NCBI RefSeq assembly: GCF_022606355.1
Contig: NZ_JAHHZQ010000001.1
Location: forward strand, 1,054,001-1,118,000
Length of the DNA: 64,000 nucleotides
Reading direction: 5' to 3'
Source of the DNA: Leifsonia shinshuensis
GTDB lineage: Bacteria; Actinomycetota; Actinomycetes; Actinomycetales; Microbacteriaceae
Below, one piece after another: positions 1-64,000 of the stretch. Both the position numbers and the translations under genes were made by a program. The stretch's first letter is position 1. Every line of letters starts with the position of its first letter. The notes under the pieces were generated by a model. The model was not told the DNA's origin, searched no databases, and saw only the letters and a list, made by a program, of their open reading frames with translations.

Positions 1-71
1 TTGGTCAGCGCGTTGAAAAGGGTCGACTTGCCGACGTTCGGGAGTCCGACGATACCGATAGTGAGAGCCAC
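1..71 (-). CDS. ychF: Redox-regulated ATPase YchF, N-terminal end (partial)
   Basis: Only the first 23 codons lie in the window; the gene continues past position 1. Reading leftward from a GTG at 71 gives VALTIGIVGLPNVGKST, the G1/P-loop of the Obg-related P-loop NTPase YchF. Members of this family bind ribosomes and hydrolyse ATP. The start is supported by the standard position of the P-loop about 10 residues from the N-terminus. The family call rests on this N-terminus alone, so another Obg-type GTPase cannot be fully excluded. Confidence 0.8.
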   Translation of the reverse strand, partial: MALTIGIVGLPNVGKSTLFNALT

Positions 72-130
72 GGTCGTCCATTCTACGGGCGGCCGCAGAG
101 TCCGAAGGGCCGTCGGTCTCGAGGGGCGAC

Positions 131-187
131 CGAGGGGCACGCAGACGCCCTCAAAACTCGCGGGAAGGGGCGCTTGCGTGCCCCTCG
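131..187. repeat. 57-bp intergenic inverted repeat, copy 1 of a dispersed family
   Basis: Arms beginning CGAGGGGCACGCAGACGCCC and ending GGGCGCTTGCGTGCCCCTCG pair almost perfectly around a 17-nt loop. It lies just downstream of the methyltransferase gene (stop at 206, minus strand) and upstream of ychF, so it may end transcription, although no T-tract follows. A related 56-bp palindrome with the same outer arms lies at 26460-26515, in the same position relative to its operon. Confidence 0.7.
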
Positions 188-205
188 GCGACGTCGCGGC
201 CGCGT

Positions 206-952
206 TCAGCCGCCCAGCGTCGCCCGGTAGCAGCGGGTGACGTACGGGAGCTCGATCGTCTCGGCGCCGGCGAGGTCGGGATGCTCGGCGTGGAGGCGGC
301 GCAGGGAGCCGATGACGGCCGCCTGCGCGCCGGGGTCCTTGGTGATGAAGTAACTGCGCGAGCGCGCGAGATCGAGGAGCCCGTCGAGGCTCATCGCCTG
401 CACCCAGCGCACGTCGAAGCGTTCCAGTGCGCCGAAGGGAGGCCCCACGACGGGATCCTCCTCATCACCGAAGACGGCGTCTCCCGACCCCATCAACTCG
501 CCGAGCTCTCGCACCCACTCGACGTTCTCGTCGCGGTCGTTCCAGACCAGCCCCAGCCTGCCGCCGGGTCGCAGCGCGCGAGCGACCTCGGGGACGGCGA
601 CGGCGGGGTCGACCCAGTGCCACGCCTGCGCGGCGACGACCAGCCCGGCGCTCGCGTCGGGCACCGGGAGGCCCTCCGCGCTCCCGAGGCGCACGTCGGC
701 CTCCGGCACCCGCTCGCCGAGCACCTCCAGCATCTGCGGCGACGGGTCGACGGCCACGACCTCGCGGCCCCGGTCGATCAGCGCGCGCGTCAGCTTGCCG
801 GTGCCGGCTCCCAGATCGACGACGGGGCCCTCCGTCCCGTCGGTCAGCCAGGCGACGGCGTCCGCCGGGTAGCCCGGCCGCGACGCGTCGTAGATCCGCG
901 CCGCCCGGTCGAACGACCGCGCGTGCGCCTCCCGTTCCCGCCTCTGCTGCAT
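206..952 (-). CDS. Class I SAM-dependent methyltransferase
   Basis: This 248-residue soluble protein has the Methyltransf_11-type Rossmann fold. Motif I, VDLGAGTG, is at residues 45-52. An acidic strand end (VVAVDPSP) and the DASAGLVVAAQAWHWVDP stretch follow; the latter is typical of small-molecule methyltransferases such as those annotated as trans-aconitate or ubiquinone-type enzymes. The substrate cannot be read from the sequence. The first Met (952) gives a full-length N-terminal helix of the family. It is a single gene with its own downstream palindrome and is divergent from the exonuclease gene at 1107. Confidence 0.85.
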   Translation of the reverse strand: MQQRREREAHARSFDRAARIYDASRPGYPADAVAWLTDGTEGPVVDLGAGTGKLTRALIDRGREVVAVDPSPQMLEVLGERVPEADVRLGSAEGLPVPDASAGLVVAAQAWHWVDPAVAVPEVARALRPGGRLGLVWNDRDENVEWVRELGELMGSGDAVFGDEEDPVVGPPFGALERFDVRWVQAMSLDGLLDLARSRSYFITKDPGAQAAVIGSLRRLHAEHPDLAGAETIELPYVTRCYRATLGG

Positions 953-1106
953 ACCGCGACCCTACCCGCCGGCGACTCCGCACGAACTCCGCCCGGAAGA
1001 CACGCGAGCACGCGGATCGTCCACGCACTCGGCGGCCGGTCACGGATTTCGGGCGTGCTCGGCGATGCGCGCGGGCGACGTCGGTGGGCCATGCAAGCAT
1101 TCAGGC

Positions 1107-1688
1107 GTGCCACTGGACTTCACCGCCATCGACTTCGAGACAGCGAACTCCTCTGCGGCGTCCGCGTGTTCGGTCGGACTGGTCAAGGTGCGCGACGGCC
1201 GCGTCGTCGACCGGGCGAGCTGGTTCATCCGGCCGCCGCTCGGGCACGACCTGTTCCAGGAGTGGAACGTGCGCATCCACGGGATCCAGCCGGAGGACGT
1301 CGCGGGAGCCGCAGGCTGGGTCGACCAGCTCGCCGACCTCGTGGAGTTCGCGGAGGACGACCACCTGGTGGCGCACAACGCCGGCTTCGACATGGGCGTG
1401 ATCCGCGCGGCCTGCGCCGCCACGTTCGTCTCCTGTCCCGAATACCGCTACCTCTGCAGCCTCCAGGTCGCCCGACGCACCTATCACCTGGAGTCGTACC
1501 GCCTCCCGGTCGCGGCGATGGCGGCGGGGTTCGAGGACTTCCACCACCACGACGCGCTCGCCGACGCCGAGGCCTGCGCCGCGATCGTGGTGCACGCCGC
1601 CCGCCGGCACGAGGCGGCAACGATCGACGACCTCTCCGCGCTCACCGGCGCCCGCATCGGGCGCATCGGGATGCCCGCGGCCGCATAG
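1107..1688 (+). CDS. DEDDh 3'-5' exonuclease (DNA polymerase III epsilon-like)
   Basis: This 193-residue stand-alone exonuclease has all three Exo motifs of the DEDDh family: Exo I around D9 and E11 (IDFET), Exo II around D95 (HNAGFD), and Exo III with H148 and D153 (HDALADAE). Family members remove nucleotides from 3' ends in proofreading or repair. No BRCT or helicase extension is present. The GTG at 1107 places Exo I at the usual distance from the N-terminus; the longer frame from 1065 adds 14 residues with no family likeness. It is probably monocistronic. Confidence 0.82.
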   Translation: MPLDFTAIDFETANSSAASACSVGLVKVRDGRVVDRASWFIRPPLGHDLFQEWNVRIHGIQPEDVAGAAGWVDQLADLVEFAEDDHLVAHNAGFDMGVIRAACAATFVSCPEYRYLCSLQVARRTYHLESYRLPVAAMAAGFEDFHHHDALADAEACAAIVVHAARRHEAATIDDLSALTGARIGRIGMPAAA

Positions 1689-1817
1689 CGGCGCCCACCG
1701 CGACTCCACGTCCCGCGACGAGCGGGCAGAACACCGCGCGTGCCTGGACGACCGGACTGCGCTCGCCGCCGACGCCGCCTGTGCGGATACCGCATCTACG
1801 CCCCAGGAATACAAGCG

Positions 1818-1852
1818 TTGCAACTTCGCACGTCTGGTTCTAATGTCCAGAC
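1818..1852 (+). promoter_or_regulatory. Candidate promoter with overlapping operator before the MFS gene
   Basis: TTGCAA (1818-1823) and TAATGT (1841-1846) are spaced by 17 bp, resembling -35 and -10 elements. An inverted repeat, GTCTGG-N9-CCAGAC (1832-1852), overlaps the -10 element, an arrangement expected for repression of the downstream sugar transporter. No regulator gene is adjacent. The promoter is an inference from spacing. Confidence 0.4.
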
Positions 1853-1879
1853 ATAGCAACAACACGCGAAGGAGCGCTC

Positions 1880-3319
1880 ATGACCGCATCTCCCGATCCT
1901 GGAACGACGACCTCGGCCCCCGCCGCGCCCGCCGACCCGCCCCATCCGGACGACCGGCGCGCGCGGCGGTTCCTGCGCAGGATCGCCGTGCTGGCCACGT
2001 TCGGCGGCCTCCTGTTCGGCTATGACACCGGCGTCATCAGCGGCGCCCTGCCGTTCATGCAGTTCGATCAGCGCCCGCTCACTCCGCTCGAAGAGGGGAC
2101 CATCGTCTCCTCGCTGCTGTTCGGCGCGGCCCTCGGCTCGTTCCTCGGCGGCCGCATCGCAGACCGCCGGGGCCGTCGCCGGCTCATCGCCGTGCTGGCC
2201 GTCGTCTTCTTCGTCGCAGCGCTCGCCTGCGCGTTCGCCCCGTCGATCGGCGTGATGATCGCCGCCCGGTTCGCGCTGGGCCTCGCCGTGGGCGGCGCCT
2301 CCGTCGTCGTGCCGATGTACCTCGCCGAGCTGTCCCCCGCCGCGCGCCGTGGACGCATCGTGACCCAGAACGAGCTCATGATCGTCTCGGGCCAGCTGGC
2401 GGCGTTCGTCGTGAACGCAGTGCTCGCCGCGGTGATCCCCGAGCACGCTGCCGTCTGGCGCTGGATGCTGGTCGTGGCGTCGCTGCCCGCCGTCGTGCTG
2501 TTCTTCGGGATGCTGGTCGTGCCGGAGAGTCCGCGCTGGCTGATCCTGCACGGCCGTTTCGCCGAGGGTGTCGCCGTGCTGCGCCGCATCCGCGCCGAGG
2601 AGCAGGCCGAGCGGGAGGCCGCCGAGATCCGCCGCCACGACGAGCGCGCGGCGCGCACCCCGCTGCTGCGCGAGCTCGCGGTGCCGTGGATCCGACGCGT
2701 CTTCGTCATCGGGCTCGGCATCGCGATGGTGCAGCAGCTGACCGGGGTCAACTCGATCATGTACTACGGCGTGCAGATCCTGCAGCGCTCCGGGTTCGAC
2801 CAGCAGGGCGCGCTGATCGGGCAGATCGCCAACGGCGTGATCTCGGTGCTCGCGACGTTCGTCGGGATCGCCCTCCTCGGGCGCGTCGGCCGACGACCTC
2901 TGCTGATCGCCGGGCTGATCGGCACCACGACCTCCCTCCTCCTGGTCGGCGGCGCCTCCGCGCTGCTCGCCGGATCCCCCGCGTTGCCGTTCGTGGTCCT
3001 CTCGCTCACGGTGACGTTCCTCGCCTTCCAGCAGGGCGCCGTCTCCCCGGTGACCTGGCTGATGCTCGCCGAGATCTTCCCTGCCCGTATCCGGGGCGCG
3101 GCCTTCGGCCTGGCGGCCCTCGTGCTCTGGCTGACGAACTTCCTCGTCGGCTTCCTCTTCCCGCAGTTGGTCGACGGGCTCGGGATCTCGCCCACGTTCT
3201 TCCTCTTCGCGGTCGTCGGCGTCGGCGCCGTGGCCTTCGTCGCCCGCTGCCTGCCCGAGACGCGCGGACGCAGCCTCGAAGGGCTCGAAGAGGAGCTGAG
3301 GTCGCGGTTCACGCGCTGA
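1880..3319 (+). CDS. MFS transporter, sugar porter family
   Basis: This 479-residue protein has about 12 membrane helices and the signatures of sugar porters: GYDTGVISGALPF in TM1, the RRGRRR-type loop after TM2, PESPRWL after TM6, and PETRGRSLE after TM12. Family members import pentoses, hexoses or inositol by H+ symport across the cytoplasmic membrane; the actual sugar is unknown. The ATG at 1880 follows GAAGGAG with good spacing. The N-terminal 35 residues are Pro/Ala-rich and cytoplasmic. The gene stands alone, with a likely operator-controlled promoter just upstream. Confidence 0.9.
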   Translation: MTASPDPGTTTSAPAAPADPPHPDDRRARRFLRRIAVLATFGGLLFGYDTGVISGALPFMQFDQRPLTPLEEGTIVSSLLFGAALGSFLGGRIADRRGRRRLIAVLAVVFFVAALACAFAPSIGVMIAARFALGLAVGGASVVVPMYLAELSPAARRGRIVTQNELMIVSGQLAAFVVNAVLAAVIPEHAAVWRWMLVVASLPAVVLFFGMLVVPESPRWLILHGRFAEGVAVLRRIRAEEQAEREAAEIRRHDERAARTPLLRELAVPWIRRVFVIGLGIAMVQQLTGVNSIMYYGVQILQRSGFDQQGALIGQIANGVISVLATFVGIALLGRVGRRPLLIAGLIGTTTSLLLVGGASALLAGSPALPFVVLSLTVTFLAFQQGAVSPVTWLMLAEIFPARIRGAAFGLAALVLWLTNFLVGFLFPQLVDGLGISPTFFLFAVVGVGAVAFVARCLPETRGRSLEGLEEELRSRFTR

Positions 3320-3412
3320 ACGACGGCACGGAGGCGGGCGGTGCGGGACGATTTCCCGCCCCGCCCGCCGTCGTTCGCGGCCGGTGTCGGCGGCCGCTGC
3401 CACACTGAGGCC

Positions 3413-4846
3413 ATGGACACACTCGCCCTGCTTCTCGGACTCCTCGTGGGCCTCATCGTCGGCGCCGCGGTGGCGGGATTCGCTGTCGCGAGGCTGCTGC
3501 GCGGACGGGAGGCGGCTGCCGAGCAGGCTGAGAGTCCCGCGATCGTCGCGGCCCGCCACGAGAAGGAGCTCGTCGAGGTCCGCGCGGCCGAGGCCGGCGT
3601 CCAGTCGCAGCTCCGCGCCGACCTCGCGTCCGCCGACACCCGCGTCGACGCACTGCAGGAGCAGTTGCGCGGCGTGCAGGAGCAGTTGCGCGAGACGGAG
3701 GAGCGGCACCGCGCCGAGCTGCTAGCCCAGAGCGAGCGCGAGCGCGCCGAGAGCAAGGTCCTGCAGGCGCTCGCGCCGGTTCGGGAGAGCCTCACCGACA
3801 TGCAGCGCAAGGTCGTCGAGCTCGAGACCCAGCGTCACCAGCAGCACGGCCAGCTCGCCCAGCAGCTGCGCTCGGCCGCCGAGTCCGAGGAGCGGCTGCG
3901 CAGCACCGCGGAGTCGCTGGCGTCGGCACTGCGCTCCAACAGCACCCGCGGCGTGTGGGGCGAGACCCAGCTCCGCAGCGTCGTGGAGGCCGCCGGCCTG
4001 ATCGAGCGGGTCGACTTCGACGTGCAGTCGAGCATCCACTCGGAGTCCGGAGCCGGGCGCCCCGACATGATCATCCGGCTCCCCGGCGGCAAGAGCATCG
4101 CGCTCGACGCGAAGGTGCCGTTCAACGCCTACCTGGAGGCCAGCCAGATCCCGGCGACAGCGACCGGCGCCGAGGGCGCGCAACGCGAAGCGCTCCTCAA
4201 GCAGCATGTGAAGGCGGTCCGTGACCACATCACCACCCTGGGCAGCAAGGCGTACTGGACGGGCCTGGAGTCGTCGCCCGAGCTGGTGATCGCGTTCATC
4301 CCGAGCGAGTCGCTGGTCTCGTCGGCGATGGAGGCCGACCCCTCGATCATGGAGTTCGCCTTCGGCAAGCGCGTCGCGCTCGCCTCGCCGGTGACCCTGT
4401 GGTCGGTCCTGAAGACGGTCGCGTTCAGCTGGCAGCAAGACGTGCTCACCCAGGACGCCAAGCAGCTCTTCGACCTCAGCCGCACGCTCTACACACGCCT
4501 GGGGACCACGGCCGGGCACATCGAGAAGCTGGGCCGTTCGATCGAGCGCACGGTCAAGGACTACAACGGCTTCGTCGGGTCGTTCGAGCGCCAGGTGTTC
4601 CCCGCCGCGCGCAAGCTCGGCACGCTCGACGAGTCCAAGATCATCGGCACGCTCGACGGCATCGAGGAGTCCCCGCGCGAGCTCACGGCGTTCGAACTCG
4701 TGAGCGAGCTCGAGGCGCAGGCGGACGGGCGAACCCGTGTGGAGGCCGACCTCGACGAAGCGCGCGACATGCACGGCATCGACAAGCTCGCCCTCGAAGA
4801 GAAGCAGCGCGCCGACGCGCACGACGCGGAGTCAGGCGCCGCCTGA
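3413..4846 (+). CDS. rmuC: DNA recombination protein RmuC
   Basis: The 477-residue product starts with a membrane helix (residues 3-24, LALLLGLLVGLIVGAAVAGF), continues as a long coiled coil rich in Glu, Arg and Gln (about 35-185), and ends in the RmuC nuclease-like domain (NSTRGVWGETQL, GRPDMIIRLPGGKSIALDAKVPF). RmuC limits inversions at short inverted repeats and is thought to act as a membrane-tethered nuclease. The ATG at 3413 is chosen because the N-terminal anchor begins there; the upstream extension is not family-like. It converges with glpX, with a strong palindrome between them. Confidence 0.93.
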   Translation: MDTLALLLGLLVGLIVGAAVAGFAVARLLRGREAAAEQAESPAIVAARHEKELVEVRAAEAGVQSQLRADLASADTRVDALQEQLRGVQEQLRETEERHRAELLAQSERERAESKVLQALAPVRESLTDMQRKVVELETQRHQQHGQLAQQLRSAAESEERLRSTAESLASALRSNSTRGVWGETQLRSVVEAAGLIERVDFDVQSSIHSESGAGRPDMIIRLPGGKSIALDAKVPFNAYLEASQIPATATGAEGAQREALLKQHVKAVRDHITTLGSKAYWTGLESSPELVIAFIPSESLVSSAMEADPSIMEFAFGKRVALASPVTLWSVLKTVAFSWQQDVLTQDAKQLFDLSRTLYTRLGTTAGHIEKLGRSIERTVKDYNGFVGSFERQVFPAARKLGTLDESKIIGTLDGIEESPRELTAFELVSELEAQADGRTRVEADLDEARDMHGIDKLALEEKQRADAHDAESGAA

Positions 4847-4856
4847 CAGCCCGTGA

Positions 4857-4911
4857 GATTTGCGCCGAATGTGGCGATAGCGACGTTCTATCGCCACATT
4901 CGGCGCAAATC
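4857..4911. terminator. Perfect 24-bp stem between convergent rmuC and glpX
   Basis: Two 24-nt arms (4857-4880 and 4888-4911) are perfect reverse complements around a 7-nt loop, CGACGTT. The element lies 10 bp after the rmuC stop and 9 bp after the glpX stop, so it is well placed as a bidirectional terminator. There is no T-run on either side and the stem is much longer than a typical intrinsic terminator. Confidence 0.7.
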
Positions 4912-4920
4912 GGGGCCGGC

Positions 4921-5922
4921 TCAGAGCTCGTCGGGCGACAGCCACTTCTCTGCGAGGTGGTCGGCGGAGACGCGACGGATGGTGCCCGACTTGGAGCGCA
5001 GCACGATCGACTCGGTGCGGATGATCGGGCCCTTGCGACGCACGCCCTCCACCAGGCCGCCATCGGTGACGCCGGTCGCGACGAAGAAGGTGTTGTCGCC
5101 CTTGACCAGGTCGTCTGCGCCGTAGACGCGGTCCATCTCGAGGCCGGCGGCGATCCCGGCGGCGCGCTCCGCTTCGTCCTTCGGCGCCAGCCGACCCTGC
5201 ATGAAGCCGCCGATCGCCTTGATCGCACAGGCCGTGGTGATGCCTTCCGGGCTGCCGCCGATGCCGACGCACAGGTCGATGCGCGACTCGTAGCGCGCCG
5301 CATTGATCCCGCCGGCCACGTCGCCGTCGAGCATCAGCCGGGTGCCTGCGCCGGCCGCGCGGATCTCCTCGATCAGACCCTCGTGCCGCGGCCGGTCCAG
5401 CACGGCAACGCGGATCTCGCCCACCGGCTTCCCCTTCGCCTTCGCCAGCTCCCGGATGTTGTCGCCGATCGGCTGCGACAGGTCGACCACCCCGCGCCCC
5501 TCCGGCCCGGTGACGATCTTGTCCATGTAGAAGACGCTGGAGGCGTCGAGCATCGTGCCGCGGTCGGACACCGCGATCACCGAGAGCGCGTTCTGGCGCC
5601 CGGCGGCGGTCAGCGAGGTGCCGTCGATCGGGTCGACGGCGATGTCGCACGCCGGTCCACGGCCGTTGCCGACGTGCTCGCCGTTGAAGAGCATCGGGGC
5701 GTTGTCCTTCTCGCCCTCGCCGATCACGATCAGCCCGTCGAAGTTCACCGTCCCCAGGAACTTGCGCATCGCATCCACCGCCGCACCGTCGGCCGCGTTC
5801 TTGTCGCCTCGCCCGATCCAGGGTGTCGCCCGGATCGCAGCCGCCTCCGTCGCCCTCACCAGCTCCATCGCCAGGTTCCGATCGGGGTGCAGGAAGAGGG
5901 TTGCGGTGTCGGTGCTGGTCAT
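4921..5922 (-). CDS. glpX: Class II fructose-1,6-bisphosphatase
   Basis: The 333-residue enzyme hydrolyses fructose 1,6-bisphosphate to fructose 6-phosphate, the committed gluconeogenic step in actinobacteria. It shows the lithium-sensitive phosphatase metal motif DPIDGTSL, IGEGEKDNAPML upstream of it, and MLDGDVAGGINAA further on. The ATG at 5922 follows GGGAGGA; the longer frame from 5955 would place that Shine-Dalgarno sequence inside the coding region. It is divergent from fba, with a 17-bp palindrome in the shared 200-bp intergenic region, which suggests joint control of opposing or shared sugar-phosphate steps. Confidence 0.95.
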   Translation of the reverse strand: MTSTDTATLFLHPDRNLAMELVRATEAAAIRATPWIGRGDKNAADGAAVDAMRKFLGTVNFDGLIVIGEGEKDNAPMLFNGEHVGNGRGPACDIAVDPIDGTSLTAAGRQNALSVIAVSDRGTMLDASSVFYMDKIVTGPEGRGVVDLSQPIGDNIRELAKAKGKPVGEIRVAVLDRPRHEGLIEEIRAAGAGTRLMLDGDVAGGINAARYESRIDLCVGIGGSPEGITTACAIKAIGGFMQGRLAPKDEAERAAGIAAGLEMDRVYGADDLVKGDNTFFVATGVTDGGLVEGVRRKGPIIRTESIVLRSKSGTIRRVSADHLAEKWLSPDEL

Positions 5923-6011
5923 GATGGGTCCTCCCGGACGAATCGAGGTGGACACCGCCGAATTCGAACGACGGTGTCAGCCGCCGGACGACGGCGATGC
6001 CAGTGTATCCA

Positions 6012-6028
6012 CGCGCGGTCACCGCGCG
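6012..6028. promoter_or_regulatory. 17-bp perfect palindrome between glpX and fba
   Basis: CGCGCGGT-C-ACCGCGCG is symmetric and lies about 90 bp upstream of each start codon of the divergent pair. It could bind a dimeric regulator of central carbon flow. A TATGAT (6080-6085) further downstream is a plausible -10 box for fba. In DNA of this GC content, a palindrome built only from CG-rich bases may also arise by chance. Confidence 0.35.
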
Positions 6029-6122
6029 CCCCCACCCGGGTGAACGTTCATCGACAGCAGGGCGCTCCGGCCGCCTCGGTATGATGAGACCCGTTCGACA
6101 CACCGATCCTCAAGGAGCCGCA

Positions 6123-7151
<1,029 letters not shown>

Positions 7152-7168
7152 TCCAGAAGGCAGGGGGG

Positions 7169-7891
7169 ATGAGCGAGCACGAGCCGGAGAAGCGGCCGGA
7201 CGAACGTCCGCGCCCCCAGTACGGCGAGCTCGCCCCTCCCGGCTGGGTGTGGCGTCCACCGCAGGATGCCGACCGCCTGGACACCACGCACCACAGTCCG
7301 GCGGCGTCGGAGGTCGAGCAGCATCCTCCCGCGCCGCCGCAACCGCCGGCGGGGCCGGGTCACGACGGTCACGGACCGCACAGTCCCGGCCCGCAGCTGC
7401 GCGCCGACGCGCCGCGTTGGAACCTCACCTTCACCGTTCTGCTGCTGGTGATCGGGTTCTTCGGCATGTCGTACTCGATCGGCACGTTGCAGGCGCTGCC
7501 CGCCGCGATGATGCTGATGCACACGTCGCAGAATCTCGGCGCGTACGTGCAGGACCCGTCGGTCGCGCCACTGATCACGGCGGGCACCATCGCGATGGCG
7601 GGCATCTGGGCGATCTCGGCCGGCCTGTCGGTCTGGCTCCTGGTGCAGAAGCGGTTGGCGTTCTACGTCCCGCTGATCGCGGGCGTCGTCGCACTGATCG
7701 CGCTCTTCGTGATCCTCGGGATCATCCTCTCGACCGACCCGGTGCTGATCGATTTCTACAGCGGGATCTCACCGACCCCGGCGCCGAGCACGCCTGCTCC
7801 GACGAGCCCGGCACCGACACCGTCGACACCGGTCCCGACACCCACGACGACGACAGGGGCGTCGACGGTAGGGGTGTCGGCTTCGGCCTGA
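7169..7891 (+). CDS. Proline-rich small membrane protein (DUF6264-like)
   Basis: The 240-residue protein has a hydrophilic N-terminal part with the motif PRPQYGELAPPGW. Four hydrophobic segments follow (FTVLLLVIGFFGMSYSIG, an amphipathic middle, ITAGTIAMAGIWAISAGLSVWLL, and FYVPLIAGVVALIALFVILGIIL). The tail is Thr/Pro/Ser-rich (PTPAPSTPAP type) and probably extracytoplasmic. The GELAPPGW plus membrane-segment layout recalls the actinobacterial DUF6264 group; this is memory of the family, not a search. GGGGGG upstream of the ATG serves as ribosome-binding site. Function unknown. Confidence 0.7.
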   Translation: MSEHEPEKRPDERPRPQYGELAPPGWVWRPPQDADRLDTTHHSPAASEVEQHPPAPPQPPAGPGHDGHGPHSPGPQLRADAPRWNLTFTVLLLVIGFFGMSYSIGTLQALPAAMMLMHTSQNLGAYVQDPSVAPLITAGTIAMAGIWAISAGLSVWLLVQKRLAFYVPLIAGVVALIALFVILGIILSTDPVLIDFYSGISPTPAPSTPAPTSPAPTPSTPVPTPTTTTGASTVGVSASA

Positions 7892-7895
7892 ATGC

Positions 7896-8768
7896 TCAGG
7901 CCGCGCTGGCGGCCTCCCGCGCCTCGGCCAGTCCGGTGGCCAGCGGCGTGGTCGGGCGCCCGATGAGCTCGCTCAGCGTGCCGGTCACCTCGGCGAGCGC
8001 GCCGTCGCGGATGTTGCCGTCGAGGGCGACGACGAAGCCGGCCGTCCCCTCGTCGAGGCCCGCCTCGCGCAGGGCCGCCGCGTGCTCCTCCGGCGTCACC
8101 GACCGGTAGCCGACGGGTCGACCGAGCAGCTCGCCGATCACCGTGGCGAGGTCGTCGAACGTCCAGGCGACGTCGCCGCCCAGCTCGTAGACGGCGCCCT
8201 CGTGCCCGTCCGTGGTGAGAACGACGGCCGCCGCCTCCGCGTAATCCTTGCGGGAGGCGGAGGCCACCCGTCCGGCGGCGGCGCTGCCGACGAGCTCCCC
8301 CGTGGCCGCCGCGGTGTCGACCTGGCCGGTGTAGTTCTCGGTGTACCAGTTGTTGCGCAGCACCGTCACCGGGAGGCCGGAGGCCGCCAGCAGGCGCTCG
8401 GTCTCGGCGTGCTCTGGCGCGAGGATCAGGTCGGTGTCGGTCGCGCGCGGTGCGCTCGTGTAGACGATCCGGCCGACGTTCGAGCGCGCCGCCGCCTCGA
8501 TGGCGTTGCGGTGCTGCGGGATGCGCTGGCCGACCTCCGAGCCGGACACCAGGAGGAGGGCGTCCGCGTCGGCGAAAGCCGCGTCGAGGGTCTCCGGGCG
8601 CTCGAAGTCGATGACGGCTGTCTGCACGCCGAGGGCGGCGAGGGGTGCCAGGCGCTCGGCGCTGCGCCCGGCGGCGCGGATCTCGGCGGCGGGCACGCCG
8701 CGCTCGAGGAGCGAGTCGACGGTGAGGCGGCCCAGGTGTCCGGTTGCTCCGGTGACGACGATGGTCAT
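7896..8768 (-). CDS. NmrA/QorB-like NAD(P)H-binding reductase
   Basis: This 290-residue atypical short-chain dehydrogenase has an N-terminal TGATGHLG nucleotide-binding loop (residues 6-13). It lacks the YxxxK catalytic pair at the usual place and has the NNWYTENY and ASRKDYAEAAAVVL features of the QorB (quinone oxidoreductase 2) group. QorB enzymes reduce quinones with NADPH and are often controlled by HxlR-type regulators. Here the gene is divergent from an HxlR-PP2C fusion with 95 bp between the starts, so control by that neighbour is likely. The quinone substrate is inferred from the family. Confidence 0.85.
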   Translation of the reverse strand: MTIVVTGATGHLGRLTVDSLLERGVPAAEIRAAGRSAERLAPLAALGVQTAVIDFERPETLDAAFADADALLLVSGSEVGQRIPQHRNAIEAAARSNVGRIVYTSAPRATDTDLILAPEHAETERLLAASGLPVTVLRNNWYTENYTGQVDTAAATGELVGSAAAGRVASASRKDYAEAAAVVLTTDGHEGAVYELGGDVAWTFDDLATVIGELLGRPVGYRSVTPEEHAAALREAGLDEGTAGFVVALDGNIRDGALAEVTGTLSELIGRPTTPLATGLAEAREAASAA

Positions 8769-8842
8769 GGGGGTGGTTCCTTTCGTTCGGTCCTCCTTCG
8801 CAACCGCTGGGAAGGCGCCATACTTCCCTGTCGGAGGTACCC

Positions 8843-8856
8843 ACTTTTCGGTAAGT
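8843..8856. promoter_or_regulatory. Candidate HxlR operator
   Basis: ACTT-TTCGGT-AAGT is a palindrome just upstream of the HxlR-PP2C start (GTG 8864), within the divergent promoter region. HxlR-family regulators commonly bind short ACTT/AAGT-type palindromes. The assignment rests on position and symmetry only. Confidence 0.35.
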
Positions 8857-8863
8857 TACTGAC

Positions 8864-10057
8864 GTGGACACCAGATTCCCGTCATTCGAGGCCCTCGGCT
8901 TCACGGACGGCGTGCTCCCGTCGGAGTGCCCGTCGCGCATCGTGCTCAACCACGTCACGAGCACCTGGGGCGTTCTCGTGCTCGTCGCCCTCGCCCGCAG
9001 CGACCTCCGCTGGGGCGAACTGCGACGGACAGTGCAGGGCATCAGTGAGAAGATGCTCGCGCAGACCCTGCGCACCCTCGAGCGGGACGGCTTCGTGCTG
9101 CGCACCGCGCAGCCCACCGTCCCGCCGCGCGTCGACTACAGCCTGACCGGCCGGGGCAGGGAGGTCACCGCGCACCTGCTCCCGCTCATGCAGTGGATCG
9201 CGGGCAACGCCGACGACATCCTCACCGGCGTCCCGCCCGCACCGCCCGCTCCCCTCGGCTTCGAGACGGGTCAGGCCTCGATCAGCGGCGACTACCGGGA
9301 CGGCAACGAGGACTCCCTGTACGCGTCCTCCTGGTCGGCGTTCGTCGCCGACGGTGTCGGCGGCCACGCCGCGGGCGAGGTGGCGTCGGCCACCGTCGCG
9401 ATCCGGCTGGCGTCGATGCTGGACGCGACGGAGGGCCGTCTCCCCGGTGAGGACCGTCTCCGCGAGCTCGTCGCGATCGCCAACGCCGACCTCGCGCTGC
9501 GGGTGCGGATGGACTCCACGCTCGCGGGGATGGCGACGACGCTCGTCGGCCTGTTCTCCGGCGGCGAGCAGGTGCTCGTCGCCCACACCGGCGACTCACG
9601 CGCCTACCGCCTTCGCGACGGCAGCCTGGCGCAGGTCACGGAGGACGACTCACTGGTGCGCGAGCTGCTGGCGTCCGGCGCGATCGTCGAGGCGGAGGTC
9701 GCCGATCATCCGCTGCGCTCGGTCGTGACCCACGTGCTGGGCGGCGACCCCGAGGACGCCGCCGCGCTGCACGTGTCAGCGGAACCGCTCCGGCGCGGCG
9801 ACCGCTGGCTGCTGGCGAGCGACGGTCTCACCGACTACGTGCCCGTCGCGGAGGTCGCAGAGACGTTGGATGCGGCGGCCGGCCCGCAGGACGCCGCGGA
9901 CGCCCTCGTCGCGCTGGCGTTGCGCTACAGCGCCCGCGACAACGTGTCGGTGGTGGTCGCCGATGTCGTCGAACTCACCGACCCGCCCGCGTATCACCCG
10001 GCGTTCGGCGGGTCGGCCGCCGCCGATCCGGCGTCGTCCCGCACGCTGGAGGTCTGA
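8864..10057 (+). CDS. HxlR-type regulator fused to a PP2C phosphatase
   Basis: One uninterrupted 397-residue frame holds two complete domains. Residues 20-115 form an HxlR winged helix with the family Cys at position 22 (ECPSRIVLNHV), LRWGELRRTVQGISEKML as the recognition region and VDYSLTGRGRE as the wing. After a Pro-rich linker (123-131), residues 135-370 form a PPM phosphatase: RDGNEDSL, VADGVGGH (D163), GMATTLVG, HTGDSRAYRL, LLASDGLTDY (D320) and ARDNVSVVVADV (D359). All metal-binding Asp residues seem present, so activity is expected. HxlR proteins sense quinones or electrophiles through Cys; PP2C enzymes remove Ser/Thr phosphates, usually opposing Hanks kinases. No kinase gene is nearby. 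No Shine-Dalgarno sequence precedes the GTG, so the mRNA may be leaderless. Confidence 0.88.
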   Translation: MDTRFPSFEALGFTDGVLPSECPSRIVLNHVTSTWGVLVLVALARSDLRWGELRRTVQGISEKMLAQTLRTLERDGFVLRTAQPTVPPRVDYSLTGRGREVTAHLLPLMQWIAGNADDILTGVPPAPPAPLGFETGQASISGDYRDGNEDSLYASSWSAFVADGVGGHAAGEVASATVAIRLASMLDATEGRLPGEDRLRELVAIANADLALRVRMDSTLAGMATTLVGLFSGGEQVLVAHTGDSRAYRLRDGSLAQVTEDDSLVRELLASGAIVEAEVADHPLRSVVTHVLGGDPEDAAALHVSAEPLRRGDRWLLASDGLTDYVPVAEVAETLDAAAGPQDAADALVALALRYSARDNVSVVVADVVELTDPPAYHPAFGGSAAADPASSRTLEV

Positions 10058-10127
10058 CCGGGCGAGTGGCCGTACGGGCCGGGAAGCGCGACCGGCGGCG
10101 ACGCCGGCCCAGCGCGTCGGTCCGGCC

Positions 10128-10772
10128 TCAGGGCGCGGGCGTTCGTGCTTCGAGGGCCGGGCTGCCCACCAGGAGCGCCCACCCGTACTGCGCGCCCGCG
10201 ACGAGGTGGCCGGCCGCCCCGAGCGCGAGCAGCACGCCGGCCGTCACGGTGAGCGGTGGCGAGTCGAGCGCGGGCGGGGCGGCGAGGATCAGCAGCGGGA
10301 ACCCGGTCAGCAGCAACGCCGTGCGGAGTTTGCCGATCCGGGTCGGCCGGAGGATGCGGCCGGCCTGCGGGCGGATCAGGACGAGGCAGCCCAAGACCAG
10401 CTCGGGCGTCACCAGCACCCCTGCGAACCACCACGGCACGAGCCCGAACGCTGCGCAGCTGACGACGATGACGATCACGCCGACCCGGTCGAACAACGGG
10501 TCGAGGCACTGGCCCAGCCGCGACACCAGGCCGAGTCGCCTGGCGAGGTAGCCGTCGACCCAATCGCTCAGCCCGATGACCGCCAGGGTGACGAGCGCCC
10601 ACCCGTACGAGTCGACGGCGAGCAGGACGACGAAGACGGGCAGCAGGAGGCCGCGGACGTAGGTCACCAGGTTCGGGAGCAGGAACCACTGGTCGCGGAA
10701 CCCCGACAACAGCCGCCCGGCCGTTCCACCCGGGTCCGACCCCCGATTGACGTTGATCCCCCGACGACGCAT
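10128..10772 (-). CDS. CDP-alcohol phosphatidyltransferase family protein
   Basis: The 214-residue integral membrane enzyme carries the full family motif DWVDGYLARRLGLVSRLGQC followed by LDPLFD, which supplies the metal- and CDP-binding Asp residues of the D-x2-DG-x2-AR-x8-G-x3-D-x3-D pattern. Five or six membrane helices can be seen. Such enzymes transfer a phosphatidyl group from CDP-diacylglycerol to glycerol phosphate, inositol phosphate or a related alcohol. The acceptor cannot be told from the sequence; similarity to the PgsA/Cls-like actinobacterial set is likely. It stands between convergent and codirectional neighbours with no clear operon. Confidence 0.88.
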   Translation of the reverse strand: MRRRGINVNRGSDPGGTAGRLLSGFRDQWFLLPNLVTYVRGLLLPVFVVLLAVDSYGWALVTLAVIGLSDWVDGYLARRLGLVSRLGQCLDPLFDRVGVIVIVVSCAAFGLVPWWFAGVLVTPELVLGCLVLIRPQAGRILRPTRIGKLRTALLLTGFPLLILAAPPALDSPPLTVTAGVLLALGAAGHLVAGAQYGWALLVGSPALEARTPAP

Positions 10773-10846
10773 GTAGCGAGCGTAGCGCTCTGGTCATCAG
10801 ATATTTCAGCTCAGGGCGATTTGCCAGTATTGAGGGGCGGCGCGCG

Positions 10847-11920
10847 TCAGTTGCCGCGACCACCCAGCGCCCGCGCGTCCTGGCGGCCGGTGATGTCCTT
10901 GCGGAGCTCCTTGGGCAAGGAGAACATGAGGTCCTCCTCGGCCGTCTTGACCTCCTGCACCTCGGAGTAGCCCGCGCCGGAAAGATCCGCGAGGACCTCC
11001 TGCACCAGCACTTCCGGCACGGACGCGCCGCTGGTCACGCCGACGGTCGCGACGCCCTCGAGCCACTCCTGGCGGATCTCGCTCGCGTAGTCGACGCGGT
11101 AGGCCGCCTTCGCGCCGTACTCGAGCGCGACCTCCACGAGGCGCACCGAGTTGGACGAGTTCGCGGAGCCGACCACGATCACGAGGTCGGCGTCCTCCGC
11201 CACCTTCTTGATCGCGACCTGGCGGTTCTGCGTCGCGTAGCAGATGTCGTCGCTGGGCGGGTCCTGGAGGTTCGGGAACCGCTCGCGGAGCCGGCGCACG
11301 GTCTCCATGGTCTCGTCGACCGACAGCGTCGTCTGCGACAGCCAGACCACCTTGTCCGGGTCCTTCACCTCGATGCGGTCGACATCGTCGGGGCCGTTCA
11401 CGAGCGTGACGTGGTCGGGCGCCTCACCCGCGGTGCCCTCGACCTCCTCGTGGCCCTCGTGGCCGATGAGGAGGATCTCGTAGTCGTCGCGGGCGAACCG
11501 CACGGCCTCGCGGTGCACCTTGGTGACCAGCGGGCAGGTGGCGTCGATCGCGAGGAGGCCACGGTCGGCCGCGGCGTTCACGACGGCGGGCGACACCCCG
11601 TGCGCGGAGAACACGACGTGCGCGCCCGTCGGCACCTCGTCGACCTCGTCGACGAAGATCGCGCCCTGCTGCTCGAGCTCGGAGACGACGTGCACGTTGT
11701 GCACGATCTGCTTGCGCACGTATACCGGAGCCCCGTAGTGCTCGAGCGCCTTCTCCACAGCGACGACCGCGCGGTCGACTCCTGCGCAGTACCCGCGCGG
11801 GGCTGCCAGCAGCACGCGCTTGTGTCCCTGGACCGGGATATCCTGAAGCCGCCCGCGCGCACCGGCGTCCCGCTTGACGGGGATCCGGGGCATGGGGAGG
11901 CTGATGGTCGCGTCGCTCAC
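10847..11920 (-). CDS. ispH: 4-hydroxy-3-methylbut-2-enyl diphosphate reductase
   Basis: This 357-residue [4Fe-4S] enzyme catalyses the last step of the MEP isoprenoid pathway, making IPP and DMAPP. The cluster Cys residues and active-site motifs are visible: [55 protein letters not shown] and TSGASVPE. The GTG at 11920 is next to GAGGA with very short spacing, so initiation a few codons downstream at the ATG (11893) is possible. It is divergent from xseA. Isoprenoid supply links it to the cis-prenyltransferase at 19997. Confidence 0.95.
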
Positions 11921-11966
11921 TCCTCGATCGTACGCGGAGCGCGCTGAAGAACGAATGGGAGGCCGG

Positions 11967-13316
11967 GTGGCACAGGTCGCAGGCAGCACGCCGACGACGA
12001 ACACGCCGACGATGACGCCAGGGCCGCCGACCCTCGACGCCCCGTGGCCGGTCGCGCTGCTCGCCGACCGCATCCGCGGCTGGATCGACCGCCTCGGCAC
12101 CGCGTGGGTGGAGGGCGAGATCACCCAGTGGGGCGTCTCGGGCGGCAACGTCTACGGCAAGCTCAAAGACCTGCGCGAGGACGCGACGATCTCGTTCACC
12201 ATCTGGTCGTCGGTGCGCGCCCGCATCCCCGCCGATCTCAAGCAGGGCGACCGGGTGATCGCCGCCGTCAAGCCCAACTACTGGGTCAAGGGCGGGAGCC
12301 TCACCATGCAGGTCTCCGACATGCGGCACGTGGGCCTCGGCGACCTCCTCGAGCGCCTCGAACGGCTGCGCGCGCAGCTGACGGCCGAGGGGCTGTTCGC
12401 GGCGGATCGCAAGAGGCGCCTCCCGTTCCTGCCGCACACGATCGGGCTGGTCACCGGCAAAGACTCCGACGCCGAGAAGGACGTGCTCCGCAACGCGCAG
12501 CTGCGCTGGCCGGCGGTGCGGTTCCGCGTGGTCCACGCCGCGGTCCAGGGCGACAGGACGCCGACGGAGGTGGTCGCGGCGATCCGCACCCTCGACGCCG
12601 ATCCCGACGTGGAGGTCATCATCGTCGCGCGCGGCGGCGGCGACTTCCAGAACCTCCTGGGCTTCAGCGACGAGCGGGTGGTACGCGCTGCTGCGGAGGC
12701 CCGCACCCCGATCGTGAGCGCGATCGGCCACGAGGCCGACCGCCCGCTGCTCGACGACGTCGCCGACCTGCGCGCCTCCACCCCCACCGACGCCGCGAAG
12801 CGCGTCGTGCCCGACGTCGCGGAAGAGCTTGCCCGCGTGCAGCAGGCGCGCTCCCGCATCGGGATGCGGCTCACCCACCTGCTGAACCACGAGATCGACC
12901 GCATCGGCCATCTGCGCACTCGCCCCGCGCTCGCGTCGTCGGGCTGGATCATCGACTCGCGCGCGCAGGAGCTCACCCGGCAGGTCGCCCGTGGCGCCGA
13001 GCTCGTGGAGCGCCTGGCCGATCGCGAGACCACGCGCATCGCGAACCTGCGCGGACGGCTGCGCGCGCTGTCCCCGCAGGGCACGCTCGACCGCGGGTAC
13101 GCGATCGTGCAGAACGCGGCCGGCCACGTCGTCGGCACGCCCGGCGAAGCGCCGGAGGGCGCCGTGGTGCGCGTCACGGTGGCGGGAGGCGCGTTCGCCG
13201 CCACGGCTGGCGAACGGCTGGCGTCGCCCGCGACCGGGGGAAGCGCCGACCGGGCCGACGAGGATCGAACCGATCGGACCCGGACCGATCCAGCGGCCGC
13301 CCAGCGAGACAAATAG
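11967..13316 (+). CDS. xseA: Exodeoxyribonuclease VII large subunit
   Basis: The roughly 449-residue large subunit degrades single-stranded DNA in both directions with XseB. It has the N-terminal OB fold ([21 protein letters not shown]), the central catalytic domain ([58 protein letters not shown]), and a helical C-terminus ending in [11 protein letters not shown] 11967 is preceded by GGGAGG at 4 nt; ATG 11955 is an alternative with a weaker site. xseB follows 10 bp after the stop. Confidence 0.95.
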
Positions 13317-13326
13317 AATGGGGACC

Positions 13327-13560
13327 ATGCCCACCTCCGAGATCAGCGCGCTCACCTATGAGGAAGCGCGTGACGAGCTCATCCGCGTCGTCGGGGAGCT
13401 GGAGCAGGGCTCCATCACCCTCGAGGAATCGATCGCGCTCTGGGAGCGCGGGGAGGCCCTGGCGCGCCACTGCGAGGAGTGGCTGATCGGAGCGAAGGCG
13501 CGGCTCGACGCCGCTCGCGCCGGCGCGGTCGCCGAGGCGTCGGGAGCGCCTGGCGAATGA
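13327..13560 (+). CDS. xseB: Exodeoxyribonuclease VII small subunit
   Basis: The 77-residue partner of XseA has the family core LTYEEARDELIRVVGELEQG and SITLEESIALWERGEALARHCEEWL, which forms a helical hairpin. ATG 13327 is used; an in-frame ATG at 13318 would add three residues. Its stop overlaps the start of the following gene (ATGA at 13557), indicating translational coupling in an xseA-xseB-DUF4245-carbonic anhydrase run. Confidence 0.95.
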   Translation: MPTSEISALTYEEARDELIRVVGELEQGSITLEESIALWERGEALARHCEEWLIGAKARLDAARAGAVAEASGAPGE

Positions 13561-14228
13561 GCCCTCGCACCAAGCCCCCGGCGGTCGTCGCCGAGCTCGG
13601 GCGTCCGGAGACGCCGGAGGAGACGGCTGCGCGCAAGGCGCAGAACTCGGCGGACCATCGCAATCGGCAGACGGTCAACAACCTCGTCTACTCCCTCATC
13701 GCGACGGTGGCGCTGGTCGCCGTGATCGTCCTGATCGTGCCGCGTGGCAATCCGACGGCGTCGGCTCCCCCAGTCGACTACGCCGCGGTCGCACAGCAGG
13801 CGCAGGGCAGCGAGCCTGACCGGCTGCTCGTGCCGGAGCTCCCCTCCGGGTGGAAGTCCAACAGCGCGCAGCTGCGCACCAAGACCTCCGACGGCGTCGA
13901 CGCCTGGTACATCGGCCTCCTCACGCCCAAGGGCCAGTACATCGGCATCGTCCAGGGCTTCGACGCCAACGACAGCTGGGTCGCCGACCAGGTGAACCGC
14001 ACCCGCATCGCGGGCACCCGCGACATCGACGGCGTGAAGTGGGACGTCTACGACAACCGTTCGGCGGGCTCCAGCGCGGGCAACGTCGCGTACGCGCTGG
14101 CCACGACCGCCGGGAAGAGCACGGTCGTCGTCCTCGGCACCGCGAGCGACGACGAGTTCGCGACGGTCGCCTCGTCGCTGACCGGCCAGCTGCACGACCT
14201 CGGATCCCCGACCCCAGGAGGTAAGTAG
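13557..14228 (+). CDS. DUF4245-like membrane-anchored protein
   Basis: The 223-residue protein has a cytoplasmic N-terminus, one membrane helix (about residues 40-62, YSLIATVALVAVIVLIV) and an extracytoplasmic domain with LPSGWKSNSAQ, WYIGLLTPKGQYIGIVQG and GVKWDVYDNR, as in the actinobacterial DUF4245 family. Function is unknown. Conserved coupling to xseB (ATGA overlap) and position before a carbonic anhydrase gene suggest a stable core operon rather than acquired DNA. Confidence 0.82.
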   Translation: MSPRTKPPAVVAELGRPETPEETAARKAQNSADHRNRQTVNNLVYSLIATVALVAVIVLIVPRGNPTASAPPVDYAAVAQQAQGSEPDRLLVPELPSGWKSNSAQLRTKTSDGVDAWYIGLLTPKGQYIGIVQGFDANDSWVADQVNRTRIAGTRDIDGVKWDVYDNRSAGSSAGNVAYALATTAGKSTVVVLGTASDDEFATVASSLTGQLHDLGSPTPGGK

Positions 14229-14897
14229 ATGCCGACGACCCGCCCAGGCCGCGTCTGGAAGGAACTGCTGGCCGGCAACGAGCGCTTCGTCTCCGGCGCT
14301 CCCCAGCACCCGCGTCAAGACGTGGAGCGGCGAGAGACGCTGGCCCAGGGGCAGAACCCGGTCGCGGCCATCTTCGGTTGCGCCGACTCGCGCCTCGCCG
14401 CCGAGATCATCTTCGACCTCGGTCTCGGCGACGCCTTCGTGGTCCGCAACGCCGGCCAGGTGGCCTCCGACTCGGCGATCGCCTCGCTCGAGTACGCCGT
14501 GGCCGTCCTGAACGTCCCGCTCATCCTGGTGCTCGGTCATGACGCGTGCGGGGCGGTCGCCTCCGCCATCGCGTCCCAGGCCGCCGGCGCCGATCCGCTG
14601 CCACCGCACATCGCACAGCTCATCGCGCCGATCGTGCCGGCGGTGCACCGCGTGGCGGGAACGGCCGCCGACCAGCCTGTCGTCCCGTCCGAGGTCGACG
14701 CGTCAGAGGTCGGCAAGGAGCACCTGCGCGACACCGTGGGCGAGCTGCTGGCGCGCTCCGAGATCCTCAGCGACGCCGTCGCCGCCAACCTCCTCGCCAT
14801 CGTCGGGGCGAACTACCGTCTCCAAGAAGGTCGGGTCGTTCCCGACGCCGTCGTCGGTATGGCCGAACCGGTCGCCGACTCATCGCACGGGCGCTGA
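14229..14897 (+). CDS. Beta-class carbonic anhydrase
   Basis: The 222-residue zinc enzyme interconverts CO2 and bicarbonate. Zinc ligands are C51 (GCADSR), H104 and C107 (GHDACG), with the D53-R55 dyad present. Length and motif spacing are normal for the family. The ATG immediately follows the DUF4245 stop, and AGGAGG lies within the end of the upstream gene, so the two are cotranslated. It is distinct from the shorter carbonic-anhydrase-like protein at 47301. Confidence 0.93.
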
Positions 14898-14928
14898 CGC
14901 GCTCGAGCCCAGAAAGGACAAACACACC

Positions 14929-16335
14929 GTGGTGGACACCCAGGCGGGTACCGAATACCGCATCGAGCACGACACGATGGGCGAGGTGCGGGTTCCCGCA
15001 GCCGCCCTCTACGGCGCGCAGACGCAGCGCGCCGTCGAGAACTTCCCGATCTCGGGATCGGTTCTCGAGCCGGCTCAGATCGCCGCGCTCGCCCGCATCA
15101 AGAAGTCGGCCGCGCTCGCCAACGCGCGCCTCGGCGTCCTCGACGCCGATGTCGCCGAGGCCATCGCCTCCGCCGCGGACGAAGTCGTCAGCGGCGCGCA
15201 CAACGGGGACTTCCCGATCGACGTGTACCAGACCGGTTCCGGCACGTCGTCGAACATGAACATGAACGAGGTGCTGGCGACGCTGGCGACCCGCCGGCTC
15301 GGCCGTCCGGTGCACCCGAACGACCAGGTCAACGCCTCGCAGTCGTCGAACGACGTCTTCCCCACCTCCGTGCACATCGCCGTCACTGGTGCCCTGATCG
15401 ACGACCTCATCCCGGCGCTCGACCACCTCGCGGTGGCGCTCGAAGAGAAGGCGGAGCTGTGGGCCACCGCCGTCAAGTCGGGCCGCACCCACCTCATGGA
15501 CGCCACCCCGGTCACGCTCGGACAGGAGTTCGGCGGCTACGCTGCGCAGATCCGCTACGGCATCGAGCGTGTCCAGGCGGCGCTGACGCGCGTCGCCGAG
15601 GTCCCGCTCGGCGGCACCGCCGTCGGAACCGGCATCAACACCCCGCTCGGCTTCCCGCAGCTCGTGATCGAGCTGCTGACCGCCGAGACGGAGCTGCCGA
15701 TCACCGAGGCCCGCAACCACTTCGAGGCCCAGGCCAACCGCGACGCCCTCGTGGAGGCCTCCGGCGCCCTGCGCACGATCGCCGTCAGCCTGACCAAGAT
15801 CTGCAACGACCTCCGCTGGATGGGTTCCGGCCCCAACACCGGCCTCGGCGAGCTGCACATCCCCGACCTGCAGCCCGGATCGTCGATCATGCCGGGCAAG
15901 GTCAACCCCGTCATCCCGGAGGCCGTGCTGATGGTCGCCGCCCGTGTCGTCGGCAACGACGCCACCATCGCCTGGAGCGGTGCGTCCGGCCTCTTCGAGC
16001 TCAACGTGGCGATCCCGGTCATGGGAACCGCCCTGCTGGAGTCGATCCGTCTGCTGACGCAGGCGAGCCGGGTGCTCGCCGACAAGACGGTCACGGGCCT
16101 CGAGGCCAACCTCGACCGCGCCCGCGCGTTCGCCGAGTCGAGCCCGTCGATCGTGACGCCGCTCAACCGGGTCATCGGCTACGAGGCCGCGGCCAAGGTC
16201 GCCAAGCACGCCGTCGCGCAGGGCATGACCGTGCGGGAGGCCGTGATCGACCTCGGCTTCGTCGAGCGCGGCGAGGTCACCGAGGAGCAGCTCGACTCGG
16301 CACTCGACGTGCTGAGCATGACCCACCCGGGCTGA
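14929..16335 (+). CDS. fumC: Class II fumarate hydratase
   Basis: The 468-residue TCA-cycle enzyme reversibly hydrates fumarate to malate. The superfamily signature [11 protein letters not shown] is present, with [14 protein letters not shown] (substrate site), [13 protein letters not shown] and [13 protein letters not shown] 14929 lies 10 nt after AAAGGA; a second GTG at 14932 is possible. A strong hairpin terminator at 16371-16404 ends the transcript. Confidence 0.96.
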
Positions 16336-16370
16336 TCCCGGACGAGCAGCGCTCTCCGATCCGTTCGACC

Positions 16371-16404
16371 GAGGCGCCCCTCCCCGCTGCGGGAGGGGCG
16401 CCTC
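16371..16404. terminator. Bidirectional hairpin between fumC and the prepilin peptidase gene
   Basis: GAGGCGCCCCTCCC-N6-GGGAGGGGCGCCTC is a perfect 14-bp stem between convergent genes. No long T-tract follows. It lies 35 bp after fumC and 8 bp from the opposing stop. Confidence 0.75.
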
Positions 16405-16412
16405 GTCGCACC

Positions 16413-17048
16413 TCACCAGCCGAGTGCGACGGCCCAGAACACCGCGAGCAGAACGGGCCCGAACGGCAGGTCGTCCGCGATGGCGGGCCTGTGCGCGCCC
16501 TTCCCCCGCGCCGTGCCCTCCGCCCGCCCTGCGCCCGCCGCTCCCGCTCCCCTTCCCGCTCCCCGGGACCGCACCACGATGCCGGCCGCGAGCGCGCCGA
16601 GGACGAGCGATCCGACCACCAGCGAGCACACTGCCCCGAGTACGGCGGCCGCGGGCTCCGCCTCCGGAGGCGCCCGTTCGGTCACCAGCGCGGCCAGAGC
16701 GGCCGCGAGCACGGCGGCCAGCTTCACATCGCCCATCCCGAGTCCGCCGCCGGACGCGAGCACCAGGAACACGGCCAGCACACCGAGCCCGCCCAGCGCC
16801 GCAGCCACCATCACGATCGGGCCGCCACCGCTCAATGCGCTCCACACGGCCCCCACGCCGACGAAGGCGACTCCCGGCAGCACCAGCGCATCGGGCAGCC
16901 GTCGTTCCCGAAGGTCGTACTGCACCAGGGCGGCCGTCACGGCGGCCACGTAGAGCGTGCCCACCGCGGCCGGTCCAGCGTCGCGTGCCCCCAGCAGAGC
17001 GACGCCCAGACCGGCCGCGAGAGCGATCCGGATCGGTGTTTCCCCCAT
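16413..17048 (-). CDS. A24-type prepilin peptidase, catalytic domain only
   Basis: The roughly 211-residue polytopic membrane protein has the two catalytic Asp motifs of TFPP peptidases: QYDLRERRLPD and GMGDVKL (GxGD). The N-terminal methyltransferase/zinc domain of PilD is missing, as in TadV/FlaK-like and many actinobacterial members. It would cleave type IV-like prepilins at the membrane. A Gly/Ala/Arg-rich cytoplasmic loop of about 35 residues interrupts the last helices. No pilin genes are in the window. The start is uncertain: GTG 17054 and ATG 17048 both lack a good ribosome-binding site. Confidence 0.82.
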   Translation of the reverse strand: MGETPIRIALAAGLGVALLGARDAGPAAVGTLYVAAVTAALVQYDLRERRLPDALVLPGVAFVGVGAVWSALSGGGPIVMVAAALGGLGVLAVFLVLASGGGLGMGDVKLAAVLAAALAALVTERAPPEAEPAAAVLGAVCSLVVGSLVLGALAAGIVVRSRGAGRGAGAAGAGRAEGTARGKGAHRPAIADDLPFGPVLLAVFWAVALGW

Positions 17049-17151
17049 GACCACACGCTAGGCGTGCGTCCCTGGCGGGATCACGATTCCACAGGGAATA
17101 CCTGAATCCCAGGATTCCCCACAATGAGGCGGATTCTTTCACCCGAGCCTT

Positions 17152-17202
17152 CATCAAGGCCCGTCACGCATCAAGGCCCGTCACGCATCAAGGCCCGTCG
17201 CG
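17152..17202. repeat. Three tandem 17-bp repeats
   Basis: CATCAAGGCCCGTCACG occurs twice without change (17152-17168 and 17169-17185) and a third time with one substitution (17186-17202). The array lies between the 5' side of the prepilin peptidase gene and the stop of phoH. It could be a protein-binding array or a simple minisatellite; there are too few copies and no spacers for CRISPR. Confidence 0.85.
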
Positions 17203-17209
17203 CACCGGC

Positions 17210-18553
17210 TCAGGCGAGTTCGTTGCCCTCCAGCATCTCCGTCACGAGCGCCGCGATCGCCGACCGCTCCGAGCGGGTCAGGGTGATGTGCGCGAACAGC
17301 GGGTGACCCTTCAGCGTCTCGATCACCGAGGCGACGCCGTCGTGTCGGCCGACGCGCAGGTTGTCACGCTGGGCCACGTCGTGCGTCAGGACGACCCGCG
17401 AGTTCTGGCCGACACGGCTCAGCACCGTGAGGAGCACGTTGCGCTCCAGCGACTGCGCCTCGTCCACGATCACGAAGGCATCGTGGAGCGAACGGCCGCG
17501 GATGTGGGTCAGCGGCAGCACTTCCAGGATTCCCCGGTCCAGCACCTCGTCCAGCACGTTCTGCGAGACGAGCGCGCCGAGGGTGTCGAAGACCGCCTGA
17601 CCCCAGGGATTCATCTTCTCGCCCTGGTCGCCGGGAAGGTAGCCGAGCTCCTGGCCGCCCACCGCGTAGAGCGGCCGGAAGACCATGATCTTCTTGTGCT
17701 GCTGGCGCTCCAGCACAGCCTCCAGCCCGGCGCACAACGCGAGCGCCGACTTGCCGGTACCGGCGCGACCGCCGAGCGACAGGATCCCCACCTCGGGGTC
17801 GAGCAGGAGGTCGATCGCCAGCCGCTGCTCCGCGCTGCGGCCGTGCAGTCCGAAGACGTCGCGGTCGCCGCGGACCAGCTTGACCTCACCGGCCGCCACG
17901 ACGCGACCGAGGGCGGATCCGCGGTCGGAGTGCACGATGAGGCCGGTGTTCACGGGGAGACCGTCGATTAGCGGAGTGCGCATCCACTCCTCCTCGTAGA
18001 GGTCGCTCATCTGGTCGCTGCCGAGCGAGATCTCTGCGAGCCCGGTCCAGCCGCTGTCGACGACCTGCTCGTGCCGGTACTCCTCGGCCGCCAGACCGAT
18101 CGACGAGGCCTTCACACGCATGGGGAGGTCCTTGGAGACGACCGTGACGGCCAGACCGTCGTTCGCGAGGTTCATCGCGACCGCGAGGATGCGGGAGTCG
18201 TTGTCGCCGAGCTGCATCCCGCTCGGCAGTACCGACATGTTGGAGTGGTTGAGCTCCACGCGCAGCGAGCCGCCGTCGCCGACCGGGATCGGGAAGTCGA
18301 GCCGCTCGTGCTGGACGCGCAGGTCGTCCAGGTTGCGCAGCGCTTGCCGCGCGAAGTATCCGATCTCCGGATCGTTCCGCTTGCCCTCCAGCTCGCTCAC
18401 GACGACGACAGGGATGACGACAGCGTGCTCGGCGAACCGGAAGATCGCCTTGGGGTCGGACAGCAGCACCGACGTGTCGAGCACGTATGTGCGCTCGCTC
18501 TGACGGATGCCGCTCGATGCCGACTCGAACTGCCGGGTTCCTGATTCAGCCAC
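17210..18553 (-). CDS. PhoH-family ATPase with N-terminal PIN domain (PhoH2 type)
   Basis: The 447-residue protein begins with a PIN ribonuclease domain ([43 protein letters not shown]) in residues 25-165. It ends in a PhoH P-loop ATPase domain with Walker A GRAGTGKS and Walker [11 protein letters not shown]. PhoH2 proteins are ATP-dependent RNA helicase/RNases of actinobacteria. GTG 18553 is favoured because GGGAG lies 6 nt upstream. The protein is cytoplasmic. It forms a single-gene unit. Confidence 0.92.
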
Positions 18554-18770
18554 GACCACTCCCACCCCGCCGCTCCGCTTCCGCAGGAGCCGGCGGATAC
18601 TTTGGCGAGCCGGCCAGTGGGTTCCGAAACGAACTTATGTGGCCGTCTCGATCGGGCGCCGTGCCCGATGAGTCGAACGTACGCCGCACCGCCGACACGA
18701 GGAGTCCCGACGACCGCGTGTCGCGTTTCGTTCAGGTGAACATTCGCCCCCAGTTGTGGGAGGCGCGCGA

Positions 18771-19889
18771 TCAGGCGGCCGAGGCGTACGAGGTCAGAGC
18801 TGCCCGCAGCATGTCGAGCGTCTCCTCCGTGGTTCCCGCGTGCACGCTGATCCGTGCGCTGGTCGTGCGGATCTTGGCCGTCACCCCGTGGTTGAACAGG
18901 GAGGCCGCGAGCACCGTGAGCTGCTCCGGCAGCGGCTCCAGCACGACGATCCCCGCCCGCTCGGCGGCGTTGCGCGACGACGCGACGGGCACGGCGAACT
19001 CGTCGGCCAGGTCGATCACCTGCTCGGCGAGGTCGGAGATCGCGGCGGAGATCGCCGCGACGCCGACCGCCGCGGTCTCCTCCAGCGCGGCGGCGAATCG
19101 CGCCTCGGCCACCGGGTCGGCGTTCGAGACGGTGAACGCGGACGCGTTCCGAGCAGGGTCGACGACCTCGTCCCAGAGCTCCCCCGCGCCGGTGCCGACC
19201 CAGCCGCTGAACACGGGCGTCAGGTGCTCGATCGCCCGCTCGCTGAGCGCGAGGAAGCCCGTTCCCCAGCCCGCACGCGTCCACTTCTGGCCGCCGGAGA
19301 CGACGACGTCGGCGACCTCGTACGGTGCGTCCACCACGCCGAACCCCTGGATGGCGTCGACGATGAGGAGGCGGTCGCCGATCACCTGACGGATCCCGTC
19401 GATGTCGGCGAGATAGCCGGTGCGTGAGTCGACGAGGCTCACCATCACCGCGCTGGTCGTGTCGGTGATCTGCTCCTTGAGCTGCGCAGGCGTCACACGG
19501 CCGTGGTCGGTCTCGAGCCAGACCGGGGTCACGACGTGCATCGCCTGGGCTGCGCGGACGGCGGCGTACGTCACGCTCGGGAACTCGCCGGACGACAGCA
19601 GCACCTCCCCTCCGGTCAGTCCGAAGGCGGCGTGCATGAGTCCGGTCGACGCGTTGGGCTGGAAGGCGATCTGGCCCGCGGGGAAGCCGGTGAGGGCGGA
19701 GACCGCCTCGCGCACGCGCTCGTTCTCGGCGTGCATCCGCTCGATGGTGCCGAATCGCGCTTTCGCGAGCACCTCGTACTGTCCGAGCAGCTCGGCGCGC
19801 ACCGCCGTCGACAGCGGTCCCACGCGCCCGTAGTCCAGGTAGCCGGGCTCCTCGCCGAATCCGGCGGCGAACTCCTCGATCGTCGTCAT
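18771..19889 (-). CDS. Class V PLP-dependent aminotransferase
   Basis: The 372-residue fold-type I enzyme has the class V active site: VDAIQ (D178, Q181) and SGGQKW with the PLP lysine K202. QPNASTGLMHAAF binds the cofactor phosphate. The family covers serine/alanine-glyoxylate aminotransferases, cysteine desulfurase-like and kynureninase-like proteins; substrate is not readable. ATG 19889 follows GGAGGT at 4 nt, so the six residues upstream are excluded. No obvious operon partner is seen. Confidence 0.85.
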   Translation of the reverse strand: MTTIEEFAAGFGEEPGYLDYGRVGPLSTAVRAELLGQYEVLAKARFGTIERMHAENERVREAVSALTGFPAGQIAFQPNASTGLMHAAFGLTGGEVLLSSGEFPSVTYAAVRAAQAMHVVTPVWLETDHGRVTPAQLKEQITDTTSAVMVSLVDSRTGYLADIDGIRQVIGDRLLIVDAIQGFGVVDAPYEVADVVVSGGQKWTRAGWGTGFLALSERAIEHLTPVFSGWVGTGAGELWDEVVDPARNASAFTVSNADPVAEARFAAALEETAAVGVAAISAAISDLAEQVIDLADEFAVPVASSRNAAERAGIVVLEPLPEQLTVLAASLFNHGVTAKIRTTSARISVHAGTTEETLDMLRAALTSYASAA

Positions 19890-19996
19890 CGTGACCTCCG
19901 GGACCATCCTGCCCGGTGCGCGACGGTCACGACGAATCGGAGCCGATCCGATCGCCGTTCACGCTCAGGATCACCCGCAGCGGGTCGAGCGCGAGC

Positions 19997-20791
19997 TCAC
20001 GAGCCGTAGCGGCGCTGGCGGCGCGAGTAGTCGCGCATGGCGCGCAGGAAGTCGACCTGCCGCAGGTCGGGGCCGAGCGCCTCCACGAAGTAGAACTCGC
20101 TGTGCGCGCTCTGCCACAGCATGAAATCGCTCAGCCGCTGCTCGCCGGACGTGCGGATGACGAGGTCCGGGTCGGGCTGACCACCGGTGTAGAGGTGGGC
20201 GCCGATGAGGTCGGGGGTGAGAAGATCCGCCAGCGTCTCCAGACTGCCGCCCTCGGCATGATGGGCCGCGACGATGCTGCGCATGGCGTCGGTGATCTCC
20301 TTGCGGCCGCCGTAGCCGACGGCCAGGTTGACGTGCATCCCCGTGCGTCCCGCTGTGCGCTTCTCGCCGTCGGCGAGCGCCTGCACCAGTCGCTCCGGGA
20401 GGCCGGCAGTCGAGCCCACGTGCTTGATACGCCAGTCGCGGTAGCGCGACAGGTCGTCCGCGAGCTGGGCGATGATCTCGATCAGGTCGGTCAGCTCCGA
20501 GCTGTCTCGGTTGGTCAGGTTGTCCGACGACAGCAGGTAGAGGGTCACCACCTCGATGCCGAGGTCGTCGCACCACTCCAGGAACTCGCGCATCTTGGCC
20601 GCGCCCGCGCGGTGGCCGTGCGCCGGCGTCGTCAGGCCGGCCTGACGCGCCCACCGCCGGTTGCCGTCGATGATCATCGCGACGTGCCGCGGCAGCGACT
20701 CCGGGCCGAGCCCGGCGAGATAGCGTCGCAGCCGTTTCTGGTACAGCCCGTAGAGCAGCCCGTTGGCCGTCTCGGAACTCCGTCTGCTCAC
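19997..20791 (-). CDS. Short-chain cis-prenyl diphosphate synthase (Rv1086-like isoprenyl transferase)
   Basis: The 264-residue cytoplasmic enzyme condenses IPP with an allylic diphosphate to give a Z-configured product. The catalytic MIIDGNRRWA (D42) motif, RSAGA-like HGHRAGAAKMREFLEW and the C-terminal LVIRTSGEQRLSDFMLWQSAHSE segment are visible. The N-terminal LLYGLYQKRL is typical of actinobacterial Z,E-farnesyl diphosphate synthases that feed decaprenyl phosphate formation. A true undecaprenyl synthase paralogue elsewhere is expected. It works downstream of IspH. Confidence 0.92.
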   Translation of the reverse strand: MSRRSSETANGLLYGLYQKRLRRYLAGLGPESLPRHVAMIIDGNRRWARQAGLTTPAHGHRAGAAKMREFLEWCDDLGIEVVTLYLLSSDNLTNRDSSELTDLIEIIAQLADDLSRYRDWRIKHVGSTAGLPERLVQALADGEKRTAGRTGMHVNLAVGYGGRKEITDAMRSIVAAHHAEGGSLETLADLLTPDLIGAHLYTGGQPDPDLVIRTSGEQRLSDFMLWQSAHSEFYFVEALGPDLRQVDFLRAMRDYSRRQRRYGS

Positions 20792-20863
20792 GGAGCTACG
20801 TTAGCGCGGCGCGCGAGGCACGTCTCTCAGCATCCGGCCACCCGTCTCCCCTACTCTTGCTCC

Positions 20864-21667
20864 ATGACACCGCGAAACGCCCCCGAGCCAGAGGATGTCG
20901 CCGAGTTGCTCGCCGAGCCGGCCGCCGACCTCCAGCCCGCCGACGTCGCGGTCAAGGAAGACGATTCGCGCGGCCCGGGGCTTCCCAACATCCCGCTCCT
21001 CGACGCCTCTCCCGCGAATCCCGCCGACATCAAGCCGACCTGGCGCGGCTGGATCCACGCCGGCACGTTCCCGGTCACCATCGCCGCGGGCATCGTGCTC
21101 ATCTCCCTGGCTCACGGCGCCCCGGCCAAGTGGGCGTCAGCGGTCTTCATGCTGACGTCGATGCTACTGTTCGGCAACTCGGCCCTGTACCACCGCTTCA
21201 ACTGGAAGCCGCGCACGAAGGTCATCCTCAAGCGCATCGACCACGCCAACATCTTCCTGCTGATCGCCGGCACCTACACGCCGCTCGCCGTCCTGGCCCT
21301 CCCACCGCAGAAGGGCATCCTGCTGCTCTGCATCGTCTGGGGAGGCGCCCTCCTCGGCATCGGCTTCCGCGTCTTCTGGATCACCGCGCCGCGATGGCTC
21401 TACGTGCCGATCTACCTGCTGCTCGGGTGGGCGGCGATGATGTACATCGTCGACCTGGTGAACGCCAACGTCGCGATGATGGTGCTGGTGTGCGTCGGTG
21501 GAGTCTTCTACACGATCGGCGCCGTGATCTACGGCATCAAGCGTCCGAACCCCATCCCCGGGGTGTTCGGCTTCCACGAGATCTTCCACACGCTGACGGT
21601 GCTGGCGTTCCTGTGCCATTGGACGGCGACCCTGCTGATCGCGCTGCATCCCGCCTACAACGGCTGA
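20864..21667 (+). CDS. Hemolysin III / PAQR-family membrane protein
   Basis: The 267-residue protein has a 65-residue hydrophilic N-terminus followed by seven membrane helices. PAQR/HlyIII marks are FGNSALYHRF, KRIDHANIFLLIAGTYTPL (His/Asp zinc-like site) and FHEIFHTLTVLAFLCHW near the C-terminus, giving the conserved His residues of the metal site. Bacterial members are annotated as hemolysin III, but hydrolase or receptor-like functions are debated. It is divergent from the prenyltransferase gene. Confidence 0.9.
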   Translation: MTPRNAPEPEDVAELLAEPAADLQPADVAVKEDDSRGPGLPNIPLLDASPANPADIKPTWRGWIHAGTFPVTIAAGIVLISLAHGAPAKWASAVFMLTSMLLFGNSALYHRFNWKPRTKVILKRIDHANIFLLIAGTYTPLAVLALPPQKGILLLCIVWGGALLGIGFRVFWITAPRWLYVPIYLLLGWAAMMYIVDLVNANVAMMVLVCVGGVFYTIGAVIYGIKRPNPIPGVFGFHEIFHTLTVLAFLCHWTATLLIALHPAYNG

Positions 21668-21677
21668 GGACGGTTCG

Positions 21678-21944
21678 TCAGGAGGAGGCCGACGGCCCCT
21701 GCTCGTCGTCTCCGGCTGCGGTCTGCTCCGCATCCAGCTTCTCGGCGATCTCTGCCCGGTAGCGCACGCGGCGGATGCGCCGCGTCATGTCGATCACGAG
21801 CAGCACGGCGGCCACGGCGATCAGGAACGTGACGGTGAAGCCCACGACGCCCGGCGTCACCTGGTCTTCGTTCGGGCCGGACGTCGGTGTCGGGGTCGGC
21901 GTCGCGGCCAGCCAGATGCCGGCCTTGAGCAGCAGCTCAGGCAT
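21678..21944 (-). CDS. Single-span membrane protein, unknown function
   Basis: The 88-residue protein has a short periplasmic Thr/Pro segment (ATPTPTPTSGP), one membrane helix (VVGFTVTFLIAVAAVLLVIDM) and a basic juxtamembrane tail (TRRIRRVRYRAEIAEKL). Such small proteins are conserved next to the hemolysin III, DUF4307 and greA genes in actinobacteria, which supports it as a real gene. Its stop lies 10 bp from the convergent HlyIII stop. Confidence 0.65.
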   Translation of the reverse strand: MPELLLKAGIWLAATPTPTPTSGPNEDQVTPGVVGFTVTFLIAVAAVLLVIDMTRRIRRVRYRAEIAEKLDAEQTAAGDDEQGPSASS

Positions 21945-22079
21945 GGGAAAGTTCGCTTTCAGTCGGGAGGCGAGTAGGTTGCGAAGCGCGATTCACAGCT
22001 TCGTCTCCTAGTCTTGTCTCAGCCTACCGTCGCCCGGACGGCGGGTCTGAACACCCACCGAGAGGCGGACCGCGAGGCG

Positions 22080-22541
22080 ATGGCACGCGAGACCCAGAAG
22101 CCATCGGCGCAGCAGCCATCGGCGCAGCAGCCATCGGCCGCCCCCGAGTCCCCCACCCTCCAGTCCCGCTACGGTCGCACGCCCGACCGGCGCCGCCGCG
22201 ATCGCTGGCTCCTCATCAGTGGTGCGCTCGCCGTCGTGGCCGTCGTCACCGCGTGGGTGTTATGGGCCGGCTGGGACAACAACCAGGCCGACCTGGAGGC
22301 CACCGACACCGCGTACAGCATCCCCGACGCGCACCACGTCGAGATCACGTTCACGATCAACGCGCAGCCGGGAACTCCGGTCACCTGCGCCATCCAGGCA
22401 CTCAACAGCGACTACGCGATCGTGGGCTGGCGGATCGTGAGCTATCCCGCCGCCGACGCGCGCGTGACGACGCACACCGAGACGATCCGGACCATCGCTC
22501 AGAGCAACACGGGTTTGATTAACACCTGCTGGCTGACCTAA
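22080..22541 (+). CDS. DUF4307 membrane protein
   Basis: The roughly 153-residue protein has the DUF4307 pattern: SRYGRTPDRRRRDRW, one membrane helix (LISGALAVVAVVTAWVLWAGW), then an extracytoplasmic beta-rich domain with a conserved Cys (VTCAIQALNSDYAIVGWR) and a second Cys near the end, perhaps disulfide bonded. Residues 8-20 come from a 15-bp tandem repeat (22101-22139, QQPSA units). ATG 22080 is preferred to the TTG at 22014. A terminator at 22554 follows. Function unknown. Confidence 0.82.
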   Translation: MARETQKPSAQQPSAQQPSAAPESPTLQSRYGRTPDRRRRDRWLLISGALAVVAVVTAWVLWAGWDNNQADLEATDTAYSIPDAHHVEITFTINAQPGTPVTCAIQALNSDYAIVGWRIVSYPAADARVTTHTETIRTIAQSNTGLINTCWLT

Positions 22542-22553
22542 CATTCTCTGGAT

Positions 22554-22577
22554 ACGCCCCGGCCGAGGCCGGGGCGT
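22554..22577 (+). terminator. Intrinsic terminator after the DUF4307 gene
   Basis: ACGCCCCGGCC-GA-GGCCGGGGCGT is a perfect 11-bp GC-rich stem followed by a short T-rich stretch (CTACTTT). It lies 12 bp past the stop. Confidence 0.85.
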
Positions 22578-22665
22578 CTACTTTACCCACCGGAAGGTTC
22601 TACACACCGGCTCCGGCCGGCCATCAGCCGAAGCGGTCCACACCGCAGGCGCGAAGGAGTTCACC

Positions 22666-23157
22666 ATGTCCCAGGAGTCTCAGGTCACCTTTCTGACCCA
22701 GGACGCGTACGACCGTCTCTCGGCCGAACTCGAGGAGCTCAGCGTCAACGGCCGTAACGAGATCGCGAAGCGCATCGAGGCGGCCCGCGAGGAGGGCGAC
22801 CTCAAGGAGAACGGCGGCTACCACGCCGCCAAGGACGAGCAGGGCAAGATCGAGGCCCGCATCGTGCAGCTGACCAACCTGTTGCGCAGCGCGACCGTCG
22901 GCGAGGCGCCGGAGAGCCACGGCGTCGTGGAGCCCGGGACCGTCATCACGGCGACGATCGCCGGAGACGAGAGCGTCTTCCTGATCGGCAACCGCGAGAT
23001 CGCGGCCGGCACCGACCTCCCCGTCTACAGCGAGCAGAGCCCGCTCGGCTCCGCGATCCTCGGCCTCAAGGTCGGCGACAAGACCGAGTACACCGCGCCC
23101 AACGGCCGTCAGATCGCCGTGGAGATCGCCAAGGTTGACACCTACGCTGGCCGGTAA
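22666..23157 (+). CDS. greA: Transcription elongation factor GreA
   Basis: The 163-residue factor rescues backtracked RNA polymerase by stimulating transcript cleavage. The N-terminal coiled coil (residues 10-80) carries the tip acidic pair in ARE-EGDLKENGGYHAAK, and the C-terminal FKBP-like domain contains SPLGSAILGLKVGD. GAAGGAG precedes the ATG. It is flanked by terminators on both sides and is therefore monocistronic. Confidence 0.96.
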   Translation: MSQESQVTFLTQDAYDRLSAELEELSVNGRNEIAKRIEAAREEGDLKENGGYHAAKDEQGKIEARIVQLTNLLRSATVGEAPESHGVVEPGTVITATIAGDESVFLIGNREIAAGTDLPVYSEQSPLGSAILGLKVGDKTEYTAPNGRQIAVEIAKVDTYAGR

Positions 23158-23185
23158 CCCGCGAGTACGGCCGAATTCAGCCGAG

Positions 23186-23224
23186 AACCGCCGAGTGCGC
23201 AGACGATCTGCGGACTCGGCGGTT
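23186..23224. terminator. Hairpin between convergent greA and ilvA
   Basis: Two 18-nt arms starting AACCGCCGAGT and ending ACTCGGCGGTT pair with one mismatch around a 3-nt loop; TTTTG follows in the greA direction. It is likely bidirectional. Confidence 0.8.
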
Positions 23225-23229
23225 TTGCG

Positions 23230-24501
23230 TCAGTCCTCCTTGAGGACGGGGTCGTAGCCGGCCTGGCGAAGCGCGTGGATGACCTGCTGGCGGTGCTCGG
23301 TGCCGCGCGTCTCGACGGAGAGATCGAGCTCGACCTGGCTGAGCTGCAGGCCGTTCCCGTGCCGGGTGTGCAGCACCTCCACGACGTTGGCGTTCACGCC
23401 GGCGAGGATCTCGGCGATCCGGGCGAGCTGGCCCGGGCGGTCGGGCAGCATGATCGTCAGGCGCAGGTAGCGGTCGGCCGCCGCGAGACCGTGCGCGATC
23501 ACGCGCTGCATCAGAAGCGGGTCGATGTTGCCGCCCGAGAGGATCGCGACGACCGAGCCTTCCGCGTCGGCCGGGACGAGTCCCGCGAGGATCGCGGCGA
23601 CACCGGCGGCGCCAGCCGGCTCCACGACGAGCTTCGCCCGCTCCAGGAGCACCAGCAGCGCTCGGGCGATGTCGTCTTCTGTGACGGTGACGACCGCGTC
23701 GACCGCATCACGCACGATCGCGAAGTTGAGGATGCCCGGCTTGCTCACGGCGATGCCGTCGGCGATGGTGGCGACGAGCCCGATCTCGGTCGGCTCCCCG
23801 GCCTCCAGCGAGGCCGGATAGGCGGCGGCGTTGGCCGCCTGCACGCCGATCACCCGGATGGTCCGGCCCTCGAGCGCTGCGCGCTGCTTGACGGCGCTCG
23901 CCACGCCGGAGATGAGCCCGCCTCCGCCGATCGGCACGACGATGGTCGACACGTCCGGAACCTCGTCGAGGATCTCGAGCCCGAGCGTGCCCTGCCCCGC
24001 GATCACGTCCGGGTGGTCGAACGGCGGGATGAACACGGCGCCGGTCTCCGCCGCGAAGTCGGCGGCGGCGCGCAGTGTCTCGTCGACGATGCTGCCGCTG
24101 AGGACCACGTCGGCGCCGTACGCCCGAGTGGCCTGGAACTTGGGGATCGCGACGCCGACCGGCATGAAGATGGTGGCGTGGATGCCGAGCTCGCGCGCTG
24201 CGAAGGCGACGCCCTGCGCGTGGTTGCCGGCCGACGCGGCGACGACGCCGCGCTCCCGCTCCTCGGCGGTCAGCTTCGAGAGCCGGTGGTATGCCCCGCG
24301 GATCTTGTACGAACCGGTCCGCTGGAGGTTCTCGCACTTGAGGATCACCGGCGACCCGATCACATCGGTGAGGTACCGGGAGGTCTCGATCGGCGTCGGC
24401 TGCGCGACCAGCCCGACGATCGCACGGGCCGCTTCGATCTCGTCGAGGCTGGGGCCGGCGAACGGAGTACGCGTCGATTCGGTCGCGGTGTCCACCTGCA
24501 C
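23230..24501 (-). CDS. ilvA: Threonine ammonia-lyase with ACT domain
   Basis: The 423-residue PLP enzyme deaminates threonine to 2-oxobutanoate, the entry to isoleucine synthesis. The PLP lysine is K66 in GSYKIRGA; SAGNHAQG and PIGGGGLISG bind the cofactor phosphate and ring. One ACT-like regulatory domain occupies about 335-423 (RLTIMLPDRPGQLARIAEIL), as in the shorter TdcB/actinobacterial type rather than the two-domain E. coli IlvA. Two nearby GTG codons (24501, 24495) could start it. Confidence 0.93.
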   Translation of the reverse strand: MQVDTATESTRTPFAGPSLDEIEAARAIVGLVAQPTPIETSRYLTDVIGSPVILKCENLQRTGSYKIRGAYHRLSKLTAEERERGVVAASAGNHAQGVAFAARELGIHATIFMPVGVAIPKFQATRAYGADVVLSGSIVDETLRAAADFAAETGAVFIPPFDHPDVIAGQGTLGLEILDEVPDVSTIVVPIGGGGLISGVASAVKQRAALEGRTIRVIGVQAANAAAYPASLEAGEPTEIGLVATIADGIAVSKPGILNFAIVRDAVDAVVTVTEDDIARALLVLLERAKLVVEPAGAAGVAAILAGLVPADAEGSVVAILSGGNIDPLLMQRVIAHGLAAADRYLRLTIMLPDRPGQLARIAEILAGVNANVVEVLHTRHGNGLQLSQVELDLSVETRGTEHRQQVIHALRQAGYDPVLKED

Positions 24502-24551
24502 AGCCTACTCGCGGTCATATACCGCCGGATGTATGCGATTCACGAGAGAGC

Positions 24552-25772
24552 CTAGGGCCGGCGGAGCGGCCTCGGCACGGTCTCCCAGATCGCACCGGGC
24601 GGTGCCTCCAGGGGCTCGGGAGGCGTGTCCTTCCAGGCTCCCGACGAGACGTAGTGCACCATCACGTTGAGCACAGCGACGAACGGCACGGCGAACAGGG
24701 CGCCGGGGATGCCGGCGAGCAGCGACCCGGCCGCGACGGCCAGGACGACCGCGAGCGGATGGACCTTGACGGCGGTGCCCATGATGAGCGGCTGCAGCAC
24801 GTGTCCCTCGATCTGCTGCACCAGCAGCACGATCCCGAGCATGATCAGGGCGAAGACCCAGCCCTTGAAGACGAGCGCGATGAAGACCGCGAGCGCCCCG
24901 GTGATCACGGCGCCGACGATCGGGATGAACGAGCCGAGGAACACCAGGACCGCGATCGGGATGACCAACGGGAGGCCGAGGAAGAAGGCTCCGAGACCGA
25001 TTCCGAGGGCGTCGATGGAGGCCACGAGCACCTGCACCTTGGCGAAGTTGCGAAGGGTCGTCCAGCCGGCCCGGCCGGCGCCGTCGACCGCGCTGCGCGC
25101 CGACTTCGGGAAGACGCGCACGACCCACCCCCAGATGCTGCGCCCGTCGATGAGGATGAACAGCACGCTGAACAGCGTCAGCAGGGCGCCGGTGAGCACG
25201 TGGCCCAGCGTCGACCCGATCGAGAGGGCGCCGGAGATGAAGACCTGGCTGTCCTGCTGGAGCGATGTCCAGATCGACTGGAACGCGCTGTCGATCTGGT
25301 CGGCGGTGAGGCCGAGCGGACCGGTGGTGAGCCACCTGCGGAACTGGTCGAACGCCGCGACCGACTGGGTCTGCAGCTCGTGGCTCTGCCGGGTGACCTG
25401 CCAGATCGCGAGATAGAAGAGACCGCCGACCACGACGATCAGTGTGACGAGGGTGGCGACGATCGCCAGCCAGGACGGCCAGCGATGGCGGATCAGGAAG
25501 TCCTTGAACGGCACGAGCAGCGCGGCGAGGAGGACCGCGATGAGGACCGGGATGACGATGAGCCGCAGCTGAACGATCAGGAAGATCGCGACGGCGATCA
25601 CCGCGCCTATGACGAGGAGACGCCAGGACCACGCGCCCGCGAGGCGCACCCCGCGCGGCAGCGTCTCGTCGACGGGCTCTGCGGGCGTCGCGAGGTCGCG
25701 TCGGCGCCTCAGGAAGCGCGCCTTGACCGACGGGCTGGGGTCTTGCGGTGCCGGGGCGTCGCTTTCTGCCAT
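24552..25772 (-). CDS. AI-2E family transporter
   Basis: The 406-residue polytopic protein has about seven membrane helices in the AI-2E/TqsA layout: an N-terminal hairpin (IVIPVLIAVLLAALLVPF), a long soluble middle region (residues 130-220) and conserved C-terminal segments (GSFIPIVGAVITGALAVFIAL, IEGHVLQPLIMGTAVKVHPLAVVLAV). Family members export autoinducer-2 or act as Na+/H+ antiporters; the substrate here is unknown. The gene is 50 bp upstream of the ilvA promoter side and has no close partner. Confidence 0.9.
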   Translation of the reverse strand: MAESDAPAPQDPSPSVKARFLRRRRDLATPAEPVDETLPRGVRLAGAWSWRLLVIGAVIAVAIFLIVQLRLIVIPVLIAVLLAALLVPFKDFLIRHRWPSWLAIVATLVTLIVVVGGLFYLAIWQVTRQSHELQTQSVAAFDQFRRWLTTGPLGLTADQIDSAFQSIWTSLQQDSQVFISGALSIGSTLGHVLTGALLTLFSVLFILIDGRSIWGWVVRVFPKSARSAVDGAGRAGWTTLRNFAKVQVLVASIDALGIGLGAFFLGLPLVIPIAVLVFLGSFIPIVGAVITGALAVFIALVFKGWVFALIMLGIVLLVQQIEGHVLQPLIMGTAVKVHPLAVVLAVAAGSLLAGIPGALFAVPFVAVLNVMVHYVSSGAWKDTPPEPLEAPPGAIWETVPRPLRRP

Positions 25773-25817
25773 GCCCGTCAGTCTAGGGGCGCTGCCGTGC
25801 GGATCCTGAGGACCCGC

Positions 25818-26405
25818 TCAGGGTTCGAACACCAGCGGCGGGTGTTCGATCGAGGTGGAGAACCACGACCAGGACGGCCCGGACGACGTCTGCTGGATCG
25901 AGGCGTAGGTCGGCTGCCCCGGTGGGACGTTCTGCAGACCGACCGACACGGACACGTTGCCGTTGACGGTCGTGACTCCGGTTCCGGTGACGCTGCCCGC
26001 GCCGGCGTACGCGCCGACCGAGAGCGAGAGCGGCCCGCTCGTCGAGATGAGGAACGAGAGGACGTAGTCCGCCACACCGGTCGCCCCGTAGGCTCCCGGG
26101 TCGAAGTGCACGGAGACACCGGGGCCTCCGGAGGGGACCTGCCGGAACGTGAACGAGGCGTACGGCGTTCCCGAGGTGTCGGTCTGCATGATGTCGGACG
26201 CGATCAGCGTCAGATTCGTACGGCCCTTCCCGACGGTGTGGGTCGGGCTGATGGTGTCGATGGGGAAGAAGAAGGGCGGCCAGTGCAGGATGTCGCCCGG
26301 ACGGATCCGAGTGACCACGTCACTCGGCGAGAGGGTCTTCACGAAGGATGAGGGGTCGATGGCGTCCGAGACTTCGGCGTCCGCCCCCGGGACGATGCCA
26401 GACAT
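25818..26405 (-). CDS. Unrecognised 195-residue protein
   Basis: I do not recognise this protein. It has no signal peptide or membrane helix, is rich in Gly, Ser, Thr and Val in its second half (GPLSLSVGAYAGAGSVTGTG, VNGNVSVSVGLQNV), and looks beta-rich. IRPGDILHWPPFFFPIDTIS and the aromatic WSWFSTS near the end are distinctive. ATG 26405 has no Shine-Dalgarno site. It is downstream of the ABC importer operon but separated from it by an inverted repeat, so it is probably transcribed alone. Confidence 0.6.
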   Translation of the reverse strand: MSGIVPGADAEVSDAIDPSSFVKTLSPSDVVTRIRPGDILHWPPFFFPIDTISPTHTVGKGRTNLTLIASDIMQTDTSGTPYASFTFRQVPSGGPGVSVHFDPGAYGATGVADYVLSFLISTSGPLSLSVGAYAGAGSVTGTGVTTVNGNVSVSVGLQNVPPGQPTYASIQQTSSGPSWSWFSTSIEHPPLVFEP

Positions 26406-26459
26406 GAGGATAACTCTACAAGCGGGACCCCTCGTGCGCGACCGTGCCTCCACGGAGAT

Positions 26460-26515
26460 CGAGGGGCACGTGAACGCCCGGAAACGCGCGTCGAGGGGCG
26501 TCTGCGTGCCCCTCG
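26460..26515. repeat. 56-bp intergenic inverted repeat, copy 2 of the family
   Basis: Outer arms CGAGGGGCACG and CGTGCCCCTCG flank a partly paired centre. Read on the minus strand, its first 20 bases, CGAGGGGCACGCAGACGCCC, equal those of the element at 131-187. It lies downstream of the ABC ATPase gene (stop 26542) and may terminate that operon. Confidence 0.7.
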
Positions 26516-26541
26516 GGGGATCGCGGTGAGGCTCGGCGGGC

Positions 26542-27606
26542 TCAGGACGCGGGCGCGGTGGTGGCGGGGGTCTCGGAGAACGCGAGGTGCACACGCTCGC
26601 CGGGCGCCGGCAGCTCGCGTGCGCCATGCTGCACCGCCACCTCCGAGCCGTCGCCCAGACGCACGCGGGTGCGCCGCAGCGCCCCGAGGAAGCTGCTGGT
26701 GAGCACCTCGGCCGGCACGCCCTCCGGAGCGAACAGCACGTCCTCCGGGCGCACATACGCCGTCACCGGGCCGTCCGCCACGGGCGCGGCCAGCGGAACG
26801 GGCTGGCCGAGCACCTGCAGCACGCCGCCGGAGACCGTGCCGGGCAGGCGGTTCGTGAGACCCACGAACTCGGCGACGAACGCCGTCGCCGGCCGGTGGT
26901 ACAGCTCCTCCGGGGTGCCGATCTGCTCGATCGCGCCCGCGCGCATGACCGCGACGCGGTCCGCGACGGCGAGCGCCTCCTCCTGATCGTGCGTGACGAA
27001 GAACGTCGTGATCCCGAGCTCGGTCTGGATGCGGCGGATCTCCTCCCGCAACTGCACGCGCACCTTCGCGTCGAGCGCCGAGAGCGGCTCGTCGAGGAGC
27101 AGCACGCGGGGCTCTGTCACGAGCGCGCGCGCCAGCGCGACGCGCTGCTGCTGGCCACCGGACAGCTGGTGCGCGTACCGGTCGGCGTGATGGTCGAGCC
27201 CGACGAGCTCGAGAGCCTCCGCTGCCCGGCGACGGCGCTCGCCGGCCGCCACCTTGCGCATCCGCAGCCCGAACTCCACGTTCTGGCCTGAAGTCAGGTG
27301 CGGGAAGAGCGAGTACGACTGGAACACCATCCCGAGGTCGCGCCGGTTCGTCGGCTCATCGGTGACGTCGCGGTCGTCGATCAGGATGCGGCCGGCATCG
27401 ACGCGCTCCAGCCCGGCGAGCGAGCGCAGCGCGGTCGTCTTGCCGCACCCCGACGGGCCGAGGAGCGCGATGAACTCCCCCGGCGCCGCCCGCAGCGAGA
27501 ACCCGGCGAGTCCGGCGCCGCCTCCGAAATCGCGCACCACCCCGTCGAGCTCGACGGTGGAGCCGACGCGCTCGACGACGGCAGGGGATTCAGCGAGAAC
27601 GGTCAT
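26542..27606 (-). CDS. ABC importer ATPase with TOBE domain
   Basis: The 354-residue ATPase drives import with the two permeases encoded just upstream. Walker A is GPSGCGKT (50-57), the Q-loop is MVFQSYSLFPHL, the signature is LSGGQQQR, Walker B is VLLLDEPLSALD, and the switch His is in FVTHDQEEA. The C-terminal 110 residues form a TOBE-like regulatory domain (AYVRPEDVLFAPEG). It belongs to the spermidine/putrescine, ferric iron, phosphonate and thiamine group. Its start overlaps the stop of the preceding permease gene (27603-27606). Confidence 0.93.
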   Translation of the reverse strand: MTVLAESPAVVERVGSTVELDGVVRDFGGGAGLAGFSLRAAPGEFIALLGPSGCGKTTALRSLAGLERVDAGRILIDDRDVTDEPTNRRDLGMVFQSYSLFPHLTSGQNVEFGLRMRKVAAGERRRRAAEALELVGLDHHADRYAHQLSGGQQQRVALARALVTEPRVLLLDEPLSALDAKVRVQLREEIRRIQTELGITTFFVTHDQEEALAVADRVAVMRAGAIEQIGTPEELYHRPATAFVAEFVGLTNRLPGTVSGGVLQVLGQPVPLAAPVADGPVTAYVRPEDVLFAPEGVPAEVLTSSFLGALRRTRVRLGDGSEVAVQHGARELPAPGERVHLAFSETPATTAPAS

Positions 27607-28454
27607 GAGGAGCCCTTCAGGAGGCGGTGGTCCGGCGGGAGACGGCGGCCGCGCGTGCGTCGGCGGGCGCTGACGACGCGGTCGACGACCACGAGGAGGA
27701 CGAAGGCGAACACCAGCGCCAGCAGGGCGAAGATGACCGCGACGAACGGATCGGATTGCGAGACCAGCAGCAGAGAGGTCTGCAGGTTCACCCGGCTGAG
27801 CAGCGAGGCGATCGTGAACTCGCCGAGCACCACGGCGATCGACAGAGCGGAGGCGGCCAGGATGCCGCGCCGCAGGTTCGGCACGAGCACGCGCCAGAAG
27901 GCGGTCCCCCAGCCGGCGCCGAGTGAGCGCGCCGCCTCGCTCAGCGTGATCATGTCGACGGCCGCGACGTTGCTCTGGATGGCCCGGTAGGCGTACGGCA
28001 GCACCGTGATGCCGTAGGCGAAGGCGAGCGTCCAGGCGCCGGACCCGAAGATCTGCGTGACCACGGCGTAGGTCGGGGCGAGGCCCACGACCATGACGAT
28101 GGCCGGGATCATGATCGGCAGCAGGCACACGGCCTCCAGCAGCCGCCGCAGCTTGGCGAAGCGCAGCTCGACGAGCACGATCGTCGGCAGCAGCACCAGC
28201 AGCACGATCGCGACCGTGACGACCGCCAGCACGAGGGAGTTGCCGAGCCCCTGGTAGACGCGGTCGTAGCGCGTCGTGCCCCCGCCGAAGACGGCGACCC
28301 AGCGGTCGAAGCTGTACACGCCCGGCTTCGCCGTGCGGAGGGTGAACTCGACCATCGACAGCAACGGGATCAGGAAGAACGCGCCGAGCACCACCCAGAT
28401 CACGGTGCGGACGACCGGGCCGGGCCCGAGGCGCAACGGGGCCGGCCGGCTCAC
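27603..28454 (-). CDS. ABC importer permease (second)
   Basis: The 283-residue inner-membrane permease has six helices and the EAA-type loop ITLSEAARSLGAGWGTAFWRVLVPNLRRGI cut here into ITLSEAARSLGAG and FWRVLVPNLRRG. GTG 28454 overlaps the stop of the first permease (28451) and its own stop overlaps the ATPase start, so the genes are translationally coupled. It pairs with the first permease to form the channel for a small solute. Confidence 0.92.
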   Translation of the reverse strand: MSRPAPLRLGPGPVVRTVIWVVLGAFFLIPLLSMVEFTLRTAKPGVYSFDRWVAVFGGGTTRYDRVYQGLGNSLVLAVVTVAIVLLVLLPTIVLVELRFAKLRRLLEAVCLLPIMIPAIVMVVGLAPTYAVVTQIFGSGAWTLAFAYGITVLPYAYRAIQSNVAAVDMITLSEAARSLGAGWGTAFWRVLVPNLRRGILAASALSIAVVLGEFTIASLLSRVNLQTSLLLVSQSDPFVAVIFALLALVFAFVLLVVVDRVVSARRRTRGRRLPPDHRLLKGSS

Positions 28455-29410
28455 CGCTGCCACCTCGCGGTGCGGCGGACCAGGGCGGAGTACGCCAGCA
28501 TCACCACGACCATCACGACGAGCATCCCGAGCGCCATCGACCCGGCCAGGTTCGCGCGGCCAAGGACGGTCTCCGAGATCAGAGCCTGACGGATCTGCAG
28601 CGACACGATGTTGTTCGCCTGGCCGACGAGCGCGGCCGCGGTCGCGTACGACGAGAACGCGTTGGCGAACAGCAGCAGGAGGCTGCCGAGGAACGAGGGC
28701 AGCAGGATCGGGCCGCCGACGCGCGTCCAGTAGGTCCAGCGGGTGCCGCCGAGGGTCGCGGTCGCCTCCAGCCACTGCGGGCGCAGGCCCTCGAGCGCGG
28801 GCAGGAACGTGATGACCATGAGCGGGATCTGGAAATACAGGTACGGCAGGATCAGGCCGGGGACCGTGTAGAGCCACACGCCGTCGGCGTAGATGTTGAT
28901 GTGGAAGGTGTTGCGCAGCAGCACCGTCACCAGGCCTTGCGCGCCGATCGTCGCGATGAACGCGAACGCCAGCATGACACCGCCGAACTGCGCGAGCACG
29001 CTGCTGGCCGAGTCGACGAGCGAGCGCGTCGTCCCGCCGGGGCGCGAGTGCAGCATCGCGAAGCAGAGCGCGGCTCCCGCGACCGCGCCGACGATGGCGG
29101 TGACGGCGGAGAGCCAGAACGCGCCGAAGAACGATCCGGCGATCGCGGGCTCGGTGAGCCCGGTGAGGTTGGACCAGGTGAACCGGCCCTCGCCGTCGAC
29201 GAAGCCGCTGCCCACCGCCACGAGGGTGGGAACGGCGAGGAAGACGACGACATAGAAGGCGAACGGGGTGAGGCCGAGCACGGCGGCGGCGCCACGGCGG
29301 CGCCGGCGCCTCGGCCGGGAGATGCCCGCCGACGACGGCTGCCGCCGGGAGTCACGCGAGGTGACCCCGGCGGCAGCGTCGGCCGCGGGTGCGGCGATGA
29401 TCTCGGTCAT
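28451..29410 (-). CDS. ABC importer permease (first)
   Basis: The 319-residue permease has an unusually basic N-terminus (residues 20-40, RRQPSSAGISRPRRRRRRG), six or seven helices and the EAA loop (WLEATATLGGTRWTYW, FWxRVGGPILLP type). Its start ATG (29410) shares a base with the stop of the solute-binding gene. It forms the heterodimeric membrane channel with the second permease. Confidence 0.92.
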   Translation of the reverse strand: MTEIIAAPAADAAAGVTSRDSRRQPSSAGISRPRRRRRRGAAAVLGLTPFAFYVVVFLAVPTLVAVGSGFVDGEGRFTWSNLTGLTEPAIAGSFFGAFWLSAVTAIVGAVAGAALCFAMLHSRPGGTTRSLVDSASSVLAQFGGVMLAFAFIATIGAQGLVTVLLRNTFHINIYADGVWLYTVPGLILPYLYFQIPLMVITFLPALEGLRPQWLEATATLGGTRWTYWTRVGGPILLPSFLGSLLLLFANAFSSYATAAALVGQANNIVSLQIRQALISETVLGRANLAGSMALGMLVVMVVVMLAYSALVRRTARWQR

Positions 29411-30549
29411 CAGCCGACTGCGTTGGCCCACTTGGCGTTCAGGAGCGTGCCCGCGTCGGTGGCCTGCTTGTCCGTCATGACGGCCACCTTCTCGAGCTTG
29501 CCGGGGAAGTCCTTGGTGTCGAGTGTGCCGGCCTTCTCCATGGCGTCGACGCGGGCCGGGTAGGCGCCGCCCTTCAGCCAGGCGTTCTGAGCGGCGTCGC
29601 TGTAGAGGTACTCCTCCCACAGGCGAGCGGCCGCCGGGTGCGGGGCGTCCTTGTTGATCGCCTGGTTGTAGTAGCCGACGTACGCGGTGCCGGGCAGGAC
29701 GACGTACTTCCAGTCGATGCCGCCGGACTTGATGGTGTCGGAGGTCGCGTAGCCCTTCTGGTTGAAGGACCAGTCGAGCAGCACGGGGGTCTCACCCGAG
29801 GCGATGGTGTTCGGCTTGCCGTCGGCGGCGTTCCAGTTGCCTGCGGCCTTGAGCTTGGTGAACCAGTCGATGCCCGGGGTCAGGTCGTCGAGCGTTCCGC
29901 CGTTCTGCAGGTCGGCGTACGCCACGGCGCCGGCAGCGGCCGCGGCCTGGGTCGGGTTGCCGTTGAGCGCGACGGCGCCCTTGAACTCCGGCTTCAGCAG
30001 GTCGGAGAACGACTTCGGCGCGGTCTTGATCTTGTTCGCGTCGTAGCCGACCGACATGACGCCGTAATAGCCGACCTTCCACAGGCCGTCCTTGTCCTTC
30101 TGGGCGTCGGGGATGTCCGCGAAGCCGGTGGGCTTGTACGGCGCGAAGTACTGGGTGTTCGCGAGCGCGACCGAGGAGCCGATGTCGAAGGTGTCGGGAG
30201 CGGTGTCCTGGCCCTTCAGCTTCTTCGCGGCGTCGATCTCCTCCTGGCTGGACGCGGAGTCCTGGCTCGGGTTGATGGTGATGCCGTACTTCTTGGTGAA
30301 GCCGTCGAAGATCTCCTGATAGTTGGCCCAGTCGCCCGGAGTGGCGATGATGTTGAGGCTGCCCTCCTTCTTGGCGGCGGCGACCAGGGCGTCCATCCCG
30401 CCGGCCGACGCGACGTCGGTGGCGGTGGCGACCTTGCTGGCGTCAGCTGTGCTGCTCGCGTCGGCGCCGCCCGAGCAGGCGGCCAGCGAGAGGGCGACGA
30501 CGGTCGCTGCGGCGGCGAGGCCGGCGACGCGAGCGCGCTTGTTGATCAC
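29410..30549 (-). CDS. ABC importer solute-binding lipoprotein
   Basis: The 379-residue extracytoplasmic lipoprotein has a basic signal peptide and lipobox LAAC with C25. The mature part is a two-lobed cluster F-like binding protein of the polyamine/iron/thiamine class (IIATPGDWANYQEIFDGFTKKYGI, TFDIGSSVALANTQYFAPY, LLDWSFNQKGY). Ligand is not readable. GTG 30549 follows GGAGGA by 6 nt. It is the first gene of the operon binding protein - permease - permease - ATPase. Confidence 0.92.
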   Translation of the reverse strand: MINKRARVAGLAAAATVVALSLAACSGGADASSTADASKVATATDVASAGGMDALVAAAKKEGSLNIIATPGDWANYQEIFDGFTKKYGITINPSQDSASSQEEIDAAKKLKGQDTAPDTFDIGSSVALANTQYFAPYKPTGFADIPDAQKDKDGLWKVGYYGVMSVGYDANKIKTAPKSFSDLLKPEFKGAVALNGNPTQAAAAAGAVAYADLQNGGTLDDLTPGIDWFTKLKAAGNWNAADGKPNTIASGETPVLLDWSFNQKGYATSDTIKSGGIDWKYVVLPGTAYVGYYNQAINKDAPHPAAARLWEEYLYSDAAQNAWLKGGAYPARVDAMEKAGTLDTKDFPGKLEKVAVMTDKQATDAGTLLNAKWANAVG

Positions 30550-30693
30550 GGAATATCCTCCAGTGCACGGGTTGGTGGCCGGGCGTTCGACCCGGCTCTT
30601 CGTCACGCTAGGGAGGCCGGGGTACGCGTGGACCAGCGGCGGGTAACGCGTCGGTGAACGATCGATGTCAGACCTTGCCGATAGGGTCGACCC

Positions 30694-31902
30694 GTGGTCG
30701 AACAGCTCTCCCCCGCCCTCGCGCGCCGCATCGCGCTCGCTGCCCAGGGTTTCGGGAGGCCACGGCCGGCTGTCGTGGGAACGCGCCAGCTCAACGCGCT
30801 GATCGACCGGCTCAACCTGCTGCAGATCGACTCGGTGAACGTCTTCGAGCGCAGCCACTACCTCCCGGCCTTCGCGCGCCTCGGCGCCTACGACCGCACG
30901 CTTCTCGACCGGCTGACGTTCGACGCCCGCGGGCCGCACACCGAGTACTGGGCGCACGAGGCCGCGTTCGTGCGCAAAGACGACTGGCCGCTTTTCCGGT
31001 GGCGGATGCGCGCCTATCGCGAGCGCTACGGCACCGGCAACGCCTGGTTCGCCGCGAACGAAAGCACACTGCAGTGGCTGCGCGCCGAACTCGCCGACAA
31101 GGGGCCGCTGGCGGCGAGCGAGATCGAGCACGACGCCAACCGGCGCTCCGGGCCGTGGTGGGGCTGGTCGGAGGTCAAGCGCGCGCTCGAGCGGATGTTC
31201 CTCTTCGGCGAAGTCGCGATCGCCGGTCGCACGCGCTTCCAGCGTCGGTACGGCCTGGTCGACGACGTGCTACCCGCGAGCGTCCTCGACCGCACCGTCG
31301 ACGATGACGACGCCATCCGCGAGCTGCTGCGCCGCTCTGCCGTCGCGCACGGCATCGGCACCGCGCGCGACCTGGCCGACTACTACCGGCTGAAGGGGCC
31401 GGCCGTTCAGCACGCCCTCCAGCAGCTCGAAGACGCCGGCGAGCTGATCCCGGTTCAGGTGCGCGGATGGGAGGGCCCCGGCGGGCGCCAGCTGAAGGCG
31501 TGGCTGCATCGCGACGCGCGCAAGCCGCGCTTGATCGACGCCGCGGCGCTGCTGTCGCCGTTCGACCCGGTCGTCTGGTTCCGCGACCGCGCATTGCGCA
31601 TGTTCGGCTTCCACTACCGCATCGAGATCTACACTCCCGCGCCGCAGCGCGTATACGGCTACTACTCGCTCCCGATCCTGCTCGACGACGAGCTCGTCGG
31701 CCGCATCGACCTGAAGAGCGACCGTCAGGCCGGCGTGCTGCGGGTGCAGTCCGCGTGGACCGAGTCAGGGCACGGCGGCCCGATCGCCGAACGTCTCGCG
31801 CCGCTGCTGGCGCAGACAGCGGCGTGGCAAGGTCTCGGCGAGGTGCGCGTCGCGGACGGGGCCCGCGGCGACCTCGCGCCGGTACTCGCGGCGGAGCTCT
31901 GA
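30694..31902 (+). CDS. YcaQ/AlkX-family DNA glycosylase
   Basis: The 402-residue protein is a winged-helix DNA glycosylase of the HTH_42 superfamily. Members of this family unhook interstrand crosslinks or excise bulky N-alkyl lesions. The catalytic motif QID (Q44-I45-D46, in LLQIDSVNVFERSHYLPAFARLG) matches the Q-x-D form of YcaQ/AlkX rather than the Q-x-Q of AlkZ. Further marks are HEAAFV, WWGWSEVKRALERMFLFGEVA and FDPVVWFRDRALRMFGFHYRIEIY. GTG 30694 starts the conserved N-terminus. It is divergent from the ABC importer. Confidence 0.88.
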   Translation: MVEQLSPALARRIALAAQGFGRPRPAVVGTRQLNALIDRLNLLQIDSVNVFERSHYLPAFARLGAYDRTLLDRLTFDARGPHTEYWAHEAAFVRKDDWPLFRWRMRAYRERYGTGNAWFAANESTLQWLRAELADKGPLAASEIEHDANRRSGPWWGWSEVKRALERMFLFGEVAIAGRTRFQRRYGLVDDVLPASVLDRTVDDDDAIRELLRRSAVAHGIGTARDLADYYRLKGPAVQHALQQLEDAGELIPVQVRGWEGPGGRQLKAWLHRDARKPRLIDAAALLSPFDPVVWFRDRALRMFGFHYRIEIYTPAPQRVYGYYSLPILLDDELVGRIDLKSDRQAGVLRVQSAWTESGHGGPIAERLAPLLAQTAAWQGLGEVRVADGARGDLAPVLAAEL

Positions 31903-31980
31903 GCCGTCGGAGCCCTGAACGGCGATGATGTCGCGACGGCACTCTCGCGGAGTCGCGGCACGCGGGGGTAAGGTGCGGGC

Positions 31981-32409
31981 ATGAGTTCACCGCTGGACTA
32001 TCTGAACGCCGACGGGGCCGATGAGGCCGACTTCGAACAGCCCATGCGCGAGCTCTTCGCCTATCGCGACGGCGATCATTGGCGCGACGGCATCGTGAGC
32101 GGCGTCAAACGCGGACCCGACGGCCGGGCGCACGTGCAGTTCGACGGCCGCATGTGGGTGACGACCGACGACGTCCGCGAGTCGACCCACTACATCGCGG
32201 TGCTGCTGAACCCCGACTCCACTGTCTACGCCGAGGTCATCACCGGCTACCGCGACGGAGCGCCAGCCGACCTCATCCGCGACATCGACGTGGTCGACGG
32301 CGCCATCAACGCGGGCACCGAGTGGCGCCCTCTCGACGAGCAGGCGGTGGGGACGCGCGTGCGCTACCGCTACACCGGCACCGCCGAGCTGGAGGCCGCC
32401 GAGGCGTAG
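31981..32409 (+). CDS. Small soluble protein, unknown function
   Basis: The 142-residue acidic protein has no membrane segment or known motif that I can name. It begins MSSPLDYLNADGADEADF and contains VKRGPDGRAHVQFDGRMWVTTDDVRES and EVITGYRDGAPADLIRDIDVVDGA, giving a mixed alpha/beta look. Codon use matches the neighbours. It ends just before an inverted-repeat terminator shared with htpX. Confidence 0.7.
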   Translation: MSSPLDYLNADGADEADFEQPMRELFAYRDGDHWRDGIVSGVKRGPDGRAHVQFDGRMWVTTDDVRESTHYIAVLLNPDSTVYAEVITGYRDGAPADLIRDIDVVDGAINAGTEWRPLDEQAVGTRVRYRYTGTAELEAAEA

Positions 32410-32420
32410 CCGCCGCGCCC

Positions 32421-32477
32421 ATTCGTCACGAATCGCGACATTCGTGGCACGAAACCGCGCATTCGTCACGAATGTCG
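32421..32477. terminator. Inverted and direct repeats between convergent genes
   Basis: An 11-bp stem, CGACATTCGTG (32436-32446) and CACGAATGTCG (32467-32477), is overlapped by a 13-bp direct repeat ATTCGTCACGAAT at 32421-32433 and 32461-32473, each itself nearly palindromic. The position between two stops fits a bidirectional terminator; there is no T-tract. Confidence 0.6.
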
Positions 32478-32499
32478 GGACGCCCGTCGGCGCGGATGC

Positions 32500-33390
32500 C
32501 TAGAAGGTGGAGCCCATCTTCTCGAGGCGGTCGACGCGCTCGGGGATGGGCGGGTGAGTCGAGAACAGGCGGCTCATGAGGCTGGGCTTGAGCGGCTCCG
32601 CGATCCAGAGGTGCGCCATACTGCTGTTCTGGCGCCGCATCGGCTGCGCGTGGTCCTGCAGCTTGAGGAGGGCGCTCGCCAGGGCATCCGGGTGGCGGGT
32701 GGTCATCGCGCCCGTCGCGTCGGCGAGGTACTCGCGCTGGCGCGAGACGGCGAGCTGCACGAGCGTGGCCACCAGCGGGGCGATGATCGCCGCGATGAGG
32801 CCCGCGATCAGGACGATCGGGTTGCCGCCTCCGCCGTTGTTGTTGTTGCGGTTGTTGCCGCCGAAGAACGCCATCCGCAGGAAGATGTCGGCGATGAGCC
32901 CGATCGCGACGGTGAGGCCGAAGACGATCATCGAGAGCCGGATGTCGTAGTTGCGCACGTGCCCGAGCTCGTGCGCCATCACGCCCTCCAGCTCGGCGTC
33001 GTTCATGATGTCGAGCAGACCCGTCGTCGCGGCCACGGAGGCGTGCTGCGGGTCGCGTCCCGTCGCGAACGCGTTGGGCGCGGGGTCGTTGATGATGTAG
33101 ACCGCCGGCATCGGCGTTCCGGTCGTGATCGAGAGGTTCTCGACGACGTTCCAGAGGCGCGGGTTGTCGGCCTTGGTGATCGGAACAGCCCCGGACATGC
33201 TGAGCGCCTGGCTGGAGGCCATGAAGTACTGGAAGACGGCGTAGACGATCGCGCCGATCGCGACCCAGGCGAAGATCGCCCAGCTGTTGTAGAGGTACGA
33301 GAACAGCCATCCGAGCGCACCGATGAGAATCAGGAACAGCAGGATGATGAAGACGGTGTTGCGCTTGTTCCTGGCGATAGCCCTGTACAT
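32500..33390 (-). CDS. htpX: M48 membrane metalloprotease HtpX
   Basis: The 296-residue zinc protease acts in membrane-protein quality control. It has two N-terminal membrane helices, the zinc motif HELGH (H140, E141, H144) with a downstream Glu ligand region (REYLADATGA), and two central helices around an Asn/Gly-rich loop (NNRNNNNGGGGNP). It lies 7 bp downstream of lemA, forming the common lemA-htpX operon. Confidence 0.95.
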   Translation of the reverse strand: MYRAIARNKRNTVFIILLFLILIGALGWLFSYLYNSWAIFAWVAIGAIVYAVFQYFMASSQALSMSGAVPITKADNPRLWNVVENLSITTGTPMPAVYIINDPAPNAFATGRDPQHASVAATTGLLDIMNDAELEGVMAHELGHVRNYDIRLSMIVFGLTVAIGLIADIFLRMAFFGGNNRNNNNGGGGNPIVLIAGLIAAIIAPLVATLVQLAVSRQREYLADATGAMTTRHPDALASALLKLQDHAQPMRRQNSSMAHLWIAEPLKPSLMSRLFSTHPPIPERVDRLEKMGSTF

Positions 33391-33397
33391 CGACGAC

Positions 33398-33964
33398 CTA
33401 GAACTGGACGCGCGGCGGCTCTGCGATCGCCGCCAGGTTGTCGACCTCGAAGAACTCGCGCTCGCTGAAGCCCAGGCGGCGGGCGAAGAGGTTGTTCGGG
33501 AAGACCTTGATCTTGGTGTTGAACTCGCGCACGCCGCCGTTGTAGAACCGGCGGGAGGCCTGGATCTTGTCTTCCGTGTCGACCAGGTCGGCCTGCAGGC
33601 GCAGGAAGTTCTGGCTCGCCTGCAGCTGCGGGTAGGCCTCGGCCACGGCGAAGATGCTCTTCAGGGCCGTCTGCATGTGGCCCTCGGCCACGGACGCCTC
33701 GCCCGGGGTCTGCGCCGTCAGGGTCTCTGCGCGCGCCTTGGTCACGGACTCGAAGACCCCGCGCTCGTGCGCGGCATAGCCCTTGACCGTCTCGATGAGG
33801 TTGGGGATGAGGTCGGCACGGCGCTTCAGCTGCACCGTGATGTCGCTCCACGCCTCGTCGACCCGGACTTTCAGTGTGACCAGCGAGTTGTATGTAGCCC
33901 AGAAGTAGATTCCGATGATCGCGATGAGCACGACGACGATGATGACCGGAATGAGCCATTCCAT
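33398..33964 (-). CDS. LemA family protein
   Basis: The 188-residue protein has an N-terminal membrane helix (IPVIIVVVLIAIIGIYFW) followed by a helical bundle with the LemA signatures VRVDEAWSDITVQLKRRADLIPNL, cut here at WSDITVQLKRRADLIPNL, and NGGVREFNTKIKVFP. LemA proteins are membrane-associated scaffolds often encoded with HtpX. ATG 33964 begins directly at the anchor. First gene of the lemA-htpX pair. Confidence 0.93.
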   Translation of the reverse strand: MEWLIPVIIVVVLIAIIGIYFWATYNSLVTLKVRVDEAWSDITVQLKRRADLIPNLIETVKGYAAHERGVFESVTKARAETLTAQTPGEASVAEGHMQTALKSIFAVAEAYPQLQASQNFLRLQADLVDTEDKIQASRRFYNGGVREFNTKIKVFPNNLFARRLGFSEREFFEVDNLAAIAEPPRVQF

Positions 33965-34115
33965 TGCGGGAACTCCTAAGCGTCTGGGCGCAGATCGACG
34001 GCGCTGACAGCATCCTAACCGGCGCGGATGCGCCTCCCACTGCCTTCCCACCACTCTCGAAGCAAGCGCAATGCGGATGGACAGCGCACGGGTGCCGGGG
34101 TGCACAATTGCTGAC

Positions 34116-34751
34116 GTGAGCGAGATCGTCGAACGCCGCAGGCGAGGACGCCCGCGCAAGGAGCGCGGGGCGGCCTCCACCCGCACGGCCATCGTGCGGG
34201 CGGCGGCCGACGAGTTCACCGAGCGCGGCTACGAGGCCGCGTCGCTGCGCGCCGTCGCCCGTCGGGCCGGAGTCGACTCCGCACTCGTCCACCACTACTT
34301 CGACGACAAGGCCGACCTCTTCGCCGCCACCCTCGAGGCTCCGCTGCGCCCGGATCGGGTGCTGGACATCGTGCTGGGCGCCCCGCGGGAGGCCGTGGGC
34401 GAGACGCTCGTGCGTTACCTGCTCACCCAGCTGGAAGACGAACGCGCGGCCGGGCGCATGGTGCTCATCCTGCGCACCGCGCTCGGGAGCGGCGCGGGAA
34501 CCCGGATGCTGCGTGAGTTCCTCACCAGGGAGGTGTTCACCCGCCTCGCTTCGCTGGCCCACACCGACGATGCCGATCTGCGCGCCGATCTGGCCGCGTC
34601 GCAGATCGCCGGCCTGCTGATGACGCGGTACGCACTGAAGCTCGAGCCGATCGCGACCGCAACTCCCGACGAGCTCGCGCGCCGGGTGGGGCCGGTGATC
34701 CAGTGGCATCTCTTCGGCGATCTTGACGGACGGGCCGGGCCGGGCGAATAA
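34116..34751 (+). CDS. TetR-family transcriptional regulator
   Basis: The 211-residue regulator has a basic N-terminus (RRRRGRPRKERG), a TetR helix-turn-helix at about residues 25-70 (LRAVARRAGVDSALVHHYFDDKADLF) and a ligand-binding C-terminal domain of the TetR_C_17-like type (VLILRTALGSGAGTRMLREFL). It is 8 bp upstream of an ABC-2 exporter. A 20-bp palindrome covers its stop codon and the exporter start, so it probably represses the exporter genes. Confidence 0.9.
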   Translation: MSEIVERRRRGRPRKERGAASTRTAIVRAAADEFTERGYEAASLRAVARRAGVDSALVHHYFDDKADLFAATLEAPLRPDRVLDIVLGAPREAVGETLVRYLLTQLEDERAAGRMVLILRTALGSGAGTRMLREFLTREVFTRLASLAHTDDADLRADLAASQIAGLLMTRYALKLEPIATATPDELARRVGPVIQWHLFGDLDGRAGPGE

Positions 34752-34769
34752 TTCATCACATGATGAATT
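34723..34769 (+). promoter_or_regulatory. Candidate promoter plus 20-bp TetR-like operator over the exporter start
   Basis: TTGACG (34723-34728) and GAATAA (34746-34751) are 17 bp apart. The perfect palindrome AATTCATCA-CA-TGATGAATT (34750-34769) overlaps the -10 element and the ATG of the ABC ATPase (34760). Predicted transcription would begin at or near that ATG, giving a leaderless mRNA, in line with the absence of a Shine-Dalgarno site. A bound TetR dimer would block it. Confidence 0.6.
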
Positions 34770-35599
34770 CAGGCGACGCCGCCGTCGTGATCGAGGGCCT
34801 GCGGGTGCGCCGAGGACGGACGAAGGTGCTCGACGGCCTCGACCTGAGCATCCCCCGCGGGCAGGTCGTCGGCCTCCTCGGACCGAGCGGCTGCGGCAAG
34901 ACGACGCTGATGCGGTCGATCGTCGGAGTGCAGCGGGTGGCGGGCGGCCGGGTGGAGGTGCTCGGCCAGCCGGCGGGATCCGGCGCACTGCGCCACCGGG
35001 TCGGCTACGTGACCCAGGCCGCGAGCGTCTACGACGACCTGACCGTGCGGCAGAACCTCGCCTACTTCCGCCGGGTGCTCGGCGCGGGCAGGGACGACGT
35101 CGATCGGGCGATCGACGCGACCGACCTGCGAGCGAACGCCGGACAGCTGGTCTCGACGCTCTCCGGCGGGCAGCGCAGCCGCGTCTCGCTGGCCGCCGCG
35201 CTGCTGGGCTCCCCCGACCTGCTGGTGCTCGACGAGCCGACGGTCGGGCTCGACCCGCTGCTGCGCGTCGAGCTGTGGTCGCTGTTCCACCGCCTCGCCG
35301 ACGGCGGCACCAGCCTGCTGATCTCGAGCCACGTGATGGACGAGGCGACGCGCTGCGACCGGCTGCTGCTGATGCGCGAGGGCGCGATCCTCGCCGACAC
35401 GACACCGGAGGAGCTGCTGGCCGAGACCGGCGCCGCCGACGCGGAGGGCGCGTTCCTCACGCTGCTGCGTCGGCACCACCCGCGTCACGCCCTCGATGAG
35501 CCCACGACGGACGGCCCGCCACCGGACGCCCCGGTGCCTGAGCAGCCGGAATCGAGTAGGCAGCACGGCGGCACAAGCGACGAGGAGGCCGCCCGATGA
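34760..35599 (+). CDS. ABC-2 type exporter ATPase
   Basis: The 279-residue ATPase has Walker A GPSGCGKT (41-48), Q-loop YVTQAASVYDDL, signature LSGGQRSR, Walker B LLVLDEPTVGLD and the switch His in ISSHVMDEA. It belongs to the DrrA/NodI-like group of drug or polysaccharide exporters. The C-terminal 35 residues are a Pro/Glu-rich linker. The stop overlaps the permease start by 4 nt. It is likely under the TetR encoded just upstream. Confidence 0.93.
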   Translation: MMNSGDAAVVIEGLRVRRGRTKVLDGLDLSIPRGQVVGLLGPSGCGKTTLMRSIVGVQRVAGGRVEVLGQPAGSGALRHRVGYVTQAASVYDDLTVRQNLAYFRRVLGAGRDDVDRAIDATDLRANAGQLVSTLSGGQRSRVSLAAALLGSPDLLVLDEPTVGLDPLLRVELWSLFHRLADGGTSLLISSHVMDEATRCDRLLLMREGAILADTTPEELLAETGAADAEGAFLTLLRRHHPRHALDEPTTDGPPPDAPVPEQPESSRQHGGTSDEEAAR

Positions 35600-36330
35600 A
35601 CGCCACCCGCACCCTCGCCACCACCGCGCGCGTCCTCACGCAGATCCGGCACGATCCGCGCACGGTCGGCCTCCTGGTGGTCGTCCCGAGCCTCCTGATC
35701 GGGCTCGTCGCCTGGATCTTCACCGACACCGACGTCTTCGCCACGATCGGACCGGCGATGCTGGCGCTGTTCCCGTTCGTCGTCATGTTCCTCGTCACGA
35801 GCATCACGACCCTCCGGGAGCGGCGCACGGGCACGTTGGAGCGACTGCTCTCGATGCCGCTGGGCAAGGGCGACTTCATCCTCGGCTACACGCTGGCGTT
35901 CGGGCTGCTGGCCGTGATCCAGTCGCTGGTCGCCTCCGGGTACGCGATCTGGGTCTGCGGTCTGACGATCAAGGGCGACGTGTGGCTCCTGGTCGCCGTC
36001 GCCGTGACCGACGCCGTGCTGGGCAGCACTCTGGGCCTGTTCGCGAGCGCGTTCGCCCGCACCGAGTTCCAGGTGGTGCAGTTCATGCCGGCGATCGTGT
36101 TCCCGCAGATCCTGCTCGGCGGCATCTTCCTCCCGCGCGACCAGCTTCCCGCGGGCCTGAAGGAGATCAGCGACTGGCTGCCGCTCTCGCACGCCGTCGA
36201 CGCCCTCAACGCCGTCGCGACGAACTCGCACGACGCCGCCTACGTGGGAGGCCAGCTCCTGATCATCGGCGCTTTCGCCGTCGGCGCCGTCGTCGTCGGC
36301 GCGCTCACCCTCCAGCGCCGCACCGCGTAG
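35596..36330 (+). CDS. ABC-2 type exporter permease
   Basis: The 244-residue protein has six membrane helices and the ABC-2 signatures LRERRTGTLERLLSMPLGKGDFI, cut here to RRTGTLERLLSMPLGKGD, and PAIVFPQILLGGIFLPRDQLP. With the upstream ATPase it forms a dimeric exporter of a drug- or lipid-like substrate. Start ATG overlaps the ATPase stop (ATGA). A long hairpin follows the stop. Confidence 0.92.
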   Translation: MNATRTLATTARVLTQIRHDPRTVGLLVVVPSLLIGLVAWIFTDTDVFATIGPAMLALFPFVVMFLVTSITTLRERRTGTLERLLSMPLGKGDFILGYTLAFGLLAVIQSLVASGYAIWVCGLTIKGDVWLLVAVAVTDAVLGSTLGLFASAFARTEFQVVQFMPAIVFPQILLGGIFLPRDQLPAGLKEISDWLPLSHAVDALNAVATNSHDAAYVGGQLLIIGAFAVGAVVVGALTLQRRTA

Positions 36331-36334
36331 CAGG

Positions 36335-36405
36335 CAGCCATCGGTTCCTCACTTTCTCCCGCCCCGGCCGGCGTGTTGCGGGAGGAAGTGAGGAATCGAT
36401 GGCTG
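36335..36405. terminator. 28-bp stem between convergent exporter and lactone oxidase genes
   Basis: Arms of 28 nt (36335-36362 and 36378-36405) begin CAGCCATCG and end CGATGGCTG, with only two G-T wobble positions and a 15-nt loop. It starts 4 bp after one stop and ends 14 bp before the other. It is well placed as a bidirectional terminator; no T-tract follows. Confidence 0.7.
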
Positions 36406-36419
36406 GGCGACGGGACGAC

Positions 36420-37748
36420 TCACGGGCCGAGGACTCGGCGGAGGTAGGCGTTCTCGAAGCGGCGGTCGGGGTCGAGGCGGTCGCGGACGGCGAGGAAGGC
36501 GTCGAAGCGCGGGTATGTCGCGCGCAGCGACCCCGCGTCTCGATAGTGCATCTTGCCCCAGTGCGGACGGCCGTCGTGGGCCTTCATGATCTCCTCGACC
36601 GCGGTGAAGTACTCGGTCGGGTCCTCCCGGTAGTACCGGTGCACGGCGATGTAGCCGGTCTCGCGGCCGTACGCGGTCGACAGCCAGTTGTCGTCGGCCG
36701 CTGCCGAGCGCACCTCGATCGGGAACGAGATGCGCCAGCCCCGGCGCTCGATGAGCGCCTTGACCTCCGCCAGCGCCTCCGGCACCGCCGCGCGCGGGAT
36801 CGCGTACTCCATCTCGCGGAAGCGGACAGTGCGGTTCGTCACGAACACCCGCGGCGAGTGGTCGGTGAAGTCGCGGTTGCCGGTGAGGCGCTGGGCGAGA
36901 CGGCTGAACGGCGGGATGATCGCCGGAGTCAGCGTGCCCACGGCGCACACGCCCCGGTAGACGCCGTTGGCGAGGAGCTCGTCGTCGACCCAGCGGCCGG
37001 CCGCCGACAGCGGCGCACGCTGCTCGGTGAGCGGCAGCCGGGTGTTGGTCTTGGTCAGCCCGGTCTCGGTGTGCGGGAACCAGTAGAACTCGAAATGGTC
37101 CTCGGCCGCCGACCGCTCCAGATAGCCGTCGAGCACCTGCTGCAGCGGCTCCGGCCGTTCGACCGCCTTCAGCAGGTAGGCGGGCACGCACTGCAGAGTG
37201 ATGTCCACGAGCACGCCCAGCGCGCCGAGGCCGAGCCGCACGGCGGGCAGCAGCTCGGCGTTCTCGCCCTCGCTGATCGTCAGCAGCTCGCCGGAGCCGG
37301 TCACGAGCGTCACCGCGACGATCTGCGTGGCGAGCCCGCCGAACGCTCCCCCGGTGCCGTGCGTGCCCGTGGAGGTCGCACCCGCGATGGTCTGCCGGTC
37401 GATGTCCCCCATGTTCTGCAACGCCAGGCCGTACGGGCGCAGCAGCCGCGGCAGTTGATGGAGGTGCGTGCCCGCGGCCAGGCGCACCCGGCCGCGCTCG
37501 AGGTCAACGTCGAGGATGCCGCTGACGTCCTCGAGGTCGAGCAGCACTCCCGGCGCCACCGCGATGCCGGTGAAGCTGTGGCCGGCGCCGACCGCCTTGA
37601 CCCGCATCCCCTGCTTCGCCGCCGCGGCGACCGCGCGCTGAACGGCCTCGGCGTCGCGCGGCCGCTCGACGCGCTGCGGCCGCACGGACTCGCTCCTGCC
37701 CCAGTTGCGCCAGACACCGTTGCGCCAGACCGCCCCGGTCGCCGTCAC
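36420..37748 (-). CDS. FAD-linked D-arabinono-1,4-lactone oxidase family protein
   Basis: The 442-residue oxidase has an N-terminal VAO-type FAD domain (VKAVGAGHSFTGIAVAPGVLL, GATSTGTHGTGG) and the ALO C-terminal domain with HWGKMHY and FDAFLAVRDRLDPDRRFENAYL, cut here to LDPDRRFENAYL. Family members oxidise sugar-acid lactones or alditols. GTG 37748 overlaps the stop of the aldolase gene by 4 nt. It is the last gene of a TetR-led operon. Confidence 0.88.
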   Translation of the reverse strand: MTATGAVWRNGVWRNWGRSESVRPQRVERPRDAEAVQRAVAAAAKQGMRVKAVGAGHSFTGIAVAPGVLLDLEDVSGILDVDLERGRVRLAAGTHLHQLPRLLRPYGLALQNMGDIDRQTIAGATSTGTHGTGGAFGGLATQIVAVTLVTGSGELLTISEGENAELLPAVRLGLGALGVLVDITLQCVPAYLLKAVERPEPLQQVLDGYLERSAAEDHFEFYWFPHTETGLTKTNTRLPLTEQRAPLSAAGRWVDDELLANGVYRGVCAVGTLTPAIIPPFSRLAQRLTGNRDFTDHSPRVFVTNRTVRFREMEYAIPRAAVPEALAEVKALIERRGWRISFPIEVRSAAADDNWLSTAYGRETGYIAVHRYYREDPTEYFTAVEEIMKAHDGRPHWGKMHYRDAGSLRATYPRFDAFLAVRDRLDPDRRFENAYLRRVLGP

Positions 37749-39019
37749 AGGAAGACCTTCCCCTCGCCGCGGTAGCTCGGCACGGAGCCGACGACGGCGG
37801 CTCGGCCGTCGACGAGGTCGACGAGCTGGAAGTCGTCCACGTGCTCGCTCAGCTCACCGGACTTCGTGTGCCGCAGCCAGACCCGGTCCCCGACGCGCAG
37901 GATCCCCGCGGTGGCCCCCGTCACCGGGGTCTGCACCTCGCCGGCCATCTCGCGGTCGACCATCGACAGCCCGGTCGGCCACTCGATCCTCGGGAGGCGA
38001 TCGGGCCCGGGAGGGCCGGACGCGATCCAGCCGCCGCCGAGCAGAGTCGCCGTTCGCTCGTCCGGGCGGCGCACCACCGAGAGGGCGAACGATGCGGCCG
38101 GCGCCGGCCGGAACCCGCGGTAGGTGTCGAACAGGTGCCCGCCGAACAGCCCGCTGCCGGCGGCGATCTCGGTGACGGACGGGTCGGAGGCCGTGAACTC
38201 CAGCGAGCCCGTTCCTCCGCCGTTCACGAACTCGAGGTCGGCGAGGCCGCGCACCGTGGCGACGGCGTCCCCGCGTCGGGCGAGCAGCTCCTCCTGCGAG
38301 CTCTTCTGCATCCAGCGGAGGGTCGCGCCCCACGCCGGCCGCCCTGGCGGGTTGTCGCCCTGGCCGGCGATCTGCGCCTCGTAGCCCATCATGCCGACCA
38401 GTGCGAAGCCCGGTCGCCGCACGATCGCCTCGGCGACCTCCCGGACGGCCTGGACGCTGTGCAGCGGCGAGCGGTAGACGCCGATGTGCCCGAGCACGGG
38501 AGCGTCCCACGAGGAGTCCAGCTCGAGGCAGAGCCGGATGGTCTCCCGCTCCGCGGGCGGGACGACGGCGTCGATCAGGTCGAGATGGGCGACCGAGTCG
38601 ACCATGAGCGTCACCCGCGCGGCGAGTTCCGGGGAGGCGGCGAGCCGCGCGATCGCGGCACGGTCGGCCGTCGGGTAGCCGACGACGACGTCGTCGATCG
38701 GCGGGTGCCCGGCGTCGCCCTCGGCCAGCCACAGCGCCTCGGGGAGGGTGTAGGCCAGCACGCCGGCATATCCGGGCAGCGCGAGCACGGCGTCCAGCAC
38801 CGAACGCACCCGCACCGACTTCGAGGCGACACGGATCGGTTTGCCCCCCGCACGCCGCAGCATGTCGTGCGCGTTGTGGCGGAGCGCCGGGAGGTGGAGC
38901 ACGCCGTACGCCGGGTCGAGGCGCACCGTCGCGACGGTCAGCGCGGGCCAGAAGACGTCGGGGGTGGTCCACGTGCGCTCCGCCGGCGCCGGCTTGGTGG
39001 AGAGGTCGATCGGGTTCAC
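37745..39019 (-). CDS. Amino acid deaminase/aldolase (D-threonine aldolase-like, alanine racemase fold)
   Basis: The roughly 424-residue PLP protein has an alanine-racemase-like N-terminal barrel with the PLP lysine in IRVASKSVRVR and a D-serine dehydratase-like C-terminal domain (GDRVWLRHTKSGELSEHVDDF). Relatives act on D-3-hydroxy amino acids; the real substrate is unknown. GTG 39019 has AAGGA at 5 nt. An alternative ATG at 39106 overlaps the stop of the MFS gene (TGATG) and would add a low-complexity 29-residue leader. Confidence 0.85.
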   Translation of the reverse strand: MNPIDLSTKPAPAERTWTTPDVFWPALTVATVRLDPAYGVLHLPALRHNAHDMLRRAGGKPIRVASKSVRVRSVLDAVLALPGYAGVLAYTLPEALWLAEGDAGHPPIDDVVVGYPTADRAAIARLAASPELAARVTLMVDSVAHLDLIDAVVPPAERETIRLCLELDSSWDAPVLGHIGVYRSPLHSVQAVREVAEAIVRRPGFALVGMMGYEAQIAGQGDNPPGRPAWGATLRWMQKSSQEELLARRGDAVATVRGLADLEFVNGGGTGSLEFTASDPSVTEIAAGSGLFGGHLFDTYRGFRPAPAASFALSVVRRPDERTATLLGGGWIASGPPGPDRLPRIEWPTGLSMVDREMAGEVQTPVTGATAGILRVGDRVWLRHTKSGELSEHVDDFQLVDLVDGRAAVVGSVPSYRGEGKVFL

Positions 39020-39105
39020 GGGGTCCTTCCGTCGGTTCTGCGTCGTGGACGATGCGGCCGCCTTCTGCGGCGCCGTCCGCTGAGCTGTCGGGGTCGCGCG
39101 CGGCA

Positions 39106-40362
39106 TCAGCGCACCGCTTTCACCCGGGCGACCGCGAGCGCCCCCGCGAACGCGAACACCCCGGACAGCACGAACAGGCCGACGAAGCCGCCGAGGGCGG
39201 CCACGATCGCGGCCCCGAACAGCGGGGCCATCGCCTGCGGCACGGCCGTGGCGATGTTCATGATGCCGAGGTCCTTGCCGCGGTTCTCGGGGTCGGGCAG
39301 CACCTGTGTCGCGAGCGCCTGGTCGACCGAGAGGAAGCAGCCGTAGCCGAGACCGAGCAGCCCGGCGGCCACCATCGCCACGGTGAGCTCAGGTACGAAG
39401 GCCAGCAGCAGGGCGGCGACGCCCTGCAGCGCCGAGGAGACGAAGACGAAGGCTTTGCGCCTCCCGAGCCGGTCGGACAGGCGGCCGAGGGCGAGGGAGG
39501 CGATGATCACGAACACCATGTAGATGAGGATCAGCACCAGCAGATCGTCGTCGGCGTGCTTGTCATGGAGGCCGAACTCCAGGAAGTAGAGCAGCAGCGA
39601 CGTGCCGAACGCGTTGCCGAAGTTCACCAGCACCCGGCTGAGCAGCGTCCAGCCGAAGTCGGGGTGCTCGCGCGGGCTGATCCAGAGGCTCTCGACGATG
39701 CCGCGGAAGGTCATCCGCTCGCGCAGGTGCGCGGGGAGCACCGCGTCGGGCAGGAACAGGAACGGCACGACCAGCACGACCAGCAGCACGGCCATCGCCG
39801 TGTAGCCGAGCAACGCCCCGACGAACACATAGGTCACCAGCGAGACGCCCAGGATGATCCCGATCGCCTGCGGAGCGCTGATCCAACCGGAGACATACCC
39901 GCGCTGATCCACCGGCACCTGGTCGGAGATCGTCGCCGTCAGCGCGGCGGTGAGCACACAGAAACCGGTGAGCGCCAGTGACCAGAACACGCCGATCCCG
40001 ACCATCGTCGTCTGCAGACCGAGCAGCACCAGAGAGAGCGCGAACAGCAGGGCGCCGCCGGCGATCCACGGGCGACGCCGGCCGAACCGGCTGGTCGTGC
40101 GGTCCGACAGCGCACCGGTGAGCGGGTACGCCACGATGGCGCACACCCCCGAGATGCCCGAGATGATCCCGAACGCGACGACATTGTCGACCCAGTAGTC
40201 GGTGTGCAGCTGGGCCTGCACCTGGTCGGGCAGCAGCTTCTGGATGGGTGCGAGCTGCGCCATCCAGACACCGAGCCAGGCGACGGCGAAGGCGGCTATC
40301 CAGCGGCCGGGGATGCGCCGAGTGGGTTCGGCGAAGACCGCCGGCGTCGAGGTGTGGGTCAT
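39106..40362 (-). CDS. MFS transporter (SLC45/GPH-like)
   Basis: The 418-residue transporter has 12 helices. RTTSRFGRRRPWI after TM2 and LGRLSDRLGRRKAFV in the second half are the paired MFS loops, and DQALATQVLPDPENRGKDLGIMNIA resembles sugar/cation symporters. Substrate is probably a sugar, sugar acid or related polyol, judged from the lactone oxidase in the operon. Its ATG overlaps the TetR stop by 4 nt. Confidence 0.9.
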   Translation of the reverse strand: MTHTSTPAVFAEPTRRIPGRWIAAFAVAWLGVWMAQLAPIQKLLPDQVQAQLHTDYWVDNVVAFGIISGISGVCAIVAYPLTGALSDRTTSRFGRRRPWIAGGALLFALSLVLLGLQTTMVGIGVFWSLALTGFCVLTAALTATISDQVPVDQRGYVSGWISAPQAIGIILGVSLVTYVFVGALLGYTAMAVLLVVLVVPFLFLPDAVLPAHLRERMTFRGIVESLWISPREHPDFGWTLLSRVLVNFGNAFGTSLLLYFLEFGLHDKHADDDLLVLILIYMVFVIIASLALGRLSDRLGRRKAFVFVSSALQGVAALLLAFVPELTVAMVAAGLLGLGYGCFLSVDQALATQVLPDPENRGKDLGIMNIATAVPQAMAPLFGAAIVAALGGFVGLFVLSGVFAFAGALAVARVKAVR

Positions 40363-41018
40363 CGGGCACCTGCGTTCGGTTCGTGGAGGAGGGATCCGGC
40401 GGCATCGTCGCCGCCGGCCGGGTCTGCGAGGGCGGCGAGCGTGTCCGCCGCGAAGTCGAGCGCACGCTCGGCCGCGGCGTCGTCGCGGGTGACGAGCCAG
40501 GCGATCGTGACGCCGTCGGTGAGGGTCACCAGGAGGCGCGCGATCTCCTCGACCGAGCGGTTCCAGACGCTGCCGCTGAGCTCTGCGGCGTCGCGCGCGG
40601 CTCGCGCGGCGAGCTCGTAGTAGCGGTCGTACTGCCGCTGCGCCAACGGCGCGAAGCCGGGCTCCCGCAACGCCCACTGGGTCAGCTCGAACATGGCCTT
40701 CTCGCGGTCCGGGGCGGCGCGGACCCCGTCGAAGTAGTGCTGGAGGCCGGAGCGGATCGTGGCGCGCAGCCCGATGGGCGCGCGAGCGGCGTCGAGCGCG
40801 GGCTCGAGGTCGGACTGCTCGCTGGTGACGACGACGTTGACCAGTTCGGCCATCAGCTCGTCGCGAGAGGAGAAGACGTAGTGGAAGCTGGCGAGCGACA
40901 TCCCGGCTTCACCCACGATCCTGCGGGTCGTGGCGGCGGCCACGCCGTCGCGCGCGATCACCCGGAGAGCCGCCTGCACGAGTGCCGCGCGGCGGTCCGC
41001 TGGGGGGATGCGCGTCAT
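40359..41018 (-). CDS. TetR-family regulator heading the MFS-aldolase-oxidase operon
   Basis: The 219-residue regulator has an N-terminal helix-turn-helix (VAAATTRRIVGEAGMSLASFHYVFSSRDEL, here shortened to RRIVGEAGMSLASFHYVF) and a helical ligand domain. ATG 41018 follows GAGGAG at 6 nt; the longer frame to 41093 lacks support. Being the first gene and coupled to the transporter gene by ATGA, it most likely autoregulates the whole operon, with palindromes at 41058-41082 as candidate operators. Confidence 0.9.
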   Translation of the reverse strand: MTRIPPADRRAALVQAALRVIARDGVAAATTRRIVGEAGMSLASFHYVFSSRDELMAELVNVVVTSEQSDLEPALDAARAPIGLRATIRSGLQHYFDGVRAAPDREKAMFELTQWALREPGFAPLAQRQYDRYYELAARAARDAAELSGSVWNRSVEEIARLLVTLTDGVTIAWLVTRDDAAAERALDFAADTLAALADPAGGDDAAGSLLHEPNAGAR

Positions 41019-41057
41019 CGGAGCTCCTCGCGGTGCCGTTCGCGCGTCCTCGCGCGA

Positions 41058-41082
41058 AGTGGGACAGTTGACCCACTTGTCA
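41058..41082. promoter_or_regulatory. Overlapping inverted repeats upstream of the TetR operon
   Basis: AGTGGG-N8-CCCACT (41058-41077) overlaps TGAC-N6-GTCA (41069-41082), 40-65 bp upstream of the TetR start codon. Both are possible binding sites for the TetR dimer. Confidence 0.4.
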
Positions 41083-41108
41083 GTATGCCGCAAATCCGGC
41101 CCGGTGGT

Positions 41109-41138
41109 TTGACATGCGGTGTGTCGGCCCCCTGAAAT
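41109..41138 (+). promoter_or_regulatory. Candidate promoter of the Ig-like membrane protein gene
   Basis: A consensus -35 element, TTGACA (41109-41114), is followed after 18 bp by TGAAAT (41133-41138). The start codon at 41147 is so close that the transcript would be leaderless or nearly so. Confidence 0.35.
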
Positions 41139-41146
41139 GGGGTGGA

Positions 41147-43336
41147 ATGCGGGTATTTACGTCTGACGTGTCTCCACCAGTCCGGCCGCGGGGGTCGACC
41201 GGACGGCTCGGCGCTGCCCTGATCGGCCTGCTGCTGGTGCTCGCAGCGACCGCAGCCCCGGCCTCCGCAGCCTCCGCCGCCGCCTCGCAGGAGGCCGCCA
41301 CCCGCACCACCGCCAGCACCTCCGCCGGTATCACCCGCACCGACACCGCACCTCCGAAGTCCCCGGCCCTGGCCCCCGGCGACGCGTCCTCCGGCACGCC
41401 GACGCCCACCCCGACCCCGGGGCCGCCGCAGCTCGACCCGCTGCCCAGCCGGCTCATCACCACCCTGCCGCTGACGGTCTCCGGAACCGCCGATCCGGGC
41501 GAGGTCATCGACATCTCCGGTGGATCATCCACCAGCGCCGACTCGAGTTGCGCGGCCACCGCCGGCGACGACGGCCGCTTCCGCTGTGCCATCCAGCGCC
41601 TTCCCGACGGACCCGGCGTGCCGGTGCGCGCCGTGTCACGCAGCACCGGCCTCGCCGACAGCGGGCGGGTCGACGTCCTCACACCGCCCGTGATCACCTC
41701 GGCCGACGGCGGCACGACCGGCGGCGGGATCCGCGGCACGGCCTATACCGGCGCCACCGTCACCGTCACCGCCGAGACCGGCGACTCGTGCTCCTTCCCC
41801 GCGGACAGCGGCGGCAGCTGGGGCTGCGTCATCCCGGGGCTGCGCGACGGCTCGCACACGATCAGCGCGACGCAGGTGGCACCGTTCTCCTCCACCCGCT
41901 CCGCTGCGAGCCGGTCGATCACGGTCGTGGTCGACACGGTGGCACCCGGCGCGCCGACACTGACATCGCCCGCGCCGGGCACCTCCGCGGCGGCGGGGAA
42001 GCCGATCACGTTCGGCGGCGCAGGCGAGGCGGGCGCCGGCGTGACGGTCTACGCGAACACGTCGCGCGCAACCACCGTGGCGTGCACGGCGACCGTCACC
42101 GGCACTTCGTGGTCATGCACCGCCGCCCTGCAACCCGGCGACTATCTCGCATCCGCGCTGCAGCGTGACGCGGCGGGCAACGTGAGCGCGGGCAGCAACG
42201 CGGTCGCGATCTCGGTGGAGGCCGCGGCCGCCGCACCGCCGGCCACCGGCAAGCCCTCCCCCTCCACGACACCGGCGCCCGCCCAGCCGGCTCCGCCGAC
42301 GGCCGCGCCACCGTCTCCCTCGGCTCCGACGCACGCGGAGACCAGGGGCTGGACCGACACGCCCTTCAGCACGGCATCGGCTCCCGTCGTCAGCGCCGCC
42401 ACGATGCCGGGCTGGCTGCGCTCCGTCGGCCTGGCGATCGCCGCGCTCCTGCTGCTGGTGCTGCCGGGGCGACTGCTGGTCGCCGCCCTCTCCCGTCCGC
42501 GCGAGCCGGCCGCGCGCCGCGCGTCGATCTTCGGCCGGAACCGGGCGCGGTCGGAGCTCGGCGAGGCCGACGCCCTGCTGGGCGGTGCGCACGCGGCGTC
42601 CACGCCCGGGTCGCAGCCGGTCTGGCTGGCGCCGGTGATCGGCGTCACCGCGGCCGCCCTCGTCACCCTCTCGACATCGGTGCAGGACGCCTCCGCCTAC
42701 TTGAGACTGCTCGCGGCCGTCGCGCTCGCCGTGGTCGGAGTCAACGCGATCTGGCTGCTCGCTGCGCGCGGGATGACCCGGCACCTGGGGCTGACGCCGG
42801 CGCGGTCGGTCGTGCGGCCCTGGCTCCTCCCCGTCGTCGCCGCGACAGCGCTCGGCTCCCGGTTCATCGGGCTCGAGCCCGCGCTGCTCTTCGGCCTCGT
42901 CGTCGGGGCGGTGCTCCCGGAGGCCGCCGACCGGATCGCGCGCGGCCGCACCGCCGCGGTGCAACTGTCCGCCGTCGCAGCGCTGGGCGTTCTGGCCTGG
43001 CTCATCGTCGGCGTCCTGCCCTCACCGTCCGGCGACGTCTCCGCTTTCGTGCGTGAGCTCGCCAACTCGACCGCCCTCATCGCGATCGGATCGACGGCGA
43101 TCGCACTCCTGCCGTTCGGTGGGCTCGCCGGTCGAGCTGTGCTGCGCTGGTCCCGCCCGCTCTGGCTGGCGATGGCCCTCGTCGTCTACACCGTGCTGTT
43201 CGCGCTGCTGCTCCCCGTCGCCTCCCTGGTGCAGGCCGGCAGCGGGATGGTCGCGATGGTCGTGGCCGCACTGGTCTTCGCGGTGCTGAGCGTGTCGGTG
43301 TGGCTGTGGGAGCGATACGTCGAACCGGCGCGCTGA
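41147..43336 (+). CDS. Secreted Ig-like repeat protein with polytopic membrane C-terminus
   Basis: The 729-residue protein has a signal peptide (LGAALIGLLLVLAATAAPASA), a Thr/Pro linker and three Ig-like beta domains of about 85 residues (VSGTADPGEVIDISGG, IRGTAYTGATVTVTAETGDS, FGGAGEAGAGVTVYANTS). After a Pro/Ser linker, about eight membrane helices follow from residue 425 on. Bacterial Ig repeats often mediate surface contact; joining them to a polytopic membrane domain is less common. No sortase motif is seen. Start could be ATG 41147 or GTG 41168, the latter giving the more typical signal peptide. Confidence 0.8.
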   Translation: MRVFTSDVSPPVRPRGSTGRLGAALIGLLLVLAATAAPASAASAAASQEAATRTTASTSAGITRTDTAPPKSPALAPGDASSGTPTPTPTPGPPQLDPLPSRLITTLPLTVSGTADPGEVIDISGGSSTSADSSCAATAGDDGRFRCAIQRLPDGPGVPVRAVSRSTGLADSGRVDVLTPPVITSADGGTTGGGIRGTAYTGATVTVTAETGDSCSFPADSGGSWGCVIPGLRDGSHTISATQVAPFSSTRSAASRSITVVVDTVAPGAPTLTSPAPGTSAAAGKPITFGGAGEAGAGVTVYANTSRATTVACTATVTGTSWSCTAALQPGDYLASALQRDAAGNVSAGSNAVAISVEAAAAAPPATGKPSPSTTPAPAQPAPPTAAPPSPSAPTHAETRGWTDTPFSTASAPVVSAATMPGWLRSVGLAIAALLLLVLPGRLLVAALSRPREPAARRASIFGRNRARSELGEADALLGGAHAASTPGSQPVWLAPVIGVTAAALVTLSTSVQDASAYLRLLAAVALAVVGVNAIWLLAARGMTRHLGLTPARSVVRPWLLPVVAATALGSRFIGLEPALLFGLVVGAVLPEAADRIARGRTAAVQLSAVAALGVLAWLIVGVLPSPSGDVSAFVRELANSTALIAIGSTAIALLPFGGLAGRAVLRWSRPLWLAMALVVYTVLFALLLPVASLVQAGSGMVAMVVAALVFAVLSVSVWLWERYVEPAR

Positions 43337-43367
43337 CGCCGAGGCTCACGCCGCCCCTGGCACCGGC

Positions 43368-43730
43368 TCAGACGCTAGCCACGTAGAACCAGTCACGGCC
43401 TTCCTTGACGAACGTCGAGGTCTCCTGGAGCACGCCCCGCTCGGTACCTGTGTAATAGGCCGTGAACGCGACGACACCCTCGCGGTCGAACGGGCCGCCG
43501 CGCTGCGTCGCGTCGATGTCGAGCCGGTACCAGCGCAGGCCGTCGTCCAGGTCGAGCGTCGCCGGGCGCGTGGACGGATGCCAGCTTCGCAGGAGGTAGC
43601 CGGCGTCGCCGAGCGCGAAGGCACTGAACCGCGACCGCATCAGCCGCTCGGCGGTCGGGGCGGGAGCGCCGCCATGGAGCGGGCCGCAACAGTTCGCGTA
43701 GGTCTCGCCGCTGCCGCAGGGGCATCGCAT
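43368..43730 (-). CDS. YchJ family (UPF0225) SEC-C motif protein
   Basis: The 120-residue protein starts with a SEC-C-like zinc site, CPCGSGETYANCCGPLH, followed by the YchJ NTF2-like domain (TAERLMRSRFSAFALGDAGYLL, cut here at LMRSRFSAFALGDAGYLL; VVAFTAYY). Its role is unclear. ATG 43730 is preferred because GGAG lies 8 nt upstream; a GTG at 43739 adds three residues. Confidence 0.9.
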   Translation of the reverse strand: MRCPCGSGETYANCCGPLHGGAPAPTAERLMRSRFSAFALGDAGYLLRSWHPSTRPATLDLDDGLRWYRLDIDATQRGGPFDREGVVAFTAYYTGTERGVLQETSTFVKEGRDWFYVASV

Positions 43731-43768
43731 CTCGGTCACTCCGCGAGCCTAGCGGCGTAGACAGAAGG

Positions 43769-43818
43769 CGACCCGGCCGGAGCCTTACGTCGGGGGATCT
43801 CGGGCTCCAGCCGGGTCG
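43769..43818. terminator. Hairpin in the YchJ/VOC intergenic region
   Basis: CGACCCGGCCGGAGCC and GGCTCCAGCCGGGTCG pair with one mismatch around an 18-nt loop. It is downstream of the VOC gene (stop 43902), where it could terminate transcription, and upstream of the YchJ-type gene. A second small hairpin (ACACC...GGTGT) follows near 43825-43845. Confidence 0.55.
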
Positions 43819-43901
43819 GAGGACACCTCACCAGAAAGGGTGTCTGCACTCAGTGTGCACGACCAGGGTGGGTGAGGCCTTTGGAGGGTCTGAACGTCCT
43901 C

Positions 43902-44315
43902 TCAGTGCGCGGCGGCGTCCGGCGCGGCGGCGTCCGGCGCGGCGGCGTCCGGCGCGGACGCCGCCTCCCCCGCCGCCACGACGCAGAACCGGTTGCCGTC
44001 GGGATCGGCGAGCACGAGGTAGTCCGCGCCCTCCTCGTACTCCCATTCGACGTCGGACGCGCCCAGTTCCCGAAGCCGGTCGGCCTCGGCGCTCTGATCA
44101 TCGGCATAGAGATCGAGGTGGTGCCGCGGCGATGGGTTCGCCTCCGTGCCGACCAGCTTGAGCGCGAGCCGCGGCCCGCCTCCACCGGCCGGCGCGAGGA
44201 GCGCCCAATCGGCGTCCGGCTCGTACAGCGGCCCGTACCCGAGCGCCGCCGACCAGAACTCCACAGCCCTGGGGAGATCGCGAACCCCCCACACGATGGA
44301 ACCGATCCGGATCAT
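43902..44315 (-). CDS. VOC (glyoxalase/bleomycin resistance-like) protein
   Basis: The 137-residue protein has the VOC fold (IVWGVRDLPRAVEFWSAALGY at the start and YLVLADPDGNRFCVV at the end). Metal ligands of the active members are only partly evident (HHLDLYADD), so its enzymatic role is open. The last 16 residues, PDAAAPDAAAPDAAAH, are encoded by three perfect 15-bp tandem repeats and lie outside the fold. It is divergent from a small membrane protein gene. Confidence 0.85.
   Translation of the reverse strand: MIRIGSIVWGVRDLPRAVEFWSAALGYGPLYEPDADWALLAPAGGGGPRLALKLVGTEANPSPRHHLDLYADDQSAEADRLRELGASDVEWEYEEGADYLVLADPDGNRFCVVAAGEAASAPDAAAPDAAAPDAAAH
43911..43955. repeat. Three perfect 15-bp tandem repeats at the VOC C-terminus
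   Basis: GGCGGCGTCCGGCGC is repeated at 43911, 43926 and 43941 in frame with the VOC gene, encoding PDAAA units. Slippage would change tail length by five residues without breaking the frame. Confidence 0.9.
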
Positions 44316-44387
44316 GCCCCCACCCTCCGCCGATGGCAGCTGGACGGCAAGGGGCGCGCGGCCGCCGCACCGTATATGGTGGGAACC

Positions 44388-44495
44388 ATGGAAGGCGTGC
44401 TGATCGGACTCATCTGGACTGTCGTCATCGTCGGCGGTGCGCTCGCGCTCGCCGCCGTGGTGCAGATGGCGAAAGCGCCCTTCAAGAACCGCTGA
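44388..44495 (+). CDS. 35-residue single-span membrane peptide
   Basis: The short gene encodes one membrane helix (LIGLIWTVVIVGGALALAAVV) with a basic tail (QMAKAPFKNR). ATG 44388 is the natural start, with GGTGGGA upstream and TATATGG as a possible -10 box. Hydrophobicity and its place between the divergent VOC gene and the tRNA suggest a real small protein. No homolog is recognised. Confidence 0.55.
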   Translation: MEGVLIGLIWTVVIVGGALALAAVVQMAKAPFKNR

Positions 44496-44545
44496 TCCGC
44501 GCGGGCGGTCCCCGCCCCTCCGATCGGTGCCCCGAAAGCCGCTCG

Positions 44546-44619
44546 GCCCCCATAGCCCAATTGGCAGAGGCAGGCGACTTAAAATCGCCCGAGTGTGGGT
44601 TCGAGTCCCACTGGGGGCA
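44546..44619 (+). tRNA. tRNA with UAA anticodon (Leu by anticodon), short variable arm
   Basis: A full cloverleaf can be drawn. The acceptor arm is GCCCCCA/TGGGGGC, the D arm opens GCCC, the anticodon stem is GGCGA/TCGCC around loop CTTAAAA (anticodon TAA), and the T arm is GTGGG-TTCGAGT-CCCAC. The discriminator is A and no CCA is encoded. The variable arm is only about 5 nt (CGAGT), whereas bacterial tRNA-Leu normally has a long one. The 3' half is the integration site of the adjoining islands. Confidence 0.88.
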
Positions 44620-44626
44620 CTGGTCT
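44597..44626. repeat. Attachment site at the tRNA 3' end (30-bp direct repeat, copy 1)
   Basis: The 30 bases from the T-arm through 7 bases past the tRNA are repeated exactly at 46548-46577. The pair brackets the first island, as expected for attL/attR formed by a tyrosine recombinase in a tRNA gene. Confidence 0.85.
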
Positions 44627-44858
44627 AATTGGCTCGTTTGCCCTTGAAAATACTGGGATCGGACAGGTTGGCGAAGGTGCGAGAATCATTGATCGCCCGC
44701 AGATCGCCCGCAATGGAAACCGCCCTCGCGTAATCCAGAGCCGCCGAAACCGCGTCGAGGTCGTCGTCGAAGAGATGACCATAGACGTCGAGCGTCATGG
44801 CCGCGGAGGCATGACCGAGCATCCGCTGCACCGCCTTGACGTTCGCGTCGGCGGCAAT
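44625..44858 (-). pseudogene. Tyrosine recombinase (integrase), C-terminal remnant
   Basis: The last 78 codons of a phage-type integrase remain: ANVKAVQRMLGHASAAMTLD holds the box II His, and VYGHL the catalytic Tyr, followed by a C-terminal tail. The catalytic Arg-HxLR region and all N-terminal domains are missing; upstream of about 44858 the frame loses likeness. Its 3' end abuts the attachment repeat, the usual place for an integrase gene in a tRNA-borne island. It cannot be active. Confidence 0.82.
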
Positions 44859-44933
44859 AGGGATCGACGAACACTGCCCCCTTTGCGAGTTCCATCGAGT
44901 TGTCATTCTCGTTCTCTGTCGAGACACCGCAAC

Positions 44934-45548
44934 TCAGCCCGTTCCACCAACCCGCTGCTCGGCACGCTCACGTAACACCGCGGATGCGAGCTCGCAAAAT
45001 CTAGTCCACTCGTCAGAACGCGCGATCGCCTCGGCACTCCAGAGTGACGGATCACTCCTAGTGCGCAGCAACGCCAACCAGTCATCGAGATCGGCAAGCC
45101 CGACCATGTAAGCCCTGTCACAAGGTGAACTGGAGAGAAGTGCAACCGCCGGACGAAATAGCCGGTCGAACTCGATTGCAAGTTCATCTCCGCCCGCGCC
45201 AGGTCCCATCGATGCCAGACTTTCAAGCTGAACTTTTGGGTTCGCAGCGAGCGCCCGGACAGAAGCCATGAGTCTGACCAAGAGCTCGTCTGCGGGTTCA
45301 ACGTCCTCCGGCCTCACCGAAAGAAGCGCCCGAGTTACTCCACTCGAAGCGTCCGACACCTCAACTTAAAGCCCATCATCCTGATACATATCGAGCACGT
45401 AACCGATCGCGTCTATTGGCGCACCGCTCGACTGATATCGATCGGTGATAAAACGCACTCGGTCGTACTGGTTGACCGGCGGCGTCATTCGGCGAATCCG
45501 CTGAACGGAGTGTTCAAGGTGATCGAACCGTCCCCCCGAATCATCCAT
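44934..45548 (-). pseudogene. Immunity-like gene broken by an in-frame TAA
   Basis: A single frame of 204 codons is interrupted once, by TAA at 45366-45368. Before the stop is VRFITDRYQSSGAPIDAIGY then VLDMYQDDGL; directly after it VEVSDASSGVTRALLSVRPE. Together these resemble the small beta-barrel of DUF4926-type proteins found in toxin-immunity loci. A helical region of about 120 residues follows (VRLMASVRALAANPKVQLES). A single Tyr-to-stop change would explain the break. It overlaps the preceding gene by 8 nt, so it was part of that operon. Family naming is tentative. Confidence 0.6.
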
Positions 45549-46143
45549 CCCGAAACGAGTTCAGTGGATCGCCCAGCGGCTGCCCCTTGACCTCTGAGCG
45601 TGATGTTGATGTTGTTTCGCTGACCATACTGATCCGATCTTCGAGTGTGTAGTCCCCAGCGGCGAATCTGGTTGCGGCTTGCTGCTCATACAACGAGGCC
45701 AGCGACTGGCTATCGTCCGAGCCGTATTGGCTTTGGCCAGGTGCAGCCGGCGCGGAGTCGTTCCATGCCCCGCCGTAGTACCCGTGGTTCTACCGGTTTA
45801 GGTCGGCAGGCACGAAAAAGCCCCAGATTCCGTTCGAAAGCTCAGTCGCTGCGAACGTGACCGGAAGGCCGTCGAGCCCTATTAGCTGGTATACGTCCGC
45901 GCGTGATCGCTGCGCGGGATGCTCTGGGTGAGCAACAACTACCCACTCGTGAAGCGGCTTCCAAGGCGTTTCTGACCACGGATCACAACCTCCGACGTCG
46001 AGATGGTCGCCTTCAAACCCGATTCCGGCAGGCACCCACCCCTGCGTTACCGCGTCGCTATCCTTCGCGAAGCCTTCACGGAGGCCCGATTCAAAGTTGA
46101 GCTTGCCCATGCTAGTGCTGAAGCACCTCGCTTCGTGATCCAC
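45541..46143 (-). pseudogene. Toxin-operon gene broken by an in-frame TAG
   Basis: The frame has 117 residues up to TAG at 45790-45792 and then stays open for 82 more codons to a TGA at 45541. The first part contains WVPAGIGFEGDHLDVGGCDP, WKPLHEWVVVAHPEH and DVYQLIGLDGLPVTFAATEL. The second is polar and Gln/Ser-rich (SQYGSDDSQSLASLYEQQAA). A CAG-to-TAG change could have produced the stop. It lies 77 bp downstream of the TNT toxin fragment, where an immunity gene is expected, but it is not recognisable as the known TNT antitoxin. The start (46143 or 46110) lacks a ribosome-binding site. Confidence 0.5.
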
Positions 46144-46220
46144 TTAAGTAGTTTGGCTTCCCAGCGCCACATTGTGTGGCTCTCGCGGAGCGAGAAACAC
46201 GCAGTCGGCGCTACGCCAAT

Positions 46221-46517
46221 TCACCTTGACAACGCCTTCAGTATTCCATTTCGGGCAAGGTCTTGGATCGGAGCACCGAATTGAAATTGGACTCCTCCGC
46301 CCCCGCCGAATGCTGTAGCTGCTGCACCCCCGCGGACTATTACCGGTTGGACCGCTTCGTACGGGTAATAGGGCTTCTGGGTCTCATAGAAGGAAGGCAG
46401 ACCGCGCTTGCTGAACGGCGTGCCATCGGGGGCGACATAACTCCCGGTGGGGTCGCCATACCGGTCGACTACGGTCCCCGGTTCGAGCGTGGTCTCGACG
46501 GGCTTGCCCAGAAGCCG
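46221..46517 (-). pseudogene. TNT-type NAD+ glycohydrolase toxin domain, startless fragment
   Basis: Translation of 98 codons on the minus strand gives a nearly complete TNT (tuberculosis necrotizing toxin) domain: GTVVDRYGDPTGSYVAPDGT, PFSKRGLPSFYETQKPY, a YEAVQPVIV strand, FGGGGGVQFQFGAPI and a closing LARNGILKAL helix. The Arg of DRYG, the Tyr of GSY and the Gln of GGGVQF match conserved positions of the family. A TGA at 46518-46520 closes the frame upstream and no ATG, GTG or TTG precedes the domain. The delivery part is lost, 28 bp from the attachment repeat at 46548. It is a relic of a polymorphic toxin. Confidence 0.75.
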
Positions 46518-46547
46518 TCATTCCGGCGCAGCGGAAGCCTGTCAATC

Positions 46548-46577
46548 GGGTTCGAGTCCCACTGGGGGCACTGGTCT
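46548..46577. repeat. Attachment site, 30-bp direct repeat copy 2
   Basis: This is identical over 30 bases to the tRNA 3' region at 44597-44626, but what precedes it has no tRNA 5' half. It marks the right end of the first island and the left end of the second. Confidence 0.88.
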
Positions 46578-46650
46578 GTTCGACCCGCGATCACCTGAGA
46601 ACTCTGCGACCCGGATGCCCTCCGAGTGCGCAGGATCGCGATCCGAGACC

Positions 46651-47115
46651 CTACGGCCCGGTGGCTGCGCTCGATGGCCAGTGTTCGGGCGCCCAGTCTC
46701 CGGTGGTGTCTGTGGTTTGCCCGACCTCGATCAGGTGGCCGTCGGGGTCGCGGAGATAGCAGCGGATCTCGGTCTGGTGTTGTTTGGGTGGTGTCAGGAA
46801 GTGCGCGCCGCGAGCGCTCCATTCTGCGTACACGGTGGCGATGTCTTTGACGCGGATATTGAGGAAGCTGCTGACCCTGTCGGGGTCCTCGGGCGTCGCC
46901 AAGGTGACCGTCGGCTTGTCGTCGGTCGGGCCTCCGCCGACATTGATGATGATCCAGCTGTTCGACAAGGAGACGTAGGTGAGCCCTCCAGGGCCGGAGA
47001 AGACCACGCGGCCGCCGAGTACTTCGGTGTAGAAGCGTCTGGAGCGTTCGACGTCGTCGGAGACGATGAAGTGGGCCAGCACGATCCCTTCGGGAGACTT
47101 CGGGAGTTCAGGCAT
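46651..47115 (-). CDS. VOC family protein
   Basis: The 154-residue protein has two VOC modules: GIVLAHFIVSDDVERSRRFY then TEVLGGRVVFSGPGG at the N-terminus, and RGAHFLTPPKQHQTEIRCYL then RDPDGHLIEVGQT at the C-terminus. His and Glu at metal-ligand positions (LAHF, LIEVG) suggest a metal-dependent lyase, dioxygenase or resistance role. ATG 47115 has GGAGGT upstream. It is the first gene of the second island and is divergent from the carbonic-anhydrase-like gene. Confidence 0.85.
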   Translation of the reverse strand: MPELPKSPEGIVLAHFIVSDDVERSRRFYTEVLGGRVVFSGPGGLTYVSLSNSWIIINVGGGPTDDKPTVTLATPEDPDRVSSFLNIRVKDIATVYAEWSARGAHFLTPPKQHQTEIRCYLRDPDGHLIEVGQTTDTTGDWAPEHWPSSAATGP

Positions 47116-47300
47116 GATCGACCTCCGGTTCTCGGGCGCGGATTCGCTGCGCGACGACGAGACGCCGACCGGCCCGTGCGCACAGCCTTGCACTTGCGAC
47201 GGTTCGCGCACACCCCCAGCTGATGCCCGCGGTTCCCGGGCGGACGTACGTGCTCCTGGGGGCTTGGGCCGTCGTGCTGCAGGGGGGTACTTTCTGCCAT

Positions 47301-47804
47301 ATGAGCATCATTGATGAAGCGTTGGCTGCGAATGCGGCTCTGGCGTCGTCCTACGACCCCGCCCTGGCCGCGCCTCCTGCTCCGAAGGTCGCGATCGTCA
47401 CGTGCGCCGATCCGCGGCTGACCGGTGTGGTTCGCCTGATGGGTCTGCAGGACGCCGATGTCGACCTGATCCGCAACGTCGGCACCGTCGTGGATGACGA
47501 CGCGCTGCGATCCCTTCTGGTCTCCACTCGGGTCCTGGGTTCCAAGGAGATCATGATCATCAACCACAACGAGTGTGGATTGACGGTCTTCTCCGGAGAC
47601 GAGCTCGCGGAACGACTCCGCACCGAGACCGGCAGCGCGCCGATCACACCGGTGACGTTCTACACGTTCACCGATGCGGAGGAGAACACGCGCCTCCAGA
47701 TGCAGCGCGTGCGTTCACATCCCTGGATCGCAGACGACGTGCCGGTCCGCGGGTTCATCTTCGATGTGCACACCGGCCGGCTGACCGAAGTCTCGGCCGC
47801 CTGA
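47301..47804 (+). CDS. Short beta-carbonic-anhydrase-like protein
   Basis: The 167-residue protein keeps the zinc ligands C35, H89 and C92 and the D37-R39 dyad (TCADPRL, NHNECG). It is shorter than the enzyme at 14229 and resembles the Rv1284-like small beta-carbonic anhydrases. ATG 47301 is chosen; the frame upstream is not family-like. It sits 14 bp before the alpha/beta hydrolase gene and probably shares its transcript. Confidence 0.88.
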   Translation: MSIIDEALAANAALASSYDPALAAPPAPKVAIVTCADPRLTGVVRLMGLQDADVDLIRNVGTVVDDDALRSLLVSTRVLGSKEIMIINHNECGLTVFSGDELAERLRTETGSAPITPVTFYTFTDAEENTRLQMQRVRSHPWIADDVPVRGFIFDVHTGRLTEVSAA

Positions 47805-47818
47805 TCGGAAGTCACGCC

Positions 47819-48730
47819 GTGCCGAGTGCGCAGATGCAGCAGGTGCTGGCCGTCTTGAAAGAGCGGCAGCTGCGCAGCGCCATGGAGCCTCCCGTGCCGA
47901 TCGCAGAGGCTCGGGACGGCTTCATCCCGGCCGCTGCGATCCACCCCATTCCCGCGGATGTGCACGTCACGGAGGTCGAGGTCGGTGGATGCGTCGCCTA
48001 TTGGCTCGACGCACCCGACGCCGACTCCGACACCGCCCTCCTGTTCCTGCACGGCGGCGGCTTCCAGCTGGGCTCGCTCACCAGCGATGGAGAACTGGCC
48101 TCCAGGATCGGCCGCGCGGCCGGTATGCGCGTCCTGTTCCTCGAGTATCGCCTCGCACCGGAGCACCCGTTCCCGGCAGCCCTGGACGACGTCAGGTCGG
48201 CGTGGGCGTGGCTTCTGAACGATCGCGGCCTCGATGCGCCTTCGCTCGCGGTCGCCGGCGATTCGGCCGGCGGGGGGCTTGCGGTCTCACTCCTGGTCGC
48301 GACGCGTGACGAGGGCGACGCCCTACCGGCCGCAGCGGTCCTCATGTCGCCGACCGTGGACCTCACCAGCTCAGGAGAATCGATGCGAGACCGCGTCGAC
48401 CAGGATCCGATCTCCACGCCGGAGCTGCTCCGACGGCTGGCATCCGACTACCTCGACGGCGCAGACCCCGCGGCGCCGCTCGCAACCCCGCTGTTCGCCT
48501 CGCTCCGTGGCCTTCCACCCGTTCTCATCCAAGTCGGAACCGCCGATCTGCTCCTCAGTGACTCCGTTCGCCTCGACGCGGCGATCAGGGCGGCCGACGG
48601 ACCGGTGACCCTCGAGATCGGCGAAGGGCTCCCGCACGTGTATCAGCTCAACGCGGACACGCCGGAGGCGATGGAGGCAACGACGCGAATCGGCCGGTTC
48701 TTGCGACACAACGTCCGTACCGCGCCGTGA
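47819..48730 (+). CDS. Alpha/beta hydrolase, HSL-type esterase
   Basis: The 303-residue hydrolase has the oxyanion motif HGGG (78-81), nucleophile S149 in GDSAGG, and D243 (GTADLLL) plus H273 (LPHVYQ) completing the triad. It acts on short-chain esters or lactones and has no signal peptide. GTG 47819 follows GGAAG at 7 nt. Cotranscription with the carbonic-anhydrase-like gene is likely. Confidence 0.9.
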   Translation: MPSAQMQQVLAVLKERQLRSAMEPPVPIAEARDGFIPAAAIHPIPADVHVTEVEVGGCVAYWLDAPDADSDTALLFLHGGGFQLGSLTSDGELASRIGRAAGMRVLFLEYRLAPEHPFPAALDDVRSAWAWLLNDRGLDAPSLAVAGDSAGGGLAVSLLVATRDEGDALPAAAVLMSPTVDLTSSGESMRDRVDQDPISTPELLRRLASDYLDGADPAAPLATPLFASLRGLPPVLIQVGTADLLLSDSVRLDAAIRAADGPVTLEIGEGLPHVYQLNADTPEAMEATTRIGRFLRHNVRTAP

Positions 48731-48785
48731 TGCTCACCCGGTAGGTCCGGAACCGCGGCCGGCTGAGGATCACGCAACCCGTGAG

Positions 48786-49004
48786 TCAGGATCGCGTTGG
48801 GCTCCCGGGACCGTGTAGACGGCCGGTCGCGGAGTCGATCCAGTTGCCCGATCCGGTTACCCGGTGCCAGCGCTTGTGGAACGCGAGGTCGGTGCCTTCT
48901 GCTTCGACGACGGCCGCACCGCACAGATCGCAGATGCGCAGGATGACGATGTCGCCGCCCGCGGTCGTGACCGAGATCGACCCCTCCGGAAATGCAATAC
49001 CCAT
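48786..49004 (-). CDS. Small Cys/His protein, possibly zinc-binding
   Basis: The 72-residue protein has CDLCG and a later HKRWH, which could form a zinc site, and a beta-rich N-terminus (GSISVTTAGGDIVILRI). ATG 49004 follows AGGAG at 7 nt. I cannot assign a function. It is the last gene before the degenerate third attachment copy. Confidence 0.6.
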   Translation of the reverse strand: MGIAFPEGSISVTTAGGDIVILRICDLCGAAVVEAEGTDLAFHKRWHRVTGSGNWIDSATGRLHGPGSPTRS

Positions 49005-49060
49005 CACGCTGCTCCTCTCGCTTGTCTCGCGACCGCCTCGCCATCAGCGGGATGGCATCC

Positions 49061-49082
49061 GGGTCGAGTCCCACGGGGGCAC
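49061..49082. repeat. Degenerate third copy of the tRNA attachment core
   Basis: The 22 bases match the 24-base core of the tRNA 3' end with two single-base deletions (GGGT-CGAGTCCCAC-GGGGGCAC). It marks the likely right end of a second, older island. Confidence 0.7.
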
Positions 49083-49104
49083 CGATCCGGCGAGACCGAC
49101 CGAT

Positions 49105-49404
49105 TCAGGCCGTGTCGCGCCCGCCTCCGACGTCGACGCTCGCATCGGCCGTTCTCGCACGGTGGAGCACGAACGTCACGAGCGCCAGGGCGATGCCGAC
49201 GAACGCCGTGATGCCGCCGACCGTGGCCCACACCGAACTGGCCGCGACCACCTCGATGCCTCCGGACAGACTCGTCGTGGTCGACGCCATGGAGTAGATG
49301 GCCCAGAGCCCTGCTCCGATCAGAGCGAGGACGCCGCCGAGGAAGTATCCGAGCTTGGCAAGGCCTCCCTCGGCCTCGAGCCTCCCGCTGTCGATGTCCG
49401 TCAC
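49105..49404 (-). CDS. Two-span membrane protein, unknown function
   Basis: The 99-residue protein has two hydrophobic segments (LGYFLGGVLALIGAGLWAIY and TVGGITAFVGIALALVTFVL) with both ends probably cytoplasmic. No domain is recognised. GTG 49404 starts it, without a clear ribosome-binding site. It lies just outside the islands. Confidence 0.65.
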   Translation of the reverse strand: MTDIDSGRLEAEGGLAKLGYFLGGVLALIGAGLWAIYSMASTTTSLSGGIEVVAASSVWATVGGITAFVGIALALVTFVLHRARTADASVDVGGGRDTA

Positions 49405-49447
49405 AGCATCGAGCTTACCGATGCCGCACGCTCAGACAACGACCTCC

Positions 49448-50011
49448 TCAGCGCACCACGTCGTACACCAGCTTCTGAACTCCGTTGCCGTACACGTCGT
49501 GCTCGACCACCGTGAGCGTCACCGTCGCGTGGGCCGACTCGCTGAAGAGACGGGCGCCCTCCCCCAACAGCAGCGGGAAGACCAGCAGGTGATAGCGGTC
49601 GACCAGGTCGGCGTCCGCCAGGGCGCGGGCGAGCGCGAGGCTGCCGTGAACGATGATCGGGCCGCCGTCGCCGCGCTTGAGCTCGGCGACCTCGTCGAGC
49701 GAGTGGAGGATGGTGGCCGGCCAGCGCTCGTCGTCGTGGTCGAGCGTGGTCGACACGACGTAGCGTGGCATCGCGTTGTAACCGGCGAACTCCTCCATCG
49801 CCGGCCACACCGGGGCGAACAGCTCGTAGCTGGTGCGGCCGAGCAGGACGGCGGTCGACTCCTCCTGCTCGCGGCCCTTGAGCTCGTAGGCGGCAGGGTC
49901 GAACTCGACGCCGCGGAACGTCCATCCGGCATTGCGGTACGCGGCGTCGTCGCCGGGCGCCTGGGCGACGCCGTCTGCTGAGACGAACCCGGACACGATG
50001 AGGGTGCGCAT
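49448..50011 (-). CDS. Dihydrofolate reductase-like (RibD C-terminal) protein
   Basis: The 187-residue protein has the RibD_C fold: LIVSGFVSADGVAQAPG at the N-terminus, AVLLGRTSYELFAPVWP, and GGPIIVHGSLALARALADAD. It probably reduces an unknown substrate with NADPH. Two palindromic sites lie 43-71 bp upstream of the ATG and match the one before the ArsR gene, so it is likely part of that regulon. Confidence 0.88.
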   Translation of the reverse strand: MRTLIVSGFVSADGVAQAPGDDAAYRNAGWTFRGVEFDPAAYELKGREQEESTAVLLGRTSYELFAPVWPAMEEFAGYNAMPRYVVSTTLDHDDERWPATILHSLDEVAELKRGDGGPIIVHGSLALARALADADLVDRYHLLVFPLLLGEGARLFSESAHATVTLTVVEHDVYGNGVQKLVYDVVR

Positions 50012-50053
50012 GGTGGGTCCTTCCTGGAAGCGGCGGTCCGTCCGCCGCGTATT

Positions 50054-50082
50054 GAACCTGTTAGTTCTGAACCTATCAGTTC
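50054..50082. promoter_or_regulatory. Two tandem ArsR-type operator sites
   Basis: GAACCTGTTAGTTC (50054-50067) and GAACCTATCAGTTC (50069-50082) share the symmetric frame GAAC-N6-GTTC with centres 15 bp apart. They lie upstream of the DHFR-like gene. The same motif precedes the ArsR gene at 50979. Confidence 0.75.
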
Positions 50083-50137
50083 AATAAGCGCTCTGACAAG
50101 ACACGATGGACGGGACGACGGGAGGTCGCCGCCCCGA

Positions 50138-50584
50138 TCAGCCCTCCGCGATCTCCCCCAGCACGTCGAGGAAGGTCTGCCACCCGGCGATGGTGCCGAG
50201 TCGCTGTTCGTCGGTGAAGCCCGGAGTCTGCTGCCTCATCCGCAGGCGCGTGCCGGCCGGCGTGGGCGTGAACTCCACGGTGAGCACGGCGCGCTCGCCC
50301 GCAGCGGGACGGTCGGTGAGCGTCATGACCAGGCGCGAGGGCGGATCGACCTCCACGAACTCGCCCGCCCAGTCGATCGTGTTCCCGTCGGGGAGCACCA
50401 TCATCGCGGACCACGCACGACCGGGCTCCGCACGGTAGTCGAGGCCGTCGAGCGGCACCTGGACCTCCCGGCCGCCGAACCAGCGGGCGAACGACTCGGG
50501 GGTGGTCCACGCCGCGAAGACCGCGGCGGGCGGCGCGGCGAACTCGCGGTCGATCTCGATGCCGTCCTCGGTGATGCCGGTCAT
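50138..50584 (-). CDS. SRPBCC / AHSA1 domain protein
   Basis: The 148-residue START-like protein has IDREFAAPPAAVFAAWTTPE and FARWFGG at the N-terminus and LRMRQQTPGFTDEQR with AGWQTFLDVLGEI at the C-terminus, standard for AHSA1 relatives. These bind hydrophobic ligands. Its ATG overlaps the ArsR stop by 4 nt, so the two are cotranslated, a pairing common in actinobacteria. Confidence 0.92.
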   Translation of the reverse strand: MTGITEDGIEIDREFAAPPAAVFAAWTTPESFARWFGGREVQVPLDGLDYRAEPGRAWSAMMVLPDGNTIDWAGEFVEVDPPSRLVMTLTDRPAAGERAVLTVEFTPTPAGTRLRMRQQTPGFTDEQRLGTIAGWQTFLDVLGEIAEG

Positions 50585-50946
50585 TGCGCGTCCCTCTCGC
50601 CCGATTCGTCGTCGTTCGTCGCCGAGGCGGCGAGGAAATCGTCGAGCGCGTCGAAGCTGTCGCCCCAGAACACCCGGTAGTCGTCGATCCACGCGGACGC
50701 CGCAGCGAGCGGTCGCGCGTCGAGCATCGCCGGGCGATACTGCGCGTCCCGGCCACGCGACACCAGACCGGCGCCCTCGAGAACGCGCAGATGCTTGGAG
50801 ACCGCGGTGAAACTCATGTCGAACGGGGCGGCGAGATCGCCGACGTTCGCGGAGCCGCGGGTCAGCCGGGCCAGGATGGCGCGCCGCGTCGGATCCGCCA
50901 GCGCCGCGAACGTGCGACTCAGCGGGTCCTCCACTGTCTTGGTCAT
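50581..50946 (-). CDS. ArsR-family transcriptional regulator
   Basis: The 121-residue winged-helix protein has LADPTRRAILARL and SFTAVSKHLRVLEGAGLVSR, the classic ArsR recognition core. It lacks the Cys metal sites of ArsR/SmtB, as usual for the AHSA1-linked group. Its own operator copy lies 33 bp upstream (50979-50992), implying autoregulation together with the AHSA1 gene and the DHFR-like gene. Confidence 0.93.
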   Translation of the reverse strand: MTKTVEDPLSRTFAALADPTRRAILARLTRGSANVGDLAAPFDMSFTAVSKHLRVLEGAGLVSRGRDAQYRPAMLDARPLAAASAWIDDYRVFWGDSFDALDDFLAASATNDDESGERDAQ

Positions 50947-50978
50947 GAGCCCTCCGATCCTCCAGCTCAGCACGTACT

Positions 50979-50992
50979 GAACTGATGAGTTC
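50979..50992. promoter_or_regulatory. ArsR-type operator upstream of the arsR-AHSA1 pair
   Basis: GAACTGATGAGTTC is a perfect 5-4-5 palindrome and a third instance of GAAC-N6-GTTC within 1 kb. Confidence 0.7.
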
Positions 50993-51080
50993 GATACCAG
51001 GCTAACAGCCTGTCCGCCACGACGATCCGTGCGAGGGGCGACATCGCGTCCTCCGACCTGCGGGCGGCTACCGTGAAGGT

Positions 51081-51674
51081 GTGAGCCGCACCCTCGCCTT
51101 CCCCGTCAGTTCTGCGCTCGAAGTCCGCCGCAGCCGGTTCCTCGGGAGCGCCCTCCCCGTCGCCGACCGGGAGGGCGCTCTCGCCGAGGTCGCGCGGCTG
51201 CGAGCCGAGCACCCCGGTGCCGCACACGTCTGCTGGGCGCTGCTGGCCGGCGGCCAGTCCGGGATGTCGGACGACGGTGAGCCCTCGGGCACGGCGGGAC
51301 GGCCGATCCTGGAGGTGCTGCGTCATCACGAGCTGGAGGGCGTGCTCGGAGTCGTCGTCCGCTACTTCGGCGGGGTCAAGCTCGGCGCCGGCGGGCTGGT
51401 GCGCGCCTACACCGACGCGATCGCGACGGCGCTCGCCGACGCGGAGACGGTCGAACGCGTGCGAGAGACCGTCCTGGAGTTGCGCGCAGACTATGCGGAC
51501 GCCGAACGCGTGCGCCGGTGGGCCGACGCTGAGGGGTTCGCGGAGCCCGAGGCCGAGTACGGCGCGGACGTCGTCCTCCGGCTGCGACTGCCGGAGACGG
51601 AGCGCGCCGCGGCACTCCGCGCGATCGCCGACCTCGGGCAGGGTCGCGTGCGCGTGGACGACCAGGGCGAGTAG
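51081..51674 (+). CDS. YigZ / IMPACT family protein
   Basis: The 197-residue protein has the IMPACT core (RSRFLGSALPVADREGAL, HVCWALLAG, GMSDDGEPSGTAGRPIL, VVVRYFGGVKLGAGGLVRAY). Family members bind translation components in eukaryotes; the bacterial role is unclear. GTG 51081 starts the conserved region after GAAGGTGT. It is followed by a hairpin terminator. Confidence 0.93.
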   Translation: MSRTLAFPVSSALEVRRSRFLGSALPVADREGALAEVARLRAEHPGAAHVCWALLAGGQSGMSDDGEPSGTAGRPILEVLRHHELEGVLGVVVRYFGGVKLGAGGLVRAYTDAIATALADAETVERVRETVLELRADYADAERVRRWADAEGFAEPEAEYGADVVLRLRLPETERAAALRAIADLGQGRVRVDDQGE

Positions 51675-51681
51675 ACGACGG

Positions 51682-51720
51682 AGGCCCGGTCCCCCACGGA
51701 TTTCACAGGGGACCGGGCCT
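51682..51720. terminator. Hairpin between convergent yigZ-like and NADH dehydrogenase genes
   Basis: AGGCCCGGTCCCC and GGGGACCGGGCCT form a perfect 13-bp stem with a 13-nt loop, followed by TTCGTCGTC. Confidence 0.8.
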
Positions 51721-51739
51721 TCGTCGTCAGCAGCGCAGC

Positions 51740-53137
51740 CTACTTGGCGGCGACCTCCGCCGGCTCCTTCTTGGGAGCGGCCTTCTTGGGTGCCTCGGCC
51801 GGAGCAGCCTCGACGGCCGGCTTGGGCCGTGCGGCGAACTCCTCGAAAGCGGCGCGCGGCTGCTGCAGAGCGGTCAGCGAGACGACGTCGCGGCCGAGCC
51901 AGAAGTTGTTCCACCAGCCCCACAGCACGCGCCACTTGCGCTCCCAGCTCGGCATCGCGAGGCCGTGGTAGCCACGGTGCGCGAACCAGCCGAGGACGCC
52001 CTTGACGGCGAGCTTGCCGGACTGCAGCACACCGATGCCGAGACCGAGGCCCGCGACCGCGCCGAGGCTCTTGTGGTAGTACTGGCGCGGCAGCTCGCCA
52101 CGCAGGTCGGCGATGATGTTCTTGGCGAGCAGCTTGCCCTGGCGCACGGCGTGCTGCGCGTTCGGGACGCAGTAGCCGCCGACGCCCGCACCGGTCAGGT
52201 CGGGAACGGCCGAGACGTCGCCGGCCCCCCAGGCGCCCTCGACGATCTCCTCGTCGGTGCCCACACGCAGGTCGGCGCGCACGCGCAGCCGGCCGCGCTC
52301 CTCGATCGGGAGGTCGGTGTGGCGGACCACGGTCGGGTTGGCCATGACACCGGCCGTCCAGACGATCAGGTCGGTGTCGAAGCTCTCGCCGGTGGACAGC
52401 TCGATGTGGCCGTCGACCGCACTGGTGAGCTGCGTCTCGAGGTGGATCTCAGCGCCGCGCTCCGCGAGGTTCTTGATGACCCAGTGGCTGGTCGGCAGCG
52501 ACACCTCCGGCATGATCCGGCCCATGGCCTCGATCAGGTGGAAGTGCGTGTCGTCGAACGACAGCTCCGGGTACTTCTTGAGGAGCGCGCTGGCGAACGA
52601 GCGCAGCTCGGCGAAGATCTCGATGCCGGCGAAGCCGCCGCCGACGACCACGACGGTCAGGAGGCGGTCGCGCTCCGGGCCGGCAGGCAGGGTCGCCGCC
52701 TTGTCGAAGTTGGTGAGCAGGCGGTCGCGGATGAACACGGCCTCCTCGATCGTCTTCAGGCCCACCGCGTTGTCGGCGATGCCCGGGATCGGGAAGGTGC
52801 GCGACACGGCTCCGGCGGTGACCACGACGATGTCGTACTCGAACTCGTACGGCTCACCGGCCGCCGGCTCGATGGTCGCGGTCTTCTTCGCGTGGTCGAC
52901 ATAGCTGACCTTGCCACTGATGATGTTCGTGCTCTTCAGGTGGCGACGGTGGGCGACCACCGCGTGACGCGGCTCGATGGAGCCGGCAGCCACCTCGGGG
53001 AGGAACGGCTGGTACGTCATGTACGGCAGCGGGTCGACCATGGTGACCTCGGCCTCGCCCTTGCGGAGCTGCTTCTCGAGCTTCCACGCGGTATAGAAAC
53101 CGGCGTAGCCTCCGCCGACGATCAGGATTTTGGGCAC
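51740..53137 (-). CDS. Type II NADH dehydrogenase-like FAD oxidoreductase
   Basis: The 465-residue flavoprotein has two Rossmann motifs: ILIVGGGYAGFYTAWKLE for FAD at the N-terminus and VVVVGGGFAGIEIFAEL for NAD(P)H near residue 170. VWTAGVMANP and WGAGDVSAVPDL are typical of NDH-2, which passes electrons from NADH to menaquinone without pumping. A tail of about 30 Ala/Pro/Lys residues follows the amphipathic C-terminal region. GTG 53137 is preferred because GAGGAGA lies upstream and the FAD motif starts at once. Confidence 0.92.
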   Translation of the reverse strand: MPKILIVGGGYAGFYTAWKLEKQLRKGEAEVTMVDPLPYMTYQPFLPEVAAGSIEPRHAVVAHRRHLKSTNIISGKVSYVDHAKKTATIEPAAGEPYEFEYDIVVVTAGAVSRTFPIPGIADNAVGLKTIEEAVFIRDRLLTNFDKAATLPAGPERDRLLTVVVVGGGFAGIEIFAELRSFASALLKKYPELSFDDTHFHLIEAMGRIMPEVSLPTSHWVIKNLAERGAEIHLETQLTSAVDGHIELSTGESFDTDLIVWTAGVMANPTVVRHTDLPIEERGRLRVRADLRVGTDEEIVEGAWGAGDVSAVPDLTGAGVGGYCVPNAQHAVRQGKLLAKNIIADLRGELPRQYYHKSLGAVAGLGLGIGVLQSGKLAVKGVLGWFAHRGYHGLAMPSWERKWRVLWGWWNNFWLGRDVVSLTALQQPRAAFEEFAARPKPAVEAAPAEAPKKAAPKKEPAEVAAK

Positions 53138-53175
53138 AGTAATGCGTCTCCTCAACACGAAAGTATGCGGTTAAT

Positions 53176-54501
53176 CTACCCCCTTCGCGCCGCTCGCCTG
53201 AAATGCAGGCACGCGCCGACCGCGCCGAGGGCGAGAAGGGCCACGAAACCGGAGATCAGACTGAACGGCAGCCAGAGGGTGGTGAGGACGCTCCATTGCG
53301 GCCAGAAGAACGCTCTCCATGTTACAGGCCGCTCCGGGGTGAGGGCTTTCGGCGCGGGAGCCGCCCCGGAATCCCCGGCGCCGGGTGCCGCTGTCGCGGG
53401 CGTGTCGGCCCTGCGATGGATGTGGATCCACTGGGTCAGATCGCCCATGGGGTTGGCGCTCACGTGCGGCACGGTCGCGGTGACCGCCGCGGCGGCGTCC
53501 AGCAGTCCGTAGCCGTACACAGGGCTCGGCACGGTGCCTCCGGTGGGGCGTGCTGTCGTGATGATCCGGTTGATGACGTCCGGCGCTTTCAGGTCGGGAT
53601 GCGCCGCACGCACGAGGGCCACGGCGGCGGAGACCAGCGGTGCCGCGCCGCTGGTGCCCGCCCACTGCACGTACCCTCCGCCCGGGTTCGCACCGACCAG
53701 CTGCTCGCTCGGCGCCGACACCCCGATCGTGATGCCCTGCGAGGAGGCGTCGAAGGAGGCCTGACCGGCACGGTCCACCCCGGCGACGGTGAGCACACCG
53801 GGGATCGTCGCAGGCGCGCCGACCTCGGTGGTGCCGCTCCCCCGGTTGCCGGCCGCGGCCACCACCACGACGTCGTGCGAGAACGCGTACTGGAACGCGT
53901 CGTCCCAGCTGGTCGGCCAGTCGAGGGTGTTGCGGGTGAGCGACATGTTGATGACGGACGCGCCGTTGTCCACGGCCCAGCGGACGGCCTCCGCGACCTG
54001 GTCGTCGCTGCTGACGGCGCCGATGGAGGTGCCGAGCGCGACCGAGGCGGTCAGGATGCTCGCCTGCGGGGCGGCGCCGAGCACGCCGGAGTCGGCGCCG
54101 GTGCCACGGCCGGCGAGCAGCGAGGCCACCCACGTGCCGTGATCCGCCGCCTCCCCGGCGCCGAGCGGTTTCTGCCCGTTCGCCGCGCCGACGCCGGAGA
54201 CGTCGGCGCCCCCGACGACAGCGCCCGCGAGGTCGGGGACCGAGCCGTCGACGCCCGTGTCGATCACCGCGACCTTCACCCCGGCGCCCTTGGTCGTCTG
54301 CCAGGCCTTCGTGAAGCCGTAGTCGTTCAGCCAGTACTCCATGTCGCGCACCTGGTCGGCGTGCGCGACCGTCGCCGGCGCCAGGCCGACGGCGAACGCC
54401 GTCGCGAGCGCCGTCACGGCGGAGACGGCGGCACGACGTGTGCGGCCGAACCGCGAACCGGCGCGGGAGGTTGCCGGGTTCAGCCGGCCTGGATGCGGCA
54501 C
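53176..54501 (-). CDS. Mycosin-like S8 subtilisin peptidase
   Basis: The 441-residue secreted protease has a signal peptide (VSAVTALATAFAVGLAPATVAHA, ending near residue 48), triad D81 (IDTGVDG), H121 (DHGTWVAS) and S284 (GTSGAAPLVSA), with oxyanion N219. A Pro/Ala linker and one C-terminal membrane helix (about 405-430) give the anchored layout of mycosins. No type VII secretion genes are present, so that link is not implied. GTG 54501 overlaps the DUF501 stop by 22 nt and has GGAGGT 6 nt upstream. Confidence 0.9.
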   Translation of the reverse strand: MPHPGRLNPATSRAGSRFGRTRRAAVSAVTALATAFAVGLAPATVAHADQVRDMEYWLNDYGFTKAWQTTKGAGVKVAVIDTGVDGSVPDLAGAVVGGADVSGVGAANGQKPLGAGEAADHGTWVASLLAGRGTGADSGVLGAAPQASILTASVALGTSIGAVSSDDQVAEAVRWAVDNGASVINMSLTRNTLDWPTSWDDAFQYAFSHDVVVVAAAGNRGSGTTEVGAPATIPGVLTVAGVDRAGQASFDASSQGITIGVSAPSEQLVGANPGGGYVQWAGTSGAAPLVSAAVALVRAAHPDLKAPDVINRIITTARPTGGTVPSPVYGYGLLDAAAAVTATVPHVSANPMGDLTQWIHIHRRADTPATAAPGAGDSGAAPAPKALTPERPVTWRAFFWPQWSVLTTLWLPFSLISGFVALLALGAVGACLHFRRAARRG

Positions 54502-54992
54502 TCGCACACCTCCGGCGACCACCCGCCACGGGCGAGGGCCAGGTCGCCGATCGGGTTGACACCGGGACCGGCGGCGAGCGCGTGCGCCGCCAGCGCGTGC
54601 AGGCACTTGACCCGGGTGGGCATCCCGCCCGCCGAGACGCCCGCGAGCTCCTCGACCACGCCGATCGACTCGCGGTCGGCGAGGTACTGCTCGTGCGCCG
54701 CCCGGTACTGCTCCCGTACGTCCTCGTCTTCGGCCAGGAGGTCGTTGTACTCGTTCATCACCTGCGTGGCCTCCAGCTGCGACATGGCGGCCGTGGCGGC
54801 GGGGTGGCTGAGGTAATAGAACGTCGGGAAGGGGGTGCCGTCGTCGAGACGCGGAGCCGTCGAGACGACGGTGGGGCGCCCGCACACGCAGCGTGCGGCG
54901 ATCCCGACCACGTTGCGCGCCGGCCTGCCGAGCTGCTCGCTCACGGCGGCGATGTCGGCATCGGTCACGGGGTCGAACGGGGGTCTGGTCAT
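54480..54992 (-). CDS. DUF501 family protein
   Basis: The 170-residue cytoplasmic protein has the DUF501 signatures DIAAVSEQLGRPARNVVGIA, RCVCGRPTVVSTAPRL and PFPTFYYLSHP, with conserved Cys residues and CECRI at the end that could bind metal. Function is unknown; it lies next to the FtsB/DivIC and enolase genes in most actinobacteria. Start overlaps the upstream stop by 4 nt. Confidence 0.93.
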   Translation of the reverse strand: MTRPPFDPVTDADIAAVSEQLGRPARNVVGIAARCVCGRPTVVSTAPRLDDGTPFPTFYYLSHPAATAAMSQLEATQVMNEYNDLLAEDEDVREQYRAAHEQYLADRESIGVVEELAGVSAGGMPTRVKCLHALAAHALAAGPGVNPIGDLALARGGWSPEVCECRIQAG

Positions 54993-55573
54993 TGCTTGCC
55001 GCCTGTGCTGCTGGGGGTGCCTGTGCTGCTGGGGGTTCCTGTGCTGCTGGGAGTAGGTGTCGGGGCCGGCGTGGAGCCGAGCTGCGCGGGCGTCGCGTCG
55101 GTGAGGCCCGCGCCCATGAACGAGCCGAAGAGGGAGCCGACCCAGTCGGTGTGGGTCTTCTGCAGCTTGGAGCTCACCGGCGTGCTGTCTGCGACGGCGG
55201 CCGGCGGCCTGTCGTCGATGACCAGATAGCTGACCTCTCCCGGCATGACGTAGTAGAGGCGATCGCGGGCCTGCGCCCGGATGTAGCTGGGGTCGTTCCA
55301 GCGCGCGCGCTGCTCCTTGAGCGCGTCGACCTGGGCCGAGAGCTGATCGACGGCCTTCTGCTGGTCGGCGATCTGCTGCCGCTGGGCCAGGAAGCCCTGC
55401 AGCGACGGCGCGAGGATCACGACGGCGAGCACGACGGCCCCCATCATCACCAGCGAGAACGCCGAGAAGTGCAGGCCGCGCAGCCACCGCCCGGTCTGGG
55501 TCGGCTCGTCGAACGACGCGGCGACGCGCGTGGTGCGGGAGGCCGCGGCGCGGGTGCCGGACTGCTTCGGCAT
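54989..55573 (-). CDS. FtsB/DivIC-like septum formation initiator
   Basis: The 194-residue bitopic protein has a membrane helix (about 37-57, FSLVMMGAVVLAVVILAPSL), a coiled coil (residues 58-95, rich in Gln and Leu) and the DivIC motif YIRAQARDRLYYVMPGEVSYLV, here split as RDRLYYVMPGE. It belongs to the divisome FtsQLB-type complex. Its last 20 residues come from 18-bp repeats. It is the first gene of the FtsB-DUF501-peptidase operon. Confidence 0.92.
   Translation of the reverse strand: MPKQSGTRAAASRTTRVAASFDEPTQTGRWLRGLHFSAFSLVMMGAVVLAVVILAPSLQGFLAQRQQIADQQKAVDQLSAQVDALKEQRARWNDPSYIRAQARDRLYYVMPGEVSYLVIDDRPPAAVADSTPVSSKLQKTHTDWVGSLFGSFMGAGLTDATPAQLGSTPAPTPTPSSTGTPSSTGTPSSTGGKQ
55002..55055. 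repeat. Three 18-bp tandem repeats in the FtsB/DivIC-like C-terminus
   Basis: CCTGTGCTGCTGGGGGTG is repeated at 55002, 55020 and 55038 with minor changes, encoding STGTPS units at the extracytoplasmic end. Confidence 0.88.
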
Positions 55574-55681
55574 GAGCCCTCCCGGGTGGTCTCACGGACA
55601 TGGAGGACCGGAAGGCCCCGTGCACAATCGTAGGCGATGCCCGCCAGGAGGCGGCCGTGAGCGCGGGGTGTCGCCGGGCGT

Positions 55682-55939
55682 TCAGGCGGCTGTCAGCGTG
55701 AGCACGAGCCGCACGACGCCGACCGCGAGGAGTCCGACGCCGCCGATCGTGAACACCAGACCGATCGCGCGCGCATCCTTCGCCCGGAAGGCATGGCGCG
55801 CCTCCCGGTCGGCGAACAGCGTCGCTGCCCGCTCCGGGCGTCGCAGCAGGTAGGCGCCGAAGATCGCGAAGAGGGCGGCGAGCAGGAGGAAGAGCGCGAG
55901 CGGGAGGAGCTCGGTCGGGAGTCCCGCTGCGGTGTGCAT
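55682..55939 (-). CDS. Two-span membrane protein, unknown function
   Basis: The 85-residue protein has two membrane helices (LPLALFLLLAALFAIFGAYL and GLVFTIGGVGLLAVGVVRLV) joined by a basic loop (RRPERAATLFADREARHAF). No family is recognised. It lies between the enolase and FtsB genes. Confidence 0.62.
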   Translation of the reverse strand: MHTAAGLPTELLPLALFLLLAALFAIFGAYLLRRPERAATLFADREARHAFRAKDARAIGLVFTIGGVGLLAVGVVRLVLTLTAA

Positions 55940-55969
55940 GGGGTGATTCTCGCAGAGGCCGGCGCCCGG

Positions 55970-56560
55970 TCAGAGCAGGTCGGCCGCCGCGGAGCGCATG
56001 CGGCGAGCGGCACCGGTGACAAGTGCCGCCGACTCTGCGAGGAGGCCGATAAGCGCCCAGATCAGAACCGCGGCGGATCCATGGCCAGTGGCGAGCGCTA
56101 TCGGTCGCGCCACCCACAGCACCAGAGCCGCCACGCCGAGCCCTACCGAGACCGCGTTCCACCAGCGCGGGCTCCGCCGCGAACCGACGATCTTCGCAAG
56201 CGGGAGATCCGTGGCGAGCCGATGACCGACGATGGCCATCACGACGAGGCCGGCAGGGAGGATGGAGAGCACTCCGGCCACACCGAGGGCGGCAAGGGCG
56301 ACCGAGATCGCGAGCCGGTGGCAACGGATCGCGTGCCCGGTCATCAGCCGATAGACCTGGAGGCCGGTGAACGTCTGCCACGAAGCGGCGAGCACGAGCG
56401 GAACGAGCAGCCAGGGGGCGCGGAACGGACCGGGAGGCACCAGCACGGCGACCGCCCCGAGCGCGACGAGAAGAATCGGCTGCCCGATCCACTCGACGAC
56501 ACGAATGGGCACATCGCGCATGACCCGGACGTCGTCCGTGTCGGTCTCCCCCGCGCTCAC
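55970..56560 (-). CDS. Polytopic membrane protein, unknown function
   Basis: The 196-residue protein has about six hydrophobic helices, including ILLVALGAVAVLVPPGPF, LVVMAIVGHRLATDLPLA and VLIWALIGLLAESAALVTGA. No motif or family can be named. It starts just after an inverted repeat that ends the enolase transcript. Confidence 0.6.
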   Translation of the reverse strand: MSAGETDTDDVRVMRDVPIRVVEWIGQPILLVALGAVAVLVPPGPFRAPWLLVPLVLAASWQTFTGLQVYRLMTGHAIRCHRLAISVALAALGVAGVLSILPAGLVVMAIVGHRLATDLPLAKIVGSRRSPRWWNAVSVGLGVAALVLWVARPIALATGHGSAAVLIWALIGLLAESAALVTGAARRMRSAAADLL

Positions 56561-56578
56561 CTGCCGATCATAAAGCCA

Positions 56579-56636
56579 CGAAGGGTGAGTAGTCGCGGGA
56601 AACCCGAACCGGATTTCCGCGGCTACTCACCCTTCG
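56579..56636. terminator. Long hairpin downstream of enolase
   Basis: CGAAGGGTGAGTAG and CTACTCACCCTTCG are perfect outer arms; pairing continues inward with one mismatch and a bulge. It starts 10 bp after the enolase stop (reading leftward). It is one of the long intergenic palindromes seen in this window. Confidence 0.7.
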
Positions 56637-56646
56637 GAGAGTGGGT

Positions 56647-57966
<1,320 letters not shown>

Positions 57967-58056
57967 CTAGTGAGGTCGGGTTAACGGCCAGAACGGGGTG
58001 GCGGGATGCTTGCGACAAATGGCGCGGGAGCCGCGGGCATCGCCCCGGGCGGGCCG

Positions 58057-59349
58057 TCAGGCCAGCGGTTTGATCTCGAGCGCTGCGGCGTCGGCCGTGC
58101 CGGCACCGACGAAAGCGAACGACCGGTAGCCGGCGGCCGCCGCCCGGTCGAGGACCGCTTTGAGGTTCTTCGCCCTTCGGTCGAGCCGCACGCGCCGCCC
58201 GGAGGCCACGAGCTGCGACTTGATGGCCATCAGCCGGTCGAGGGGCACGTCGGCGTCATGGACGAGGACGACCGAGTCCGCGCCGGAGTCGTCGGGGACC
58301 TCGATCAGGTCGACGACCCGCTCGAAGCCGATCGAGAAGCCCGCCGCCGGCACGTCGGTGCCGAGGAAGCGTCCGATCATGCCGTCGTAGCGCCCGCCAC
58401 CGCCCACCGAGCTGCCCGAACCGGGGTGCGCGATCTCGAAGATCGTGCCGGTGTAGTAGCCCATGCCGCGCACCAGCGTGGGGTCGAAGCGCAGGGCGAC
58501 GCCCTCAGGGAGGGAGTCGAGCGCGTGGGCCAGCGCCTCCAGGTCGGCGATGGCGTCGGAGTCCATCCCTTGCGGGAGGATGCCGGAGATCGCCTCGACC
58601 GTCAGCTCCACTCCCCCGTCGGCGAGGTGCGGCTCGAGCGCGGCGAGGATGCCGCCCAGCACGGCGGCGGAGTCCGCTCCGCCCTCGCTGAGCTCGGCGA
58701 CGACGCCCTCGGCCCCGATCTTGTCGAGCTTGTCGATCGAGATGAGCACCTGCGGCCAGCGCGCCTCGGCGAACCCGCAGTACTCGAGGAGGCCGTTCAG
58801 GATGCGGCGGTCGTTGATGCGGATGGTGCAGCCGGTCAGCCCGAGCGCCTCCAAAGCGGCGGCCGTCGCGGTGATCAGCTCGACCTCCGCCAGCTGGGAG
58901 CCCTCGCCGATGATGTCGATGTCGCACTGCACGAACTGTCGGTAGCGGCCCTTCTGCGGGCGCTCCGCCCGCCAGACCGGTGCGATCTGGATGCTGCGGA
59001 AGACCGGCGGGAGTTCGGCGCGGTGGCTGGCGTAGAAGCGGGCCAGCGGCACGGTCAGGTCGAAGCGGAGGCCGAGGTCGCAGAGCGCGAGTGTGTCGCC
59101 CGACTCGATCGCCTCGCGCAGGTCGTCGCCGCCGAGGCCGCGCTTGAGCACGCTGAAGGCGAGCTTCTCGTTGTCGCCGCCGAGGCCCGAGTGCAGGCGG
59201 GCGACGTCCTCCACGACCGGCGTCTCGATCTCGTCGAAGCCGTGCGCGGCGAAGCTCCGCCGGATCACGCCGAGGGCATGCTCGCGGCGGGCCTTCTCGG
59301 CGGGGAGGAAGTCGCGCATGCCGCGGGGCGGTGTGATCGGGGAAGCCAT
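58057..59349 (-). CDS. hisS: Histidine-tRNA ligase
   Basis: The 430-residue class II synthetase has motif 1 (FDEIETPVVED), motif 2 (APVWRAERPQKGRYRQFVQCD, cut here at PQKGRYRQFVQCD), the His-specific LVRGMGYYTGTIFEI and motif 3 SVGGGGRYDGM. The C-terminal anticodon-binding domain (VLVHDADVPLDRLMAIKSQL) is intact. ATG 59349 gives the standard N-terminus PPRGMRDFLP. Confidence 0.96.
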   Translation of the reverse strand: MASPITPPRGMRDFLPAEKARREHALGVIRRSFAAHGFDEIETPVVEDVARLHSGLGGDNEKLAFSVLKRGLGGDDLREAIESGDTLALCDLGLRFDLTVPLARFYASHRAELPPVFRSIQIAPVWRAERPQKGRYRQFVQCDIDIIGEGSQLAEVELITATAAALEALGLTGCTIRINDRRILNGLLEYCGFAEARWPQVLISIDKLDKIGAEGVVAELSEGGADSAAVLGGILAALEPHLADGGVELTVEAISGILPQGMDSDAIADLEALAHALDSLPEGVALRFDPTLVRGMGYYTGTIFEIAHPGSGSSVGGGGRYDGMIGRFLGTDVPAAGFSIGFERVVDLIEVPDDSGADSVVLVHDADVPLDRLMAIKSQLVASGRRVRLDRRAKNLKAVLDRAAAAGYRSFAFVGAGTADAAALEIKPLA

Positions 59350-59660
59350 GCGTCGATTCTTCCAGATGGGGCGCACCCCCGCCCTCCGGGGGTGTCGCGG
59401 CACCCGGGGGTATCGCGGCGGAGCCGACCGCGGTCGTAGACTGCACCCGTTGCCACCCTGAAGTCGTGCCGACCCCGCGCGATAGGGCGGTGTCCCAGCG
59501 AGGACCTGGCATGAGCCGCGGCCGTTCGATCACCTCGGCCGCGTTGCCAGACACACGACAACGCGCCCGCCGTGGCCGGAAGAATGCGCCGTCGCGAGGC
59601 GTCGGTCTCACCCGAGCGGCGATCCGGACCACCGGCGGACGCGCTGCCGGCCATGTGCGG
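59350..59660. other. Gene-free stretch upstream of hisS
   Basis: About 310 bp between the hisS start and the stop of the siderophore ABC ATPase gene. It holds a near-direct repeat, GGGGGTGTCGCGG and GGGGGTATCGCGG, around 59388-59420. I see no convincing coding frame or RNA gene. Confidence 0.5.
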
Positions 59661-60461
59661 CTACAGCGTGTGGTGCCGCCCCAACGGCACCACCAGCGGC
59701 GTGCCGCTGACGGGGTCGGAAGCGATGACCGACTCGACGCCGAAGACGTCGCGGACCAGGTCGGAGGTGACGACCTGCGCCGGGTCGCCGGAGGCCACGA
59801 TCGAGCCGGCGCGCATCGCGATCAGGTGGTCGGCGTACCGGGCGGCCAGGTTGAGGTCGTGCAGCACCATCACGATCGTGCTCCCTCGCGCGGCGTTCAG
59901 ATCGAGCAGCAGGTCCAGCACGTCGAGCTGGTGGCTGATGTCGAGGAACGTCGTCGGCTCGTCGAGCAGGAGGATGCCGGTCTGCTGGGCAAGTGCCATC
60001 GCGATCCAGACGCGCTGGCGCTGGCCTCCGGAGAGCTCGTCGATCGCACGGTCGGCGAGGTCGGCGACCCCGGTCGCCGTCATCGCCTCCTGCACCGCGG
60101 CGTCGTCGTCGGCGGTCCAGCGGCGGAACCAGCCCTGGTGCGGATACCGGCCGCGCGACACCAGGTCGGCGACGGTGATGCCGTCGGGCGCGGTGGGCGT
60201 CTGCGGCAGCAGCCCGAGCCGGGTGGCGACCTCCTTGGTCGGCAGCGTGCGGATGTCGGCGCCGTCGAGCAGCACGCTGCCGGAGGCCGGCGCGAGCAGG
60301 CGCGACAGGCCGCGCAGCAGCGTGGACTTTCCGCACGCGTTCGGTCCGACGATGGCCGTGACCCGGCCGGGCGGGAGGTCGAGGTCGAGGCCGTCGACGA
60401 CCACCCGGCCCTCGTAGGCGAGGGTCAGGTCGCGTGCGGCGAGCGTGATCTGCGTTGTCAT
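59661..60461 (-). CDS. Siderophore ABC importer ATPase (FecE/FepC type)
   Basis: The 266-residue ATPase has Walker A GPNACGKS (39-46), [14 protein letters not shown] after the Q-loop, signature LSGGQRQR, Walker [13 protein letters not shown] and switch His VLHDLNLAA, all typical of ferric-siderophore/heme uptake ATPases. It follows two FecCD-type permease genes with almost no gap. Confidence 0.94.
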
Positions 60462-60462
60462 G

Positions 60463-61527
60463 TCAGCCTCCTCGGCCGATGCGGTTGGTCCTGGTCAGCT
60501 GCCAGAGCAGGTAGGGTGCCCCGACGATCCCGGTCACCACGCCGACCGGGAACACGACGCCGGGGACGGCGAACTGCGCGACGACGTCGGAGACGACGAG
60601 CACGAGGGCGCCGACGAGTGCGGCCGGTACGAGCGCCAGCGAGCCGCGACCGACCAGGCGCCGGGCCACGGGGGCTGCGAGCAGGGCGACGAAGGCGATC
60701 GGGCCGGCCACCGAGACGGCCACCGCCGCCAGCCCGACGCCGACCGCGATGCTCAGGATGCGCGTGCGCTCGGGCCGCACGCCGATTCCGGCCGCGACGT
60801 CGTCGCCGAGCCCGAGGGCGGCGAGCGGCCTGCCGACCAGCAGCGCTGCGGGGACGAGCACCACGGCGCTGACGGCGAGCACGGCCAGCGAGACGTCGTC
60901 GATGCTGTTCAGGCTCCCGGTGATCCAGACCAGCGCCTGCTGCACGTCGCGCAGGTCGGCGCGGGTCAGAACGTAGGACACGAGCCCCGCGCAGATCGCG
61001 GCGAAGCCGATCCCGACCAGCACGAAGCGGTACCCGCTGACCCCGTTGCGCCACGCCAGCACGTAGATCAGCACGGCGGCGACCAGCGTGCCGGCGAGCA
61101 CGACTCCCGAGAGTGCGAGACCGGTGACGCCGAACCAGACCAGCGCGACGGCGCCGGTGGCGCTGGCGGCGGTGGTGATTCCGATGATGTCCGGACTCGC
61201 GAGCGGGTTGCGCGCGACCGACTGGAAGAGGCCGCCCGAGATCCCGAGGCACGCCCCGACCAGGACGGCCGCGAACAGGCGCGGGAGGCGCAGGTCGAGG
61301 ATGACGAACGACGTGAGCCGGTCCGCCCGGCCGACGAGCGCAGCGAGCACGTCGACGGGAGCGACGGCCGCCGCGCCGAACGTGAGCGAGACCGCCGAAA
61401 CGGCGACGACGAGCACGGCGAGCACGATGGACACGCGCACCGCGCGGCTGCGGCGCCGCCTGCGGTCGATCGCGACGGCCGAGGACGCACCGACGACGCC
61501 CCGGGCGGTCGCGGCCGGGGCGCTCAC
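60463..61527 (-). CDS. Siderophore ABC importer permease (FecCD family, second)
   Basis: The 354-residue permease has about ten helices and FecCD motifs ([53 protein letters not shown]). GTG 61527 overlaps the stop of the first permease (GTGA). It forms a heterodimer with that protein for ferric-siderophore uptake. Confidence 0.93.
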
Positions 61528-62585
61528 AGCCCCACCAGCGAGCGACGGCGCACGAGCGCGATGAACAGCGGCGCCCCGACGAACGCCATCACGATGCCGA
61601 CCTGCAGCTCCCCGGGGGGCGCGACGACGCGGCCGATGACATCGCACGCGATCAGCAGCGCGGGAGCGATCACCGCGGAGTAGGCGAGGATGCGCCGGTA
61701 GTCGGCTCCGACCACCCAGCGCGCGACGTGGGGCACGACGAGACCGACGAACGCGATCGGACCGACGGCCGCGGTCGCCGACCCGCAGAGCAGCACGATC
61801 GCCACGGCGGACAGCGCGCGGGCCAGTCCGACGCGCTGGCCCAGGCCGCGGGCGACGTCGTCGCCCAGCGCCAGACCGTTGAGCAGCCTCCCGAGTGTGA
61901 GCGCCAGGACCGCCCCGACGACGAGCGTCGGCAGCACCTGCCACAGCACGCCGAAGCCGCGCCCTGCGAGCGACCCGACCTGCCAGAAGCGCATCTGGTC
62001 GAGAGAGACCCGACTGGTCAGCATGACCGCCGTGATGAGCGAGCCGAGGGCCGCCGAGACGGCCGCGCCGGCCAGCGCGAGCTTGACCGGCGTCGCACCC
62101 TCCCGGCCGACCGCCGAGACGGCGTAGACGACTCCGGCGGCGAGCGCCGCACCGGCGAACGCGAACCAGACGTACCCGGAGACCGCGGTCACCCCGAAGA
62201 ACGCGATCGCCACGACGACCGCGAGGGAGGCGCCGAAGTTGACGCCGAGGATGCCGGGGTCCGCCAGCGGGTTGCGTGACAGCCCCTGCATCACCGTGCC
62301 GGCGAGCCCGAGCGCCAGCCCGGCCGCGAGGCCGAGCAGGGTGCGCGGGAGCCTGCTGCCGACGACGACGAGGGAGTCGTCGTCGGTCGGCGAGTAGTTC
62401 GTCAGGGCGTGGAGGACATCGGCGGGAGCGATGGTGCGCGCGCCGACCATCAGGCTCAGCACGCACACCACGAGCAGCACGACGACGGCCACGACGAGGC
62501 CGACGAGCGCACGCCGACGGCGCCGGACGTGCGCGGGGGCCTCCCCGGTGCGTCCGGCGTCTGCGGTCGCGACACCAGCGGGCAT
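61524..62585 (-). CDS. Siderophore ABC importer permease (FecCD family, first)
   Basis: The 353-residue permease has the same FecCD architecture (RLPRTLLGLAAGLALGLAGT, SRNPLADPGILGVN, GPIAFVGLVVPHVARWVVG) and a basic N-terminal tail. ATG 62585 lies 7 bp after the binding-protein stop. Part of one IdeR-type regulated transcript. Confidence 0.93.
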   Translation of the reverse strand: MPAGVATADAGRTGEAPAHVRRRRRALVGLVVAVVVLLVVCVLSLMVGARTIAPADVLHALTNYSPTDDDSLVVVGSRLPRTLLGLAAGLALGLAGTVMQGLSRNPLADPGILGVNFGASLAVVVAIAFFGVTAVSGYVWFAFAGAALAAGVVYAVSAVGREGATPVKLALAGAAVSAALGSLITAVMLTSRVSLDQMRFWQVGSLAGRGFGVLWQVLPTLVVGAVLALTLGRLLNGLALGDDVARGLGQRVGLARALSAVAIVLLCGSATAAVGPIAFVGLVVPHVARWVVGADYRRILAYSAVIAPALLIACDVIGRVVAPPGELQVGIVMAFVGAPLFIALVRRRSLVGL

Positions 62586-62592
62586 CGAGCGG

Positions 62593-63648
62593 CTACTTGA
62601 CCTTCTCGGCCGCCGCCGCGAGCTGCGGCACGTAGCGGTCGAGCATCCACGGGATGCTGAGCACGCTCGGCGCGCTCGTCGCGGCCACGAACGACTCCCC
62701 GACGATCGGGGCGAAGCGGCCCTCCTTGATGGTCGGCATCGCGGCGACCAGCGGATCGGCGGTGAAGGCGTCGACCGAGGACTGCTTGTCGAAGTACATG
62801 ACCAGCAGGTCGGTGTCGATCGTGGACAGGTTCTCGTAGCTGAGCTGGTAGAAGAAGCTGCCGTCGCCCTTCGACGAGTCGAGGGCCGCGATGCTCGGCG
62901 CGTTCTTCATCCCGAGGTCGTTCAACAGCTGCACGCGCGGGTCCTCCGCACGGTAGACGTTGAGCACTCCCGGCTCGTTGGCTGCGGCGTAGAAGAACGT
63001 CTTGCCCGAGATCACCGGGTATTTGGCGGCCAGGGCGGAGACCGATGCCTCGGTCTTCGTGACGAGGTCGGAGGCCTCCGATGACAGGCCCAGAGCCTTG
63101 CCGACGATGGCGGTCTGGTCGCGCCAGCTGGTCGCCCACGGCTTCTCGGGGTAGGCGACGACCGGGGCGATCTTGCCGAGGGTGTCGAACTCGGTCTGGG
63201 TGAGGCCGGAGTACGGGGCGAGGATGACGTCGGGCTTCGCCTTGACGAACTGCTCGAACGGCACCTCACCGGAGTCGGCGTCGAGGAGCTCGGGCGTCGT
63301 GCCCTTCAGCGCCGCGATCTTCTCGGCGTCCCACGGCAGCACGCCCTTCGCGTCGCCGCCGTAGCTGAACTTCGGCATCGCGACGGGCACGATCCCGAGG
63401 GCGAGGACGATGTCCTGCGCACCCCAGCCCCAGGTGGCGACCCGCTTCGGGGCCGCGTCGATGGTGGTCTTGCCGAGCGCACTGTCGATCGTCACGGGGA
63501 AGCTCCCGGCGGAGCCCGAAGACGAGCTCTCGGCACCCGAGCCGCTCGCCGAACACCCGGTGAGGGCGACGGCGGCCGCGGAGACGACCGCGGCGAGCGA
63601 CAGGACGAGACGCGACCGGCGGTGGCCGGAGCGTGCGGTTTCAGGCAT
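62593..63648 (-). CDS. Ferric-siderophore binding lipoprotein
   Basis: The 351-residue lipoprotein has a signal peptide with lipobox LTGC (C32), a Ser/Gly linker and the PBP type 3 fold of FecB/FhuD proteins (PKRVATWGWGAQDIVLALGI, KPDVILAPYSGLTQTEFDTL). ATG 63648 is supported by GAGGAG upstream. It heads the operon binding protein - permease - permease - ATPase, with an iron box in its promoter. Confidence 0.93.
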   Translation of the reverse strand: MPETARSGHRRSRLVLSLAAVVSAAAVALTGCSASGSGAESSSSGSAGSFPVTIDSALGKTTIDAAPKRVATWGWGAQDIVLALGIVPVAMPKFSYGGDAKGVLPWDAEKIAALKGTTPELLDADSGEVPFEQFVKAKPDVILAPYSGLTQTEFDTLGKIAPVVAYPEKPWATSWRDQTAIVGKALGLSSEASDLVTKTEASVSALAAKYPVISGKTFFYAAANEPGVLNVYRAEDPRVQLLNDLGMKNAPSIAALDSSKGDGSFFYQLSYENLSTIDTDLLVMYFDKQSSVDAFTADPLVAAMPTIKEGRFAPIVGESFVAATSAPSVLSIPWMLDRYVPQLAAAAEKVK

Positions 63649-63703
63649 GACTCTCCTCACGAGGGTGCCGTGGCACGGATGGGAAGCGTGCCGACATGGC
63701 ACA

Positions 63704-63722
63704 TTAGGTAAGCCTAACCTAA
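63704..63722. promoter_or_regulatory. IdeR/DmdR iron box
   Basis: TTAGGTAAGCCTAACCTAA closely matches the 19-bp palindromic iron box of actinobacterial DtxR/IdeR regulators. It is 55 bp upstream of the siderophore-binding gene and overlaps the stop codon of mazG. With iron present, IdeR would repress the uptake operon. Confidence 0.85.
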
Positions 63723-64000
63723 ACCGATGCTTCCTGCTCGCGGATCTCGTCCTGCAGCTCCCTCAACGTCGACCGGAGCGCGCGCTCGGCGTCCAGCCCC
63801 TGCGCCTTCGCCGACGCCACGATCGCCAGCAGGAGCGGCCCCAGTTCGTCCTCGCCCGAGACCTGCACGCCGCCCGACTCGCTCAGGTCGAGCAGGCCGA
63901 CCTTCTCGGCCCTGCCGAGCAGCTTGTCCGCCAGAGCGAGCGACGGCATCGCCTGCGGGATGCCGTCGAGCACGCTCGTGCGCCCCGGCTTCTCCGCCTT
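63719..64000 (-). CDS. mazG: MazG nucleoside triphosphate pyrophosphohydrolase, C-terminal end (partial)
   Basis: The last 93 codons are in the window; the gene begins beyond 64000. VLDGIPQAMPSLALADKLLG and RAEKVG are characteristic of the second MazG domain, and the tail ends REQEASV. MazG removes pyrophosphate from non-canonical or excess NTPs. Its position upstream of hisS/eno is usual in actinobacteria. Confidence 0.85.
   Translation of the reverse strand, partial: KAEKPGRTSVLDGIPQAMPSLALADKLLGRAEKVGLLDLSESGGVQVSGEDELGPLLLAIVASAKAQGLDAERALRSTLRELQDEIREQEASV

Follow-up and report, generated by a model that had tools for sequence, protein, structure and literature searches.

Redox-responsive transcriptional regulators of the HxlR/DUF24 family include YtfH and its relatives YodB, HypR, and QorR, and those of the YtfH/QorR type are single-domain proteins of about 100–150 aa. 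The phosphatase PstP lies in the pknA/pknB cluster. To our knowledge, the sensing of electrophiles by a repressor and the dephosphorylation of Ser/Thr are as a rule tasks of different proteins. The genes qorB and ytfH are divergent (accessible text of PMC3946193), and the family's N-terminal cysteine is reactive towards electrophiles or oxidants (accessible text of PMC7835342). HxlR-REC-HalX and REC combined with a PP2C-type domain are separate architectures in the sections available of PMC5847659, which, to judge from those sections, is the sole paper found in the open-licence PMC literature to contain both HxlR and PP2C; the joining of PP2C to kinases has been described (excerpt of PMC9239204). 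No description of an HxlR-PP2C fusion was found in the open-licence PMC literature, and an earlier, sequence-only reading of the present locus likewise knew of none. One source annotates protein P0003 as 'serine/threonine protein phosphatase PrpC/DNA-binding HxlR family transcriptional regulator', so the architecture is already present in automatic annotation.

Such a fusion is encoded in the window, the 64,000-nt stretch of Leifsonia shinshuensis DNA analyzed here. The hxlR-pp2C gene (8864..10057, plus strand) has a GTG start and a frame of 397 aa without an internal stop. Its HxlR winged-helix domain occupies residues 31–116 (8954..9211, plus strand; Pfam PF01638, E 1.3e-23, 83.1 bits against a cut-off of 20.8), and the HxlR fold assigned to the N-terminal half rests on sequence matches of this kind. 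The protein is a variant rather than a plain HxlR/DUF24 member, because at 397 aa it carries a second domain. Cys22, encoded just ahead of the HxlR domain (8927–8929, plus strand), is the sole cysteine of the window's fusion protein and of all 11 fused proteins compared, and each of 15 fused protein clusters likewise has a single cysteine (residue 22; 23 in P0013). It is conserved at all 24 Leifsonia loci, so that the N-terminal cysteine typical of HxlR/DUF24 proteins, to which the sequence-only reading had drawn attention, is present throughout.

A Pro/Ala-rich linker (residues 119–134; 9218..9265, plus strand), variable in length in an alignment of 11 proteins and modelled as a loop at about residues 122–130, leads into a PP2C/PPM phosphatase domain (residues 135–370; 9266..9973, plus strand) in which the PP2C fold is present. 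Pfam detects PP2C_2 (PF13672) at residues 154–326 (E 1.3e-8) and PP2C (PF00481), with its best match at 316–361 (E 4.4e-8). The motifs GNED (D150), ADGVGG (D163), SDGL (D320), and RDN (D359), whose aspartates we take to be the metal-binding residues, are complete in the window's protein and kept in all 11 fused genomes; among the 15 clusters, P0011 lacks an exact ADGVGG and P0004 an exact SDGL[TS]D. With both Pfam domains and all four Asp motifs in one open frame, the HxlR protein joined to a full PP2C that had been proposed at the outset is substantiated. The NCBIfam model Stp1_PP2C matches at E 5.4e-51 with a score of 173.3, below its curated cut-off of 230, and the domain is therefore classed as a PP2C and not as an Stp1 equivalog. 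The C-terminal tail (residues 371–397; 9974..10054, plus strand) carries a conserved FGGSAA.DPAS motif; its FGGSAA is found in all 11 fused genomes, an FGGSAA-like tail occurs in the stand-alone Leifsonia-type PP2Cs P0026–P0032, and residues 371–390 are modelled at pLDDT 85–90. Weaker G[SA]A forms of the tail are seen in Cellulomonas and Microbacterium relatives. A cysteine, Cys205, is common to the stand-alone Leifsonia-type PP2Cs P0026, P0027, P0029, and P0031, and the fused PP2C part is free of cysteine. The window's genome holds three further PP2C matches at 39–40%, one of which may be PstP.

On the opposite strand lies a gene for a QorB-like, NmrA-type NAD(P)H-binding reductase of 290 aa (7896..8768, minus strand; Pfam NAD_binding_10/NmrA), the start codons of the two genes being separated by 95 bp. 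The best solved relative of the reductase is E. coli YtfG (PDB 2zcu, 219.5 bits); this match, the Pfam assignment, and the 45% identity to E. coli QorB (see below) bear out the divergent QorB-like partner that had been recognized from the sequence. A footprint over the 24 Leifsonia loci delimits a conserved operator-like element of 23 bp, GTACCCACTTTTCGGTAAGTTAC (8837..8859, plus strand), between the genes, an arrangement that agrees with the HxlR/DUF24 regulators of the YtfH/QorR type. The ACTT-N6-AAGT palindrome at 8843–8856 singled out by the sequence-only reading sits inside this longer element, GTACCCACYTT-N3/4-RGTAAGNTAC. The strict palindrome is found at 22 of the 24 loci, with one base off in the other two (G001 and G022), and the element is conserved at fused and unfused Leifsonia loci alike. 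Beyond these 24, a further 25 HxlR loci from outside the genus were compared, 23 of them with an adjoining NmrA gene. The longer element occurs at 20 of those 23 (18 of 21 distinct loci, two pairs having identical upstream sequences, with a pattern composed after the sequences had been viewed), and 2 of the 23 have the exact palindrome; the longer element is absent from both outside loci without NmrA, and no PP2C was found at any of the 25. The palindrome is thus operator-like and conserved within Leifsonia, while outside the genus it is the longer element that is kept. The 14-base core, ACTTTTYGGTAAGT, has one genomic site at zero or one mismatch and another at two mismatches, compared with 8 sites at up to two mismatches for the reversed word used as a control; since the core is exact just once in the genome, the target of the element looks local. 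Its conservation makes the stretch at 8837–8859 a putative operator. Only 4 bp separate the end of the element from the GTG of the fusion gene, a TAAGTT box is found 6 bp ahead of that GTG, and no clear Shine-Dalgarno sequence precedes it; this combination suggests that the message is leaderless and autorepressed.

The fused frame is open end to end in 11 of 28 Leifsonia genomes, and a protein search recovered 15 clusters of fused length with both parts (for one of them, P0011, the precomputed Pfam list gives HxlR alone). The 17 non-fused genomes comprise 12 with HxlR only, beside the same NmrA gene and as a stand-alone protein of 121–139 aa, one decayed fusion (G003), in which the frame ends after 150 codons with PP2C-like remnants on either side of the stop, and four (G005, G018, G026, and G027) with no close HxlR orthologue among the genus matches. 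HxlR and NmrA adjoin at all 24 Leifsonia loci (11 fused, 12 HxlR-only, and G003), and at 20 of them fba and ispH flank the pair. The pair is intact and away from the fba-ispH neighbourhood in G019, G021, G008, and G009 (loci L074, L075, L078, and L079). Behind HxlR at the 13 non-fused loci, PP2C remnants were detected only in G003 and no separate PP2C gene was found within about 2.3 kb; related PP2Cs are encoded elsewhere in the genomes of G004 and G009. The stand-alone PP2C of G005 and G004 adjoins genes for an aldo-keto reductase and an MCGRF-type (SRAP-like) protein, as named by eye.

In a sample of 398 genomes of the family (E 1e-68) no fusion was found outside Leifsonia, the matches being four fused proteins, all from Leifsonia, and the stand-alone PP2C of G004; in a sample of 396 genomes of the phylum (E 1e-62) only the window's fusion matched. 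A search with residues 1–122 among proteins of similar length returned 19 matches, 15 from the fusion family and 4 without a listed PP2C; its reach is confined to relatives that have short words in common with this HxlR, and unrelated HxlR-PP2C fusions may exist beyond it. Relatives of P0033 gave 10 matches in 149 genomes of the order. Recurrence of the fusion with the same divergent partner in other Microbacteriaceae had been put forward as a check; it is found within Leifsonia and not elsewhere in the sampled family. No kinase is present among the recognized neighbours glpX, fba, the reductase, a CDP-alcohol transferase, ispH, and xseA (Pfam covered four window proteins including the fusion; glpX, ispH, and xseA were named by eye). 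The CDP-alcohol phosphatidyltransferase gene, cardiolipin-synthase-like, lies at 10128–10772 between the fusion gene and ispH; it is also found at this place in G010 (70%), and no copy was detected at the corresponding place of the sister genome G016.

In a tree of 38 PP2C rows, the 19 fused PP2Cs, 11 taken from the genomes and 8 from the 15 clusters, come together in a single group with values of 94/93, a little short of the tool's star, next to the stand-alone Leifsonia-type PP2Cs of G004, G005, G009, and P0026–P0032; the branches of G014 and P0014 fall outside the rest of the fused rows. A four-gene species tree of 28 rows requires a minimum of three changes to account for the fused state, the count being three for three gains, four for one gain with three losses, and three for one gain with two transfers. 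Forcing the fused and decayed rows of the HxlR tree into one clade lowers the log-likelihood by 18 (p-AU 0.069). A single fusion event, followed by losses or transfers, fits best, and it is preferred because the fused PP2Cs group together, not because of the change count; three separate fusions would each require a PP2C drawn from one and the same PP2C line. Thereafter, either three lineages shed the PP2C part (the sister group of G014, G025, and G002) or the fused gene was transferred between lineages. Any such losses were clean, since no remnant is detectable apart from that in G003. The fusion is a derived trait, because HxlR is a normal stand-alone gene where PP2C is missing, and PP2C is an add-on to an older local repressor-reductase pair, given that other genera have the HxlR/QorB pair together with its element and no PP2C beside them. 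The novelty of the locus is its PP2C; the repressor-reductase switch is older.

Median dN/dS values (NG86, 55 pairs of the 11 fused genes) are 0.112 for HxlR, 0.357 for the linker, and 0.195 for PP2C, with 0.173 for the tail (50 pairs with finite dS) and 0.101 for the HxlR of the 12 unfused genomes (66 pairs). The HxlR and PP2C domains are both under purifying selection and, with the metal motifs kept in 11 of 11 genomes, neither half is a relic. The linker alignment has a three-residue gap in G020 and a one-residue gap in G014. The model places about nine linker residues between the helix at 96–121 and the first PP2C strand, with residues 121–130 at pLDDT 82 (one monomer model, dimer arrangement lying beyond its reach), and the domains may sit close together, since the linker is short and modelled with fair confidence. 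No ATG, GTG, or TTG start codon in the linker is conserved across the 11 fused genes, and PP2C is therefore most probably translated as one protein with the repressor. A conserved internal start for PP2C was considered and rejected: the sole nearby start codon in all 11 is ATG109, which encodes a Met of the HxlR helix and is preceded by a pyrimidine-rich sequence. Possible linker starts of restricted occurrence are the GTG at codon 129 in G001 and G012, and a GTG is present at codon 137 in G020.

The explanation we prefer, to which we give about an even chance, is that a YtfH/QorR-type autoregulated repressor was once joined in frame to a PstP-like PP2C, so that the amount of phosphatase follows derepression by electrophiles. 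The HxlR part would repress the divergent qorB-like gene and its own gene, a dimer probably binding the 23-bp element, and the PstP-like PP2C gene would have been joined to the HxlR C-terminus once in the history of Leifsonia. Modification of Cys22 by quinones or other electrophiles, as predicted from the family, would release the repressor. With the phosphatase most likely made in one chain with the repressor, electrophile stress would lift phosphatase and reductase together, the former as a putatively active dimeric enzyme, perhaps also enriched at its own operator. We infer here the DNA binding, redox sensing, phosphatase activity, and induction of the fusion. The benefit of the fusion may be slight or special, since it was detected in a single genus, in which 12 genomes with HxlR/NmrA lack it.

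The sequence-only reading had itself named separate genes in homologs as the mark of an artefact; the rival considered here is an artefact of frameshift, assembly, or gene calling, with two genes in reality. Public records P0016, P0017, and P0025 do hold the PP2C half alone as a separate protein, but they lie on contigs of the same lengths as G000:C1, G010:C1, and G014:C1, where the frame extends upstream, and their first residues fall on codons other than ATG, GTG, and TTG (ATC in the window). The fused frame recurs in 11 separately assembled genomes (the TAG in G012 is the gene's own stop, closing a frame of 394 codons) and its domains are constrained, so that an artefact is rejected at the sequence level and we consider it extremely improbable. 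Records P0018–P0024 resemble the PP2C-half records and may hide more fusions from architecture databases.

The two halves of the fusion could, as the sequence-only reading supposed, form a one-protein switch, in which the redox or DNA-bound state of HxlR gates the phosphatase or the state of PP2C gates DNA binding. The single cysteine gives any thiol signal one entry point, both domains are constrained, and the short linker may let them pack together; on the other hand, linker sequence and length vary at the highest dN/dS of the protein, HxlR is equally constrained without PP2C, and genomes without PP2C retain HxlR, the operator-like element, and the reductase, which makes this switch rather unlikely. 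A more specific proposal, a redox-to-phosphorylation converter in which the repressor's cysteine sets where or how fast PP2C dephosphorylates Hanks-kinase substrates, is doubtful, and equally so is its route, by which changed dimer geometry or release from the operator would tie quinone stress directly to Ser/Thr phosphosignalling. It is also conceivable, with no better prospects than the switch, that HxlR acquired a PP2C gene in frame at its end and that both parts work as before, the join having no role. The PP2C part begins at the stand-alone start-codon position of P0026 and P0029 (MFGF vs PLGF, aligned by eye), the varying ends of unfused HxlR imply a C-terminus that tolerates extension, and 12 genomes have no PP2C at the locus; set against this are the purifying selection on both domains and the fact that PP2C at the locus is fused, decayed (G003), or absent, and never a separate gene in the roughly 2.3 kb behind HxlR at the 13 non-fused loci. 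Linker variability and unchanged HxlR constraint favour loose tethering, with direct gating a possibility.

A stable fusion and its natural HxlR-only relatives at one locus provide a comparison of the switch with and without an enzyme tail, and offer a direct way of testing for a link between redox sensing and Hanks-type phosphosignalling in bacteria. Bacillus subtilis HxlR, a formaldehyde sensor, belongs to the same domain family and its N-terminal Cys aligns with Cys22, whereas its Cys-x-Lys pair for the formaldehyde crosslink (Cys11 and Lys13; accessible text of PMC7835342) is replaced here by Cys22-Pro-Ser. PstP/Stp1 share the PP2C fold and metal motifs with the fusion, in which the PP2C is instead joined to a DNA-binding domain, scores below the NCBIfam Stp1 cut-off, and has fba, the reductase, and ispH as neighbours. 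The E. coli qorB/ytfH pair has the same divergent layout, its genes being 88 bp apart as against 95 bp here. The likeness of the two spacers is not above that of shuffles (426 of 5000 mononucleotide shuffles scored as high) and their best alignment fell outside the element, so no operator shared with E. coli is claimed. E. coli QorB is 45% identical to the reductase (124/275) and YtfH 51% identical to residues 16–119 of the fusion (53/104), both regulators having an N-terminal cysteine; YtfH, at 126 aa, ends after the winged helix, whereas the Leifsonia protein continues into a phosphatase.
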